This document shows, piece after piece, positions 1-64,000 of a DNA stretch of 64,000 nucleotides. The notes under the pieces are model-generated. The model saw nothing but the letters and a program-made list of their open reading frames with translations. It had not been told where the DNA came from and did no database searches. Each line of letters starts with the position of its first letter. Positions within the stretch are counted from its first letter, which is position 1. Location of the stretch: assembly GCA_951640195.1 (NCBI GenBank), contig OX621174.1, forward strand, positions 682,001-746,000, written 5' to 3'. Source of the DNA: Porpolomopsis calyptriformis. Taxonomy: Eukaryota > Basidiomycota > Agaricomycetes > Agaricales > Hygrophoraceae. Position numbers and translations under genes: made by a program.

Positions 1-603
1 CAATTTTGGCCATGATCTCGAGAGGTAGGGGGGAATGAAAACAAAGCTTGGATAAAAAGTTGGGGGACGATAAACTGATAATCGCATTGATGAAAAGCGC
101 ATTGACAAAAAGTTCTTTTGGCAGAAGGACCTTGTCCTCCACCTCCTCATAAGACTCCGGGTAATGATCTGGACGTTTGGAGAGTCCATCAGCCTTATTC
201 TTGATTCTAGGCTGGTAGCTGATTCTGAACCAAAAGCGAGCCAAAAATTCAGACCATCTAGCCTGGCGTCTGGAGAGCTGATGACTGGTCATGAAGTATT
301 GGAGGGACTGGTTGTCAGTTTTGATCATAATGGGTTGCTGTGTCCCTTGCAGGAGGTATCTCCATTCATTCAAGGCAGATATGATGGCTAAAAGCTCTTG
401 GTCATGGGTGGGGTAATTTCGTTCAGCTGGGAGGAGGGTCTTGGAGTAGAAACCAATGGGGTGCCAATCTTCTTCGTCATTCTCTTTCTGGGTTAAGACT
501 GCACCCAGTGCAACACCAGAAGCATCTGTCTCCAGAAGGTAAGGAAGATTTGGCTTTGGGGTCCTCAAAACAGGAGCAGAGGTAAGCGCATTCTTGAGGG
601 TAT
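1..603 (-). mobile_element. Family B LTR retrotransposon copy B2, left visible fragment (pol)
   Basis: This stretch matches, in reverse, the Pol RNase H to integrase-start part of the intact plus-strand copy at about 11,500-12,080. It is the 3'-ward part of copy B2, which continues at 7,496-7,932 and 14,917-19,746 once two later insertions are removed. It ends at 599-603 with GGTAT, the target-site duplication of the family A element inserted at 604. The arginine codon CGA that is mutated to TGA in copy B1 is intact here, near 430. The rest of B2's integrase, chromodomain, third ORF and 3' LTR lies left of the window. Confidence 0.9.
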
Positions 604-1003
604 TGTTATAAACCGGTTGTTCGGAACACATTTTACTTCGGGTGTTCTGTCCCAAGAGATATAAGAGATGGTTCCAAGTCCTTGTTATGAGTAGGCTAAC
701 GAGGAATCAGACTTAAGGTCTGATACGTACAGAAGTACTCTTTATATACTGACTACTTATCTGTGTGAGTCAGTGCGACATAACATGCGGTAGAGATAAG
801 GATGAGTCATCGTGATCGATGACGAATCATAAAGGGGTTGAAACATAACGGAAATGAAGTGTATCCGCATATAGGTAAAGTAAAGGGGAATCCCTGGGGA
901 AGGTAATGGGGAATCCCGATAATAGATGGGGGGAATCCCAAGATAAGAGATAGGTTTGCATACGATAAGATAAAGAAAAAGAAAGAAAATTGCGACTGTG
1001 ACA
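604..1003 (-). repeat. 3' LTR of family A element
   Basis: It begins TGTTATAA and ends GTGACA, and pairs with 7,097-7,495. Read on the minus strand it has a pyrimidine-rich U3 start and a TATATAAAG box. About 34 bp downstream lies AAGTCTGATTC, the predicted transcript start used for self-priming. Short open frames across it are incidental. Confidence 0.93.
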
Positions 1004-1021
1004 TACACCTCGGCTTTTAAG

Positions 1022-1040
1022 GAAATTCGTCCCGAATTTC
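1022..1040 (-). promoter_or_regulatory. Hairpin just upstream of the family A polypurine tract
   Basis: An 8 bp perfect inverted repeat (GAAATTCG, loop GGA, CGAATTTC in element sense) lies just before the polypurine tract and 3' LTR. Families B and C have hairpins at the same place with different but still complementary arms. That suggests selection on structure, perhaps for plus-strand priming or RNA processing. The structural role is inferred. Confidence 0.55.
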
Positions 1041-1044
1041 AAAC

Positions 1045-1779
1045 TTAGGCGGTGTCGGCCGTTTCGTCTTCCGAGGCCTGAGTCGGGATTTCCTCGGTGG
1101 CAGGGGCCTCGACAGCCACCGAGGGGGAAGCGGCGTGTTCGGCTTCCAGAGTCGCTTCAATGGGGGAGGGGGCTTGGACTGTCGCGACGTCGTCGTCGTT
1201 GTCGATTGGGTATTCGAGGTCGACATTGATGGGGTATTCCACCGATTTCCCGTACTCGATTAACGTCTCCATCGTCGCAAGATCGCGCTGGGTTCGGAGA
1301 AAGTCGTCTCTAGAAAGACGTTCGCTCCGATGACTTTCCTCTACGAGCTTGACAATGATGGCGCGGGTAGTAACGTCGTAGCAATTGACCCATGTCCGTT
1401 TCTTTTGACGTTGGAGCTCCCAAACTTTCAACTCACTTTGGTCCCAACGATTCTTCCAAAATAATGCGCTTTTCTCCGACGCTTTGAGCTCGGCTTGTAG
1501 AACTTCGCGTTCCTGACGAAGTTCGCGGTTCCAGTTACTGACGCTGTTACTGTGAACCGTGAGGCAGGAGATGGTGATGGCGGGGTCTTCGGGGGGAGGA
1601 GTCTGAACGGTGAAGAAATCTTCCGCGCGTGCGCGAGCTTGTCGACGTAGCTGTCGAGCAGAGGAAGCAGAGGTGGAGGGGCCAGGAGTGGGGGAGCGAA
1701 TGGCGGACGGGGGGATCTGTCCAGAACGTCTGATGGCGACTTGAGGGGAGGGGGATCATGTAGACCGTGTAGCGGGCAT
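1045..1779 (-). pseudogene. Family A third ORF (unknown function), one nonsense codon
   Basis: A third open frame of about 244 codons follows the pol chromodomain, starting at the ATG at 1,777-1,779 and ending before the 3' LTR. Codon 8 is TGA, most simply a mutated CGA; the frame is otherwise open. The middle is rich in Glu, Lys and Trp and looks like a coiled coil (around residues 85-130), and the tail is acidic. It sits at the same position as the third ORFs of families B and C and shares the MP start and the Trp-containing helix style, but lacks the H3-like motif. I know no function for it. Confidence 0.6.
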
Positions 1780-1951
1780 GGTAGAGTTGTTATGGTGTTT
1801 TTGGTTCAGTGGTCTGAGTCGTTGCCAAGATGAGGGGTGCGTAATTTGAATCTTGAAGGGAAGTGGAGACGTCCGGCAGTTTATAAGGAGTGGTTCTAAA
1901 AATAGAGGTCAATTCTTGGCAGATGAGATGATGACAAACGAATGAATAGAA

Positions 1952-4900
1952 TCAAGTCGCCGTTTGAATTGAGTCTTCGTACGTCTTCACAATTTCCTTG
2001 GCGTGTCGTAAAATGTTCGATCGGTCTTCCCAAGTGGCTTCTTCGATCGGATAGCCCTTCCATTTGACCAAATATTTTCGGCGTCGTTTAGCTCCGGAAT
2101 GTTGTAGTATGGATTCGACCTCGTATTCTTCTTCGTTTTCGATCAGATCAGGAGGAGGCCGTGATGTGTCGATGACATCAGGGTGGAGTGATTCATTTCC
2201 GACGTTTGGTCTCAGGAGTGAAACGTGAAAGACTGGGTGTAGTCTCCATGTTCCGGGAATGTCGATCAGATAAGCAAGATCCAATATCTTTTTTAGGATC
2301 TTGAATGGTCCAGTCCGTCGGTTGTCGAGCTTCTTCGAGGGTCGTGTCGTCTTGATGTTCTTGGTGTCCAACCAGACCAGATCTCCTTCTTCATAGGAGG
2401 GTGAAGGTTTCCGTTTACGATTGGCGTATTTCTTCATTGACTCCGTTGTCTTCGATAAGGATCATTCGGCGTTTTGCTGTGCACGTGTAAGACGTTCGTG
2501 GAAGGTATTTGCTGCGGGCACGTTGCTTTGATCCGGAATGATTGTGGGAAGGTGAGGATGACGTCCGTATTCCATATAGAATGGTGATTGTGAAGTGGCA
2601 GAGTGTTGCCGATTATTGTAGGCAAATTCCACAGAAGCAAGCCATTCTGACCAGTCGTCCTGCATGAAATTGGTATAGAAACGCAAGTAAACCTCGAGTT
2701 CTTGATTGGTGCGTTCCGTTTGACCATCTGTTTGAGGGTGATATGCAGTGGAGAGACCGGAGATGATTCCCAAAGAGTTATTGAGGGCTTCTGTGAATTT
2801 GGATGCAAATTGCACTCCACGATCGGATATAACCTTTTGGGGCCATCCATGATGTTTCCAGATATGATTCTGAAAGAGCTTCGCAGCACCTTCTGATGAA
2901 AGATTAGAAGTTGTCGGAATGAAATGAGCACGTTTAGTGAAACGATCGACAACAACCATTACAGCATCGTAGCCTTGTGACTTGGGGAGTTCGACGATGA
3001 GATCGACGGTGATTTCCTTCCATGGTTCCGTAGAGGGGGGTATGGGTTGGAGTAGTCCTGACGGCTTCGAGGGGAAGTTCTTGTTTTGTTGACAAGCGGG
3101 GCAGGATCGAACGTAGTTGGTGATGTCTTGTAAGGCACCATCCCAAATAAAGTTACGAAGGACGAGTTCCTTCGTCTTCTCAATGCCAGGGTGGCCAGCA
3201 TGGGGGTAGGCATGGGACAGTCGTATAATATCTGTGCGCAAAGATACTTCCTCCGGCACTACTATCCAACCTTCAACATCGCGTACAAGCCCATCAGCTT
3301 GGGTCCAAGCGAGTGAGGCATCCTCGAGTTTATCTTGGATCTTCTGTGGGAGTGGGATTTTGAAGCGTAATCTAGAAAGAAAGCTTGAATTCGACAACTT
3401 GACAATTGAATTTATCCATCAGTCGCGCGCTATCAGAACTTCGTTCTCCACGTCGGCTTCGACGCCAGGCAAGTAATCTGGGCGTCTGGACAGGCCGTCG
3501 GCCTTGTTTTTCCTCCCTGGAACGTATTCAATCTTGAACCTGAATCTGGACAGATACTCAGACCAACGAGTTTGGCGATTTGACAGGCGAAGATTTTTTT
3601 GAAAAATATCGTAAGGCCAAACTGTCCGTTCTGATAAGAATATCGTGTCTCGCCCCTTCGAGGAGATGGTGCCATTGTTTAAAGGAATCAATGATCGCCA
3701 GGAGTTCCAGATCGTGGGTAGGGTAGTTCTTTTCAGCAGGAGAGGTAGATCTTGAGTGATAACCGACAGGTTTCCAATGTCCGTCATGAAGCTGAGAGAG
3801 TATTCCCACGATTCCAATGATAGAGGCATCGGTTTCCAAGCAATAAGGGAGATCGTGATCAGGAATATGAAGGATGGGCGCGTTCGTTAAAAGGGACTTG
3901 ATGTTGTCGAAGGCTTCTTGTCTCCGAGGAGTCCATTCCCACACAGTTTCATTGTGCAAGAGCTCATAGAGAGGGGTAGCGATTCTGGAGAAATCCTTGA
4001 TATATCTCCGCCAAAAGTTCGCACTGCCCAAGAAGGATTGGAGTTGTTTCACCGTCTCCGGAATAGGCCAAGACATGATAGCATTGACTTTCTTTGGGTT
4101 GGTGGTGATTCGTCCTTTGGATAAGACGACTCCGAGATAAATGACTTCTTCCTTCTCGAACTGGCATTTGACGGGTTTACATGAAAGTCCGTGTTTCTTC
4201 ATGATATCTAGAGTCTTGAAGGTCCAGCGTCGTAATTCTTGTAAGTCGTCTCCACAAACAAGCATGTCATCGATATAGATGAAAACGTTTCCAGAGTCCA
4301 GGACTTCTTTGAATCTTGTGTCGATCATCCGTTGAAAGGTGGCTGGTGAGTTCCGTAAACCAAAGAACATGATGGTGGGTTCGAAGGCGCCTGCTTCAGT
4401 GATGAAAGCAGCTTTCCATTCGTCGCCTTCCTTGATCCTGACGTTGTTGAATCCCCATCGGATATCCATGACCGTGAATAGAGAAGCAGTTAGAAGTTTA
4501 GGTCGTTGGAGTATTTGATGAAGAAGAGGAAGGGGGTAATGGTCAGGAACCGTGTGTTCGTTGAGGTAGCGATAATCCTCGATAGGGCGTAAGCCAGCAT
4601 TCTTACCTTTAGCATTCACTTCTTCGGCTTTCTTTCCAAAGAAGAACGGAGAGACTTGTTTCGATTTGGAAACTCGTATTCGTCCAGTAGACAGGTTTTC
4701 GTCGATGAACTTGTGTAAGTGATCCATCTCAAGAGGGGACATTGCGTATTTCGCGCCTTTGACTGGCCTGAAGGTTTCATCCAGTTCTATAGCGTGGTCG
4801 AATTCCGAATGCGGTGGAAGGCGGTCGAAGGATTCTTTGGCAAAGACACTAGAATAGTCTTTCCAGTATACCTCCGGTACAAACTTTCGCATATCTTCTT

Positions 4901-5504
4901 CCACTGTGCTGGCTCGGGATTCATCCGACTTCGATACGCGTCGATTCATGGCCAGCATGACCGATTCCATTCCCAGTGACTCCGCATCTTTCGCTATCCA
5001 TCATGGTAGAGGGAAATCTTTGCTATCCAGAGCCAGTGTTGCCTCTTTCCAATCGATGTTGGGGTTGTGCTTTTTGAGCCACGGGAAGCCGAGGATAATA
5101 TCTGTCTTAGATCCGAGATCGGTCACTTCCAATCGGATCCGTTCATTGTGTCCTCCAGGAGCCTCTAACCAAATATCAATATCGTTCTCGATGGGTCCAC
5201 CTCGGTTTTCAGATCCATCGGCATTCCGTATGGGGATTGGGGTTTCCAATCGTGTTAGAGTAAAATTGTGGCGAGTTGCGAAGGATTCGTCCACGAAATT
5301 TCCAGAGGCTCCACTATCAACCAGAGCAGTGGCCGGGACACGTCGACCAGTGTCGGTAGCTTCAATCCAAACGTCCAAAATGAGTCCGAGATTGCCTTCT
5401 TCAAGAGTACCAAGAATTCGAAATAGATTGCATGGAGTGGTGGTACATTCTTGAGTAGATACGTCCGTAACGGTAGGCGAAGCGTTCGGACTCTTTAAAA
5501 ACCC
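1952..5504 (-). pseudogene. pol: Family A pol polyprotein (protease, RT, RNase H, integrase, chromodomain), broken
   Basis: Read from the slippery site at 5,498-5,504 the frame gives an aspartic protease (LVDSGASGNF), a reverse transcriptase with FIYIDDML, RNase H, an integrase with an HHCC-type zinc region and a TDGQTERTNQE block, and a C-terminal chromodomain containing YLVKWKGYPIEEATWE. It would be normal Ty3/Gypsy chromovirus length. In-frame TGA codons lie near 5,001, at 3,419-3,421 and at 2,462-2,464. One extra base in the A7 run at 3,594-3,600 shifts the frame inside RNase H; alignment with family B shows that A6 would keep register. The copy cannot make full Pol. Confidence 0.92.
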
Positions 5505-6652
5505 TGTTCTTTCAGTTCCTTGACGAGCTGAGCTTTTCTTTCCTTCGGCCAGTGATCAATCCCGCAGTTGTCCACCACTCGAATAGTTTCCTCCGCAGTA
5601 GCCGGGGAAACCACCTCGTCGGCACGTTCCATCTCGATTCCTCGAATACTTCGTCCTCGACCTCGCCCTGTGGTTGGTCTTCCTCGTCGTTGTCCGGCAG
5701 GGGCACTACTCGATGGACGCGCTGCCGAAGAAGAGGCGAGAGGGGAATTTGGACACTTGTTCGCCCAATGACCTGATTCTCCACAGCGATAGCAGTTGCC
5801 TCGCGGAACACGCGATACTGATGATGAGGGAGGTGTCTTCTGTTTGATAGGAGCAGAGGAGGGAGTTCGGGTCGTCGTTCAAGCCACGGTCTCCCTGGGA
5901 GTGTAGTAGTTGCTCCGGGGAGTGGCACGACGCTCAAGTGCAAGCTCGAGACGTTGTTGGTCGAAGACGGAAGCTTTTCGCTTCCAAGCGTTAAGGGTGG
6001 CGGGGATGGGATCAAGGGCATAGATCTTTTCAAGAATTCCGGGATTGAGGCCGTTCCGGTAGAAAACTTTGAGGGCGTCGTCGTTAAATCCTGTTTCGTC
6101 TGCGAGAGCTCCGAATCGTACATTATAATTGTCCACAGTAGAAAGTCCTTGGGTTACCTTTTGAATTTTGACTTGCGCTGTTGCTCTCGCATCAACGTCT
6201 CCAAAGCACTCCTCAAGCTCTTCCATGAAATCTTCGTAATCGGCTCCGATCCACTGAGCACGCTTGAACTCTTGGGTCTGTTGTCGGGCCCATGACTGGG
6301 CAACACCAATCTTCATAAACGACAGAACATAAGTAATTTTCTGTCTGTCGGACCATTGGCTGTCGTCAAGGACTAGACGACAAGCTTGGATGAAGTTGAG
6401 GCATTTGGCAGCAGACCCGTCATATTCATCGGGTTTGGCGATTTTGATGGAGGGGGGAGCAGGTTGTTGAGGCAGAAGAGGTTGCTGGGGTTGCTGGGGT
6501 TGTGGAGGAGGTTGGGGTTGTTGTTGTTGGAGCTGGGTGATCAATTGTTGTTGTTGGGTGATGGTTTGTTCGAGTTGGCGAACAGTGGCCACCAAGGTCG
6601 CAATATCAATGGTAGGGGGATTGGTGGGGGCGTTAGCGGACGTTCCTGACAT
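5495..6652 (-). pseudogene. gag: Family A Gag with CCHC zinc knuckle, one nonsense codon
   Basis: The frame starts at ATG 6,652 and runs to TAA at 5,495-5,497. It has a Gln/Pro-rich N-terminal part, a retrotransposon-Gag core (around residues 75-240), and a nucleocapsid knuckle CYRCGESGHWANKC (C-X2-C-X4-H-X4-C). A single TGA near 5,879-5,881 separates the core from the knuckle; it lies in the same frame and is most simply a C to T change in CGA. The end overlaps the slippery site feeding Pol. Confidence 0.88.
5498..5504 (-). promoter_or_regulatory. Predicted -1 ribosomal frameshift heptamer GGGTTTT (family A)
   Basis: On the minus strand gag ends CAG GGT TTT TAA. The G GGT TTT heptamer has the X XXY YYZ form that allows a -1 slip, and the pol frame is exactly the -1 frame through it. 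The same heptamer directly abuts the gag stop in both family B copies, so it is conserved while the stop itself differs (TAA or TGA). Confidence 0.7.
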
Positions 6653-7084
6653 GTTGGTAGATGTCGGTTGTTGTGGAGTTGCTGGAGCTGTTGGTGTTGG
6701 TGTGGGTGTCGCAGAAGAAAGTTGGGAGTAAAGGGAACCGTATCGTCCTGGTGGAGTAGCAGTCCATTGATGAACTGGTCTAGTTGCTGGTACTGAAGAC
6801 GAAGTGAAGAGTCCTCTTGTTCTTGATCGAGTCTGTGGTCCTAGAGAGGCAGGAGCAGGGGTAGGGGTGGCTATCGTTTCTTCAAGGACTGAAGAAAAGG
6901 ATGGTTCTTGATCTCGAACTGTAGCTGAGAAAGTCGATCTTGAAAGGGGGTCTTCGTAGTGTTCTTCAATGTCTGAGTTGTCGGTAGAAGCCAGGATGGA
7001 AGTTGGTAAGGGGCAAAGAGGTGATGTCGATGATCACAGCGATGGGGGTGTTTTGGATAAGCAGGTGGGAGAGAACCAGAAGGA

Positions 7085-7096
7085 AGTCTGATTCTT
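7085..7096 (-). promoter_or_regulatory. Self-priming PBS of family A
   Basis: The 12 bases next to the 5' LTR read AGAATCAGACTT in element sense. Eleven of them are complementary to AAGTCTGATTC inside the same LTR (7,196-7,206), which lies about 34 bp downstream of the TATATAAAG box (7,232-7,240), where the transcript should start. This is the arrangement known for Tf1 of fission yeast, where the mRNA 5' end primes reverse transcription. Confidence 0.75.
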
Positions 7097-7495
7097 GTTA
7101 TAAACCGGTTGTTCGGAACGCGTTTTACTTCGGGTGTTCTGTCCCAAGAGATATAAGAGATGGTTCCAAGTCCTTGTTATGAGTAGGCTAACAAGGAATC
7201 AGACTTAAGGTCTGATACGTACAGAAGTACTCTTTATATACTGACTACTTATCTGTGTGAGTCAGTGCGACATAACATGTGGTAGAGATAAGGATGAGTC
7301 ATCGTGATCGATGACGAATCATAAAGGGGTTGAAATATAACGGAAATGAAGTGTATCCACATATAGGTAAAGTAAAGGGGAATCCCTGGGGAAGGTAATG
7401 GGGAATCCCGATAACAGATAGGGGGAATCCCAAGATAAGAGATAGGTTTGCATACGATAAGATAAAGAAAAAGAAAGAAAATTGCAACCGTGACA
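7097..7495 (-). repeat. 5' LTR of family A element
   Basis: It is the partner of 604-1,003 and is followed by the second copy of GGTAT. It carries the TATA box (7,232-7,240) and the predicted self-priming transcript start (7,196-7,206). Confidence 0.93.
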
Positions 7496-7932
7496 GGTAT
7501 CAAAAGCACGTTGTTGCCTAGGGGTCCAAATCCATTCTTGATCCTTTCGTAGGAGCTCATTGAGAGGACGAGCAATCAGGGAGTAATCCTTGATAAACCT
7601 TCACCAAAAGTTGGCAGTGCCAAGGAAGGATTGGAGATCTCGTTTCTTCTGAGGGATAGGCCAGGTTCTGATCGCCTCAACCTTCTTGGGGTTAATAGCG
7701 ATGTGGCCTTTAGAGATCATTATCCCCAGATAAATCACTTCCTTTTTCTCGAACTGGCACTTGACAGGTTTGCAGGACAGTTGATTCTTCTCCATGATCT
7801 CTAGAGTTCATTCCGTCCAATAGGTGAGTTCAGTGAGGTCCTTTCCCATGATCAGGATATCATCAATATAGATATAGACCTGCTTGGAATCGATAACCTC
7901 TTTGAAGAGAACGTCGATCATTCATTGGAAGG
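7496..7932 (-). mobile_element. pol: Copy B2, middle fragment (reverse transcriptase)
   Basis: This is minus-strand RT/RNase H sequence matching 11,060-11,490 of copy B1, including the region after the YIDD motif. It joins seamlessly to 1-603 on one side and to 14,922 on the other when elements A and B1 are removed. It ends with GAAGG (7,928-7,932), the duplication made by B1. Stop codons near 7,808 and 7,920 show that this copy has decayed. Confidence 0.92.
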
Positions 7933-8291
7933 TGTCAGAGATATATTTTTTCCTTTTCCTTTGCTCGTCTATTCCCATTTACATCAGACAGTTTACACCA
8001 ATAGCCGCTTAGCCACCCAAACTCCGCTTAGTAATACAAGGTGACCAAGCCATATCTATATTTAGTCAACCATCACTCTCCTTATCTACATGACTCATCC
8101 ATAGTCGTTACGACTCACACGTAGTCAATATGACTCATACTTAGCTAGTATATAAAGCTAGCAGTAGATAGACTTAGGATAAGTCTGTTTCTTTCGTTAA
8201 CACCCCAATCAGTAGTCTTCCAACCCTTTAAAACCCTACACCCAGAGCCTGAAGTAAAACCTTGCGATCAACCCTAGACTGCTGTCTAACA
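7933..8291 (+). repeat. 5' LTR of copy B1
   Basis: It starts TGTCAGAG and ends TCTAACA. It has a pyrimidine-rich start, several direct copies of GACTCA-type motifs, and a TATATAAAG box at 8,149-8,157. AAGTCTGTTTCT follows at 8,181-8,192 as the likely mRNA start. Confidence 0.95.
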
Positions 8292-8303
8292 AGAAACAGA
8301 CTT
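8292..8303 (+). promoter_or_regulatory. Self-priming PBS of copy B1
   Basis: AGAAACAGACTT immediately follows the 5' LTR and is complementary over all 12 bases to 8,181-8,192 in the LTR, about 32 bp past the TATA box. Copy B2 has the same pair (19,376-19,387 with 19,487-19,498). Compared with family A, one base pair differs on both sides (T-A versus A-T), a compensatory change supporting real pairing. Confidence 0.78.
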
Positions 8304-8471
8304 CCTTCTTGCTCACTCCACGCTATACAACCCCTACTCTGTCTGGCCAGTGCTGAAGGTCTTCACCCACGAGATCAATTTCACCACCCAGACATTAACA
8401 TCGATTAGGCTTGCTCTCTCCCCTTGTATTCCCGTCAAGCCCCCCAATATCCAACTGCCACCGTTCCACCA

Positions 8472-9893
8472 ATGGTTTTGACTCATTCATCATCCACTAT
8501 CCCTCACCCTGCTATCCCTCTCTCCCAGGAAGGCTCTCTCCCTCCTGCCCCAGCTCCCATCCTCGACGAGACGGTTGACCTTGCCCAAGAAGAAGAACAA
8601 GAAGAACAAGAAGAACAAGCGGGTCCCTCTCACTCAAAAGGGAAAGGTCGAGCTGAGGACAATGATGAGGATGAAGAAGAAGATCCACGCGTAGCCTTTG
8701 AGATCATGAAGCAGGATTATCAACAATTGCTGCAGGTCCAACAAGACCAAGCGCAAGCGAGTCATAGAATCGAACAACAACTTCAAGTATTGATGGCCAA
8801 CCTCATAGGCCCCCAACCTGTCCCTGCCCCTCTTGGGCTATTCCCACAACCTCTCCAAGCACCCCCAGTATTCCCCCAACCTGTCCCTGCCCCTGCCCCT
8901 GTCCCTGCCCCTGCCCCTGCCCCCGCCAAGATCAAAATGAACCCTCCTGACGAATTCTCTGGTGATCCCACCAAGCTCCGCAACTTCCTGCGTCAAGTGA
9001 AGTTGAATCATTTGGGACGACCAGGAATCTCAGAGGCCGACAAGATTATCTATGCCTTGTCGTTTATGATCGGAGGAAATGCAGAACCATGGGCTGAGCG
9101 TCAAGTAGATGCTTACACAACATTGAACTGGGTTGGTGCCGATTGGGCTGTCTTTGAACAAGCCCTCACCCGAGACTTTGGAGACTTGGACCCCAAGTCA
9201 ACTGCTCAACTGAAGATCAAGGACGTCAAGTAGTTCAACAAGAGCGCAGAGGAGTACAACATCAATTTCAATCGATGGGCCCATGATACTGGATACGGAC
9301 AAGAAGCTTCGACGACTTTGTATAAAGATGGACTCAACCCCTCCCTTTTGCGACAGATCTACCTTTCAGATCGTCAACCCACCACCCTCTTTGAATGGCA
9401 GTCTCGTGCTGCAGAACTTGACAGACGACATCGAGAATTCCTGGCTAGAACATCTTCTAAGCCCCAGACTCGTAACACCCGTATCACCAACACCCCCTAC
9501 CGACAAGGACCACCTGCTGGTCCCTCCACCTATTCCAACCCTGCTGCCCCCAGAATCAAACAAGAAGAAAAGCCTGCTTCACTAGGAGGAATTCCCAAAG
9601 GAGCATGTTTCAACTGTGGACAATTTGGCCACTTTGCCAGTTCTTGTCCCAATGCTCCTAGGACGAGTACTTCTGGTTCTGGAAGCCGCCCCTTCACCCC
9701 AGCAGCTAGAGGTCGTGGAGGAAAGAAACCCGGTCGAGGAAGAAATGTTCAAGTTCTGGAGACCTCAGCCTCGATTGAGGAGGTCAACTCCAATGAAGAT
9801 TCTCGTCAAGACTTCGAGAAGTGTGGTATCGTCAACTGGGAGCCTAAGAGGAAAGAAGAGCTGAAGAGAGCTTTGGAGAAACAGGGTTTTTGA
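8472..9893 (+). pseudogene. gag: Gag of copy B1, single TAG nonsense codon
   Basis: ATG at 8,472 is preferred over an upstream TTG. The protein has an acidic Glu/Gln-rich N-terminal part, a Pro-Ala repeat patch (8,880-8,930), a Gag core, and a knuckle CFNCGQFGHFASSC. A TAG at 9,231-9,233 interrupts it where copy B2 has CAG (Gln), so the break is a C to T change. The frame resumes directly and ends TGA at 9,891-9,893 inside the frameshift site. Confidence 0.92.
9884..9890 (+). promoter_or_regulatory. Predicted -1 frameshift heptamer GGGTTTT (copy B1)
   Basis: Gag reads CAG GGT TTT TGA. A slip of -1 on G GGT TTT enters the pol frame (GGG TTT TTG AAC) with no stop. It is identical in copy B2 (93-99 within 16,0xx, i.e. 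16,093-16,099) and conserved in family A. No downstream pseudoknot was evaluated. Confidence 0.7.
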
Positions 9894-12800
9894 ACAGTCC
9901 GGACAATAGCTCGTGCGTTGCGGACTCCTTTTCTATGTGTACCACTACCCCTATGCAATCTATTTCCCAAATTCTTGGTGCACTTGATTCGAGCGAAGAA
10001 GCTTTAACCATACCCCTTTGGTTGGAAACCACAGACACTGGTAGACGAATTGCCGCCAGTGCATTGATAGACTCTGGCGCCTCTGGATGCTTTATAAACT
10101 GGAATTTTGTGCAGGAGCGCGATATCCCTTTTTATCGATTGGAAGGACCAATCCCCGTGCGGAACGCAGATGGGACAGACAACCGAGGAGGTCCCATCGA
10201 ATATGCTGTAGACCTGTGGATGGAGACGCCGGATTTTCCTAGGGAACGAACCCATTTGGAAGTGACAAATTTAGGAGATATGATACAGGTTATCCTCGGC
10301 TACCTGTGGCTCAAACGTAACAATCCCCTGGTTGACTGGAAGGCTGGAACACTGACTTCACGTCAGACTGTGGCCCCAACCAAGACTTCTCAGGCTGGAG
10401 TGATAGTGTCACGAGTAGGCTCTACATTGAATGGCGACTCCTACGCCAAGATTATCAGATTGGTCTCACTGGGAGACCATGCAAGACCCACTACCGTGGA
10501 GGAAGATATGAAGAAGTATGTGCCGAAGAAATACTGGAGGCACTGGAAGGTGTTTATGAAGACCACCTTTGATGAACTTCCTCCACGACGACCAGAATTT
10601 GACCATGCGATCGATCTCGAACCTACCTTTAGGCCCAAGATCGGAAAGGTGTACAAACTCACTGAGTACGAACAGGGAAAGCTGAATGAATTCCTGGAGG
10701 AACAACTTGCAAGTGGACGAATACGACGATCAAACTCCAAACAAGCTGCCTCCTTCTTCTTTGCTGCCAAAGGTGAAGAAGTTAATGCCCAAGGACAAGA
10801 TGCTGGACTACGTCCAATCCAAGACTATCGCTATCTGAATGCTCACACAATCCCAGACGCCTATCCCTTACCTCTCATCTCTGAGATTATTCAACAAACC
10901 AAGTTATCAGAAGCGGAACTGTTCACAGTCATGGATATCCGATGGGGCTTTAACAATATTCGTATCAAAGAAGGAGACGAATGGAAAGGAGCCTTCAACA
11001 CTCGACGAGGGCTGTTCGAGCCCACCGTTATGTTCTTTGGAATGCGAAACTCGCCTGCCTCCTTCCAACGAATGATCGACGTTCTCTTCAAAGAGGTTAT
11101 CGATTCCAAGCAGGTCCATATCTATATTGACGATATCCTGATCATGGGAAAGGACCTCACTGAACTCACCTATTGGACGGAACGAACTCTAGAGATCATG
11201 GAGAAGAATCAACTGTCCTGCAAACCTGTCAAGTGCCAGTTCGAGAAAAAGGAAGTGATTTATCTGGGGATGATGATCTCAAAAGGCCACATTGCTATTA
11301 ACCCCAAGAAGGTTGAGGCGATCAGAACCTGGCCTATCCCCCAGAAGAAACGAGATCTCCAATCCTTCCTTGGCACTGCCAACTTTTGGCGGAGGTTTAT
11401 CAAGGATTACTCCCTGATTGCTCGTCCTCTTAATGAGCTCCTACGAAAGGATCAAGAATGGATTTGGACTCCTAGGCAACAACGTGCTTTTGATACCCTC
11501 AAGAGTGCGCTTACCTCTGCTCCTGTTTTGAGGACCCCAAAGCCAAATCTTCCTTACCTTCTGGAGACGGATGCTTCTGGTGTTGCACTGGGTGCAGTCT
11601 TGACCCAGAAAGAGAATGACGAAGAAGATTGGCATCCCATTGGCTTCTACTCCAAGACCCTCCTCCCAGCTGAATGAAATTACCCCACCCATGACCAAGA
11701 GCTTTTGGCCATCATATCTGCCTTGAATGAATGGAGATACCTTCTACAAGGGACACGACAGCCTATTATGATCAAGACTGATAACCAGTCCCTCCAATAT
11801 TTCATGACCAGTCATCAACTCTCCAGGCGCCAGGCTAGATGGTCGGAATTTTTAGCTCGCTTTTGGTTCAGAATCAGTTACCAGCCTAGAATCAAGAATA
11901 AGGCTGATGGACTCTCCAAACGTCCAGATCATTACCCGGAGTCTTATGAGGAGGTGGAGGACAAGGTCCTTCTGCCAAAAGAACTTTTTGTCAATGCGCT
12001 TTTCATCAATGCGATTATCAGTTTATCGTCCCCCAACTTTTTATCCAAGCTTTGTTTTCATTCCCCCCTACCTCTCAAGATCATGGCCAAAATTGAAGAT
12101 CCCTCTTCCGGATACACCCACGTAGATGGCATTGTGTGCGATGCTGGAGATCGTATAGTTGTGCCAAAGGACGTATCTTTGCGCACAGAAATTATTCAAT
12201 TGACCCACGACACACCCACTGGTGGCCATCCCGGTATTGAGAAGACGAAGGAATTGCTCCTCCGTAATTACACATGGGAAGGTGCCCCACAAGATATCAC
12301 CAATTACGTGAAGTCCTGCCTTGCTTGTCAACAGACCAAGGTTTATCCACAGAAACCCACTGGACTTCTCCAACCGTTACCCCCTCCTACTAAACCGTGG
12401 CAACAGATCACTGCTGATCTTATCGTGGAACTCCCTAACTCAAAAGGATTCGATGCTATTCTAGTTGTGGTGGACAGATTCACCAAACGGGCTCACTTCA
12501 TCCCAACAACTGGAAACCTGTCTGCTAAAGGAACTGCTGCGCTATTTCAAGAACATGTCTGGAAGCACCATGGATGGCCAGAGAAGATCATTACTGATCG
12601 AGGAACCCAATTCTCATCGAAGTTCGCTACGTCATTGAATGAACTCCTAGGAACCACTTCTGGGCTTTCTACCGCCTATCACCCCCAAACAGATGGACAA
12701 ACCGAACGAACCAATCAAGAGTTAGAGCAGTACATACGGCTCTACACTAACTTCATGCAAGACGATTGGAAAGATTGGTTAGCTCCGGCGGAGTTCGCTT

Positions 12801-13471
12801 ATAACAACCAAGAACATTCCTCCACTCACCAATCCCCCTTCTGGCTTGAATATGGCCGACACCCTCACACCCCCTTATCAGTTCCAACCCAAACCTCAAA
12901 TCCCGATGCCAACGAGTTTTACGTGCAGCTTACTAGAGCTAGAGAGAACGCTGAAGAGTCTCTTCAAAAGACCGCTAACTCAATGAAGCTCTATGCCGAT
13001 CGAAAATGTCAAAAGGAACCCACGTTTTACGAAGGACAAAGGGTCTGGCTTGATGCCAAGAATTTGAAAACTGGCCGGCCCGCAAAGAAACTGGATGTCC
13101 GCCGGCTCGGACCTTTTATAATTCTAAAACAAGTATCGCCTGTGGCTTACCGACTAAAGCTACCACTGTCATGGAGGATTCATCCCGTGTTTCACGTTTC
13201 GCTACTCAAGGCTCTAGAAGAGAATCTCGATCTCCACCCCCCAATCGGAGAAGATGACAATCTCCGACCACCTCCAGATGTGATCGAAGGAGAGCCCGAG
13301 TATGAAGTGGAACGTATCTTAAATCACACCCCAGGAAAACGAAACCGACAATATCTAATCAAGTGGAAAGGCTACCCGATAGAGGCAGCCACCTGGGAAC
13401 CACGATGGAACCTCAAGCACGCAAAAGACGTCTTAATGAATTATGAAAAGTCTATTCAAGCAGCGATTTAA
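9887..13471 (+). pseudogene. pol: Pol polyprotein of copy B1 (PR-RT-RH-IN-chromodomain), single TGA
   Basis: There is no ATG near the start; the protein should be made by -1 frameshifting from gag. In order: protease with ALIDSGASGCF; RT with HIYIDDILIMG; RNase H; integrase with H-H-C-C (GGHPGIEKT, CLACQQT) and catalytic DLIVELPNS, ITDRGTQF and TDGQTERTNQELE blocks; then a chromodomain near the end (YLIKWKGYPIEAATWEP). A TGA at 11,675-11,677 splits RNase H; copy B2 has CGA at this place, so it is a C to T mutation. Without it the protein would be about 1,190 residues, normal for a chromovirus. The chromodomain likely targets integration to H3K9-methylated chromatin, by family knowledge. Confidence 0.94.
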
Positions 13472-13585
13472 CTCTCTTTTACGAATACTACCAACATCAC
13501 GATCGTTGAATCTCCTTTTCTCCTTTTCAATCTCCGACAATTATAAGGACTTCCCCTTTCCAACAATCATCAAAAGAAGCACGAA

Positions 13586-14278
13586 ATGCCCCGTGAAGTT
13601 CGTTACGCCTGCAAGTCGACTGGGAGGCGTCCACCCCGAGGGAACCCCACCGCTTCTACCTCCAACCTCCCCCCCGATTCTTCTTCCTCCTCTTCCTCGT
13701 CCAACAGTGTCTTGGTTACCCGACGGTTCAAGAAGCCGAAGCGACGTACCGATACTATTGACAAGCCGGGACGAAACCGTAACTATCGAGGGCTCCCCTT
13801 TGCCAAGGTCGAGCACCTATCTGGGTGTCCCGAAACCTACGTCCCATTTATTTCTGGAGCACGTCGATGCGAACTTAACTACGACCGTCACTGGTACACA
13901 TTCGACAAGGACAGCGATTTTGACGACAAGAAGAATCAACTTGAAGATTGGCTGGAGGCGTACCAAGTTGGGCGCCAACTTTTGATGGTTATACCGGACC
14001 AGGACGAATCCGACGTCACCACCCCCACTATCCCCGAAGACCCCATCTCGCACCGCATCCATCGCGTCACCGACCGACTCTATGCTGCCCGAAACGGGTA
14101 CCGCTCGATGATGGATGCCAAGTATGAAAGGATCCTTGACCTGGAGGAGAATGCTGTGATGTGTAGGGAGCTGGCTGAAACTTGGTTGCGACGTGCCCGG
14201 GAGTTAGATGGCCGTTACCACTGGTTTGACCCAGATGGACACCTGCTTCAACCCCCAGTTTATGATGGCGCGACCTAG
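13586..14278 (+). CDS. Family B third ORF with histone H3 tail-like N-terminus
   Basis: This is an intact 230-codon ORF between pol and the 3' LTR, in its own frame and starting at ATG 13,586. Residues 8-17 read ACKSTGRRPP, like H3 residues 7-16 (ARKSTGGKAP), with the H3 Lys9 position kept and Arg8 replaced by Cys (TGC, one C to T step from CGC). A Ser-rich basic stretch follows, then a folded-looking part and a charged helix with Trp (about residues 170-215). Families A and C have ORFs at the same place; the family C version matches H3 even better. The function is unknown; a chromatin-mimic role is my inference. How the third ORF is expressed is not visible: it could be by reinitiation or from a separate transcript. 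Confidence 0.75.
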   Translation: MPREVRYACKSTGRRPPRGNPTASTSNLPPDSSSSSSSSNSVLVTRRFKKPKRRTDTIDKPGRNRNYRGLPFAKVEHLSGCPETYVPFISGARRCELNYDRHWYTFDKDSDFDDKKNQLEDWLEAYQVGRQLLMVIPDQDESDVTTPTIPEDPISHRIHRVTDRLYAARNGYRSMMDAKYERILDLEENAVMCRELAETWLRRARELDGRYHWFDPDGHLLQPPVYDGAT

Positions 14279-14522
14279 GGACCGGATGCTGTTTCCGAAC
14301 GAACAGTATTCCTTACGCCTCCCTTCTGGATGTGTGGTTAGAGAAGGTGATATCTACTGGAGAGTTGAGGAAAAGTATACCTAGTGGATAGTCTTTGATC
14401 CGACAACTATCCACTCATCCCTCCTCTTCATCGCTCACCCATCTCATCACCCCTCTACCCACCTCTACCATCCCTTTACACCTCCCCTTGACACCCTTCC
14501 TTCGCTTCGAAGGGTCTCCTCA

Positions 14523-14539
14523 AAATTCGGGACGAATTT
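14523..14539 (+). promoter_or_regulatory. Hairpin upstream of the family B polypurine tract
   Basis: A 7 bp inverted repeat, AAATTCG-GGA-CGAATTT, lies about 18 bp before the 3' LTR, just ahead of GTGGAGGTGAA (the likely polypurine tract, 14,547-14,557). It is the counterpart of 1,022-1,040 and 21,254-21,272. Confidence 0.55.
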
Positions 14540-14557
14540 CCTTTTTGTGGAGGTGAA

Positions 14558-14916
14558 TGTCAGAGATATATTTTTTCCTTTTCCTTTGCTCGTCTATTCC
14601 CATTTACATCAGACAGTTTACACCAATAGCCGCTTAGCCACCCAAACTCCGCTTAGTAATACAAGGTGACCAAGCCATATCTATATTTAGTCAACCATCA
14701 CTCTCCTTATCTACATGACTCATCCATAGTCGTTACGACTCACACGTAGTCAATATGACTCATACTTAGCTAGTATATAAAGCTAGCAGTAGATAGACTT
14801 AGGATAAGTCTGTTTCTTTCGTTAACACCCCAATCAGTAGTCTTCCAACCCTTTAAAACCCTACACCCAGAGCCTGAAGTAAAACCTTGCGATCAACCCT
14901 AGACTGCCGTCTAACA
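14558..14916 (+). repeat. 3' LTR of copy B1
   Basis: By eye it is identical to 7,933-8,291 apart from one base near the end. It is followed by GAAGG and then B2 sequence. Confidence 0.95.
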
Positions 14917-16185
14917 GAAGGAGGCAGGCGAGTTTCGCATTCCAAAGAACATAACGGTGGGCTCAAATAGCCCTCGTCGAGTGTTGAAGGCTCCTTTCCA
15001 TTCGTCTCCTTCTTTGATACGAATATTGTTAAAGCCCCATCGGATATCCATGACTGTGAACAGTTCCGCTTCTGATAACTTGGTTTGTTGAATAATCTCA
15101 GAGATGAGAGGTAAGGGATAGGCGTCTGGGATTGTGTGAGCATTCAGATAGCGATAGTCTTGGATTGGACGCAGTCCAGCATCTTGTCCTTGGGCATTAA
15201 CTTCTTCACCTTTGGCAGCAAAGAAGAATGAGGCAGCCTGTTTGGAGTTCGATCGTCGTATTCGTCCACTTGCAAGTTGTTCCTCCAGGAATTCATTCAG
15301 CTTTCCCTGTTCGTACTCAGTGAGTTTGTACACCTTTCCGATCTTGGGTCTAAAGGTAGGTTCGAGATTGATCGCATGGTCAAATTCTGGTTGTCGTGGG
15401 GGAAGTTCATTGAAGGTAGTCTTCATAAACACCTTCCAGTGCCTCCAGTATTTCTTCGGCACATACTTTTTTCATATCTTCCTCCACGGTAGTGGGTCTT
15501 GCATGATCTCCCAGTGAGACCAATCTGATAATCTTGGCGTAGGAGTCGCCATTCAATGTAGAGCCTACTCATGACACTATCACTCCAGCCTGAGAAGTCT
15601 TGGTTGGGGCCACAGTCTGACGTGAAGTCAGTGTTCCAGCCTTCCAGTCAACCAGGGGATTGTTACGTTTGAGCCACGGGTAGCCGAGGATAACCTGTAT
15701 CATATCTCCTAAATTTGTCACTTCCAAATGGGTTCGTTCCCTAGGAAAATCCGGCGTCTCCATCCACAGGTCTACAGCATATTCGATGGGACCTCCTCGG
15801 TTGTCTGTCCCATCTGCGTTCCGCATGGGGATTAGTCCTTCCAATCAATAAAAAGGGATATCGCGCTCCTGCACGAAGTTCCAGTTTATAAAGCATCCAG
15901 AGGCGCCAGAGTCTATCAATGCACTGGTGGCAATTCGTCTACCAGTGTCTGTGGTTTCCAACTAAAGGGGTATGGTTAAAGCTTCTTCACTCGAATCAAG
16001 TGCACCAAGAATTTGGGAAATAGATTGCATAGGGGTAGTGGTACACATAGAAAAGGAGTCCGCAACGCACGTGCTATTGTCCGGACTGTTCAAAAACCCT
16101 GTTTCTCCAAAGCTCTCTTCAGCTCTTCTTTCCTCTTAGGCTCCCAGTTGACGATACCACATTTCTCAAAATCTTGACGAGAATC

Positions 16186-17876
16186 TGTCACAACTGTAGT
16201 TGCAAGTCTTTTCGTCAATCACAAGGCAGGCCTTGGAGCTTAATAAGTCTAGTAGGATGTAGAAGAAAGTCCTGACGGGGACGTCCTCGTAAAGGGTGAT
16301 GATTCCTTCTGAGTTAAGTTTTACTTCTACAAAGAAGTTGTTCTGTGAGTTAAATCCGTTGTGTGCCTCTGCTGAGAGTTTAGGGAATATGGGCATGAAT
16401 GATTGGCTCAGTAGTTATGGGTTTATGTTTCTCTTTTCTTGTTCTGATGGAAAAGAAGTCTGATGATTCTGATTGCGTTCGTGCTACTACAAGTAATCTC
16501 ACAGGAGGACGAAGTGATGATCCACTTCGCCCTCAGGGTTTATATAGTATTTCTAAAATAGGAGTCATTATGAGTCAGCCTCCGCAGTCACCCCATTTTC
16601 TATTGTTCACAGCCTTCAGTTTAAGGTTTGCCATTGTTCCTAGTCATTCTGCAAAAGGCTGTGTGCTTCTGATGACTCAATTCTATTGGGCATAGCCTTC
16701 CGCAGAATGAGGCTGTGTTATCTCATGACTGGTTTCTATTGTTCTTCTGGTTATGAGATCGCCATTGTTTCTATCTCTTGCCCAGCGTATCGGGTTTCTC
16801 TTCTTTGACTGAGGAACCTCTTTTTAGTCTTCCCTTTGTTTCTGAGCATATAAAAGGTGTGGGGTTGTATCCCTATGCTTCAGTTCAATCCTTGTCAATC
16901 ATCATGACTCCTTCCCACCAAGGCCACTACGTCCGATTCTTCAAGCAGTCTGGAGTGGTGCACCGCACTGCTCCTGTCTTTCTCGATTGCGATTCGTTTC
17001 ATTACTACCTCCAGCGCATCCCCTCCGACACCGACCTCTGTTGGTCTTCCTTCTCCTGCTTCGCTTGCGGTGGCAAGCACAAAGTCAAGAAGTGTCCGTT
17101 CGTTCGCTGGCCAATCCAGCATGCTTGCAGGTTGATGGAGGATCCGCTTAGTGAGTATTTTGTTTTGTCTTTATTAGTCTGTGTCTGTTGATAATAGGCT
17201 TTCCCTTTCTTAGCTTGGGATGATGACGCCCCTCCCCCTACTTCCCAGCTCCCTTTGGAGGAGCAGGTTAATTGGGGGTCTGACAAGTGGGCTGATTCCC
17301 TCCCTTCTGTCAAGAAGGAGGCAGTCGACTGGGCTGCCAGTCCCCCCTTCCGTCCTTGGACCCCTGGTCCAATGAGTTCTTTATCTAGTGGTAAGCTCTC
17401 AATTCTCTCGCTCTCTTTGTGATTGTTGACTCTTTATTCTTAGTGGAAGATTTGTCGTCAACGTTAAAATCGAGGAGGAAGAAGTTCCTCCTAGTTTGTT
17501 ATGGAGTCCCACCAACGATTGGTTGGGTGAGGAAGTGAGAAAGATAGCAATGAGTTTCGTCGAGGGGAGGGCTGCCGAGTTGCAGCCCTCCGGTGGTGAC
17601 ACTAATGGGGCAATTTACTGGGGTAATAAATTGGCCACTTTAGATGGTCAAGTAGTTTCTAGTTTCATAGAGTTTTTGAGAGATAGTATGGTGCAGGAGA
17701 TTGCCAAGATGGACTAGTATAAATAGTTAGTCAGACATGGACTCCTCCCTTTGTACAAGTAGTTTCCGCTGCCAACAAAGACAGCCCCCCTTCCAAAGAG
17801 AAAAGGCATAAAAAAAGAAAGGAAAGAACAAGGAAAAGAGAGGAATTTTAAGAGAGTGAATGCCAATTTCATGACA
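16186..17876 (+). mobile_element. Element D: 1.69 kb TGTCA...TGACA insertion with its own intron-containing gene
   Basis: It is flanked by the 5 bp duplication GAATC (16,181-16,185 and 17,877-17,881); removing it restores the B2 gag reading frame. Its ends TGTCA/TGACA form a short inverted repeat of LTR type, but I find no pair of internal direct LTRs. It may therefore be a solo LTR of a family with a very long LTR, or a non-autonomous element. TATA-like boxes occur near 16,545 and 16,847. Imperfect repeats with GGCTGTGT and TTCTATTG lie at 16,590-16,760. It does not resemble families A-C. Confidence 0.8.
16904..17717 (+). CDS. Putative gene inside element D with a zinc-knuckle-like motif
   Basis: ATG 16,904 follows a TATA-like CATATAAAAG by about 55 bp. 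The first exon encodes about 83 residues including CFACGGKHKVKKC, a C-X2-C-X3-H-X4-C motif close to the retroviral knuckle but one residue short. Likely introns have GT...AG ends at about 17,151-17,213 and 17,391-17,443. The last part is open to TAG 17,715-17,717 in one frame, but simple splicing at the second intron leads to another frame, so exon joining or an indel is unresolved. No known family was recognised. Confidence 0.45.
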
Positions 17877-17881
17877 GAATC

Positions 17882-19207
17882 TTCATTAGAGTTAACCTCC
17901 TCAATCAAGGCTGAGGTCTCCAGAACTTGAACGTTTCTTCCTCGACCAGGTTTCTTTCCTCCATGACCTCTAGCTGCTGGGGTAAAGGAGCGGCTTCCAG
18001 AACCAGAAGTACTCGTCCTAGGAGCATTGGGACAAGAACTGGCAAAGTGGCCAAATTGTCCACAGTTGAAACATGCTCCTTTGGGAATTCCTCCTAGTGA
18101 AGCAGGCTTTTCTTCTTGTTTGATTCTGGGGGCAGCAGGGTTGGAATAGGTGGAGGGACCAGCAGGTGGTCCTTGTCGGTAGGGGGTGTTGGTAATACGA
18201 GTGTTACGAGTCTGGGGCTTAGAAGATGTTCTAGCCAGGAATTCTCGATGTCGTCTGTCAAGTTCTGCAGCACGAGACTGCCATTCAAAGAGGGTGGTGG
18301 GTTGACAATCTGAGAGGTAGATCTGTCGCAAAAGGGAGGGGTTGAGTCCGTCTTTATATAAAGTCACCGAAGCTTCTTGTCCGTATCCAGTATCATGGGC
18401 CCATCGATTGAAATTGATGTTGTACTCCTCTGCGCTCTTGTTGAACTGCTTGACGTCCTTGATCTTCAGTTGAGCAGTTGACTTGGGGTCCAAGTCTCCA
18501 AAGTCTCGGGTGAGGGCTTGTTCAAAGACAGCCCAATCAGCACCAACCCAGTTCAACATTGTGTAAGCGTCTACTTGACGCTCAGCCCATGGTTCTGCAT
18601 TTCCTCCGATCATAAACGACAAGGCATAGATAATCTTGTCAGCCTCTGAGATTCCTTGTTGTCCCAAATGGTTCAGCTTCACTTGACGTAGGAAGTTGCA
18701 GAGCTTGGTGGGATCACCAGAGAATTCATCAGGAGGGTTCATTTTGATCTTGGCGGGGGCAGGGGCAGGGGCAGGGACAGGGGCAGGGTCAGGGACAGGT
18801 TGGGGGAATACTGGGGGTGCTTGGAGAGGTTGGGGGAATAGCCCAAGAGGGGCAGGGACAGGTTGGGGGCCTATGAGGTTGGCCATCAATACTTGAAGTT
18901 GTTGTTCGATTCTATGACTTGCTTGCGCTTGGTCTTGTTGGACCTGCAGCAATTGTTGATAATCCTGCTTCATGATCTCGAAGGCTACGCGTGGATCTTC
19001 TTCTTCATCCTCATCATTGTCCTCAGCTCGACCTTTCCCTTTTGAGTGAGAGGGACCTGCTTGTTCTTCTTGTTCTTGTTCTTGTTCTTCTTGGGCAGGG
19101 TCAACTGTCTCATCGGGGATGGGACCTGGGGCAGGAGGGAGAGAGCCTTCCTGGGAGAGAGGGATAGCAGGGTGAGGGATAGTGGATGATGAACGAGTCA
19201 AAACCAT
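17882..19207 (-). pseudogene. gag: Gag of copy B2, 5' part, cut by element D
   Basis: The frame from ATG 19,205-19,207 runs open through the Gag core and the knuckle CFNCGQFGHFASSC to the D insertion. Its last codons continue at 16,180 downward to TGA at 16,090-16,092. It keeps CAG where copy B1 has TAG, which identifies the B1 mutation. Confidence 0.88.
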
Positions 19208-19387
19208 TAGTGGAATGGTGGCAGTTGGATATTGGGGGGCTTGACGGGAATACAAGGGGAGAGAGCAAGCCTAATCAATATTGATGTCTGGGTGGTGAAA
19301 TTGATCTGGTGGGTGAAGACCTTCAGCGCTGGCCAGACAGAGTAGGGGTTGTATAGCGTGGAGTGAGCAAGAAGGAAGTCTGTTTCT

Positions 19388-19746
19388 TGTTAGACGGCAG
19401 TCTAGGGTTGATCGCAAGGTTTTACTTCAGGCTCTGGGTGTAGGGTTTTAAAGGGTTGGAAGACTACTGATTGGGGTGTTAACGAAAGAAACAGACTTAT
19501 CCTAAGTCTATCTACTGCTAGCTTTATATACTAGCCAAGTATAAGTCATGCTGACTACGTGTGAGTCGTAACAACTATGGATGAGTCATGTAGATAAGGA
19601 GAGTGATGGTAGACTAAATATAGATATGGCTTGGTTACCTTCTATTACTAAGCGGAGCTTGGGTGGCTAAGCGGTTATTGATGTAAACTGTCTGATGTAA
19701 ATAGAAATAGACGAGCAAAGGAAAAAGAAAGAATATATCTCTGACA
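19388..19746 (-). repeat. 5' LTR of copy B2
   Basis: A 359 bp LTR with the same TATA box and self-priming site as copy B1, but with several substitutions relative to it. It is the outer right border of B2 inside family C. Confidence 0.93.
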
Positions 19747-19751
19747 GGAAT

Positions 19752-20508
19752 GCACCAATCAAGAACTTGAACAATACCTTCGTTTATATACCAATTTTAT
19801 GCAAGACGATTGGTCCAACTAGCTATCTCTAGCCGAATTCGCGTACAACAACCGACAACACTCCTCGACAAAGCACACTCCCTTTTACCTTGATACTGGC
19901 CAACACCCCTTCGTCCTGTCCATCCCCGCAACTTCTACTTCCAATCCCACAGCAGACACCTTCCACGATCATCTCACAGAAGCCCGTGAAGAAGCCACAA
20001 AAGCCCTAGAAGCCATGGCAGAAACCATGAAGCGCTTTGCAGATCACAAATGGAAAGATACCCAACTCCAAATAGGTCAATTTGTTTATCTTGATACCTG
20101 TAACTTAAAAACAGGTCATCCAACCCTCAAACTCGATGTCCGACACACTGGACCATTCAAAGTTCTAGAAAGAATTGGAAAAGTCTCTTATCGCCTGGCC
20201 CTTCCCTTATCATGGAAAATACACGACGTCTTTCACGTTTCACTCCTGAGACCCACTAATATTAACTCCGATCTCTATCCAGAAGAAGTAGATGATAATC
20301 TCCACCCACCTCCAGGTATCATTCAAGAGAAAGAAGAATATGAGGTCGAACAAATTCTCCAACATCATAGGTCTACCTGATGTCACATGTATCTAGTCAA
20401 ATGGGTCGGCTATCCCATTGAAGAAGCAACCTGGGAGCCGAAGAAGAACCTCCTCCATGCGAAAGAACGAATTCTAGAATACGAATGATCAATTCAAACG
20501 GCGACCTA
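19752..20508 (+). pseudogene. pol: Family C pol remnant: integrase end and chromodomain
   Basis: Starting in the TNQELEQYLRLYTNFM block of integrase, the frame passes a TAG near 19,819 (CAG elsewhere). It runs through the GPF-type module (GPFKVLERIGKVSYRL) and a chromodomain (YLVKWVGYPIEEATWEP) split by TGA at 20,378-20,380, with another TGA near 20,486. It ends at TAA near 20,506-20,508. Confidence 0.85.
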
Positions 20509-20630
20509 ATCACTCTTTCACGGTATCAACTCCCCTCCTTTTGTTTTTCACTTCCATCACCCTTTCTAAACTCCGACCCATCCTTATAATCTCTTTCATT
20601 TCCATCTTTCCCCTCAAAATCGACATTACC

Positions 20631-21209
20631 ATGCCCGCTGAATGCTCTCATCAAACTGCCTGCAAATCTACTGGTGGTCGTCCACCCCATGCTCCCCATA
20701 TGTCTACAGGAGGACAACCCCCTTGTCACGCTCCCCCTCCCCTCGCTTCCACCTCATCCACTTATGGTGAAGCCGAGCTCGCCGGACAACTCTGGCAACA
20801 CAACTGATGCACACGAAACTAGGACCTCACCATATGGCCCGAGGAAATTGTCGCACCACCTATCCCACCCAAGCAGATCATCAAGTTGTTGAAGAAGGAC
20901 ATTGATTACTACAAGAATGAGATCACAAGGTTGAATGAAGAATTGTACAGTCAGTGGTTGAGTTTGGATGGAGAAAGAAGGATGAGCAAATACTGGCAGG
21001 AACAGGCCAAATATTGGGAGGCAAAACACGAGGAAGTTGCAAAGGTACTTCCCCATCTCGATTCCCCTACTCCCCCTGTTTTCCCAGGTCCACTCATCGT
21101 TCCCCCCAGTTCATCGTCAAACCCCATCACTATCCCCGACGACGACGATACCTCCCCGGCCGACATTATTTCTCTGTCGACTGCTGTCTCTGACAAGGAC
21201 TTATCCTAG
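20631..21209 (+). pseudogene. Family C third ORF with a strong histone H3 tail match, two nonsense codons
   Basis: The frame from ATG 20,631 reads QTACKSTGGRPP at residues 8-19; H3 residues 5-16 are QTARKSTGGKAP, so nine of twelve agree, including the Lys9, Ser10, Thr11 and GG positions. A second, weaker MSTGGQPP unit follows. TGA at 20,805-20,807 and TAG at 20,820-20,822 break it, both one C to T step from CGA and CAG. The frame then continues as a Tyr/Trp/Glu-rich coiled coil and a Ser/Asp tail to TAG 21,207-21,209. Its position matches the third ORFs of families A and B. Confidence 0.65.
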
Positions 21210-21253
21210 TCCTTCCCCTCCTCCGCACCCATCAACACTCTCGAAGCTGCCTT

Positions 21254-21272
21254 GAATTTCGGGATGAAATTC
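21254..21272 (+). promoter_or_regulatory. Hairpin upstream of the family C polypurine tract
   Basis: GAATTTC-GGGAT-GAAATTC is a 7 bp stem in the same place as in families A and B but with changed, still complementary arms. It is followed by GTGTGGGTGTA and the LTR. Confidence 0.55.
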
Positions 21273-21289
21273 CTTTTAGTGTGGGTGTA

Positions 21290-21657
21290 TGTCACGGATA
21301 CTTTTTTCATTTTTCTTTTAGTCATACTTGATTAGTCTTTGTTCTGTTTACCTTTCCGCTTTACCGCTATATATATAGAGACTAGTCACATGTACCTTCT
21401 TTCCGACTCTTCACGAGTCACATTCCATTTCCATTATTCTTCTTGTGACTCTTCACCAGTCACATTCTGTATTCTGCTTTGTAATCGTCCATACAACTGA
21501 CTCATGTCGACTCAGGTAGTTAGTATATAAAGCCTGACCTCTAGTTAGTAGGTTAAGTTCGATTCCTAGTTAGCTCCCTCACTCTTTAGTCGAATTCCAA
21601 TTCCTTGTCAGCCCCTCCAACGCGAGAAGTAAAACCTTCGACTACCGAATCATAACA
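21290..21657 (+). repeat. 3' LTR of family C
   Basis: It starts TGTCACGG and ends CATAACA, with a TATATAAAG box near 21,523 and AAGTTCGATTCC about 35 bp downstream. That mirrors the TATA-to-start spacing of families A and B and predicts a PBS of GGAATCGAACTT. Confidence 0.8.
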
Positions 21658-21665
21658 TATTCAAG

Positions 21666-21981
21666 CTCTGGGTGTAGGGTTTTAAAGGACTAGCAGACTA
21701 CTGATTGGGGGTGTTAACAAAAGAAACAGACTTATCCTAAGTCTATCTACTGTTAGCTTTATATACTAGCTAAGTATAAGTCATACTGACTATGTGTGAG
21801 TCATAACAACTATAGATGAGTCATGTAGATAAGGAGAGTGATGGTAGACTAAATATAGATATGGCTTGGTCACCTTCTATTACTAAGCAGAGCTGGGGTG
21901 GCTAAGTGGTTATTGATGTAAACTGTCTAATGTAAATAGGAATAGATGAGCAAAGGAAAAAGAAAAAATATATCTCTGACA
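21666..21981 (-). repeat. Truncated solo family B LTR
   Basis: It matches the family B LTR on the minus strand from about LTR position 315 back to its TGTCAGAG start (here ending CTCTGACA), lacking about 45 bp at the left. It lies 8 bp from the family C LTR end. Confidence 0.85.
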
Positions 21982-22557
21982 ATTACATAGAAAATAGTTT
22001 AACAATTTAAAACTTAACAAATCCCATGGGATCCCATAGGAAATAGGGTTAGGGATCCCATGGGATGCTAGGGTTAGGGATTACTTGGGATCCTATGGGA
22101 TCTCTTGGGAAGAGCTTGGGAAATCTTGGGATTTCAAGTTTTTTAAGGGATTTTAAGGGATTTCAATATTAAAAATATAATTTTGTCCAGTAGGGTCCTT
22201 CATACTCTGTCTAGACCTTGACAGCATGGAATATTTTCCTGATGTTATTCTAACTATTTTTGAAACTATTTTTTTTTTGTTTCTACAGTGAATCTTGGGA
22301 CAGAGTTCTACAAAGTAAAACAACTCATTTATAACAGCAAGCTATCAAATGATGGGATATAACCTAATAAAGACCCTGCAGTTACCCCTCTCCCCATCCT
22401 TCCTAAGAACAAAAGCCATTGACAGTACCAACATCATTGACAGTACCAACATCATTGACAGTACCAACATCATTGACAGTACCAACATCATTGACAGTAC
22501 CAACATCATTGACAGTACCAACATCATTCAAAGCAACCAGATCATAGCTCTTCCTAT
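21982..22557. other. Intergenic, G-rich repetitive stretch
   Basis: There is no gene. The part 22,020-22,140 is made of variants of TGGGATCCCATGGG and contains two TAGGGTTAGGG motifs. It is followed by AT-rich DNA and then a minisatellite. Confidence 0.6.
22418..22525 (+). repeat. Minisatellite, 18 bp x 6
   Basis: Six exact tandem copies of ATTGACAGTACCAACATC lie just downstream of the MAM3-like stop codon, probably in its 3' UTR. The unit is open on both strands, so spurious ORFs arise here. Confidence 0.95.
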
Positions 22558-25500
22558 TTAGACTTCATCTGCGCCTTCCTCAGCCCTCATTATTCCACTT
22601 CCATCCTCGGCACCCGTACCCTCCTTAATCTTTTCAGCAACCACACCTATCCGCTCCCTTGCACCAAGCGGGCTGCTCTTGAACATCGTCCCTTTGACGC
22701 TCGCGCCAATCGCCATCCTCGGACGATTGTCCAATGCCCCTGGGGGGGGCGGGATTGGACCCAACATGCTCCCACTGTTGAAACTTGGACTGACACCTGG
22801 ACTGACACCTGCACCAGCTGAGGCATTCAGCCTGCGCTTCCGGTCGAGCAAGATGGCCTCTAGTGACGAAGCAGGTGATACAGCACGCGATATAGGTGCG
22901 GACAAAGCAGGGCTTGAGCCGGAGGCGTTCGAGAAAGGGATACCCAAAGCATCTCCAACAGTGTTGCTTCCAAGGACACTATTCTTCCAGTCCACATTGA
23001 CATCTGGAGTTGGTTGCCCTTCACTAGATGACGATAAGGGCGTGTATCGTGATGCGTCGGTCTCTGGTTTAACAGCGATGGGGGTCGTAATGCTAGGGCT
23101 ACCGTTAGCCTTCCCAACGCTTGGCTTAGCGATGAGACCGGCACTATTACACTCCGCTACGAAGTGGGTGTCGTCTTGCGCATTCAAAACAGGAGTTGCA
23201 TTAATTCCCCGCTCTCTCGGCGGAGCGCTCTTCGACCTCAAGAAATCGAGTCCCATCAGGGTAGCTGGTTTGGGGACGAGAATGTTGGTTCCTGATTTGG
23301 CAACACTGACACCGTCCGCAACGAGATCCTCCCCCAATCTGGGCACCACATCATCTTTCGCTTTGAGGAACGATGTTGAGGGAGGCGACGGCACATATGA
23401 GAGTTCCGCATTTGCACCTTGTGGGTCGAATTCATCATAAATCTCCTCTCCGATGAGCTCTGAAAACCTGGGTATCAGCTAAATAGTACAAAAATCGGAC
23501 AGAAAAAGCACACCTTCAAGTACATCTTCCAGTGTAATGATCCCTAGTGGCATGACAGCTGGGTCAAACCCCTGCAAAAACTACACGCCAAATTAGCATT
23601 AACTTGGCTCAATACGACTGGAAAAAAACAAACCTCCTTTGCACCCTCTTTGGCCAAGACGGCATCGGCGGGCATCGACTGCTCAAGCGGAACCATCGAC
23701 ATATTCAAGTTTGGTACCGGTAGTTGGAAACTAGCTCTTCGAGCCTTCATAAGTCTCGTGTCCTCCTTTTCCCCGTCCGTGGCATCATTTACAGCATCCT
23801 TAACCCCCATTTCCAAATCAGCATTCGTCACCTGTCGCTTACTACCTCGCCAGCGCTTGCGGGATGTAAATTCCTTGTCTGTGGATGCGTTATGGTTCCT
23901 TTTTCCATTTGCAAAGGGAATGCCATTCTCTCCCACACCATCCTCCCTGAGAGTCGATTCTCTGTCCTTCTCAGCTTCCCCCTCAAGTACTGTCCCATTT
24001 TCTTTGTCTTTTTTACGCTTTCCGTCATCCCCTTCTTCATCGCTTGAATCCCCCATACCAACACGCTCCATTAAGCGCTTGGTGAGGCCTCTCTTCACAG
24101 CTTGCTTCACGCTAGCCGCCTAATCCACCCAAAAGAATTATTTCACACGGCTGCGAATGCACGAGTAGAGAAACCTACCTTTTCAACGCTAAAGCGACTT
24201 ACGATCGCCATATGTGACCGACCCTCCTGAAACTTGTCAAGGATCCCCAGGAGCGGCTCGTTGTTGGGAACGAAGGGCACCTTATTCAATGGGATCTTGC
24301 GCAGTGGGACTGCATCTATGGGAACCGACCGTGGGCGATAAGCTCGGAAAGAAAAACGGCGAAGGACAAACCTTTGGGATCAAGTAACACACATTGCTTT
24401 ACGAGCAAGATGCCTATAATCTTCTTTACCTTTACCATGCGTTCTCCTTTGTTTTTGATGCTTTTGGATCCAATCCCGGGGTACGGATCGAGGGTACTCT
24501 GCCCGGAATGCATCTCCACGGGTACCTCAACTTCATCGTAGACGGGCACGCGGGAGTGCCCCGTGAGACAGATCTTTTTGAGAAGTTCATAATCGAGTTT
24601 CGAGTCGATAGAGAGCATAAATACGTCTTCGATGGGTGTCATGGCCTAGTTTGATCGATTCGTTGGCATTACATCGTAGAAGACCAGCTGGGTGTGTAAC
24701 AAATACATACTTGCTTGACGACCTTTTCTTGAAGATCGAGTGTGGCGCCGATGATAGTCACAGTGTCTGTCTTGAGGTCGCCACCATTTAGCGCACCGTG
24801 GGAGTGCATCGCTATGAGTTCTTTCAACTCTAAAGGCGATGTGGGGTCATTCCTGTGAGTGGGGAATGGCTGAGAAAAACACTCACCAGCCCTGCGATAG
24901 ATAATTCCATGGTGTGGACCGAGGACAAACTCGAGTAACTTCGCCACGGGCCACGCGACAATACCCTGGCAACTCTGAGCGCGAGTGGGAGTGCAAAGGG
25001 ATGAAAGCGCACCAAGATGTATATAAGACCCTTTGTTGGGCCGGCCATCTTAGCACCGAGGTAGAGACCGTGGCGGGTAAATATGGACTGCGGGATAATT
25101 TCTGCAAAACTGGAGTTCGAATGTAATGGCGGTAAGTGTGGTTACTCCCTTCCAACGACGAGGCACCCAGAAATGGGAGTGATGCAACGAGAGGTAGAAA
25201 TGACCCGCCAAACGGAGGCGGCAAAGACGAAGATACATACATCACAATGAGAACGGTACTGACAACGACGCTCTGAACGCCTCCACCCAATATTGGATCC
25301 GATATGACGGGAAGAGACTCGTTTACGATCATGTTGGCGAGGAGAAGCGTAACGAGGAGGAGGTGACCATTCTTGCGGATGGGTTTTATCTTGTTTGCGT
25401 ATTCCCGTTGCTGGCTGGTGGATCGGGTGAGCTTATGGGGTGAGGGAAGTGAACAAACAACAAACGGGGTGCCGCTAATGCTGAGAACACTGAGCTGAGT

Positions 25501-25740
25501 CTCGTCAAGACTCATGTAACCGAGGGTAAGCCCGGCGAAGACCCCCGAGAGAAGGACGAGGACGGGGATGAGACAGGCAAATATGATGAATTTTGGGTCA
25601 TGATGCTCCAGTTCTGTGCTTCGAGTTCGCAGCAGGGCGTGGTTGGGTCCATCCGAACGGTGAATGAATGCGTTTGCTTGCGAGATTAAGACGAAAAGGA
25701 GAGAAGAGGAATGGGAAACTGAGACGACAGTTGTGATCAT
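22558..25740 (-). CDS. MAM3: MAM3/CNNM-type membrane protein (DUF21 + CBS)
   Basis: ATG is at 25,738-25,740 and TAA at 22,558-22,560. It has an N-terminal signal-like hydrophobic stretch, a DUF21 transmembrane domain (LTLGYMSLDETQL, then VTLLLANMIVNESLPVISD, then FAEIIPQSIFTRHGL), a CBS pair (MTPIEDVFML; HSRVPVYD; DAVPLRKIP; MAIVSRFS; GIITLEDVLEELIGEEIYD) and a long variable tail. At least eight short introns restore these motifs. Yeast Mam3 acts at the vacuole in metal homeostasis and animal CNNMs affect Mg2+ handling; the role here is by homology. It diverges from RSM10 with 42 bp between start codons. Confidence 0.9.
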
Positions 25741-25782
25741 CAATTGGTAGCGGAGACCAACGAACTGATTACTTTAGCCGAG
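25741..25782. promoter_or_regulatory. Very short shared promoter, MAM3-like / RSM10
   Basis: Only 42 bp separate the two divergent start codons, so the 5' UTRs and core promoters must overlap the neighbouring transcription unit. Confidence 0.7.
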
Positions 25783-26477
25783 ATGCTCTCACCTCAAGCG
25801 CTCGCACGTCGTCTGTGGAGCAGCCGTCTTCGGGCCTCGTATGTCAGAAAGGGATCTAAGCACGCTCATTCAACTGATCTTTGCGATTCTGTAGCTACTC
25901 TGAGTTGGCGAGCGGTACAGGACCACTAGACGACAAATACGCATCAAAAGTCATTCATGGACGAGGTGTCCTCCAGGCCTATTTTCACCCCCGAACCCAC
26001 AATATCCCTGTCGCTGTCGTCCATTTCCAGTCCTATACTCCTGGTCTACTCGACCAGTTCATCCATTTCGCCACGCATGCCGCGGCATCGCTCGCTATAC
26101 CCATCTCGCGACCAGTTTACTTGCCCACTCAACGCTCACTCTGGACAGTACTGAAAGGTCCTTTTGTACACAAAAAGTCACAAGAAAATTTTGAACGCAA
26201 GGTGCACAAGCGGGCTATCAAGGCATGGGACGCAAATCAAGTTGTCGTAGACCGTTGGCTCAAGTATCTCCAGCGGCATATGTTGGCCGGCGTCGGCATG
26301 AGGACCATAAGATGGGAGAGGTTGCCCGTTGGAATTGGAGAGGACAAATTCAAGACCGTGGTAAATCAGATGCGGTTGGATTCTGTTCCCAACGCCGAGA
26401 AAGTTAGAGTGTTGGGGGATAAAATCATTCAGAAAGAGGCGCAGTCTTTAGAAGAGGCAAGGAATTCAAACTCCTAG
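25783..26477 (+). CDS. RSM10: Mitochondrial small ribosomal subunit protein uS10m
   Basis: There are two exons, 25,783-25,838 and 25,895-26,477, joined over a 56 nt intron to give 212 residues. The N-terminus is Arg-rich and amphipathic, like a mitochondrial targeting peptide. The core has PVYLPTQRSLWTVLKGPF and HKKSQENFERKVHKRAIKAW, typical of uS10 in the head of the mitoribosome small subunit. Confidence 0.93.
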
Positions 26478-26622
26478 TACAGCAATTTCTCATAATGCAT
26501 AAGTTTTGGCTAATTGCCATCTCATAATGCATAGATATTTGGGGGGACAGAGGCTATATGAGAAATTGTACTGTACATGATTTGGATGAAATACTTCATT
26601 GGCTGGCCCATGATGTGTTTCT

Positions 26623-27904
26623 TCATTCCAGGCCACCAACTTGGTCCTTCTCTTGTTGCAGTCTTTGCATCTCCTCGACTTCATCTTGGACGCGCTCGAT
26701 AGATTTAAAATACTTGACGGTTTTAACGTGAAGCTCTGAGCCATAATGTCAATGCACATGAAAACAATGGGAATATTGGTAAGACCGACCGGCGGTAGCA
26801 TCCTCGTCAACAACAATCAACGCCCGGGGATGGGTTTGAAGAGCAGACAATGTCCACTGGATTTTGTGGTCTTGTTTGTCATGAAATTTCAAGAACCCCA
26901 CCAGGACATACCAAATGATTTACTCCTTCCTCTGTTTATTGCAAGCATCAGGAAAAACAATAGGAGACATATTCTAATACGCACCGATAGCCTTGCTTAG
27001 GGCCAAACTCTTCCTCTGACCAGTGACCACTATCACAACTTCTCTGCTATCTAATACGGTGGCTACGCCGACAGTCAAGGCCATGTGAGGGACAGCGGAG
27101 ATGTCGTTGGCGAAGAAACGTGCATTTGCAAGGATGGTACCATACGCAAGTGTTTTGATACGAGTACGGGATGCGAGCGAGGATCCTGGATACTAAATCA
27201 AGACTAGGTCAATTTGATAGAGCAACACTTACCAGGTTCATTGAATGCAATGTGTCCATCTTCTCCAATCCCACCCAAGAATAACTCGATCCCACCGAGT
27301 GCTTTCATTCGTTCCTCGTATTTATTGCACTCTGCCGCGAGATCCGGTGCATTACCGTCTAGAATGTTCACCTGGGATGGAGGAATGTCGACTTTCAAAA
27401 TCCGGGACATGTTACGGGCGAAGCAAAGTATGGCAGTCTAAGACATACTATGCGAGAAGAATTCTCTAAACATGAACGTGTGATATGATTCGGGGTGGTC
27501 GCGAGGAAGCCCGACGTATTCATCCATATTGAAAGTCACGACATTTTTGAACCTGGAAGGAAGCATGAGTTCATACTACATCATGAGTTGTAAATAGGAC
27601 GCACGATAATTTCCCCTCCTTGACCATCTGGATGAGTCTTTGATAAGTTGGAATGGGGGATGACCCTGTAGGTAGACCAAGAACAAATGGTTTTTCTGGG
27701 GTAGGGGCGAAATCATTTATGCTGAGAGTGCAAGAAGGCGGAAAAAGGATCGATGAGGGTTGAGATTGGCAGAACTAAAAGATTCATGCCGTTTGCAAAT
27801 GTAGCCAGCGATGTAATCACCAACGGCGGTAGGATCATTGCGGATAATCAAGCCTAGACATCAGGTAAGTTATTATTCGTCCATTCTGCTCAACACCTAC
27901 GCAT
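26623..27904 (-). CDS. NAG1: Glucosamine-6-phosphate deaminase/isomerase
   Basis: The enzyme converts glucosamine-6-phosphate to fructose-6-phosphate and ammonia in chitin/GlcNAc use. Family motifs include [51 protein letters not shown] and SLALSKA. The first coding exon is only ATGC (27,901-27,904), followed by a 47 nt intron to 27,853. The second intron appears to use a GC donor (after TGCAAACG). In total eight introns keep the family frame, ending [12 protein letters not shown]... and TGA at 26,623-26,625. The Lys/Glu-rich tail is normal for fungal versions. Confidence 0.93.
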
Positions 27905-28047
27905 CAATGAATGTAAGAGATGGATTGGATTATCGGAGCTTGATTGAGTTTATATAATCGAACCCCGACGGGTGGCTTTCAAACTGAGCCTCAATATTAA
28001 ACTCCGATAGAGCAGTCAGCATCGACGCTCCTCGTCTAATCGCGTAG

Positions 28048-31767
<3,720 letters not shown>

Positions 31768-32167
31768 GACCCCCGTACACTATCATCTCTCCAGTCTTCT
31801 CGTGGGAGATGTTGACCATTAATCCAGATAGTGCTGCTATTGTTCTTGCTAACGTCAATCTGTTCGTTTGCACACGCTTGCCTTCTGAAGAATGCACGCA
31901 GTTCGTAACACGAGATACAGTAACTCTGCAGAGAGGGCTACAGTATGTATGGACACATGACAAGTGTTTACCGCAAATTGTCATTTATATAAATGATCCA
32001 ATCGACCTCTAAAGAACGCGGTGGATAATGTTTGAGAAAAGCTAAGTGCAAACTTGATAAATATACCGCCAAAACCAAACCCTAAACAAGAGGAAATGTC
32101 TATGGACATGAGGGGCTAAAGACAACCACCCAAGTCTGGTAGAAACTCGAAAGCTATACATCCCAAA

Positions 32168-34163
32168 TTATTGCCTGCGGGTATGTAGATACTCGGCGTT
32201 CATCAACGTTGTCCGGTATTCTTTTATCATGAGGAAAAAACCACAGCTTATTTCAGGCGTTTTCCCGTTGTAATTCATCATGTATAGAGAAGCCGAGGCG
32301 TCTCTGCGTCTTCGCCGCCTGTCTGCCCCCAGTTTGTCTGGAAAAATTTGACTATCAATACATATATAAACGTCAGACGATCCCACACACCTCTGTTCCT
32401 GGCAGACAAAACTCTCCGGTGCACCATCCCAATCTTCCAAAATATACTTGGCCATACCCCCTTCGGGCCCAGTAACCGCCCGCTCCGGACCAAAAAGATC
32501 AAGGGCGAGTTGTGTGTGGCTTACGCCGGCGTAGGTAGTAACACAGCGCGGGTTCACGAGTATTCGAGCTGGTTGGAAGACCCAATTAGGGATTGAAAGT
32601 TGTACGGGTATCTCAGCCAGGGGAACGTCAGAGTCGGGCATGGCATCATAGTCGGAACCTGCGTTGGCATCCAAATCTACCTCAGGTGGCTGACGACGAG
32701 CAATATCATCCTGGTCGTCCCTTAGATCTCGCTTGGAATTTGGAACCTCATTCGCAGAGTCAAGTTCTTTCATCGCCCGTCTCGCTGTGTTAACCCATAA
32801 ATCTCGACAGAACCAAGCCTGACTGCTGTCCAAACATGGTGATTCAGGGCCGCGCACGGGAACGGGACCTGGCACAGAAACGTTGTGAAAATCGCCACCT
32901 GCATGGTAAACAATCCCTTGGTAGTAGGACTGTTCTGGATCTACGACGTGTGTCCCAGATTCACAACAAAACACTTGAAAGGGCAGGTGTTGGCCATACC
33001 GGGAGGACCCGGCTTTGTCACGAGGGGGAACAGCGTCGGGTTTGGAAGATGACTTGGATTGGCGAAATTGGTCGCCCTCTATATCTCGCGTGCGCCAGCT
33101 TTCAAAGACGGAGGTGAGAGTGTGTGATAGACAGATCTAAAAAAACGGGCGTACCGGTCTGAAAAGATGAAGAATCCATTATGTTCGGCCCAGTCCATCC
33201 CACAAACCATAGCGGCCTCGTTTGCGATGCTCACTTTAATTGTTTCTAAAATGTCATTTGGACAAGTGAACCCTTTGAGCCAGATTACGCGATGAAACTT
33301 GATTTTGCGCTTTTTGTAAAGTTCCTGGAGTGGTTCCAGCGCAAGATTGCGCATCGTCGCTTCCTCAAGGGGATAATATGCAGCACCAGGGTCCTCCGTC
33401 ATTCCGGGCACTCGACGAATCCTGAATGGCACACCCAGCAGGGTGAGGACCGCCTCACAAAGGTCCGTAATAGTGGCGGTGGAATCGGTGGAATCGTAGT
33501 CGAGCATAGAAACAAAGAGGTTGGCAGTACCAAGACGTTTCGCCATTTGAACGATCACTGCCAATTGATCGACTAGGAAATGGTCGGCGGAATGAATGAC
33601 GATAGCTATAAAATAAATATGATCCTCGCGGGCGAGGTCGTCGTAAGCGTCCTCGTACTTATTTTGTCCGAATGGACGAGTGAGGGTGGGGCAGAGTGCG
33701 GCGACCCATCCATTAAGTGAGAGAAGCTGATCTATGGCACTGTGAACGCTTTGGGCATCAAGATGGGATGTGTCCTTCCCAAGGATGCTGGGATATCGTC
33801 AGCCAAGCGAATGATCCGTCGAGAAACGTCGACTCACTGTGGTTTTTGGAACCGCTCCCAGAAGTCCCGAACGCCATTCCTGACGACATCTCCTAATAAA
33901 TCATCCCTCTCGTCTCTACCCATCCGAACCTGCAGGAATTTGTGTTTTTGCACGTTGAAGGTTTTTTCTGGTCGACTGACGCGTTCGAGGACATTGTGTT
34001 CGAGAATTTCGTGAGAACCGGCAGGGTACAATGACGAGGGGGTTGATGAGAATTGGGTGAAATAGAGACGAACGCAGAGAACAAGACCGAAAACTATGAG
34101 TAAACGAGAAATACTTCGTCGACGAAGGGAAATCGCCATCGTCGGTCGTCTGTTCGAATTCAT
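32168..34163 (-). CDS. CAP59/CMT1-type alpha-1,3-mannosyltransferase
   Basis: It is a type II membrane protein: a short basic N-terminus then one hydrophobic anchor ([18 protein letters not shown]). The CAP59_mtransfer-like core includes [53 protein letters not shown] and [16 protein letters not shown], with the Asp-containing LDYDSTDS near the active site. Several introns interrupt it, and it ends at TAA 32,168-32,170. In Cryptococcus this family works on capsule and cell-wall mannans in the secretory pathway. An upstream open extension overlaps ARG3 and was not used. It is divergent from ARG3 by 56 bp. Confidence 0.85.
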
Positions 34164-34219
34164 GGCTTGAGGATCTGCTCCCGCTGAGGGAGATAAAGAT
34201 TGGTAATATTTATTCGAAC
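34164..34219. promoter_or_regulatory. Short divergent promoter, mannosyltransferase / ARG3
   Basis: The start codons of the two divergent genes are 56 bp apart. Confidence 0.65.
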
Positions 34220-35485
34220 ATGGCCAATGTCCCCCATTTGATGACCTTGGCCGACCTCTCAGCCTCGCAGATCTCCCAAATACTTGCCCATTCACACCAT
34301 CTGAAGCGATTGTCGCTGCCATGGCTTCTACCACAGGAAATCCATCGGAAAAAACAGCCTCGTCTTCGCATGCCATCTCAGTCGCTCTTTAACAAATCCA
34401 TAGCCTTGCTTTTTTCCAAGCGTAGTACGCGCACCCGCTTGTCAGCCGAAACAGCTGCCGTACTCCTCGGTGGTCGTGCGCTCTTCTTAGGGCGTGATGA
34501 TATTCAGCTTGGGGTTAATGAGACTAGCCGCGACACGGCTCGGGTGATTAGCGGTATGTGCCAGGGGATCTTTGCCCGCGTCGGAGAGCATGAAGAAATA
34601 GAGGTGGGCTGTCCCACTCATTCGCTTGATTACCAGTCGAACATGTTGTCAATCAGGAACTCGCGAAATACTCGACAGTCCCCGTCTTGAACGCGCTCTC
34701 TTCGTTATGGCACCCAACTCAAATTCTCGCCGATCTCTTAACACTCCACGAACATGCCCATCTCTTTACCGCAGAGCCAATCCCCCTCCAGCCCGCGAAC
34801 GAGGGCCGATACACTGCAACTCAACTGTCCCTCCTTCCTTCCTTGACGGTTGCATATGTCGGAGATTCTACCAATGTTTTGCATGACATGCTGGTTACGT
34901 ACCCCCGCTTGGGACATAAGTTACGAATAGCATCCCCACCGCACGCTACGTATCAATGCCCTCCAGAGGTTTGGAATCGTGTGCGAGAACTGGGTTGTGA
35001 AAAAGATATCTGGTGGGGAAGCGATCCGCGCCAAGCCGTCCAAGGAGCCGACGTGGTGGTCACTGACACCTGGTGATTTCGTTTTCTCCAGTTATAACGT
35101 TTGCTTACATACGCACAGGATCTCCATGGGACAGGAAGCAGAGAAGGCGCAGCGAATGAAAGATTTTCAAGGATACCAAATCACCGAAGCCTTGTGCCGA
35201 GAGGGTGGCGCCAGTCCCTCCTGGAAGTTCATGCACTGTCTGCCTCGAAAAGAACATGAAGTAGACGACGAGGTGAAGGTTTACCTTCTCTGAGCTGCCG
35301 TCTTTGTTTTGAAGCAGTCTTTCAGGTGTTTTACGGCCCCCGATCTTTGGTCTTCCCAGAAGCAGACAACCGTAAATGGACCATCATGGCTCTTTTCGAG
35401 TATGTGATCTGGCTGTTATACAATGCGTATGTTCACCCGTTTTTCTAGCCTACTTTTCGGAAAATGGGACCTTTTCAGTAGCTGA
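34220..35485 (+). CDS. ARG3: Ornithine carbamoyltransferase
   Basis: Five exons (34,220-34,603; 34,657-35,072; 35,119-35,272; 35,326-35,399; 35,449-35,485) give 354 residues. Carbamoyl phosphate site [21 protein letters not shown], the FMHCLPRK ornithine loop and a C-terminal ALFDLLFGKW are present. It makes citrulline for arginine synthesis. The N-terminus is not strongly targeting-like. The last intron (35,400-35,448) is chosen because it gives the conserved C-terminus. Confidence 0.94.
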
Positions 35486-35877
35486 AGATGAATTTTGCAT
35501 TGGATTTTGCGAGTGCCGTTAGAACTAACATGTCTTTACACTTGTTCATGCGTGACTTCGCAACATACAATCTTCAGAATTCAGGCCCCAGTGTCAAAAA
35601 GCACTACCCAAATCGTGCAAGAATCACTGCAGTCAATGTTGATGATACCAAGTTAACCTGATTTGAGCGTCAGATTGATGCTGCAAACGAAAGGTGAATC
35701 TGACTTGATTATTGGTTAGAATGTCACGGCCACTAATTACTTCGATTCCAGGGCCCGATGATGTATCTTTCAAAATGCGCTTGGACACAGGGGAATAGCA
35801 TGATTTTTGGAGAGTAGCCCCCAAGAGAGAGTCAATCTAGAAGGTTGTTAAGTCAATGGCAGCAGTATAGGTGGTCT
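35486..35877. other. Intergenic between convergent ARG3 and TMEM19-like gene
   Basis: I see no gene or structured feature. Confidence 0.5.
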
Positions 35878-36731
35878 TCATCGGCTCACCAGTGAACCGA
35901 GACCACCCGCAACAAACCCCCAGATGGAAAGAGGAATGAGAATATCAATCCAATGATCTCGGCAATTGCTACTTTCAAGTATCAAGCTTGCAGCGAGAGT
36001 TATTCCAATGATACCACCACCGCCAAGAGAGGCTAGGATTCCACCCAGAGACACAGCCCCGTGAGTTCCGGGATATACAGTTTGGAATGTTGTGATCAAG
36101 ACTGGAGGGGAATGTGAGAGAATACCAAGCTCTGAGGCCAAGGTATCTCCAAGGCAGCAGGCAAAATGGCTGTGGTTATATTAGAAGGGGGCCTCCAACA
36201 AAATAAAATAAAACAGACCCCAAGGATGCAAATAACAACGCACGGCTCCAACCCTCGGATATGTCGCGGGATAAAGGACACCAGATGTCCGGATTGTATT
36301 CTATTGGTTTAAAAGCATCGATATCGGCGACAAAGGAGGATAGAAAGGAATTGGGGACAAAAAGAACACCCCACAAAAGACAAGACAGGACGCCGGCGAA
36401 CGAGTTGCAAAGCACCTGCGAGGCAGTCCTGCATCCGGATTCCTGGAAGTCGTCCTCCAGCCGCGCCTTGGTTAGCTTTCCACCTTGAGGTGGACTTAGT
36501 TTCTAGTTGACGATAGCTATCTCAACATGGCTCACGTTTTGTTGCCCAAGAGCCGATGAAGTAGAAAACAAGGAGACAAATGCTAAAAGCGTGAAGGGGA
36601 GAGGAAAAGACGACAAAGCCGATACAAAAGGCTAAACATGCACCGCCAGCCGACAGCGAGCGCCTCCAAAAGCCATGTACGCTCAAGAGGGAAGCAACGG
36701 TGAATGAGAGGACGGACATTGGCCGTGACAT
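35878..36731 (-). CDS. TMEM19/DUF92 integral membrane protein
   Basis: ATG is at 36,729-36,731 and TGA at 35,878-35,880. Motifs of the DUF92 family appear in order: GGACLAFCIGFVVF, a Lys-rich loop, QVLCNSFAGVLSCLLW, HFACCLGDTLASELGIL, TVYPGTHGAVSLGG and a final hydrophobic pair. Introns of about 50 nt restore these. About six membrane segments are likely. The biochemical role in fungi is not established; plant relatives act on phytyl phosphate. Confidence 0.85.
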
Positions 36732-36745
36732 CGCGTGACAGGTTA
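36732..36745. promoter_or_regulatory. 14 bp between divergent start codons (TMEM19-like / MID1)
   Basis: ATG of the minus-strand gene is at 36,729-36,731 and of MID1 at 36,746-36,748. The 5' UTRs must overlap the opposite coding sequence unless TMEM19 starts at its second in-frame ATG (36,717-36,719). Confidence 0.7.
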
Positions 36746-38349
36746 ATGTCGACGATACTCCCTCTCGGCTTGCTCTGGCTTTCGATCTCTGCTCATATCC
36801 TCGCCCAATCGATTTCCCAACTTACCATTAATTCCTTCATTTCAGTTTCGCCCTCTTCCGCACCGAATCCTCCAACTTTCAACGTTCCAGCCTCGAATAC
36901 CCTTGCATTATCAGTCGCATTCTGCGCCGACAGCTCGCAATTACCCAATCCCCGGTTTTTTGTTACCAATAGCTCTGTTGTGAGGAATCCCGGGTCATCT
37001 AATGTGGGAACGAATAATGTCTTTGAGATCGTTGTCAAAAACGGAATCGGCAGCTGGACCGGATCGTTTAATGCTGGAGGTCTACTAGCAGTAGAGAGTA
37101 TCAATCAGATGTCATTTGAGATTGGCGTTTCGGATAGTGGTGAGTGGTGATATTCTCGGATGGTCGATTCCTCACTGACGGTGAACAAGCTCCAATTCAC
37201 GAGATTCTACCAAACATTCCTTTATTAGGGGATACTACATCCAATCAAGCTATCCTCTTTTCTGCACCTTTCAACTCTTTTCCACCAGCCGAATCTTTTT
37301 TCCCGCAACCCACATACCCCAACTACACCTTACCTCCCGCCAACCTTTCGTTCCCAACCCATCCTACCTCGTCCCCAAATTTCACATTGGTTCTGGCTCC
37401 TACCTCTTCAGCGCCTCCTTTAACGGCGTTGCAGCAGACAGGTTGTAGGCTGAGCGCCGTACCCTCCTCCGGCAAGGTGCTCAACGAGACATTATGGCTG
37501 CGAGACATACAAGGCTGGCGCAACCAGTGGCTCTTGGACGGCTTGTCACCGATCACGAATTACACTGCGTATGTCATTCAGAACAGTACGAAAGTGAGCG
37601 GGCCTATTTATTTTGTAACTAAATCAGGTAAGTAAACCCCTTTTCAGAGGTTGCGCGTAACCTAGCTAACATGGTAATCGCTAGCCTTATTCTCGTGTCC
37701 TCTGGTACATTCCCTCCCGTACTGTCCGGCTATATCTTACGCCGTCGCGCTTCCTGCGCCGCCATCTCCCTTCTCCACTTATGATTCTGTACTGCTCCCT
37801 TCGTCTCTGACAACACCCCTTCTACACTATATGGCCAATTTTACCACATCCCTTCTCAGTATCGCTTGCGGGCGTGACCTGTATTCACCCCTGGTGACAT
37901 GCGCGGATTGCCAATATGCGTATAGAAAATGGCTCTGCGCCATATCTCTTACTCGGTGCTCTGAGCCTTCCCCGGGCTCTGCGATTTCTAGCTCTATCCC
38001 TGCACCAAGCGCCACTGGCCTTGGCGCTTCCGAACAATCATTGAACGGCGCAAATCAGCAAGTGCCGATCTCAGCCCTCGTTCCCCAACCTACCAATATC
38101 CAGCCTCGAAATCCTAACCTACCCAACATGACATCGAATTACACAATGCTTCTTCCCTGTCTGGAGATGTGCACGGCTGTGGATCGGGCGTGCCCCAGTT
38201 TTTTAGGATTTAGGTGTCCTCAGTTGCGGTTTAATGCCGCGTTTAGTTATGGTGTGGGATACATAGATGATGGGGAACTCGGTGACCAGGGTGAAGGTCT
38301 GACGGGCGTGTCACAAGATCAGTGGGGGAATGTTTGGTGTAATGGCTAA
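36746..38349 (+). CDS. MID1: MID1-like stretch-activated Ca2+ channel subunit
   Basis: A signal peptide (STILPLGLLWLSISAHILA) is followed by a Ser/Asn-rich extracellular part with many N-glycosylation sites. The C-terminal half is Cys-rich (CPYSPAISYAVALP, ACGRDLYSPLVTCADCQYAY, PCLEMCTAVDRACPSFLGF). It works with Cch1 for Ca2+ influx at the plasma membrane. Introns lie at about 37,140-37,189 and 37,628-37,684. It ends at TAA 38,347-38,349, 88 bp before EAF3. Confidence 0.88.
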
Positions 38350-38437
38350 GTGCATAATGACCTTCAGCTAATAGCTTCGCGTGACAAAGATGTGACTGAG
38401 TAATGCCACTCAAGTGCAGAACCCGTTCAAGCATTAG

Positions 38438-39706
38438 ATGTCGGTGACATTCACCCCAAACGAGCGTGTTTTCTGCTACCACGGACCTCTGATTTACGAG
38501 GCCAAAATCCTCAAGGTTGACAACTGGACCGAGACGACCACAAAGAGTGGCGAACTAGGACCGCACTTCTATGTCCATTACAAAGGATGGAAACAGACGT
38601 AAGTGGTCCAAGCCAGTGCTCTCACACCGTGTCTAATTTCGAACAAACAGATGGGATGAATGGGTCCCGGCGCTCCGTCTGCTTAAGTTTAATGAAGCAA
38701 ATAGCGCGTTACAAAAGAGCTTGCAGGCACAGCACGCTCACAACACCGGGTCTTCGTCAAAGCATGGAAAGTCTCAAGGGAGTGGGGGTGGTTCGGGTAA
38801 CAAGGATGCGAACACATCCCGGTCAGGCATGAGGAAGGACGGCACACGGGGAACCAAGAGAGGGAGAGAGGAGGTCACTACACACTCTCATGTCTACTTC
38901 CAAGGTCACTCATTATGGCATAGGATGAGAACAGCAAGAAACCGGATATGAAACTCGCCGTTCCAGAAGCTTTGAAGGTCATTCTTGTTGACGATTGGGA
39001 GGCTGTGACTAAGAATAATCAGGTACTTGGATTGGATTTTGTTTGAATCCTTCGACTCACAGTGACCTTCGGGGTAGCTGGTGACCCTACCTCGAAGCCC
39101 ATCCGTAGTGGATATATTGCGCGAATTTGAGGCTTACATCACCTCATTGCCCAAGACTGGCCAGTGCGTACTCCTCCTTTTGGCGTGCTCCTTTATTCAG
39201 CTGATTTGTGAAATCCAGCCTGAAGGATCCTGAAACCGTTCTTCCAACCATCACATCGGGACTGCAGGTTTACTTTGATCGCTCCTTGGGATCCAACCTA
39301 CTATACCGGTTTGAACGGCCGCAGTACGCAGACATTCGAAAACAATACGTGACGGGACCGAAAGTTTTGCTTGGTCAGGAGAAGGAAATGAGTTCTCTCT
39401 ATGGTGCCGAACACCTATTACGCATGTTAGGTGGACTGCCATTTGTGTTTTCCCTTGTGGTGTATTCCTCTAAGACCCCCTTGCAGTGACCCTCCCACAG
39501 ATGGTATCAAACTCAAATATGGATGCGGAGTCCGTAGGTCTTGTCAGAGACTACATAAACGAACTTTTAATGTGCGACCAGTGCCAAGCTCCTCCTTGGA
39601 TTACTGACGATTTCAAAATAGATATTTGCTAAAGGAGAGACAGAGGATGTTCCAAGCAGAATACGACAGCGCCAGTCTACAATACCAAAATATATCACGA
39701 TCTTAG
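38438..39706 (+). CDS. EAF3: EAF3/MRG15 chromodomain protein
   Basis: The N-terminal chromo-barrel (ERVFCYHGPLIYEAKI, HFYVHYKGWKQTWDEWV) is followed by a basic Gly/Ser linker and the MRG domain (LKVILVDDWEAVTKN, LPRSPSVVDILREF, LLYRFERPQYADI, YGAEHLLRML, DYINELL). It is a subunit of NuA4 acetyltransferase and Rpd3S deacetylase and reads H3K36 methylation. Six or so short introns are placed by motif continuity; the last (gtgcga...aaatag) gives the C-terminal KERQRMF helix and TAG 39,704-39,706. Confidence 0.92.
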
Positions 39707-39895
39707 TTCGGTCAGGTCACTTTTGTGTGGGATTTATCCCCGCCCTCTCTACTGCCCCAACGACCTGCAGTGACTTGAATTTCACGCGAACTTGAATTTA
39801 GCGCTGTGCCTGGCTGGGTTTGTTCCGGTCAGCATGCTCGATAGAACTCTCTCAAACAAGTCGGCTGTGTTCCTTTAGTGCATACATCTATGTGA

Positions 39896-42474
39896 CTAGG
39901 GTTTCACCTGATGCATGCCATTGACTCGATTGAGTGCCGCATCTGCTCGTTGTAGATCACCTTCGCTGGGGCCTTTGAAACTTCCTCCCGGTGTGCTTGC
40001 GCCAGACAGAATAGAGCTCGCACGCGACCGGACTTTCATCACAAGGGGGCTTGAGGAGAGGAATACTCAGCAAAACAATCGGACGTGAATAGATGTTACG
40101 CACAATGGATAGCCGTTTTCTTCGTCCTCGTGCATGCTTGGCCAGACGTAACCCCGATAGTCACTGGTCTCCAGTGATTGCATCTGATGTTCGAAACAAA
40201 TAAAATGAAACTGTATGGAAGCGGAAAAAAACGCGTTTTACCTCTTCGGTCAGAGTGCCAATGTCTCCCGGAGTCGCCATCCCTCTTAGCCTTGGGCTTG
40301 TCGGCACTGAGATAGGTGTTACCCACTCAAACCCGTTAGCCAAATCGAACTCAGAATCCTCGCTATCGTTCGCGGTGGCATGAAATGCATCTGGGTATGC
40401 TCTTCGCAGAGCCAGTTGTCTGGACTTCGAATATTCGACACCTAAATTCTTCCAATCCAGAAGCGGACTCAACCGTTCTACACGATTCCTCTGATTGATG
40501 CGCTGTCGCCTGGTCTTTTCGCAGAATGTGAACATGCAATCGGTAAGCTGATTTACCGAATCCTCGGGCGATTGCATTCGCCGATCGACGATGTAACATC
40601 CTTCATCCTGTGGTCGGTCAATTACGTCCTGCATGAAACAGCCAAAACCAGATAAGTTTGTTGTGATAGACGGAATACCCATCTGGCTTCAAGTTAGTAG
40701 GAAAGGAGCATGAGTTCCGCAAACTAACTCACCACAGTGCACTCGGCGGGTGTGTACCCCCATGGCTCGTAATAGCTCGGAAACACGCCTAGATGACAAC
40801 CTCTCACAAACTCCTCATAGTCAAGACCTAGGATGGGATTATTCGCGTTCAAAAAGTCTGGATGGAAAACAATTTTGACGCGATCGGATGGCCCATTGAA
40901 GAGCTGGACACGTCGTATCTGGTTCAAGATAGGATCGCCGGCATCGTCGGCCATGTTGTGCGTAGTCACTGGCGGCAGCGTGCTACGTTTCAGCGCAAAT
41001 ATTCGCCGCTTGAGCAGTACCTGATCCTCCTCAGATAGAAGTGACTCTGGGATTGGAACGATTTTTTGGTGGCTAAAATGGTCAATTAGTGAGCAAGATG
41101 AAGGAGGAGATCGTTGGATCTACCCATGAAATCTGGCTGCGTGGTCAAATAATCGTGATCCGATCCTGTTTTGAATTTCTGTGACGGTATCGCGAAGTTG
41201 TTTGGTGACCGCCTGGCCTTTAAGAGCCTCCACGGTGTATGAATGGGTTGCAGCGGGCATGATGATGAAGGCAACAACCGTAGTAGCCGAACCCATCTTC
41301 TGGAGTCGATGGTTAAGGCCTACAGATGCATATCGGCAAACGAGTCCATGGGTTGAAATAAAACTTACGCGCAAGAGACTCGATGAACATATCGACCCCT
41401 TTATTGCGATATTCATACCGCCCGGCGATAAACATCTTGGAAGGCTTGGCTGAAGACAAAAAAGGATGCATGATTGAAAGTACATACGTAGAGTGTGTTG
41501 TCCAAGTCGAAATCATAATGACCATAAAAATGGCCCCTGACGAACTCGTGGATTTTGGCTTTTGATGTTGAATGAAGATTTTGAAACTCGTGCATTGCCT
41601 GAAACTTGACCACGTTGAGTCCATTTGGCAATACGCCGTCGGGTTTACGCTTCAATAGGTGTTCAGCCTCGTAGGCGGTGATGTGAGAGACCGTGGTGAA
41701 AACATCGGCACAGTGAGCGGCGGATCGTTCGATACAATAGCGGTGATAGATGCCTCGCTTCCCGGCCTCGTGATCGACGTCAAAGTACTGAAGGTTGTTG
41801 TAAAAGTCAACGCTCCCTGCACAAAGATAGCGACCAAGGAGAGTGGCATGGGTAGTAAAGACGGTGGTGACATCAATGTGTCGTTTGCGGCATAATGGAA
41901 TAGCAAGCCCGGCCTGCCATTCGTGGAAATGGACGACCACAGCCGTGTGGAGCTGCAAGGATACATACTGAGGCACGGAAAAAAAAAACAGTTGACGGGT
42001 GTTAATGCTTATAGGAACACGAAAACTCACATGTCCTAGAAACCACGCGACAAGGTATCCAAAAATGATCGCATCGTTTGTTTCGTGATCATTTGGAGGT
42101 GAAGGGATACCGGCGAGGTTCCAAAGATCGCCCTTCCACTCATCCAAGCGCGCGTGCTGGCTGGCTGTATCGAACAGTAAAACACAGGGGGCACCCTCGA
42201 TGAGCCAACGCCCATAGAGAGCGTTGACACCCTGGGCACGCATAGACTCCAGGGTGGCGGCTAAGTCTGGATCACTTGGTTCTTCTGCTTCGACCTCGAT
42301 AGGCGCGGTCTTCTCGCTGAGAGGACCAATAAGACAGTATCTGTCGCCATATTCGGCGACGGTGACGGGCACTTTTGTTTTGATGACGGTGTAAATACCG
42401 CCGACTTTGTTTGCAACCTCCCAAGCACATTCGAACAAGAGCGGATGTCGAACGTCTCGTTTGTCGTCGGCCAT
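39896..42474 (-). CDS. GSY1: Glycogen synthase
   Basis: ATG is at 42,472-42,474. GT3 family motifs: [20 protein letters not shown] at the N-terminus, [58 protein letters not shown], the HPDFL and [16 protein letters not shown] segments of the UDP-glucose site, and the Arg-rich [15 protein letters not shown]. Exons are separated by several introns; the C-terminal Ser-rich regulatory tail ends at TAG 39,896-39,898. Its neighbour EAF3 converges on it. Confidence 0.93.
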
Positions 42475-42736
42475 TGGAGTTGAGTGAGCGAAGGAGGTCA
42501 GTGTTTACTTCAAACCGCTCGGAAACAAACAAAACATCGTTCCCTCGTTCGACATTACATATACATAACCGCTACTACTCGAAAGTGAAAATATTTCAGT
42601 CTGAACGAACGAAAATAAAGGGCACCCGGTTAATAATGTACTTCATAGACATTCAGCCAAGAGGAACTTCAATGGTCGCGGGACTTTCTAGGGCATCAGA
42701 TTAACCAGTCTGTGTCAGTCGAAACGAACCCGGACT

Positions 42737-43905
42737 CTACCTATATTCCCCCTCAGCTGCAACGCTGAGCTCCTCGATATCTCCTTGCACGGCAGAGAAT
42801 GCTTCAGCCGCAGCCGCATGATAGGCGAGCTTCCTCACAACGTTATTACCGAGGGTTGGAAACATGGTAAAGGCTCACCTGAGCTTTCATCAGTTCGTTG
42901 AGGTTCTTGATCGGTTCAGGCTGTTCGAAGGAATGCGTTGGTTTTATTCAATACGAAAGCAGCTAGCTTACGTTTTCGAGAACGGTCTTCATTAATGTGA
43001 TGGCAACCTCCGTCTTCTGAACAAGGTCATCTTCAGCATTTTCAACCTCCAGTCGAGCTTGCTCTTGTTTGGAAGGGCCAGCGTTCTTCAAACTGTAGAG
43101 AGAATGTGAATGGGGGTGGGATGTCGAGTTGAACACCCACGATTGCTTGGCTGCGTCCAGCTCCAGCCGACTTACACGAACGGCTTGACGAGCTTTCATG
43201 GCAACCGCAATGGACGTCGACAATGTTGTCTGCCACGGCTGCAAAAACCGTGATTGGATGGATGCGTCTTGGTGAAGCCGAGCGGCGGCAACTTTATCCC
43301 AGGCGCCTGCGTACAAACCCATAGCCCTGCCTAGTTTGTCGTCCGCGCCCAAGCTAGTGGCTCGCAGTAGTGATGCGGATGACTTAGCGGAGCGACTCAA
43401 GGCGTGCGGCAGCGTCTTGTGCTGAGCCGCCGGTGCCGCGACAGGGGCAGGGGCGGGCAAATTGGTCCCCTTGAGATTGGCAGCAGCAAAGTTGGTGATT
43501 CCATACCCAATCGAAGTGGAAATTTCGGAAATAGACTCCTGTATCTGGGTCGGGTAATCGTAGGTTTCTGTTTCGTAAACCTTGGTGATCCTGGCATGTG
43601 TGTGGTCAGAAGACAACGAACGAATGACAAACTGCTGACTTTAGAAAAGAAAGGTGGGTCTGACGGAGAGCGTCCACACGGGCTTCCAGATCTTTGTATT
43701 CTGTTCCGGTGCGGTGAGTTTGGCACGAGCGGGAAACATAAGACTGCGCACCCTGAGGCAACTCGGTAATCTCCTCTGCGGTAACCTGGCCCAGACGCTC
43801 CTTGGTGGCCTGTACGCTGGAAGTAAAGCCTTTGGCGATCTTGTTCGCTGACTGGCCTAGGGTCAACCCTCCGAGGCTTGCCTGAATCTTATTCCATCCG
43901 TCCAT
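42737..43905 (-). CDS. GVP36-like BAR domain protein
   Basis: ATG is at 43,903-43,905 and TAG at 42,737-42,739. A long helical protein with QLTLGQ-type N-terminus ([19 protein letters not shown]), [48 protein letters not shown] and an alpha-helical C-terminal part, as in fungal Gvp36/BAR proteins of Golgi and endocytic vesicles. The last two exons encode [14 protein letters not shown] and [20 protein letters not shown]. It diverges from PUP1 by 92 bp. Confidence 0.85.
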
Positions 43906-43997
43906 GTTGCTGGAGTGAGCGTGAGTAGAGAGTCTGACTTTGGTGGGAAAGCCCACGTGAGCCGTGTGACGCGTCCAATCCGTCCTCAGACTTTGCC

Positions 43998-45008
43998 ATG
44001 GCGGTTCATTCATCTCCTGGTTTCGATTTTTCCAATAGATCAAGGTAAACTTCTTGTTTTCCATTCAAACGTTCTCAAACCGGGATTTTCCAGGAATAAA
44101 TTCTTGACTGAGAAGGGTATACCTCTTCCAAAGGCAACCAGCACAGGCACTACCATCGTCGGCTGTTTGTTCAAGGATGGCATAGTCTTGGGCGCGGATA
44201 CTCGTGCTACCGAAGGCGAAATCGTCGCCGACAAAAACTGCGAGAAGGTCTGTCTATCCATTTTCTTTGGCCACTTCTCATCTCCGGAGTAGATCCACTA
44301 TATTACCGAATCCATTCGCTGTTGCGGCGCAGGAACGGCCGCTGACACTGAGTTCACAACAGCTCTCATATCTTCTAATATGGAGCTTCACGCCTTATCC
44401 ACAGGGCGAAAGCCCCGAGTCGTAACGGCAATGACCATGTTCAAGCAGATGCTTTTCCGGTATGTCACCCTGTTTGAGCATTTCTGTCCCACTCAAGTGA
44501 TCCAAATATAGCTATCACGGTAATATCGGAGCTGCACTCGTGCTCGGCGGTGTGGACGTCACAGGCCCGCATCTCTTTACAATCCACCCTCACGGCTCAA
44601 CGGACAAGCTACCATATGTCACCATGGGTTCTGGTAGCCTGGCTGCCATGGCCGTCTTTGAAAGTGGTTGGAAGCCAAACATGGAGGCAAGTCTACTCAT
44701 CCTTATTGCCATCTCCTGTGTTCACGATCTATCAACAGCGAGACGAGGCGCTTGCCCTCGTTACGATTGCCATCTCGGCCGGCATATTTAACGATCTTGG
44801 GTCTGGCTCGAATGTTGATGCATGTGTGATCACTGCCTCTCACACCGAAATGCTCCGAAACTTCCTCCGACCCAACGAAAGGGTGCAGAAAGAAAGACAG
44901 TATGTATTCAGGAAAGGTACCACGGCGTGGAAGAGCGAGGAGATCAGAAACCTGATTGTTAGCGAAGACGTCGTTCCCGTCGGCCAAGAAGGCATGGACA
45001 CGTCGTGA
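43998..45008 (+). CDS. PUP1: 20S proteasome subunit beta2 (trypsin-like)
   Basis: A short propeptide ends ...ATSTG and the mature protein begins with catalytic Thr ([20 protein letters not shown]). [46 protein letters not shown] and ESGWKPNM follow. Introns near 44,047-44,095, 44,248-44,296, 44,460-44,512 and 44,686-44,738 keep these in frame. The C-terminal arm is Glu/Lys-rich as in beta2. Confidence 0.95.
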
Positions 45009-45118
45009 AGCACCCGCAGGCATGTTCTCGTACCCGCTCTCGAGTACATTCTCTCAATACATTCTCGAGTTTGGGTCGCTGCTAAATTCGTAAATGATCG
45101 AATTGTTATCTAATCAGC

Positions 45119-47247
45119 ATGTCTCAAACCACCATAAGTCCTCACAATCAGCAGCCATTTACTACTCGAACTCACCCATCAGAGGCCGAGCTTGATGCAA
45201 TAATTGAAAATTCTGCCAAAGCACAAAAAACATGGAGTTCTATTCCTCTTCAAGAAAGAATAAGTATCGGGTGGAAGTTCGTAGTAAGCACGATTAAAGC
45301 AACCTCATCCACGCAGTGTTTGTATCGTACCGTTTTTAGGATGAATTTAGGAACATGGGTGACGAAATTCCAATGGAATTGACGCTGCAGATGGGTCGGT
45401 GAGCACGTTGACCTCCGCAACCAGGGTCGCAGACACCTCACCCCCCCTAGTCCGGTCTCGCAGGGCGCAGGAGAGGTTCGCGGGTTCCTTGACCGGGCAG
45501 CCTATATGTTGTCTATCGCAGCGCCTTCGTTAGAAGACATACAACTCTCAGACTCAGACAAGCCGGGTTTCAGGCGGTTTATCAAACGAGTCCCCGTAGG
45601 TGTTGTCCTCGTCATCGCTCCATGGAAGTGAGTTTAGCATATCGGTCGACCCTGGCGTCCGTTGACCTAATCCCTCAGTTATCCCTACCTTGTGTCTGTC
45701 AATTCAGTTCTTCCGGCTCTCATAGCAGGGAACTCTGTTCTCCTCAAACCATCCCCACAAACGCCTCTTGCGGCTGAACGTTTTGCACTTGCACTCATCC
45801 GTGCTGGTGTCCCTAAAGATGTTATTCAAGTCGTTCATCTCTCTCCCTCCCTCACTACTCGTGCTGTTCAACATTCCCTTGTCGGTTTCATCTCGTTCAC
45901 CGGTAGTGTTGTGAATGGACGCGCGGTAGAAGATGCCACAACCAGTGCCAAAGGGTTTAAAGGAGTTGCACTTGAGGTAAGGCCAAGCTCATCATTTTTT
46001 CCGCCGACTTTAACTAGGAGATAGTTGGGAGGGAAGGATCCTGCGTACGTCCGATCAGATGCAGACCTTGACTATACTGTCGCTGAACTGGTTGATGGTA
46101 AAATTATGACCTCAAATTTAATTTCCATCCACCCACATTTCTTCAGGAGTGTTCTTCAATTCGGGACAGAGTTGCTGTGCTGTAGAGGTGTGTCCCTACT
46201 TTCCATCCAGTCGTACGCCACCCGAACATGTTTTAGCGCATTTACGTTCACGAGTCTATTTTCGACACGTTTGTGGATAACTTTACCAATCTAGTTATAG
46301 TACGTCTCAAAAACTCGTGTCGCCTTCCACATGCTTACCTTCACTTTTTCAGAAATACAAACTCGGGGACCCTACCCAGCCAGAAACGACGTTGGGGCCC
46401 GTCGTCAGCGTGGCGAGCGCTGAAAGAATTCGCGCACAAATCTCGGATGCCTGTTAGTTTTTTTCACGAATGGGCTTCGAATTGATAACGAGAGCATAAG
46501 CAGTGGCAGCTGGCGCAACGGCTCTCATACCAAATTCACACTTTCCCGTGGCGTGTCCGTAAGCTCGCTTTACCAGCTCCAACCAACGTTGATCTGACCA
46601 CATTTCCAGTGGTACTGCATATGTTGCCCCTCAAGTGTTGATTAATGTCAATCATAGTGAGTCAGATCTTGATCTTCCGTCGTTTCCCCTGATATGTTTT
46701 GTTTAGCCATGGCCGTTATGATAGTAAGCCCAAGCTTGTGACTATTTCATAACATGACGTTGTTTCCAGGAAGAAACTTTTGGACCAGTTGTCGGCATTC
46801 AAAAGGTGATGTTCACCAACAGCTTAGGTTTTCTCCCTCCTAAAACCCTCATTCGTAGGTTGCTTCTGATGAGGAAGCACTCCGGTTGATGAATGATTCG
46901 CCCTACGGCTTGACAGCCTCCATTTGGACCAATACCACAACCAACGCGGAGTCTGAGGCCGCATTTCTCCAGTTTGTTGACCGTCTCGAAACGGGAACCG
47001 TCTTTCTCAATCGGTGATCTTTTGAATAAATCGACGATTCCCATTGCTGATCGGTCCTCTGCAGCTGTGATTATCTCGACCCTGCTTTGGCCTGGACCGG
47101 TGTGAAAGAGAGTGGCCGGGGAGTCAGTCTGAGCAAGTTTGGTATGCTCCAACTCAAGTCTCTTAAACATGGGTTGCTCACGGACTTGTAGGTTACGATC
47201 AACTCACGAGGGCGAAGTCGGTACATATGAAAATTGATACATCCTGA
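45119..47247 (+). CDS. Aldehyde dehydrogenase family protein
   Basis: Exons encode a complete ALDH fold: VGVVLVIAPWNYPYLV (cofactor site), NSVLLKPSPQTPLAAE, GFISFTGSV, ALELGGKDPAYV with the catalytic Glu, the FNSGQSCCAVERIYV active-site cysteine block, EETFGPVVGI and GVKESGRGVSLSKFGYDQLT near the C-terminus. At least ten introns split it, several joined only by motif continuity. The substrate cannot be told from sequence; similarity in style to fungal MSC7/succinate-semialdehyde-type enzymes is a guess. Confidence 0.87.
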
Positions 47248-47432
47248 CGGATTTCAGCCAGAAGTACATCATTGTAATTATAATAATAAAGCCGTCAACG
47301 ACCTTGGTGTTCTATATCGTGTTTCCCCTATGAATTTAGTGTGACTACCACACAGAGAACACCCCAAACGAGATCGTCTCGAAATTAATACTGGTTTACA
47401 GGACGTAAAAGGTGGCGTATTTAAGACGTAGC

Positions 47433-48349
47433 CTATACTTTGTATCGCCGACCCGTTTTTGTAAAGAACGTCTGGAGGACATAGACTTGGAAGCTGCAGA
47501 CAAATCTTTAACATCAACGAAGGATGAGAAATGGAGAGGGAACAGACATGGCCATGCCGATGATGCCTATACTTTCGAGTACGGCATACCAGAAGATGCG
47601 GCTAGAAGATGAAATTGAGATGCATCAGACGCAAGGCATTCGCAAGGTGGCGCACTTTTGGGTAGACTTGACGATGGAAAAACCTCTGTTTTCTCTGGTA
47701 TGAAAACTAGAGAGAGAACGGTAAGGTGGATAGACCGGGGGAAGTCAACCCGCGCACTATTTTTGTATTCTCTTAATATTGAGCAACATCCCGTTCAGTC
47801 TAAAAATGCTCTCCTCCAGAGCACTCGTGTGTTCCGCTATCTGGCCAGGCTTGGCAGGTGCTTCCCGGCGAGGTTCGCTCTCTACCATGATGTCAAAGTC
47901 AACCAGCTTCTCGGTGAGAGTCGACATGTCGTTCTCGAAACAGAAAGAATATTCGCCGGCGGTATTGGCTGTGAAAACATAGTCTCCTTGGCGCTCGCGG
48001 AGGCCATCAAGGAGTATTTTATTATTTGGATCTTTGACTTCAAAGTCGATGTCGAACGAGCCTCCAGATTGGACCTAATGGAGAGAATGGTACAAGGGTG
48101 GTAGGTTACGAACATAGCACCTACTGCAAAATAGAACTGGCGTCGTGGCGAGGGTCAGAGGGCTGCTGCTGCTCGTGACGAAATTGGTTATAGGATGCTC
48201 ACTCCAATCTTTTCTCCTACTTTGTCAACGTCGGCGTAGAAACACAAGCGTTCGTTGGCGGCGATAGCAGTCGTTAAAGCTGAGCCTCGAGCTGACGAGC
48301 TCAGATAGAGAATAAAGGGAATCGACCACAGGCAACGTAGCATTACCAT
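47433..48349 (-). CDS. p24 family ER-Golgi cargo receptor (Erp/TMED)
   Basis: Signal peptide (CLWSIPFILYLSSSARGSAL), then the GOLD domain (NERLCFYADVDKVGEKIG, GSFDIDFEVKDPNNKIL, GDYVFTANTAGEYSFCFEN with the conserved Cys pair), a coiled coil, one C-terminal membrane segment and a short basic cytosolic tail with FFTKTGRRYKV, the usual COPII/COPI signal arrangement. The stop is at 47,433-47,435. Several small introns are present. Confidence 0.9.
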
Positions 48350-48391
48350 GTCAAGCATGTATTTAGCATCACAGCCACACACGCTCACCTC
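48350..48391. promoter_or_regulatory. Short divergent promoter, p24 / TRIC-like gene
   Basis: 42 bp lie between divergent start codons. Confidence 0.6.
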
Positions 48392-49411
48392 ATGCTTCGT
48401 CTGGTCGAGCTCCTCTTCACCTTTCTTACTTCAAACGTCGTTCATCCCGTATTCTTTCCATACGCTCTTGCTCCAACCTTACATGCAGCACGGTAAGCAC
48501 TTGCTAACATTTCTCGTTCTCCACTCCAATTCACGTCCAATAGAATATCTCTTGCGTTCCAGGACAATGCCCGACGCTCTAAGACTCTCAGTGAACATTC
48601 CTGGGGTACATATCTCTCAGGTTTCCTCATCATGGTACGTCCTACATATCCCCTTTATCGGTCTCAGTGTTGACCCGGTCAAGGCATGGAGCGGCTCCAT
48701 CCTCTCGCATCTCATTCTCTTGATCCCACCCCCACCTCTTTACACAATACATCCATGGATAAACTACCTCTCCGTTCATCTTATCCTCACCGCCTTCTTC
48801 CGCGTGTTCCCGTCGGTGCGTGTTTATAAAGTAAACTAACGGCTCCCTTAACCTCCCTTCGATAGGCTCTTTCCCCGCGTATCTTTGACACCCTCCTCTT
48901 CCTCCCTGACGCCATCATCCGCACCAACACCATCACCTCCGCACTTGACCTTATCCAATCTCATCCAGACCAGCGTCTTTCCCAATCCCTCTTCCTGCGG
49001 GTCCTCATCAGCGCAATCGCCTCAGGCGGAGGCAGCGTAACAGCCGCAACCCTCGGCGTGTGGACACCCAACTGGACTTTCTCAACTCCTGTCTTCCTGC
49101 GCAAGGATGCAGGCCTGGTTTCCACGTTGGACTTGTGGGCTGGGTCGCTCGTTGGTACGCCATCGAATTGTAAAGCCGTCCAGAGATTCAATCCTTCGTT
49201 CTGGTAAGGATGTACATACCTTATTCTCGCCTCGCACCCTACCTATCAGTCTCTCCTCCTCACCTTGTCCCTCGTGGATGCAGAACATCCCGCCCCAATT
49301 CTCGGACCACTTGGCGCCAAGGCCCTGACGGCAAGTCTCCTGGCGGCGTTGTTCGCGTGGAGGGTTACCCAGATTCACTGGATGACAAGGAAGAAAGCGA
49401 AGAAGGATTAA
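48392..49411 (+). CDS. TRIC-like multi-span membrane protein
   Basis: From ATG 48,392, exons join to give LLFTFLTSNVVHPVFFPYA, HSWGTYLSGFLIM, AWSGSILSHLILLIPPPPLY, LLFLPDAIIRTNTITSALD, VLISAIASGGGSVTAATLGV and SLLAALFAWRVTQIHW, then a Lys-rich end and TAA 49,409-49,411. The Gly-Gly-Gly helix and overall plan resemble TRIC (TMEM38) intracellular cation channels, but this is from memory of motifs only. The intron at about 49,155-49,207 ends at ggtaag, chosen because it alone keeps the frame. Confidence 0.6.
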
Positions 49412-50236
49412 TCATCACGACTTTTGTTAATCATGTAGGACCTTTCACGACAATTAGACATCTTCGTTGACTCACCCAAGTTCCATTGCGCAGTAGTAAT
49501 ATGATATCCCCATGCTTGTCGGGCTTTTGCTAACGATTTGGCAGCCCCGACCAGTTATGCATTCAGTTTGTCACAGGTTCATTCTTACAGACAAAACTTG
49601 TATGGTATCAGCAACCACTAAGACACAAGAGCATATAGCCAGACATGGTTGCAGAGTAAGAAGAATTTGGTGCTATTGCGGGAGCAGATTTAGACTTGGG
49701 AACAAGTTTGGGATTTGAGGACAACCACAGGCCATTTACAGATTCCTAGTGGACGCAACTTGCTCTTTCCCCTTATGTGTGTTCTCTCCAGCCTTACTAA
49801 ACCGATCAACATCATCCACAGCGGAAATTTGTATAATCGCGAAGCATACCTTAATCACAACCATCAAGGGATGCAGCAAGCTTTCGCTAATCCATGGAAT
49901 GCATTGCAGTATTGCAGGGCAGTTCGACGATAGTCAGGGATCTCCATGCCCTCAGACGCCCACGTCGAGCAGGCGGACCACAACGATTGACGACCATGGG
50001 CTGCGGGGGAAATTGACCAGAGGCAACACAGTCGACCTTGTAAAAAATGGTCGCATTCCCGCCATCATCGTGTCGAGAGTGGCAAGATTGAGCTCCTCAC
50101 GCTTTTGGTTGTTGTGCTGGAAGGTAGCAATCGCTTTCGAAATGACCTGAGGCTCGGGATAGGTCCTCTTATCTTCCTGAACGACCAAAAGAGTTGAGGT
50201 GAACGAGGCATACATCTGTTCGCGCCGCTCTGTGGC
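49412..50236. other. Region without a supported gene
   Basis: It contains open frames on both strands but none with recognisable motifs. It may hold the first exons of the DUF4419 gene. A long antisense frame (49,952-50,365) is considered a shadow. Confidence 0.4.
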
Positions 50237-51520
50237 TATCTCCGCAAGGAATGTCGTAGCGCATGCGAAGGATTGTGCCGAGCTCATCGAAACCTGTGAC
50301 TTGGAGGACGCTTCTAGCCAAATCGTCAAGGGCAGTTTCTTGTCCTGCATTTGGACGGGATGCAAGGTCTAGGTAGGCGAGAAAGCGATACGTCTCCGTT
50401 GACTGCAGTATGTCCTCGTTATCCATCCCGACGACGTCTGGCTCGCCATCCTCACCCAATTCAACTTCTTCGTCAACGGCAACGCAGAATCCCTCCCCTC
50501 CCAATTTGTCAATCACACTGGAAAAATCGAGCTTGTTGTACGCGTTGGAAACCACTACAACGTGGACTTTGGCGAGATGGCGGTAGCAATGACCAAGAAG
50601 ATCGATGAAATGACCACAACCTCCATTCGCGATTGGATTCTTCCCAATTTCACCACGACGACCACGAACGACGTCATTACGTCCTCGGTTATCATGATGT
50701 CTACCATGCAAGAATACTTCGCTTACAGGTTCCAGCTCTTATGCGGGATCCCACGTATCATCACCCTTGAGGGCGAGAAAGCCGATTGGGAGGAAATCCT
50801 GCATAGACTGGACAGATTGAAGGACTATGGGATTGAGACTCTCGCCTGGCACCACCTACTCGTTCCTGTCATTTCCAGGTTTATCAGGACGTTTGAAGAC
50901 CCACGCGCGCCAGACATCATCGGCTTCTGGGAACGAATCCTTCACTACAAGAGTTGGGGAAGTGGTTCGTCAGAGCTGGGCGGTTGGATCACCGCCTTTA
51001 CCGCTTTCACCTCGGAAGGAAAATGGATGGGTGTGGATCTTAAAAACGTTCTCCTTCTTCTTTTCTCATTTTTCTCTCACAAAGCTAATATGGCCGTGGT
51101 TCCCAGGATTCCCAACTTGACCATACCTCCCTATCTAGTTCCGAGTTCTTTTCAATCTACGCCCGTCAGCCCATCCAACACTCCTTAATCATTGATGGCA
51201 CACCCTACCACCGCGTGGACATCGGCGAGATCCCCCTGGGTTATGCGGAGGTTGATGTGCTCTTGGATGACAACGGATTGGAAATCCCATCCATCCTTAC
51301 CGCAGGGCAAATTGGTGCAGAGATCGTAAAGAGCGAAGCGGGCGAGTACGACACTGTGAAGCCTGTTGCGGCGTGGTGGATGTTCACTAAAAGTGCGTAT
51401 GTTGCGGTATGTCAAAAATGTAATTGTGTAGCGAGCATAGAATGTGCTGACGAGGTTAATTCGAGTAGAAGATGTCTTTGGAGATACTCATTTCCTAAAC
51501 CAATCCATCAGGCACTCTGA
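50237..51520 (+). CDS. DUF4419 domain protein (start unresolved)
   Basis: Motifs of the DUF4419 family are clear: HPDDVWLAILTQFNFFVNG, VDFGEMAVAMTKKI, WILPNFTTTTTNDVITSSV, MSTMQEYFAYRFQLLCGIP, LEGEKADWEEILHRLDRL, WITAFTAFTSEGKWMG, GYAEVDVLLDDNGLE and DTVKPVAAWWMF. Introns lie near 50,355-50,395 and 51,030-51,150. I could not fix the first exon or exact end. Function is unknown. Confidence 0.7.
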
Positions 51521-51675
51521 TGCCAACATGATGCACTCTACTCCATCCTCACGACAGCCCCCTTTGTACGTCCCTCTCATCCAGTCAATGCGGTGTTCGT
51601 AACAAACAATAATAATCTTGAAGGAGGCAATGTTCTGGGAATTGGTGGAGGAGGTATAGAGTGCTGCACGCCATT

Positions 51676-51835
51676 CAGGGAGCCAACCCATTCTGACGCC
51701 TCATGGGACCACCCCACTCTGATGCCTCAGGGGACCAACCTATTCCGATGCCTCAGGGGACCACCCCATTCTGATGCCTCAGGGGACCAACCCCTTAGGG
51801 GCCCAACCCATTCTGTGCCACTCAGGAGCCACCTC
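51676..51835 (+). repeat. Minisatellite, about 29 bp unit
   Basis: Five or six imperfect copies built on CCATTCTGATGCCTCAGGGG are present, between the DUF4419 gene and the cysteine-rich secreted protein gene. Confidence 0.85.
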
Positions 51836-52080
51836 GTGCTGATGTGCGAAATTATTAAAATACTGTAACACTTGAGTTTTTTTTTCTTTCTTCTTAATTT
51901 GAATCGAATCAATGACTAAAATCGGGCAGTTCGCCATCGCCGTATTTGGTTTGGTATAGTTGCAAAGGTATAAAACACTCAACACCGGCTCACATCATCC
52001 CAGTAAGTGCCGGCCACTCCTCACCACAGAAAGCAGGTCTTTTTGAATACCTCCCTCATTGTCATCTGCAACACCGAACC

Positions 52081-53137
52081 ATGATGCGTTTCCCAATGAT
52101 CGCTATTTTCGCTTTGCTCCTTTATGTGCCTGTCAGAGGTGCCCCTCCCCCACCCCAAACAGCGCTAGAACTTATTTTGTATGGAAACCCGAAAGTGTTC
52201 ACGGAAGAGGAGATCAGTACAGCTATTGTACATCTTTAACTTGCACTCTTTGGGTCTTGATGATTTATATCCTTCAACAGGAGCGTGTATGTACCGAGAA
52301 GAATTTCCAAGATGATAGGAACGTTGAAACTTGCAAAACGGAATCAAAGTCAAACTACGACAAGCATTGGATCCCCACGGGACTCCCTGCCGCTGTATGC
52401 CCAACTTTAGTTTCCTTAAGCTCCACGATTTACACCCTTCGACAGAGATTGGCATGTAATGGAAGGCCAACAGCTGGGGAAATGAAATTTTGCCTGGAAG
52501 GCAAACTTATTGATTTTTTGCACGGGTTTTCTTTTCGCCATCTGGGACACACGGCGAAGGGGGCTCCCCACTCAGGCTCCCGTTTCCCCCTAGCCGCTCT
52601 CCGCCCAGGCCCCAGTTCCCACCCAGGCCCCAGTTCCCTCCAAGACGCTCTCAACCCAGGCCCCAGTTCCCACCAAGGCGCTCCCTACCCAGGCTCCAGT
52701 TCCCACCCAGACAGCAACACAAGTGGACTCACAAAGCAGGAAATCGATAAGGCTATTGTACATCTTTAACTTGCAATCTTTACGTCTTAATGATTTATAT
52801 CCTTCAACAGGGTGAAATATGTGGCAAACTCAGAAACAAGGATAATATAGCCAAATGCGTCTCGCAAGCTATGGGGATTGTCACGCGTTGGCTCTCCGAC
52901 GAACTCACTTCCGCTGTATGTCCAACTTTAGTTTCCTTAAGCTCCATGATTTATGTCCTTCGACAGAAAGAAAAATGTGAAAAAAGCACTCCAGGTCCGC
53001 AGACGACGATTTGCCTAGTACTCGAACTTGTTAAATATTTGAAGGCTACTTATGTTTCCGAGATTCCCTCGCATAAACGCAAGGACCCGCAGGGTTCGCC
53101 CCCTGCTGTGTCTAAGCGAAAGCGGAAGACAGTATGA
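52081..53137 (+). CDS. Secreted cysteine-rich protein with internal duplication
   Basis: Five exons (52,081-52,227; 52,281-52,394; 52,446-52,757; 52,811-52,915; 52,967-53,137) are all phase 0 and give 282 residues. The first has a clear signal peptide (MMRFPMIAIFALLLYVPVRG). Exons 2-3 and 4-5 are repeats, each with four cysteines in the same order and a Trp between the second and third. Between the repeats lies a Pro/Ser-rich linker of about 60 residues made of PGPSSH-type units; the C-terminus is basic. The introns (53, 51, 53, 51 nt) are almost identical in pairs, while the exons are strongly diverged. I recognise no family; a small secreted or effector-like protein is an inference. Confidence 0.75.
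52580..52715 (+). repeat. Coding repeat encoding PGPSSH-type linker
   Basis: CCAGGCCCCAGTTCCCACC recurs four to five times at 18 or 30 bp spacing within exon 3. Confidence 0.85.
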
Positions 53138-55022
53138 GCAGCTCTGTAGCATACTTCTACTCGTGATCCTGTAGCATGAAAACAATGACATTGGCATCGA
53201 TAGCTTCTCTCACCATGTTCAGGGTACTGTACACGCGAGACTTCAGCCAAAAGTCAATGCAAGATCTCATCAGTCCCTCTGTTATTCCTGTGGTACACCA
53301 TCACATCACCCATCATCTCGTGCTGCTCCCAACACCGCTGTTCCAAACTCGCCCGGTCCTTGGAACTAGTAACATCTCGCCTGTTGCATCAACTCCACCA
53401 CCAAGAGGAAGTGATATTATCGCAGCTCTCTTAAGCTGGGTTATGGTGCAGATGAAATGAATTGGCCTTTCAGTTTCCGTGTAGGTCATTATATTGTGAC
53501 GATCGATAAACGCTCGTTTCACTTTCAGCACTATCTAGAAGCGGCAGAAAATATCAGCCCAGGAAAAAAAAGGCTCTCCAACACACTCTCAGATGTACCC
53601 AAGGTGAACGCGGAGGCCCTGGACATGGCAAACGAAGCTGCAACTGGCCAGGATAGATATGGAGCAGATAAAGATGATATTTGGAAAAGTGGGGTTTTGT
53701 CATTAGCGACGGATGGTCAAGCCATCAGAGCGAGTTGGTTGGCTATCATTACTGGGCAAGGGGGCAAGAACATTGAGGCACTGTGCCTCACAACCACTGA
53801 AAGCATATCAGCATTGATACATGTTAGATGCTTGATAAGAAATTCACAGATCCCAAAGTGCTATCAGACCTGATTGAAGATGAGTGGACACAACTTTATG
53901 AGTGAGATAAATACTGGTCCATCCTAATATTGCTATCAAACAAGTAATGCTGATCTCAGGATTACAAAAAGAAAGAAAGAAAAAACCACGCACACAGTCA
54001 GTAGCTAGCCATTAAAAGTCCAATGTAAAGGACGATAATGGCATTGAGCCACCAGAGGCAGAACAGTCACACTGGAAATTAAAAAATTTCAGTTGTACTG
54101 AAAACTAAACTGAAACTTAAGATCTTGCCATAAATTTCAGGACCACCAAAAACAGAATTGAAATTTAAAAAATGAGGATTTCTGAAATTTACACAGAAAC
54201 TACTGTGCCTGGCCTAGTACTCAGTCAGGCTAGCTAAAGCAGAGTAGTATACAATAAATACAGTCTGCACAGTATGTTAGGAACTTCAGATAGCAAGGCC
54301 AACTAGTTGTCTCCCATCTGACATGCTTTCAATATTTTTATGTGATGCCGCTGCCATGATATGAATATTTTGCCACAGGGAGTGCTAAATTGCGCCAGTT
54401 CAGGTACTCGGTCACCCGTGGGAACTTCCTGCACAGCCACCACTACCACCACCACCTCGCATGGGCACGACGTGCCAGACCACTGCAAAGACGGCGGAGG
54501 TGACCCACTGTCACAAGGTAGTCCCCTGCCAACTGGCAAGGGTAGAAATGGTGCAGATGAGGCACACCAGTGTGTGCTCTGCATCAGCAAAAGTCGGAGA
54601 AGTTTACCTGGTCGGACCTTGCCAGGTATTGTCCACCTGGACCACCTGGAAGACCCCCACCTTGTAATACAAAACCCCCACATCTTTTGTAGGCCAGGTT
54701 CGACTAACCTGGTCGGTTTGCGAGAACAGGGTATTCTCACCCATTATGTTACATGTTTATATTGCATTGTATGATCAATTCATTTAGTTCGCACCATTCC
54801 TTGCAAGGTACAAGATGTTTTTATTAGTCCGAGTATCTAACGAATACACACGATACCAATATGATGCTAAGTCCAGAGTGCGACACGAGAAAAGGTTGGG
54901 ACATGCGTAATCGACGAAAGCGAGGGAAAGGCGCGATTCAGAGAACGTAAGCGGCAGAAAACATGGATCGATACAACTGCGAATCAGCAAGGGGATGCGA
55001 GAAAAAAAATAAAGGCTCAATA
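53138..55022. other. Region without a recognisable gene
   Basis: An open frame at 53,457-53,873 (138 codons) has no motif I know and could be a fragment. The part 54,060-54,240 is rich in TTCAG/CTGAA words and holds ACTGTGCCTGG with ACTCAGTCAG, which recur inverted at 59,476-59,516, suggesting related dispersed repeats. The part 54,560-54,730 has several ACCTGGT/ACCAGGT words. Confidence 0.4.
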
Positions 55023-56907
55023 TCAGTTCCGTCGACGTCCTTTGCCCTTTGAGGCCTTGGAAGTCGGTTTAGTTTTGGCTTGAGGATGTTTAGAAGGTGC
55101 GGCGGGTGAGGGAACAGGATCTTCCTGTGATGCATTGGAAAGAGGGCTTCCAGAAAAGAGGTCCTGGTTGATGCGTGGAGTGGGGATGGGGGACAACGGC
55201 CGACGCGCGGGTGGGATGAAGGGACGCCTGGACCTGGTAGTAGGCACTGATGCCCTGGTCTGCAAGCTTGAAAGGGCAGGGTCGATGGACCAACGGTCAG
55301 TATGAGGCTGACGGTCAGCTTCACCAGTGCCCATGGGCAGTTGAGGTTCTGGAGGGGGCAATGCGGGAGGTGTGGGAGATGGGGCGGGAGGTGTGGGGGT
55401 GTGGTCTTTGTTGGCGATGCGGGCACGACGGCGAGCGAGGATGCTTGAAAAATCGGAGGTTGAGCTTGCAATTGAGGGAGAGATCGTATCGTCTTGAGGT
55501 TGAGATAGAGGTCCAAAAACAGTGCTATTGGGCCAGTATAATTTAGCAATAGAAATATAGTAGCAGGTACTCACTTGTTCCACCATTTTATCGTGTCCAC
55601 ACACCATTCATCCTCAGGGTTCAGCTCAAAGAGTTTGACGATATTCTTGAAAAACATTTCCTTGTCGAACTTGCCATCGTCTAGCCTCCAGTCATCTTGC
55701 ACGCAAATAGCCCAACGTGCCTAGACAATAAGTATAGATCAGTAGTTCTAGCTTAATTATATTGATCAATAACGTACCTGAACTGCAGCATATGCGATCG
55801 ATCTTGGAGTAACTCGCTCCATATTGTTCAACTTTGCTTGGCCAGCCTTGGCCTTGGGTTTTGACATGAGCATGGCAGCGGACGGTCCCTGAAAAATATG
55901 ACGCCATATCTAGAGTGTACAATGAGCAATGGTTTAGTAGTCAAGTAGATGTACTCACACGAACGAGATAAGGACCTCACAACAGTCCTTGCTCTAGGTC
56001 GCTAGGATCATACATGCTGTAGTTGTATAAGAATACAGGCATGTCGTCGTGAGATACAACTAAGCATCCATCTTCTAGCTTTTTTAGCGTGCTAAATCAT
56101 GTATGTCAATTAATGTATATTGAATAGATAGACATAAGACTCACCCTAAGCGATCGCCCTCAAACACATTGATGTATTTTAGCGGACAAAGCAAAAAGCC
56201 CAGCATGGGGTGTTTGAAACCCCGGGATGTCGCCTTATCGCTACTTGGCTCGATGATGGGTTCAAGGACCTTCTTGTCCAGGCTGAGGGCAGCGTAGGTA
56301 AGACTAGTATCACGCAGGCTGCATACATCGTCTGACCGTGCGCTACCAACAGCCCAGGTCATCTGTGGAAGCAAACATGTCAGTAATACTAGGAATGTGT
56401 AAACGAGTAGACTATACTGTTTTCGCAAGCTCGTCTAGTTGCTGTGGTTGAGACTTGAATTTTCGACAGTGCATTTCAAATGAGGGAACTTTCTTGAGAA
56501 TGATATTGAAGATACGTTGCAAATCTTGACGTTGTTCTTGGGTAATGCTGTGATAATAAAATGTTAGTGCATGTTCTTGAGAAGACAGACACGTACCCAT
56601 CATCGTATGGCTCATCTGAAAGCTCAGCTCCATGTGCTGCCATACCTGCATAAAAAACTTGAATAAAACTCATGAACGGGTCTTTGGTTCTTCCAATCCA
56701 TTTCGCAACTTTCAGGTAAGGGTCAAGTGGTGACATCCTACAAAATAAACTCTAAGTTGCCCAGCTCAGAGGTCTGTGTTGACTCACCTTGATTTCTTAC
56801 GAGACTTGGATTCTAAATCGTCAGATAATGTCCTTTTCAGCCGTGTTGAAACCTCATTTCCTCCATGGCTTTCGTGGTCAGAGTTGTCGCAGTCATTTGT
56901 GGGCATA
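55023..56907 (-). CDS. DUF6698-type hypothetical protein of agaric genomes
   Basis: ATG is at 56,905-56,907; exon 1 encodes a short acidic then basic leader and joins SPLDPYLKVAKWIGRTKDPF. Downstream come ARSDDVCSLRDTSLTYAAL, SRGFKHPMLGFLLCPL, FQGPSAAMLMSKPKAKAG and VTPRSIAYAAVQARWAI, in the order I know from DUF6698 proteins. The Pro/Ser-rich and basic C-terminus ends at 55,023. Such genes are multicopy and often lie near transposons. The exact function is unknown. It starts 190 bp from the divergent Plavaka-type gene. Confidence 0.65.
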
Positions 56908-57096
56908 GCAAGCAAAGGGAGAGGGGCAGATGGAGGTGCGGAAGAAAGAAGCACAGAGATACGTCATGATAAGTGTGGAAGTAAAACGCCTGGAAGTAAA
57001 ACGCCCAAGTCTAATTTCTCACGGTTTTTGCGCTCATCGTGCTCATTGATGCCTACGATCTCCCTTCATTTGCTACTTCTGTCCCTCATAATTCTT

Positions 57097-58742
57097 ATGG
57101 TTCTATGTCCATCTTGTCATGCTACCTTCAAGAATAATCATGGACTCTCAAGACATCGTGCATCCTGTAAACAAGCACGAGTTGGGAATGTCCGCCTCTT
57201 GGAGGGAATTGAGCGTGCAACAGCTGCGAAGGTTGCCCGTAGGCTTGCAGGGGATGTTGCAGAAGAGCGGCGGCAGCAGGAGGGGGAGGATATTTCTACT
57301 GGACTTGACGTATGACTTTGATCTCGTCAAGTACTCATTTATTTTGTATTGTACTAATAATTTGTACTTATAGACACACTCTATGGATGTCAATATAGAT
57401 TTACCAGACCCACCTGAGGCGTATAGACCACTACCCACAACCTCTGGACGTCAGCGGAGGTTTCCACGCCGCTATGATGATTTTTTACCATCCCAATTAC
57501 GCCCACTTCCACATATGCCAGAACCCATACGTCCAGTGCAAAATAGTGCACCATCTCCCACTCTGGATTCCCCAGTTGCTTCACAGCCTGGGTCGCCATC
57601 CCCACCCAGTGAAGATCTAGACATGCACATTCTTGAAACAGAGCCAAATCGATTTGGTTTCTATCGTGTCTACGATATTCTACCATCCCACGACCCAGAC
57701 GAGGCTACTTCCTTTGACAGTCTTTGTGATAATACCACCCCCCCGCACTCTGTCTCGTATCCACCAAATACTAATATGTTCGGGTCATTTCTCAATGCGA
57801 CTGTTTTTCGTCTCATGGATTGGTTCTACAATGGATCCCTTACGAAGTCTGTCGCTGATCTTCAAACGCTTGTGGACGATGTTCTTCTTGCTGGAGATTT
57901 CAAGATAGATGAACTCCAGGGATTCAATGCTACAAAATCACTCAAGAGCTTGGATGAATATGAAGATCTGAACACGTCAGAATTTGCTGCGAAGGACGGC
58001 TGGACCAAGGGATCTGTCAAGATCCGTTTACCTGCTGAGAAGGTCAAACATACGTCGGAACTCCACGCACCAGAATTTGAAGTTGACGGGATCTGGTATC
58101 GAAAGCTCATGCAGGTTGTAGTCTCAGCATGCCAGCAAGCTGATTCTATTAATTTTCATCTCACCCCTTTCAAACTCTTTCGGAAGAAGTCTGATGGTGA
58201 ACCACCCGAGCGTGCTTATAGCGAAGTTTACAATACCGACGCCTTCATATCTGAACACAAGAAGGTCCAATCTGAACATCGCCATGATGACCCCCCTCTT
58301 GAAAATGTCATAGCTGCTCTGATGCCCTACTCCGACTCCACCCACCTTGCCAGCTTTGGGACAGCATCCCTCTGGCCAATCTACGTCTTCTTCGGCAACA
58401 TCTCCAAGTACATCCGCAGCAAGCCGACCTCATTCTCGGCCAACCATCTTGCTTATATCCCTACAGTAAGTTTTTTATTCATATTTCATAACTGTGTAAC
58501 ATATCGTCTTTCAGTTACCTGATACGATACAAGATGTGTACCGCAACTTATTTGCGAAAAGCGCAACTGCCGCTGTTCTTACCCAGCTCAAGCGGGATCT
58601 TATGCATGCAATCTGGGAGCTATTGCTCGATCCAGAGTTCATGCATGCATACGAGCATGGGATCATCGTCAAGTTCTGGGATGGTATAGTGAGGCGAGTA
58701 TTCCCTCGCTTCTTTCTCTACTCTTGCAACTACCCTGAAAAG
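57097..58742 (+). pseudogene. Plavaka/KDZ-type transposase, 5' part only
   Basis: It starts with a C2H2-like finger (CPSCHATFKNNHGLSRHRASC). After an intron (about 57,310-57,374) comes a long exon with LHAPEFEVDGIWYRKL-style sequence and ALMPYSDSTHLASFGTASLW, where the Asp fits the first catalytic acid. After another intron (58,467-58,514) comes KFWDGIVRRVFPRFF and YSCNYPEK. A donor-like gtaagt follows at 58,743 but no continuing exon is seen, so the catalytic C-terminal half is missing. It is probably a dead copy. Confidence 0.7.
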
Positions 58743-59525
58743 TAAGTGCATTATCCTTTATATCTGACATGTCTAATTGGTACCTGAGGCAACAAGCACA
58801 GTGAGTGTGTGCTCCATTAGCTGTGCCTGAGTGAGATCTACAAGCAAAGGGGGTTCAGCAAGAGGTGGAGCCATGGTGGGAAGCCAAGATTTGTGTGGGG
58901 GGAAGGATTCAAATGTAAAGTGATAAAAACACGTTGAAGGTATGTATTGTCGTGATCAAAGTTGAATGTGGAATTGCTGAATGTAAAAAATTGGATAAAA
59001 TCTGTAAATAGCAGAGAACAAAAGGGGTGGTGCTGAGGTTTGACATATGAAAAAAAAGTAGAGCAAATTGTTCCCTCCTTGTTTGGTAGGCTTGCATTGA
59101 TTTTGTCTGATATGAAACAGGCTTTAATGCTACAACACAGGAATATGAGGAAACATAGGCTTTACTTGGTGCAGTGTGAGGAGGAGGAACTTTTGAAATG
59201 AAGGGTTAATTTGCCAGCTGTGTTGTGCCAAATTTTGAAGTAGAATGGATAAGAAATCGAGGAGAATGAAGCCTTAGCTAGATTAGTCATCCCCAGCCCG
59301 ATAACCAAAGCTGACCAAATCCTCATGAGTCACCCATCAAACAGTCATAATCCTCGATGCAGGTGGATCAGTAACTTGAAATTTGGCACAGACATGGCCT
59401 CAAGTACAGCTTGTTAGTCTATACTGCAGAAAGTATCTAAAAAGCATTGCCTTCAGATATAGAAGCAACTGACTGAGTACCTGGTCTGACCGACTTCCTG
59501 ACCAGGCACAGTACATGCTGTTTTA
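58743..59525. other. Region without a recognisable gene
   Basis: It lies downstream of the broken transposase. No conserved exon is found; it is AT-rich, with scattered short repeats. Confidence 0.4.
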
Positions 59526-59771
59526 GGGTGCACTGAATTTTTGCCTGACATTCAACATTTCAGGTATCTTGAAACTCAAAATGATAACTCAAGTTTCGGG
59601 ACTAATTTTCCAACTCCTGAAATCAAAAATTTCAGGCTGCCAGGAATTTATTGCTGAACTTCAAGTTTCTGTACTGATTTCGGATATGCCAAAAGCAAAA
59701 GTTCCATCCTCATAGTCCTCAGCCTCAGAACTCCCGAAACGGATCCCGAAACTAATAGTTTCGGTGCACCC
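59526..59771. mobile_element. Small non-autonomous element with terminal inverted repeats
   Basis: GGGTGCACTGAA at 59,526-59,537 and TTCGGTGCACCC at 59,760-59,771 are inverted copies matching at 11 of 12 bases; the match extends to TTTT on the outside. The 246 bp between them is non-coding and rich in CTGAAATTTCAG-like words. No target duplication is clear, so the class is open (hAT-like ends are possible). Confidence 0.55.
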
Positions 59772-59899
59772 AAAACTAATCGCATGGTGAGCGTACGACA
59801 GGCGTACAATCATCGCGCGCTTTTACAGACTTACATTCTTACGAGTTACCATTATCAAAATCAATCTATTGAGGAAAAAATTCATAACAGTAGATAAAT

Positions 59900-62878
59900 T
59901 CAATGACGACTAAGGAATTCACTAGCCAGTCCATCATTGGCTTTGGCAGTGAGAAGAGAGCTCCTCGTGAATTTCAAAGAGTGTTTCCAAACTGCTGGGC
60001 CCCTCAGATCCGCCTTCCCACTCTTGATCTCGCCAAGGCGTTTTTGAAACCACGACTCACAATCTTTGGACCAGTAGCCAATATTGAGACCTGAAATCAG
60101 CCAAGCTGAGGGTTTCGGCCACCATGAAATGTCTGTCATCTGATGTCCGTGCTGTCTATCTCGTTGGCCTGGAATATAGCTAGATTAAACTACACGATTC
60201 ATTGACGTCAAACTTACCAGTGTCCACCTTATAGACGCCGCAGATTAAATTGACCTCATTGTCAGTCAATTGATCATCCCAGTAAGCTGATGGTGCATTT
60301 TTGTCCCAAAGACAAAACCCATTCTCAAAGACCTCATCTGAAGGTCTATAGTATACCTTTTCATAATCAACGACCTCCCTAGCAAGACGAGCAACAATAC
60401 CACCCATTAACATGGCTGCCCGCCCTCATGCTGAACTGAGGAATCGATAACAGACAGCTTCGTAAGTGGCATAGTCAAGGTTATCAGGTTTGTAACCTTG
60501 CGGGCGGTACCTGAGACCACTATAACAGGGTACATACTTGGGTGGTGATGGCCAGAGAGGCTGGCTGCGGATGCAGGTGTTGAAAGAAATTCCCCTGTTC
60601 AGTAGCTGGTGCATTATTTCTATGAGACCTGGGCCCCACTGGCAGCGGACAATTTCAATCACAGAGGCACCACTGGATAAAACCAATTCCAGCGGGGTTG
60701 CCTTTGCTTCCATAGGTTTAGGTGTAATGAAGTAGTATTGTTTGTCACCTAGTGTCTCACAGCGAACACTGATTTTCCATAGCTGGTGCAGAACAGTGTC
60801 ATCTTGTCGAAGGTCATAAAGGTCTACAGGCATGCCATCTAGAGATTGGGCAGAAGTGAGATAGCCCATGAAAGTCACCAAGGAATCTTTTACAGTTCCT
60901 GGCAAGTCAAGGGAATTGTCCTGCCAACCTTCACCTAAAACCTTTTTTACTGTTCCCCAGTGAGGTTTTGCCTTGGGATCCGCCACGCAGCCCACGGGAG
61001 TCAAGAAGCCAAAGCGATAATATGCCAGGTCATCAAGGTGGTCGTCAAAACAAAAGACATGATCATTGGGATCCTGCCTATCATGGATATGCTGTAGATC
61101 AATGTTGGAGGAGTAGTCCCCCTCGCGGTGATCTGGAGGGTGGGGATCATCCTCAAGCAAGGGGGGGGGATCAGGAGCTGAAAAAGAGTAGGGGTCATTG
61201 TCATTGTCATATTCATCATCAAGTACTGGCTCATTGGTAGGGCTAAGCATTTGGCAGAGATCCCACTCATTATGGAACGAGTCATATCTGCATTGCTTTG
61301 GACCAAAATCTTCCCAGTAGGACTCATAATTTTTGCGACCGGCTGCTCAGCATATCAAGAAGCCATCTACATCCTCCCAGAAATAGACTCGTGCGCCTGC
61401 CTTCCCTGGTATATTACTGGTAGCCGCATGTGTGATTCGCTGGTTACAACGCTCTCTTTCCGCATCAGTTTCCCTCTCGGCTAATATTACATCATGTGCT
61501 TCTCGGCAAGCGAAGAAGGATCGCCAGTCCTCGTCTTGCTTTTGACCACTGTATCTTTCAACAGGAGGGAATGGCAAAGGGGGAGCAGGATCTGGAGGGG
61601 CGGAGGGGACAGAAACATTGTTGCAAGGAGATTGGATGTCAGAGGGGATAGCGAGAGGAGATTGGACATGAGGGGCAATAGTACTCATATCGGTAGTGTT
61701 ACGATCGCATTCTATGCCATACGTGTCCGGGACTGGTAACCTGGTCCACGGACGTATCCTATTTGGTCACGGTTGGTCATCCCTTTCCCATCTTGTTCCT
61801 TTGCCTAGATTTATCAAATCATGTAATCTCGATTTGTGATAGCTTAGCTGGCTCCGTCTAACCGCGTAGTCAGCACTACTTACGGTCTCTGATTAGTCAT
61901 TAGGGTATAGGGTACCGTATCATGTATATAAGAGTAGTCGGATGGGCAAGGTTGGCCCATCCTCAGTTATCCACTTGATATCCAGGGTATCAGTTGTCCA
62001 TTGCAAGTCTAACAGGTAGGAAGATGGGGGGATGCTAATAGCCTGCAAAGATTGGCGAGGTTGCTATTAGTGGGGGCAAATTGACGAAGGTAGTCGGGCA
62101 CATGGAGAGGTGTTTCGTGACCCCAGTAAAGATACAATGGCATGTTCATTTGCCAAAGCATCAGTAGCATCCACTTGAACTGGCAAGTTGCCATATCGAT
62201 GAACCTGCCAACTTTGGGAGTATTAAAGAAATCTCCTGCTACCGAATACTCCAGTTCAGCAAGCCATTGATGATGAATCCCTGTCTGTTCCAATACCCTT
62301 TCATGCCAGTTGATGGTTGGGCGAATCGCTGATTCCCAGTCCATAAGCATGAACATGAATGAGACTGATGCGATGAGGGGGATAAATGCATCCCTCGATT
62401 GGGATGCTATGAGTTCAACTTGCTGGTGGGTGCGATAATTCAGCATGTAGCCATACTGCGTTGGCCAGGGCCAAAAATGGAAGTAATCAGGAAGCCTTGC
62501 AGAGGAAATGTTAAGCATTGCATAAAGTATTGCTTGTAGGTTTCGCTCCAAAGTCGTCCACTCCAATTGAGCCGCAGTAGTGAGTGACCAATTCCTCTGG
62601 GAGTGATGTTGTATAATGGACAAGTTTTCATAGCGTAATCGATGGAAGAGAGTGCCGTAAAAGGGTTGATGGAGGGGGACTAAGAGCATGAACGGCACTT
62701 CATTGTAGGGCCAGCCAATCTGCCAAATTTTATTGAATATCACGGTCGAGGAAGGAGCAGGGGTGTCTTGAGGATGCGGCAGGTGGTTGAAGATCCTAAC
62801 GTCGCCTTTGACAACAGTATACAGTTGGTCCCTGAAAAGAACATGACAGCCATTATAAGTGAAAGACTGAGAACCCAT
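59900..62878 (-). pseudogene. Decayed agaric-type hypothetical gene split by a solo LTR
   Basis: It runs from ATG 62,878 through the N-terminal part (FYGTLFHRLRYENLSII, FWPWPTQYGYMLNYRTHQQ, QTGIHHQWLAELEYSVAGD), then the solo LTR, then the middle part (ARVYFWEDVDGFLI, YESYWEDFGPKQCRYDSFH) and the end (RAAMLMGGIVARLAREVVD, SWWPKPSAWLISGLNIGYW). The order matches a large family of uncharacterised agaric proteins. TGA codons at 61,347-61,349 and 60,426-60,428 lie in frame and are most simply CGA changed to TGA. Removing the LTR plus one GGTAG copy restores the reading frame. Confidence 0.7.
61697..62014 (+). repeat. Solo LTR (318 bp) with TSD GGTAG
   Basis: It begins TGTTACGATC and ends GTCTAACA, flanked by GGTAG at 61,692-61,696 and 62,015-62,019. 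A TATATAAG box near 61,935 gives its orientation. It differs from the LTRs of families A, B and C. Confidence 0.88.
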
Positions 62879-62941
62879 CTGAAAGGGAGCATATCAGAAA
62901 AGCTGTGTGCAGGAAAGGAATTGGGAAAACTTACAATTTCA

Positions 62942-63706
62942 GAGAGATGATTGCGAGGTCTGGTATGTACAAATCAACAGCAGGAGTGAAAGATCTGATT
63001 GGTGTTAGAACACCTATTAGACTGGTAGGATTGTGATAGAGTCCAATTGGCATTAGAATGCCTATTGGAGGATTATGGGCATTGGTTTAAAGGAGATGCT
63101 TGGCTTTGTTTGCAGGAGTGCTGTCCTAAGCGTAAGCGGGGTTTGAATTATAAATCCACGTGAGCCCACCTGTTGCGATCTGGTGTGCTGCACATCATTC
63201 AACGATGTGCAGAGCTAACCTTGCACAACGTTCCAACAATGTACAAGGCAACTCTCATATATCTCAGACACTATTCTAATGGCGTCTGGGTGTTCAACAA
63301 CTCTGTAGTTTCAGTCTCATGTTATTTATGCCAGTGGTCTCTCCTCCTTCACACCTTTCAATCTTGTCCAGGGCCGAACTCTTCAATACTCCTAAAAGCT
63401 GTTCTAACAGCATCTAGGCACAGCTAGTTTTCGTCTGCTAGCCAATGTGGTTCGTCGTTTCTCGGAGAACTATCAAATATTCAAGATGCAGATAGATCGT
63501 CTTGTAAGTGTCCTTCTACTATCCCATTCTCTGCAAATCAGATTTTGACTTTGGGTTGGCAAGCCAGTGACCACCAGCATGTTCAAATTCGCCGCCATGA
63601 TTCTCATTTGTCGTTGTCCCCTGCTTTCCCATATTCTTTTGTTCCTAGTAAGTCTTTTGTGAATGGCTCATTCAACTTCCATTGTAATAATACAATTTCG
63701 TCCATA
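62942..63706. other. Region without a recognisable gene
   Basis: It contains a near-repeat (AGAACACCTATTAGACTGG and AGAATGCCTATTGGAGGAT) around 63,005-63,085. Open frames show no motifs. Confidence 0.35.
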
Positions 63707-64000
63707 TCAGATATTCGCTGTAGCCAGTACCAGAAGCTCAAAAGCTTCCTCAGACACACATAGTTCATCCATAACATAGAATGGTCTCTCCCTCTCCTGC
63801 ACCTCGAGCCATTCTGGATTGTACATCTTCCATGGAAGATTTGTTACCACCCTCAATCTCCCAGGTGAGATAGTTCTGATCCTAGGAGCAGTTTTAGCCC
63901 CCTTTGTGCCATGAATTCTGGGTACCTCCCCAGCCTTGTCAATCATTCTGAGATAGTCACCTATCTCCTCCACTCGCCATACACACAACTTCACACAATA
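63707..64000 (-). CDS. Partial hypothetical protein at the window edge
   Basis: A minus-strand frame, open to the right window edge, contains YLRMIDKAGEVPRIHGTKG and FYVMDELCVSEEAFELLVL. The style resembles C-terminal parts of transposon-linked agaric hypotheticals, but I cannot assign a family. Confidence 0.3.
   Translation of the reverse strand, partial: YCVKLCVWRVEEIGDYLRMIDKAGEVPRIHGTKGAKTAPRIRTISPGRLRVVTNLPWKMYNPEWLEVQERERPFYVMDELCVSEEAFELLVLATANI

Follow-up and report, generated by a model that had tools for sequence, protein, structure and literature searches.

The window, a 64,000-nt stretch (C12:682001-746000) of the 33.5 Mb genome of Porpolomopsis calyptriformis, contains three Ty3/gypsy elements, here termed families A, B, and C, each of which possesses a third open reading frame (ORF3) after pol. 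The features of interest are as follows (window positions).

~603-7487, minus strand: family A element
1045-1779, minus strand: family A ORF3, lacking an H3-like block and, in the window copy, interrupted by a stop at codon 8
~7933-14910, plus strand: family B element, its two LTRs being 99.7% identical across 353 bases
7933-8285, plus strand: family B 5' LTR (end approximate), a direct repeat with 14558-14910
9890-11677, plus strand: family B pol, first open stretch (Pfam RVP_2, RVT_1, and RT_RNaseH_2, i.e., protease, reverse transcriptase, and RNase H)
11705-13471, plus strand: family B pol, second open stretch, with the RNase H end, integrase, and chromodomain (Pfam Integrase_H2C2, rve, SH3_Tf2-1, and Chromo)
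13301-13450, plus strand: family B integrase chromodomain (PF00385, E 4.6e-15, residues 533-582; cage residues Y, W, and Y in EYEVE and KWKGY)
13586-14278, plus strand: family B ORF3, 230 a.a, with 136 matching genome stretches
13586-13642, plus strand: family B H3-like N-terminus, (M)PREVRYACKSTGRRPPRG, the lysine being residue 9 without the Met
14558-14910, plus strand: family B 3' LTR (end approximate), the repeat of the 5' LTR
19747-21700 (3' end approximate), plus strand: family C copy, 5'-truncated, with the integrase end, chromodomain, ORF3, and trailing part
20333-20485, plus strand: family C chromodomain, with a stop at 20378-20380 in the window copy and open in the L063 copy
20631-20807, plus strand: family C ORF3, window copy, 58 codons to the first stop (20,805-20,807)
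20652-20678, plus strand: family C unit 1, QTACKSTGG (QTARKSTGG in copies with CGC)
20691-20729, plus strand: family C unit 2, APHMSTGGQPPCH, mostly (A/T)P(R/H)MSTGGQPPRR in 28 copies; its Met (20700-20702) lies at the unit-1 Lys position

The family B element displays the organization of a Ty3/gypsy chromovirus, with LTRs and the protease, reverse transcriptase, RNase H, and integrase in gypsy order. The Pol tails of the three families are about equally distant from one another (A-B 58.6, A-C 60.5, and B-C 61.5% identity). The family C ORF3 in the window corresponds to the genome match C12:702631-703200, which has one TGA and one TAG inside, and in open copies of the family (e.g., L063) ORF3 encodes 192 a.a. 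We also noted a 274-base repeat (94.5% alike) on both sides of the truncated family C copy (19473-19746 and 21708-21981), as if the fragment had landed in, or was bracketed by, a small repeat.

On the plus strand from 20,631, the family C ORF3 starts with ATG and continues through MPAECSHQTACKSTGGRPPHAPHMSTGGQ to its first stop, and the family B ORF3 reads MPREVRYACKSTGRRPPRG from 13,586. ARTKQTARKSTGG is the H3 sequence at two host loci, and the host H3 genes appear to be intron-interrupted. The initial annotation had described a look-alike of the H3 Lys9 region at the start of ORF3 in families B and C; we confirmed it at both places and found it to be stronger than first stated. Family C unit 1 is identical to H3 residues 5-13, giving nine H3 residues in a row (QTARKSTGG) in addition to equivalents of R2, P16, and R17, and family B is identical to residues 7-12. 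The initiator Met is removed before Pro, and family B minus its Met follows H3's own numbering, with identical R2, A7, R8, K9, S10, T11, G12, P16, and R17; its same-register H3 score was reached by none of 5,000 shuffles. Family C lies out of the H3 register, its lysine being residue 11, and its same-register score was equalled by 1,419 of 5,000 shuffles. The two ORF3s, which start MPREVRYARK in B and MPAERSHQ in C, align with each other over a 16-residue stretch that is the H3-like block itself (E 0.015), with no convincing similarity outside it (other HSPs of at most 10 residues, E 1.8 or worse). The block probably forms an unstructured N-terminus of ORF3, followed in family C by a probable coiled coil. 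Single-sequence structure prediction of the family B ORF3 (mean pLDDT 43) left the first 93 residues without secondary structure and gave a low-confidence helix at residues 153-207, a model too weak for a fold search, and the histone fold (PF00125) had no Pfam match in ORF3 of families A, B, C, or D, the last being a gypsy-like element described below.

The match to H3 was compared with chance by shuffling the first 30 residues after the Met 5,000 times and scoring them against H3, the resulting counts applying per peptide, given that the block itself was first spotted by scanning the whole window. The window peptides scored 45 in family C (one shuffle as good) and 37 in family B (seven as good), and their Arg versions scored 63 and 45, respectively, with no shuffle as good for either; the concern that shuffled ORF3 N-termini might do equally well did not materialize. 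By the same measure, families A (score 22; 1,509 of 5,000 as good) and D (13; 3,631 of 5,000) showed no H3 match. When the first 36 residues of an open family C ORF3 were searched against the PDB, 128 distinct sequences were found at E up to 10, and every one of the 60 that were listed is H3, a peptide derived from H3, or Cse4 (lowest E 0.005). Across the genome, the codon pattern A-(R/C/W/stop)-K-(S/T and a few others)-T-G occurs 149 times versus 12 for the reversed pattern; of 30 matches read, 28 are family B or C ORF3 and two (L036 and L061) are chance, and three further pattern places coincide with host H3 genes. Further families with an AGR arginine in the motif were sought and rejected (two matches versus four in the reversed control).

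The window copies carry Cys in place of Arg next to the lysine, which had initially been presented as a feature of both families. This reading did not hold, and the window Cys is instead attributable to CpG decay because most other copies read have CGC: codon 9 of family B (30 best of 136 copies) is CGC in 19, TGC in nine, and CAC in two, and codon 11 of family C is CGC in 28/28 copies (from the 35 best of 128). Both TGC and CAC are CpG transitions of CGC, and Arg is likely the earlier state at this position. Arg is not kept in all family C copies, with 12 further copies, read for lacking the strict motif, having His (10) or Arg (2) at the unit-1 Arg position; CpG decay accounts for the His. 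Decay of the family B ORF3 (L005-L034) was mostly by CpG transitions (178/206 nonsynonymous and 100/211 synonymous changes), which fits the expectation for DNA-methylated repeats.

Conservation in family C was evaluated in 28 copies drawn from the top 35 of 128 ranked matches, a sample that represents the better-kept part of the family and whose ranking query (L063) was itself found by the motif; copies found by the motif itself (L001-L004 and L035-L064) were excluded from the conservation statistics. Residues 8-15 read QTARKSTG in all 28 copies, with synonymous variants at five of the eight codons (pN 0, pS 0.34). Only three of the 183 eight-codon windows in the family C ORF3 had a pN that low, and codons 8-15 alone also had a pS that high. 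With the addition of 11 of the 12 copies lacking the strict motif (L136, shifted by one codon, was excluded), codons 8-15 gave pN 0.03 and pS 0.33, or 0.01 and 0.38 without codon 11, compared to 0.07 and 0.14 for codons 16-40. The initial annotation had proposed measuring rates over the motif, and in family C the motif does not evolve neutrally, even with the adverse copies included. Over the whole ORF3, pN/pS was 0.14 in family C and 0.23 in family B, and ORF3 is therefore a working gene in the copy-making lineage. On contigs C1-C8, 45 of the 57 family C places starting at residue 1 match the strict pattern (Arg, Cys, Trp, or stop allowed), and the lysine is kept in the other 12/12, although Lys retention alone is weak evidence because Lys codons contain no CpG. 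Fifteen family C copies with an open 1,273-a.a pol were listed, and the 11 ORF3s read among them (10 chosen without the motif, L039 by it) all carry ARKSTGG and the unit-2 Met.

The raw pN of the motif window in family B was among the higher ones, being matched or undercut in 209 of 224 windows (30 copies). This value is high because CpG changes dominate, comprising 21 of the 23 nonsynonymous changes in codons 7-19, and is by itself no sign of selection. Seven near-fixed differences separate two family B subfamilies, of which those at codons 7, 8, 17, 20, and 119 are synonymous and those at codons 4 and 6 only are nonsynonymous; the protein sequence of the block has therefore been kept from residue 7 on, judging from these few events. 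Six of the seven differences lie in codons 4-20 (window 13586-13645), as if the start of ORF3 had been exchanged between lineages. On contigs C1-C8, the strict pattern occurs in 39 of 70 family B places starting at residue 1, a count that leaves out four pieces of 24-30 residues starting at residue 1, two of them with the pattern. Among the 31 places lacking it, 11 were read and the lysine was kept in 11/11. Three copies with a 1,207-a.a pol and no stop in the match (L006, L015, and L028) all read ARKSTG, two of which (L015 and L028) have stops further on in ORF3.

Family C reads ARKSTGGRPPR-(A/T)-P(R/H)MSTGGQPPRR, in which unit 2 repeats unit 1 with Met for Lys, the codons AAG and ATG being one base apart. 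The finding first noted ended at 20,700, exactly where the unit-2 ATG (20,700-20,702) starts to show. The Met is present in 28/28 copies and in 11 of the 12 further copies (L136 being shifted by a codon), with Ile in L134; as Met has only a single codon, its invariance carries less weight than that of unit 1, and it could alternatively be an internal start. The preceding residue is Arg in 16/28 copies and His in 12/28. In sequence, unit 2 is of the H3K9M type, with Met at the target-lysine position within an H3-like unit; family B has no unit 2.

Two known systems bear directly on such a unit. In the parts of PMC5030085 consulted, genuine H3 carrying the K9M mutation traps Clr4 and, when SAM is present, binds G9a, and residues 3-12 of an H3K9M peptide are seen bound to human G9a. 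The H3K9M histone reads ARMSTGG there, compared to P(R/H)MSTGG in unit 2, and is a histone mutation made in fission yeast, whereas ORF3 is a separate protein with Pro for Ala7 and, in 12/28 copies, His at the Arg8 place. EZHIP, as described in excerpts of PMC6513997, is a largely disordered and otherwise fast-diverging protein of placental mammals that inhibits PRC2 via a K27M-like peptide, the one stretch of the protein that is strictly conserved; for PRC2 at least, Arg is the preferred residue before the target Met. The His found there in 12/28 copies of unit 2 speaks against an inhibitor role. EZHIP and ORF3 are alike in that each contains a brief, almost unvarying imitation of the H3 tail in which Met takes the place of the lysine. 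As far as the same excerpts go, they differ in that EZHIP is a host gene directed at Lys27 with demonstrated PRC2 inhibition, whereas ORF3 belongs to a retrotransposon, concerns Lys9, has both Lys and Met units, and is a putative inhibitor.

We consider it about an even chance (probability roughly 0.5) that in families B and C selection has maintained ORF3 as an H3K9-tail mimic directed at the machinery of H3K9 methylation. This methylation is the main route by which transposons are silenced, and the block suggests that the element may interfere with or exploit its own silencing. ORF3 would serve a Ty3/gypsy retrotransposon with a chromodomain as an accessory protein whose N-terminus is most likely read by the H3K9 methylation machinery. 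It may sit in the active site of the H3K9 methyltransferase of the host, unit 1 serving as the substrate and, in family C, unit 2 as a Lys-to-Met trap. Methylated ORF3 may be offered to chromodomains, either that of the element's own integrase or those of HP1-like readers in the host, with the overall result that heterochromatin at the element would be weakened or redirected. In this scheme, expression, methylation, binding, and the effect on silencing are steps that we infer. The methyltransferase would be a likelier first target than other partners of the H3K9 system because of the Met unit, the next being the element's own chromodomain. Pre-SET domains mark SUV39/Clr4-type enzymes, and the host genome contains one match to this domain (E 1.6e-19); a chromoshadow-domain search for a host HP1 gave no match, an empty result that does not show absence.

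A fully specified version of this reading, which we offer tentatively, is that of a retrotransposon-encoded anti-silencing protein whose tandem H3K9/H3K9M mimic would first be methylated by the H3K9 methyltransferase of the host and then trap this enzyme, so that heterochromatin across the element family would loosen, with the family B version in exact H3 register. If true, an element carrying both the substrate of the pathway and its Lys-to-Met version would represent a direct counter-defence and a natural heterochromatin inhibitor, a mobile-element counterpart of EZHIP, and short peptides would allow a test of whether retrotransposons use proteins that they themselves encode to counter H3K9 methylation.

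A different and rather unlikely use of the same block would be as a ligand for the element's own integrase chromodomain, where methylated ORF3 would bind Pol for particle assembly, integrase tethering, or the blocking of self-targeting, with no attack on host silencing. Both motif families carry a Pol chromodomain with three cage residues (Y, W, and Y by eye in the L063 copy of family C), and the PDB matches of the family B chromodomain include Oxpecker, LHP1, CDYL, HP1, and Clr4 chains. Family D, a gypsy-like element beside L035, likewise fits, in that its ORF has a coiled coil related to that of family C (E 7e-10) but starts MSTPYSAEAQRQW, without an H3-like block, and no chromodomain was found at its integrase end by Pfam. 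Family A speaks against this use, as its chromodomain shows the same three cage residues by eye, yet none of 16 readable copies (20 fetched; L092, L093, L096, and L097 had no readable start) has a Lys9-like motif, and ORF3 starts MPATRSTRSPSPQVAIRR or a variant in all 16. The pairing of motif and chromodomain suggested by the initial annotation thus stands in one direction, both motif families having a Pol chromodomain, and fails in the other, given the unrelated ORF3 start of the chromodomain-bearing family A. Of the three families examined that have a chromodomain, B and C contain the block and A does not; it is also absent from D, where no chromodomain was found, and is not general to ORF3 because A and D lack it. 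Moreover, the unit-2 Met cannot be methylated and would make little sense as a reader ligand. Separately, the ORF3 start of family A (300 candidates, 150 of them scored) is conserved in a form peculiar to that family, either MPATRSTRSPSPQVAIRR(S/A)GRIPSS or a shortened version of it.

Less likely again, the block may be a borrowed nuclear-import signal or another H3-tail docking signal, bound by an importin or another binder, for which Lys9 methylation would be irrelevant. Its basic and N-terminal character would suit such a signal, as would the listed PDB alignments, which span H3 residues 2-20 and include residues 11-18 as well as Lys9, and the MPR start of family B, for which an LSD1-type, SNAG-like role is thinkable (MPRxxxxxRK). 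On the other hand, the invariant family C core, QTARKSTG, is centred on Lys9, the positions of H3 Lys14 and Lys18 are non-lysine in family C, and this family has no MPR start. The SNAG pattern is MPRSFLV(R/K)K; a SNAG domain proper (N-terminal MPR, hydrophobic, then basic residues) was rejected by comparison with this pattern, family B being only partly alike and family C unlike.

That an ordinary conserved basic N-terminus of ORF3 merely came to resemble H3 is, in our estimation, improbable. The whole of ORF3 is constrained, P2 and E4 of the family C N-terminus are conserved as well, and the observations come from one genome, all of which would speak for coincidence. Against this stand the nine H3 residues in a row together with the R2, P16, and R17 equivalents, the 0/5,000 shuffles, and the fact that the block is the only convincing stretch common to two otherwise diverged ORF3s.

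Finally, the block might be a piece of a host H3 gene that was picked up by the element and is not kept for any role, to which the 16/17-base match of two family C types to two host H3 genes over A-R-K-S-T-G might point. This is highly improbable because pN is 0 versus a pS of 0.34 in 28 family C copies, synonymous divergence with little amino-acid change being unlike a passive fragment, and the protein likeness fades beyond the block with no histone fold. In the two family C types concerned (L055 and L038), the matched genes are different host H3 genes, L055 going with L073 and L038 with L075/L076 (C2:757900 with L073 and C1:1204890 with C5:682832); shared codon bias may explain these matches.

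Histone mimicry is already known, and what would be new here is a retrotransposon ORF with a constrained H3K9 block, a Lys-to-Met repeat, and the H3 register. Viral H3-tail motifs, which in the portions of PMC10208167 available include influenza NS1, the ARKS of SARS-CoV-2 ORF8, and adenovirus VII, are ~4-5 residues long, compared to nine identical residues in a row and evolutionary constraint in the family C ORF3; the nuclear role of SARS-CoV-2 ORF8 is disputed (PMC10833455, in part). Host proteins with an H3K9-like site have been proposed as candidates for H3K9 writers or readers (PMC10611923, in part), whereas ORF3 is a mobile-element protein. According to sections of PMC3350952, MAGGY-type fungal chromoviruses have a Ty3/gypsy Pol with a group I chromodomain, as in families B and C, and the MAGGY chromodomain (retrotransposon group I) binds H3K9me2/3; no ORF3 with an H3 mimic was found in those sections of the fungal chromovirus literature. 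Likewise, no description of a retrotransposon-encoded H3K9 mimic was found among the titles and abstract starts listed from the open-licence literature.

Relatives of Pol are numerous, with 5,378 protein relatives that include, among the 120 matches listed, Lyophyllum, Rhizoctonia, and Tremellales. An alignment search with Pol returned none in viral_contigs and 11 distant gypsy loci in genome_contigs, where no H3-like ORF followed pol in the three forward frames, several loci ending soon after pol. Searches with the family B Pol in viral_contigs and genome_contigs and with the family C ORF3 in viral_contigs returned none, and no ORF3 relative outside this genome was seen at E up to 0.01 among the 835 (B) and 157 (C) word-sharing candidates. 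Within the genome, L035 (G000:C1:519370-522386) comprises a family C piece, with a chromodomain remnant and an open ORF3, inside an apparent other gypsy-like element (with L084). This type of piece, read in L035 alone, has three equal-score places (C1, C4, and C5) and two close ones (C9 and C11), with a stop-free ORF3 match.
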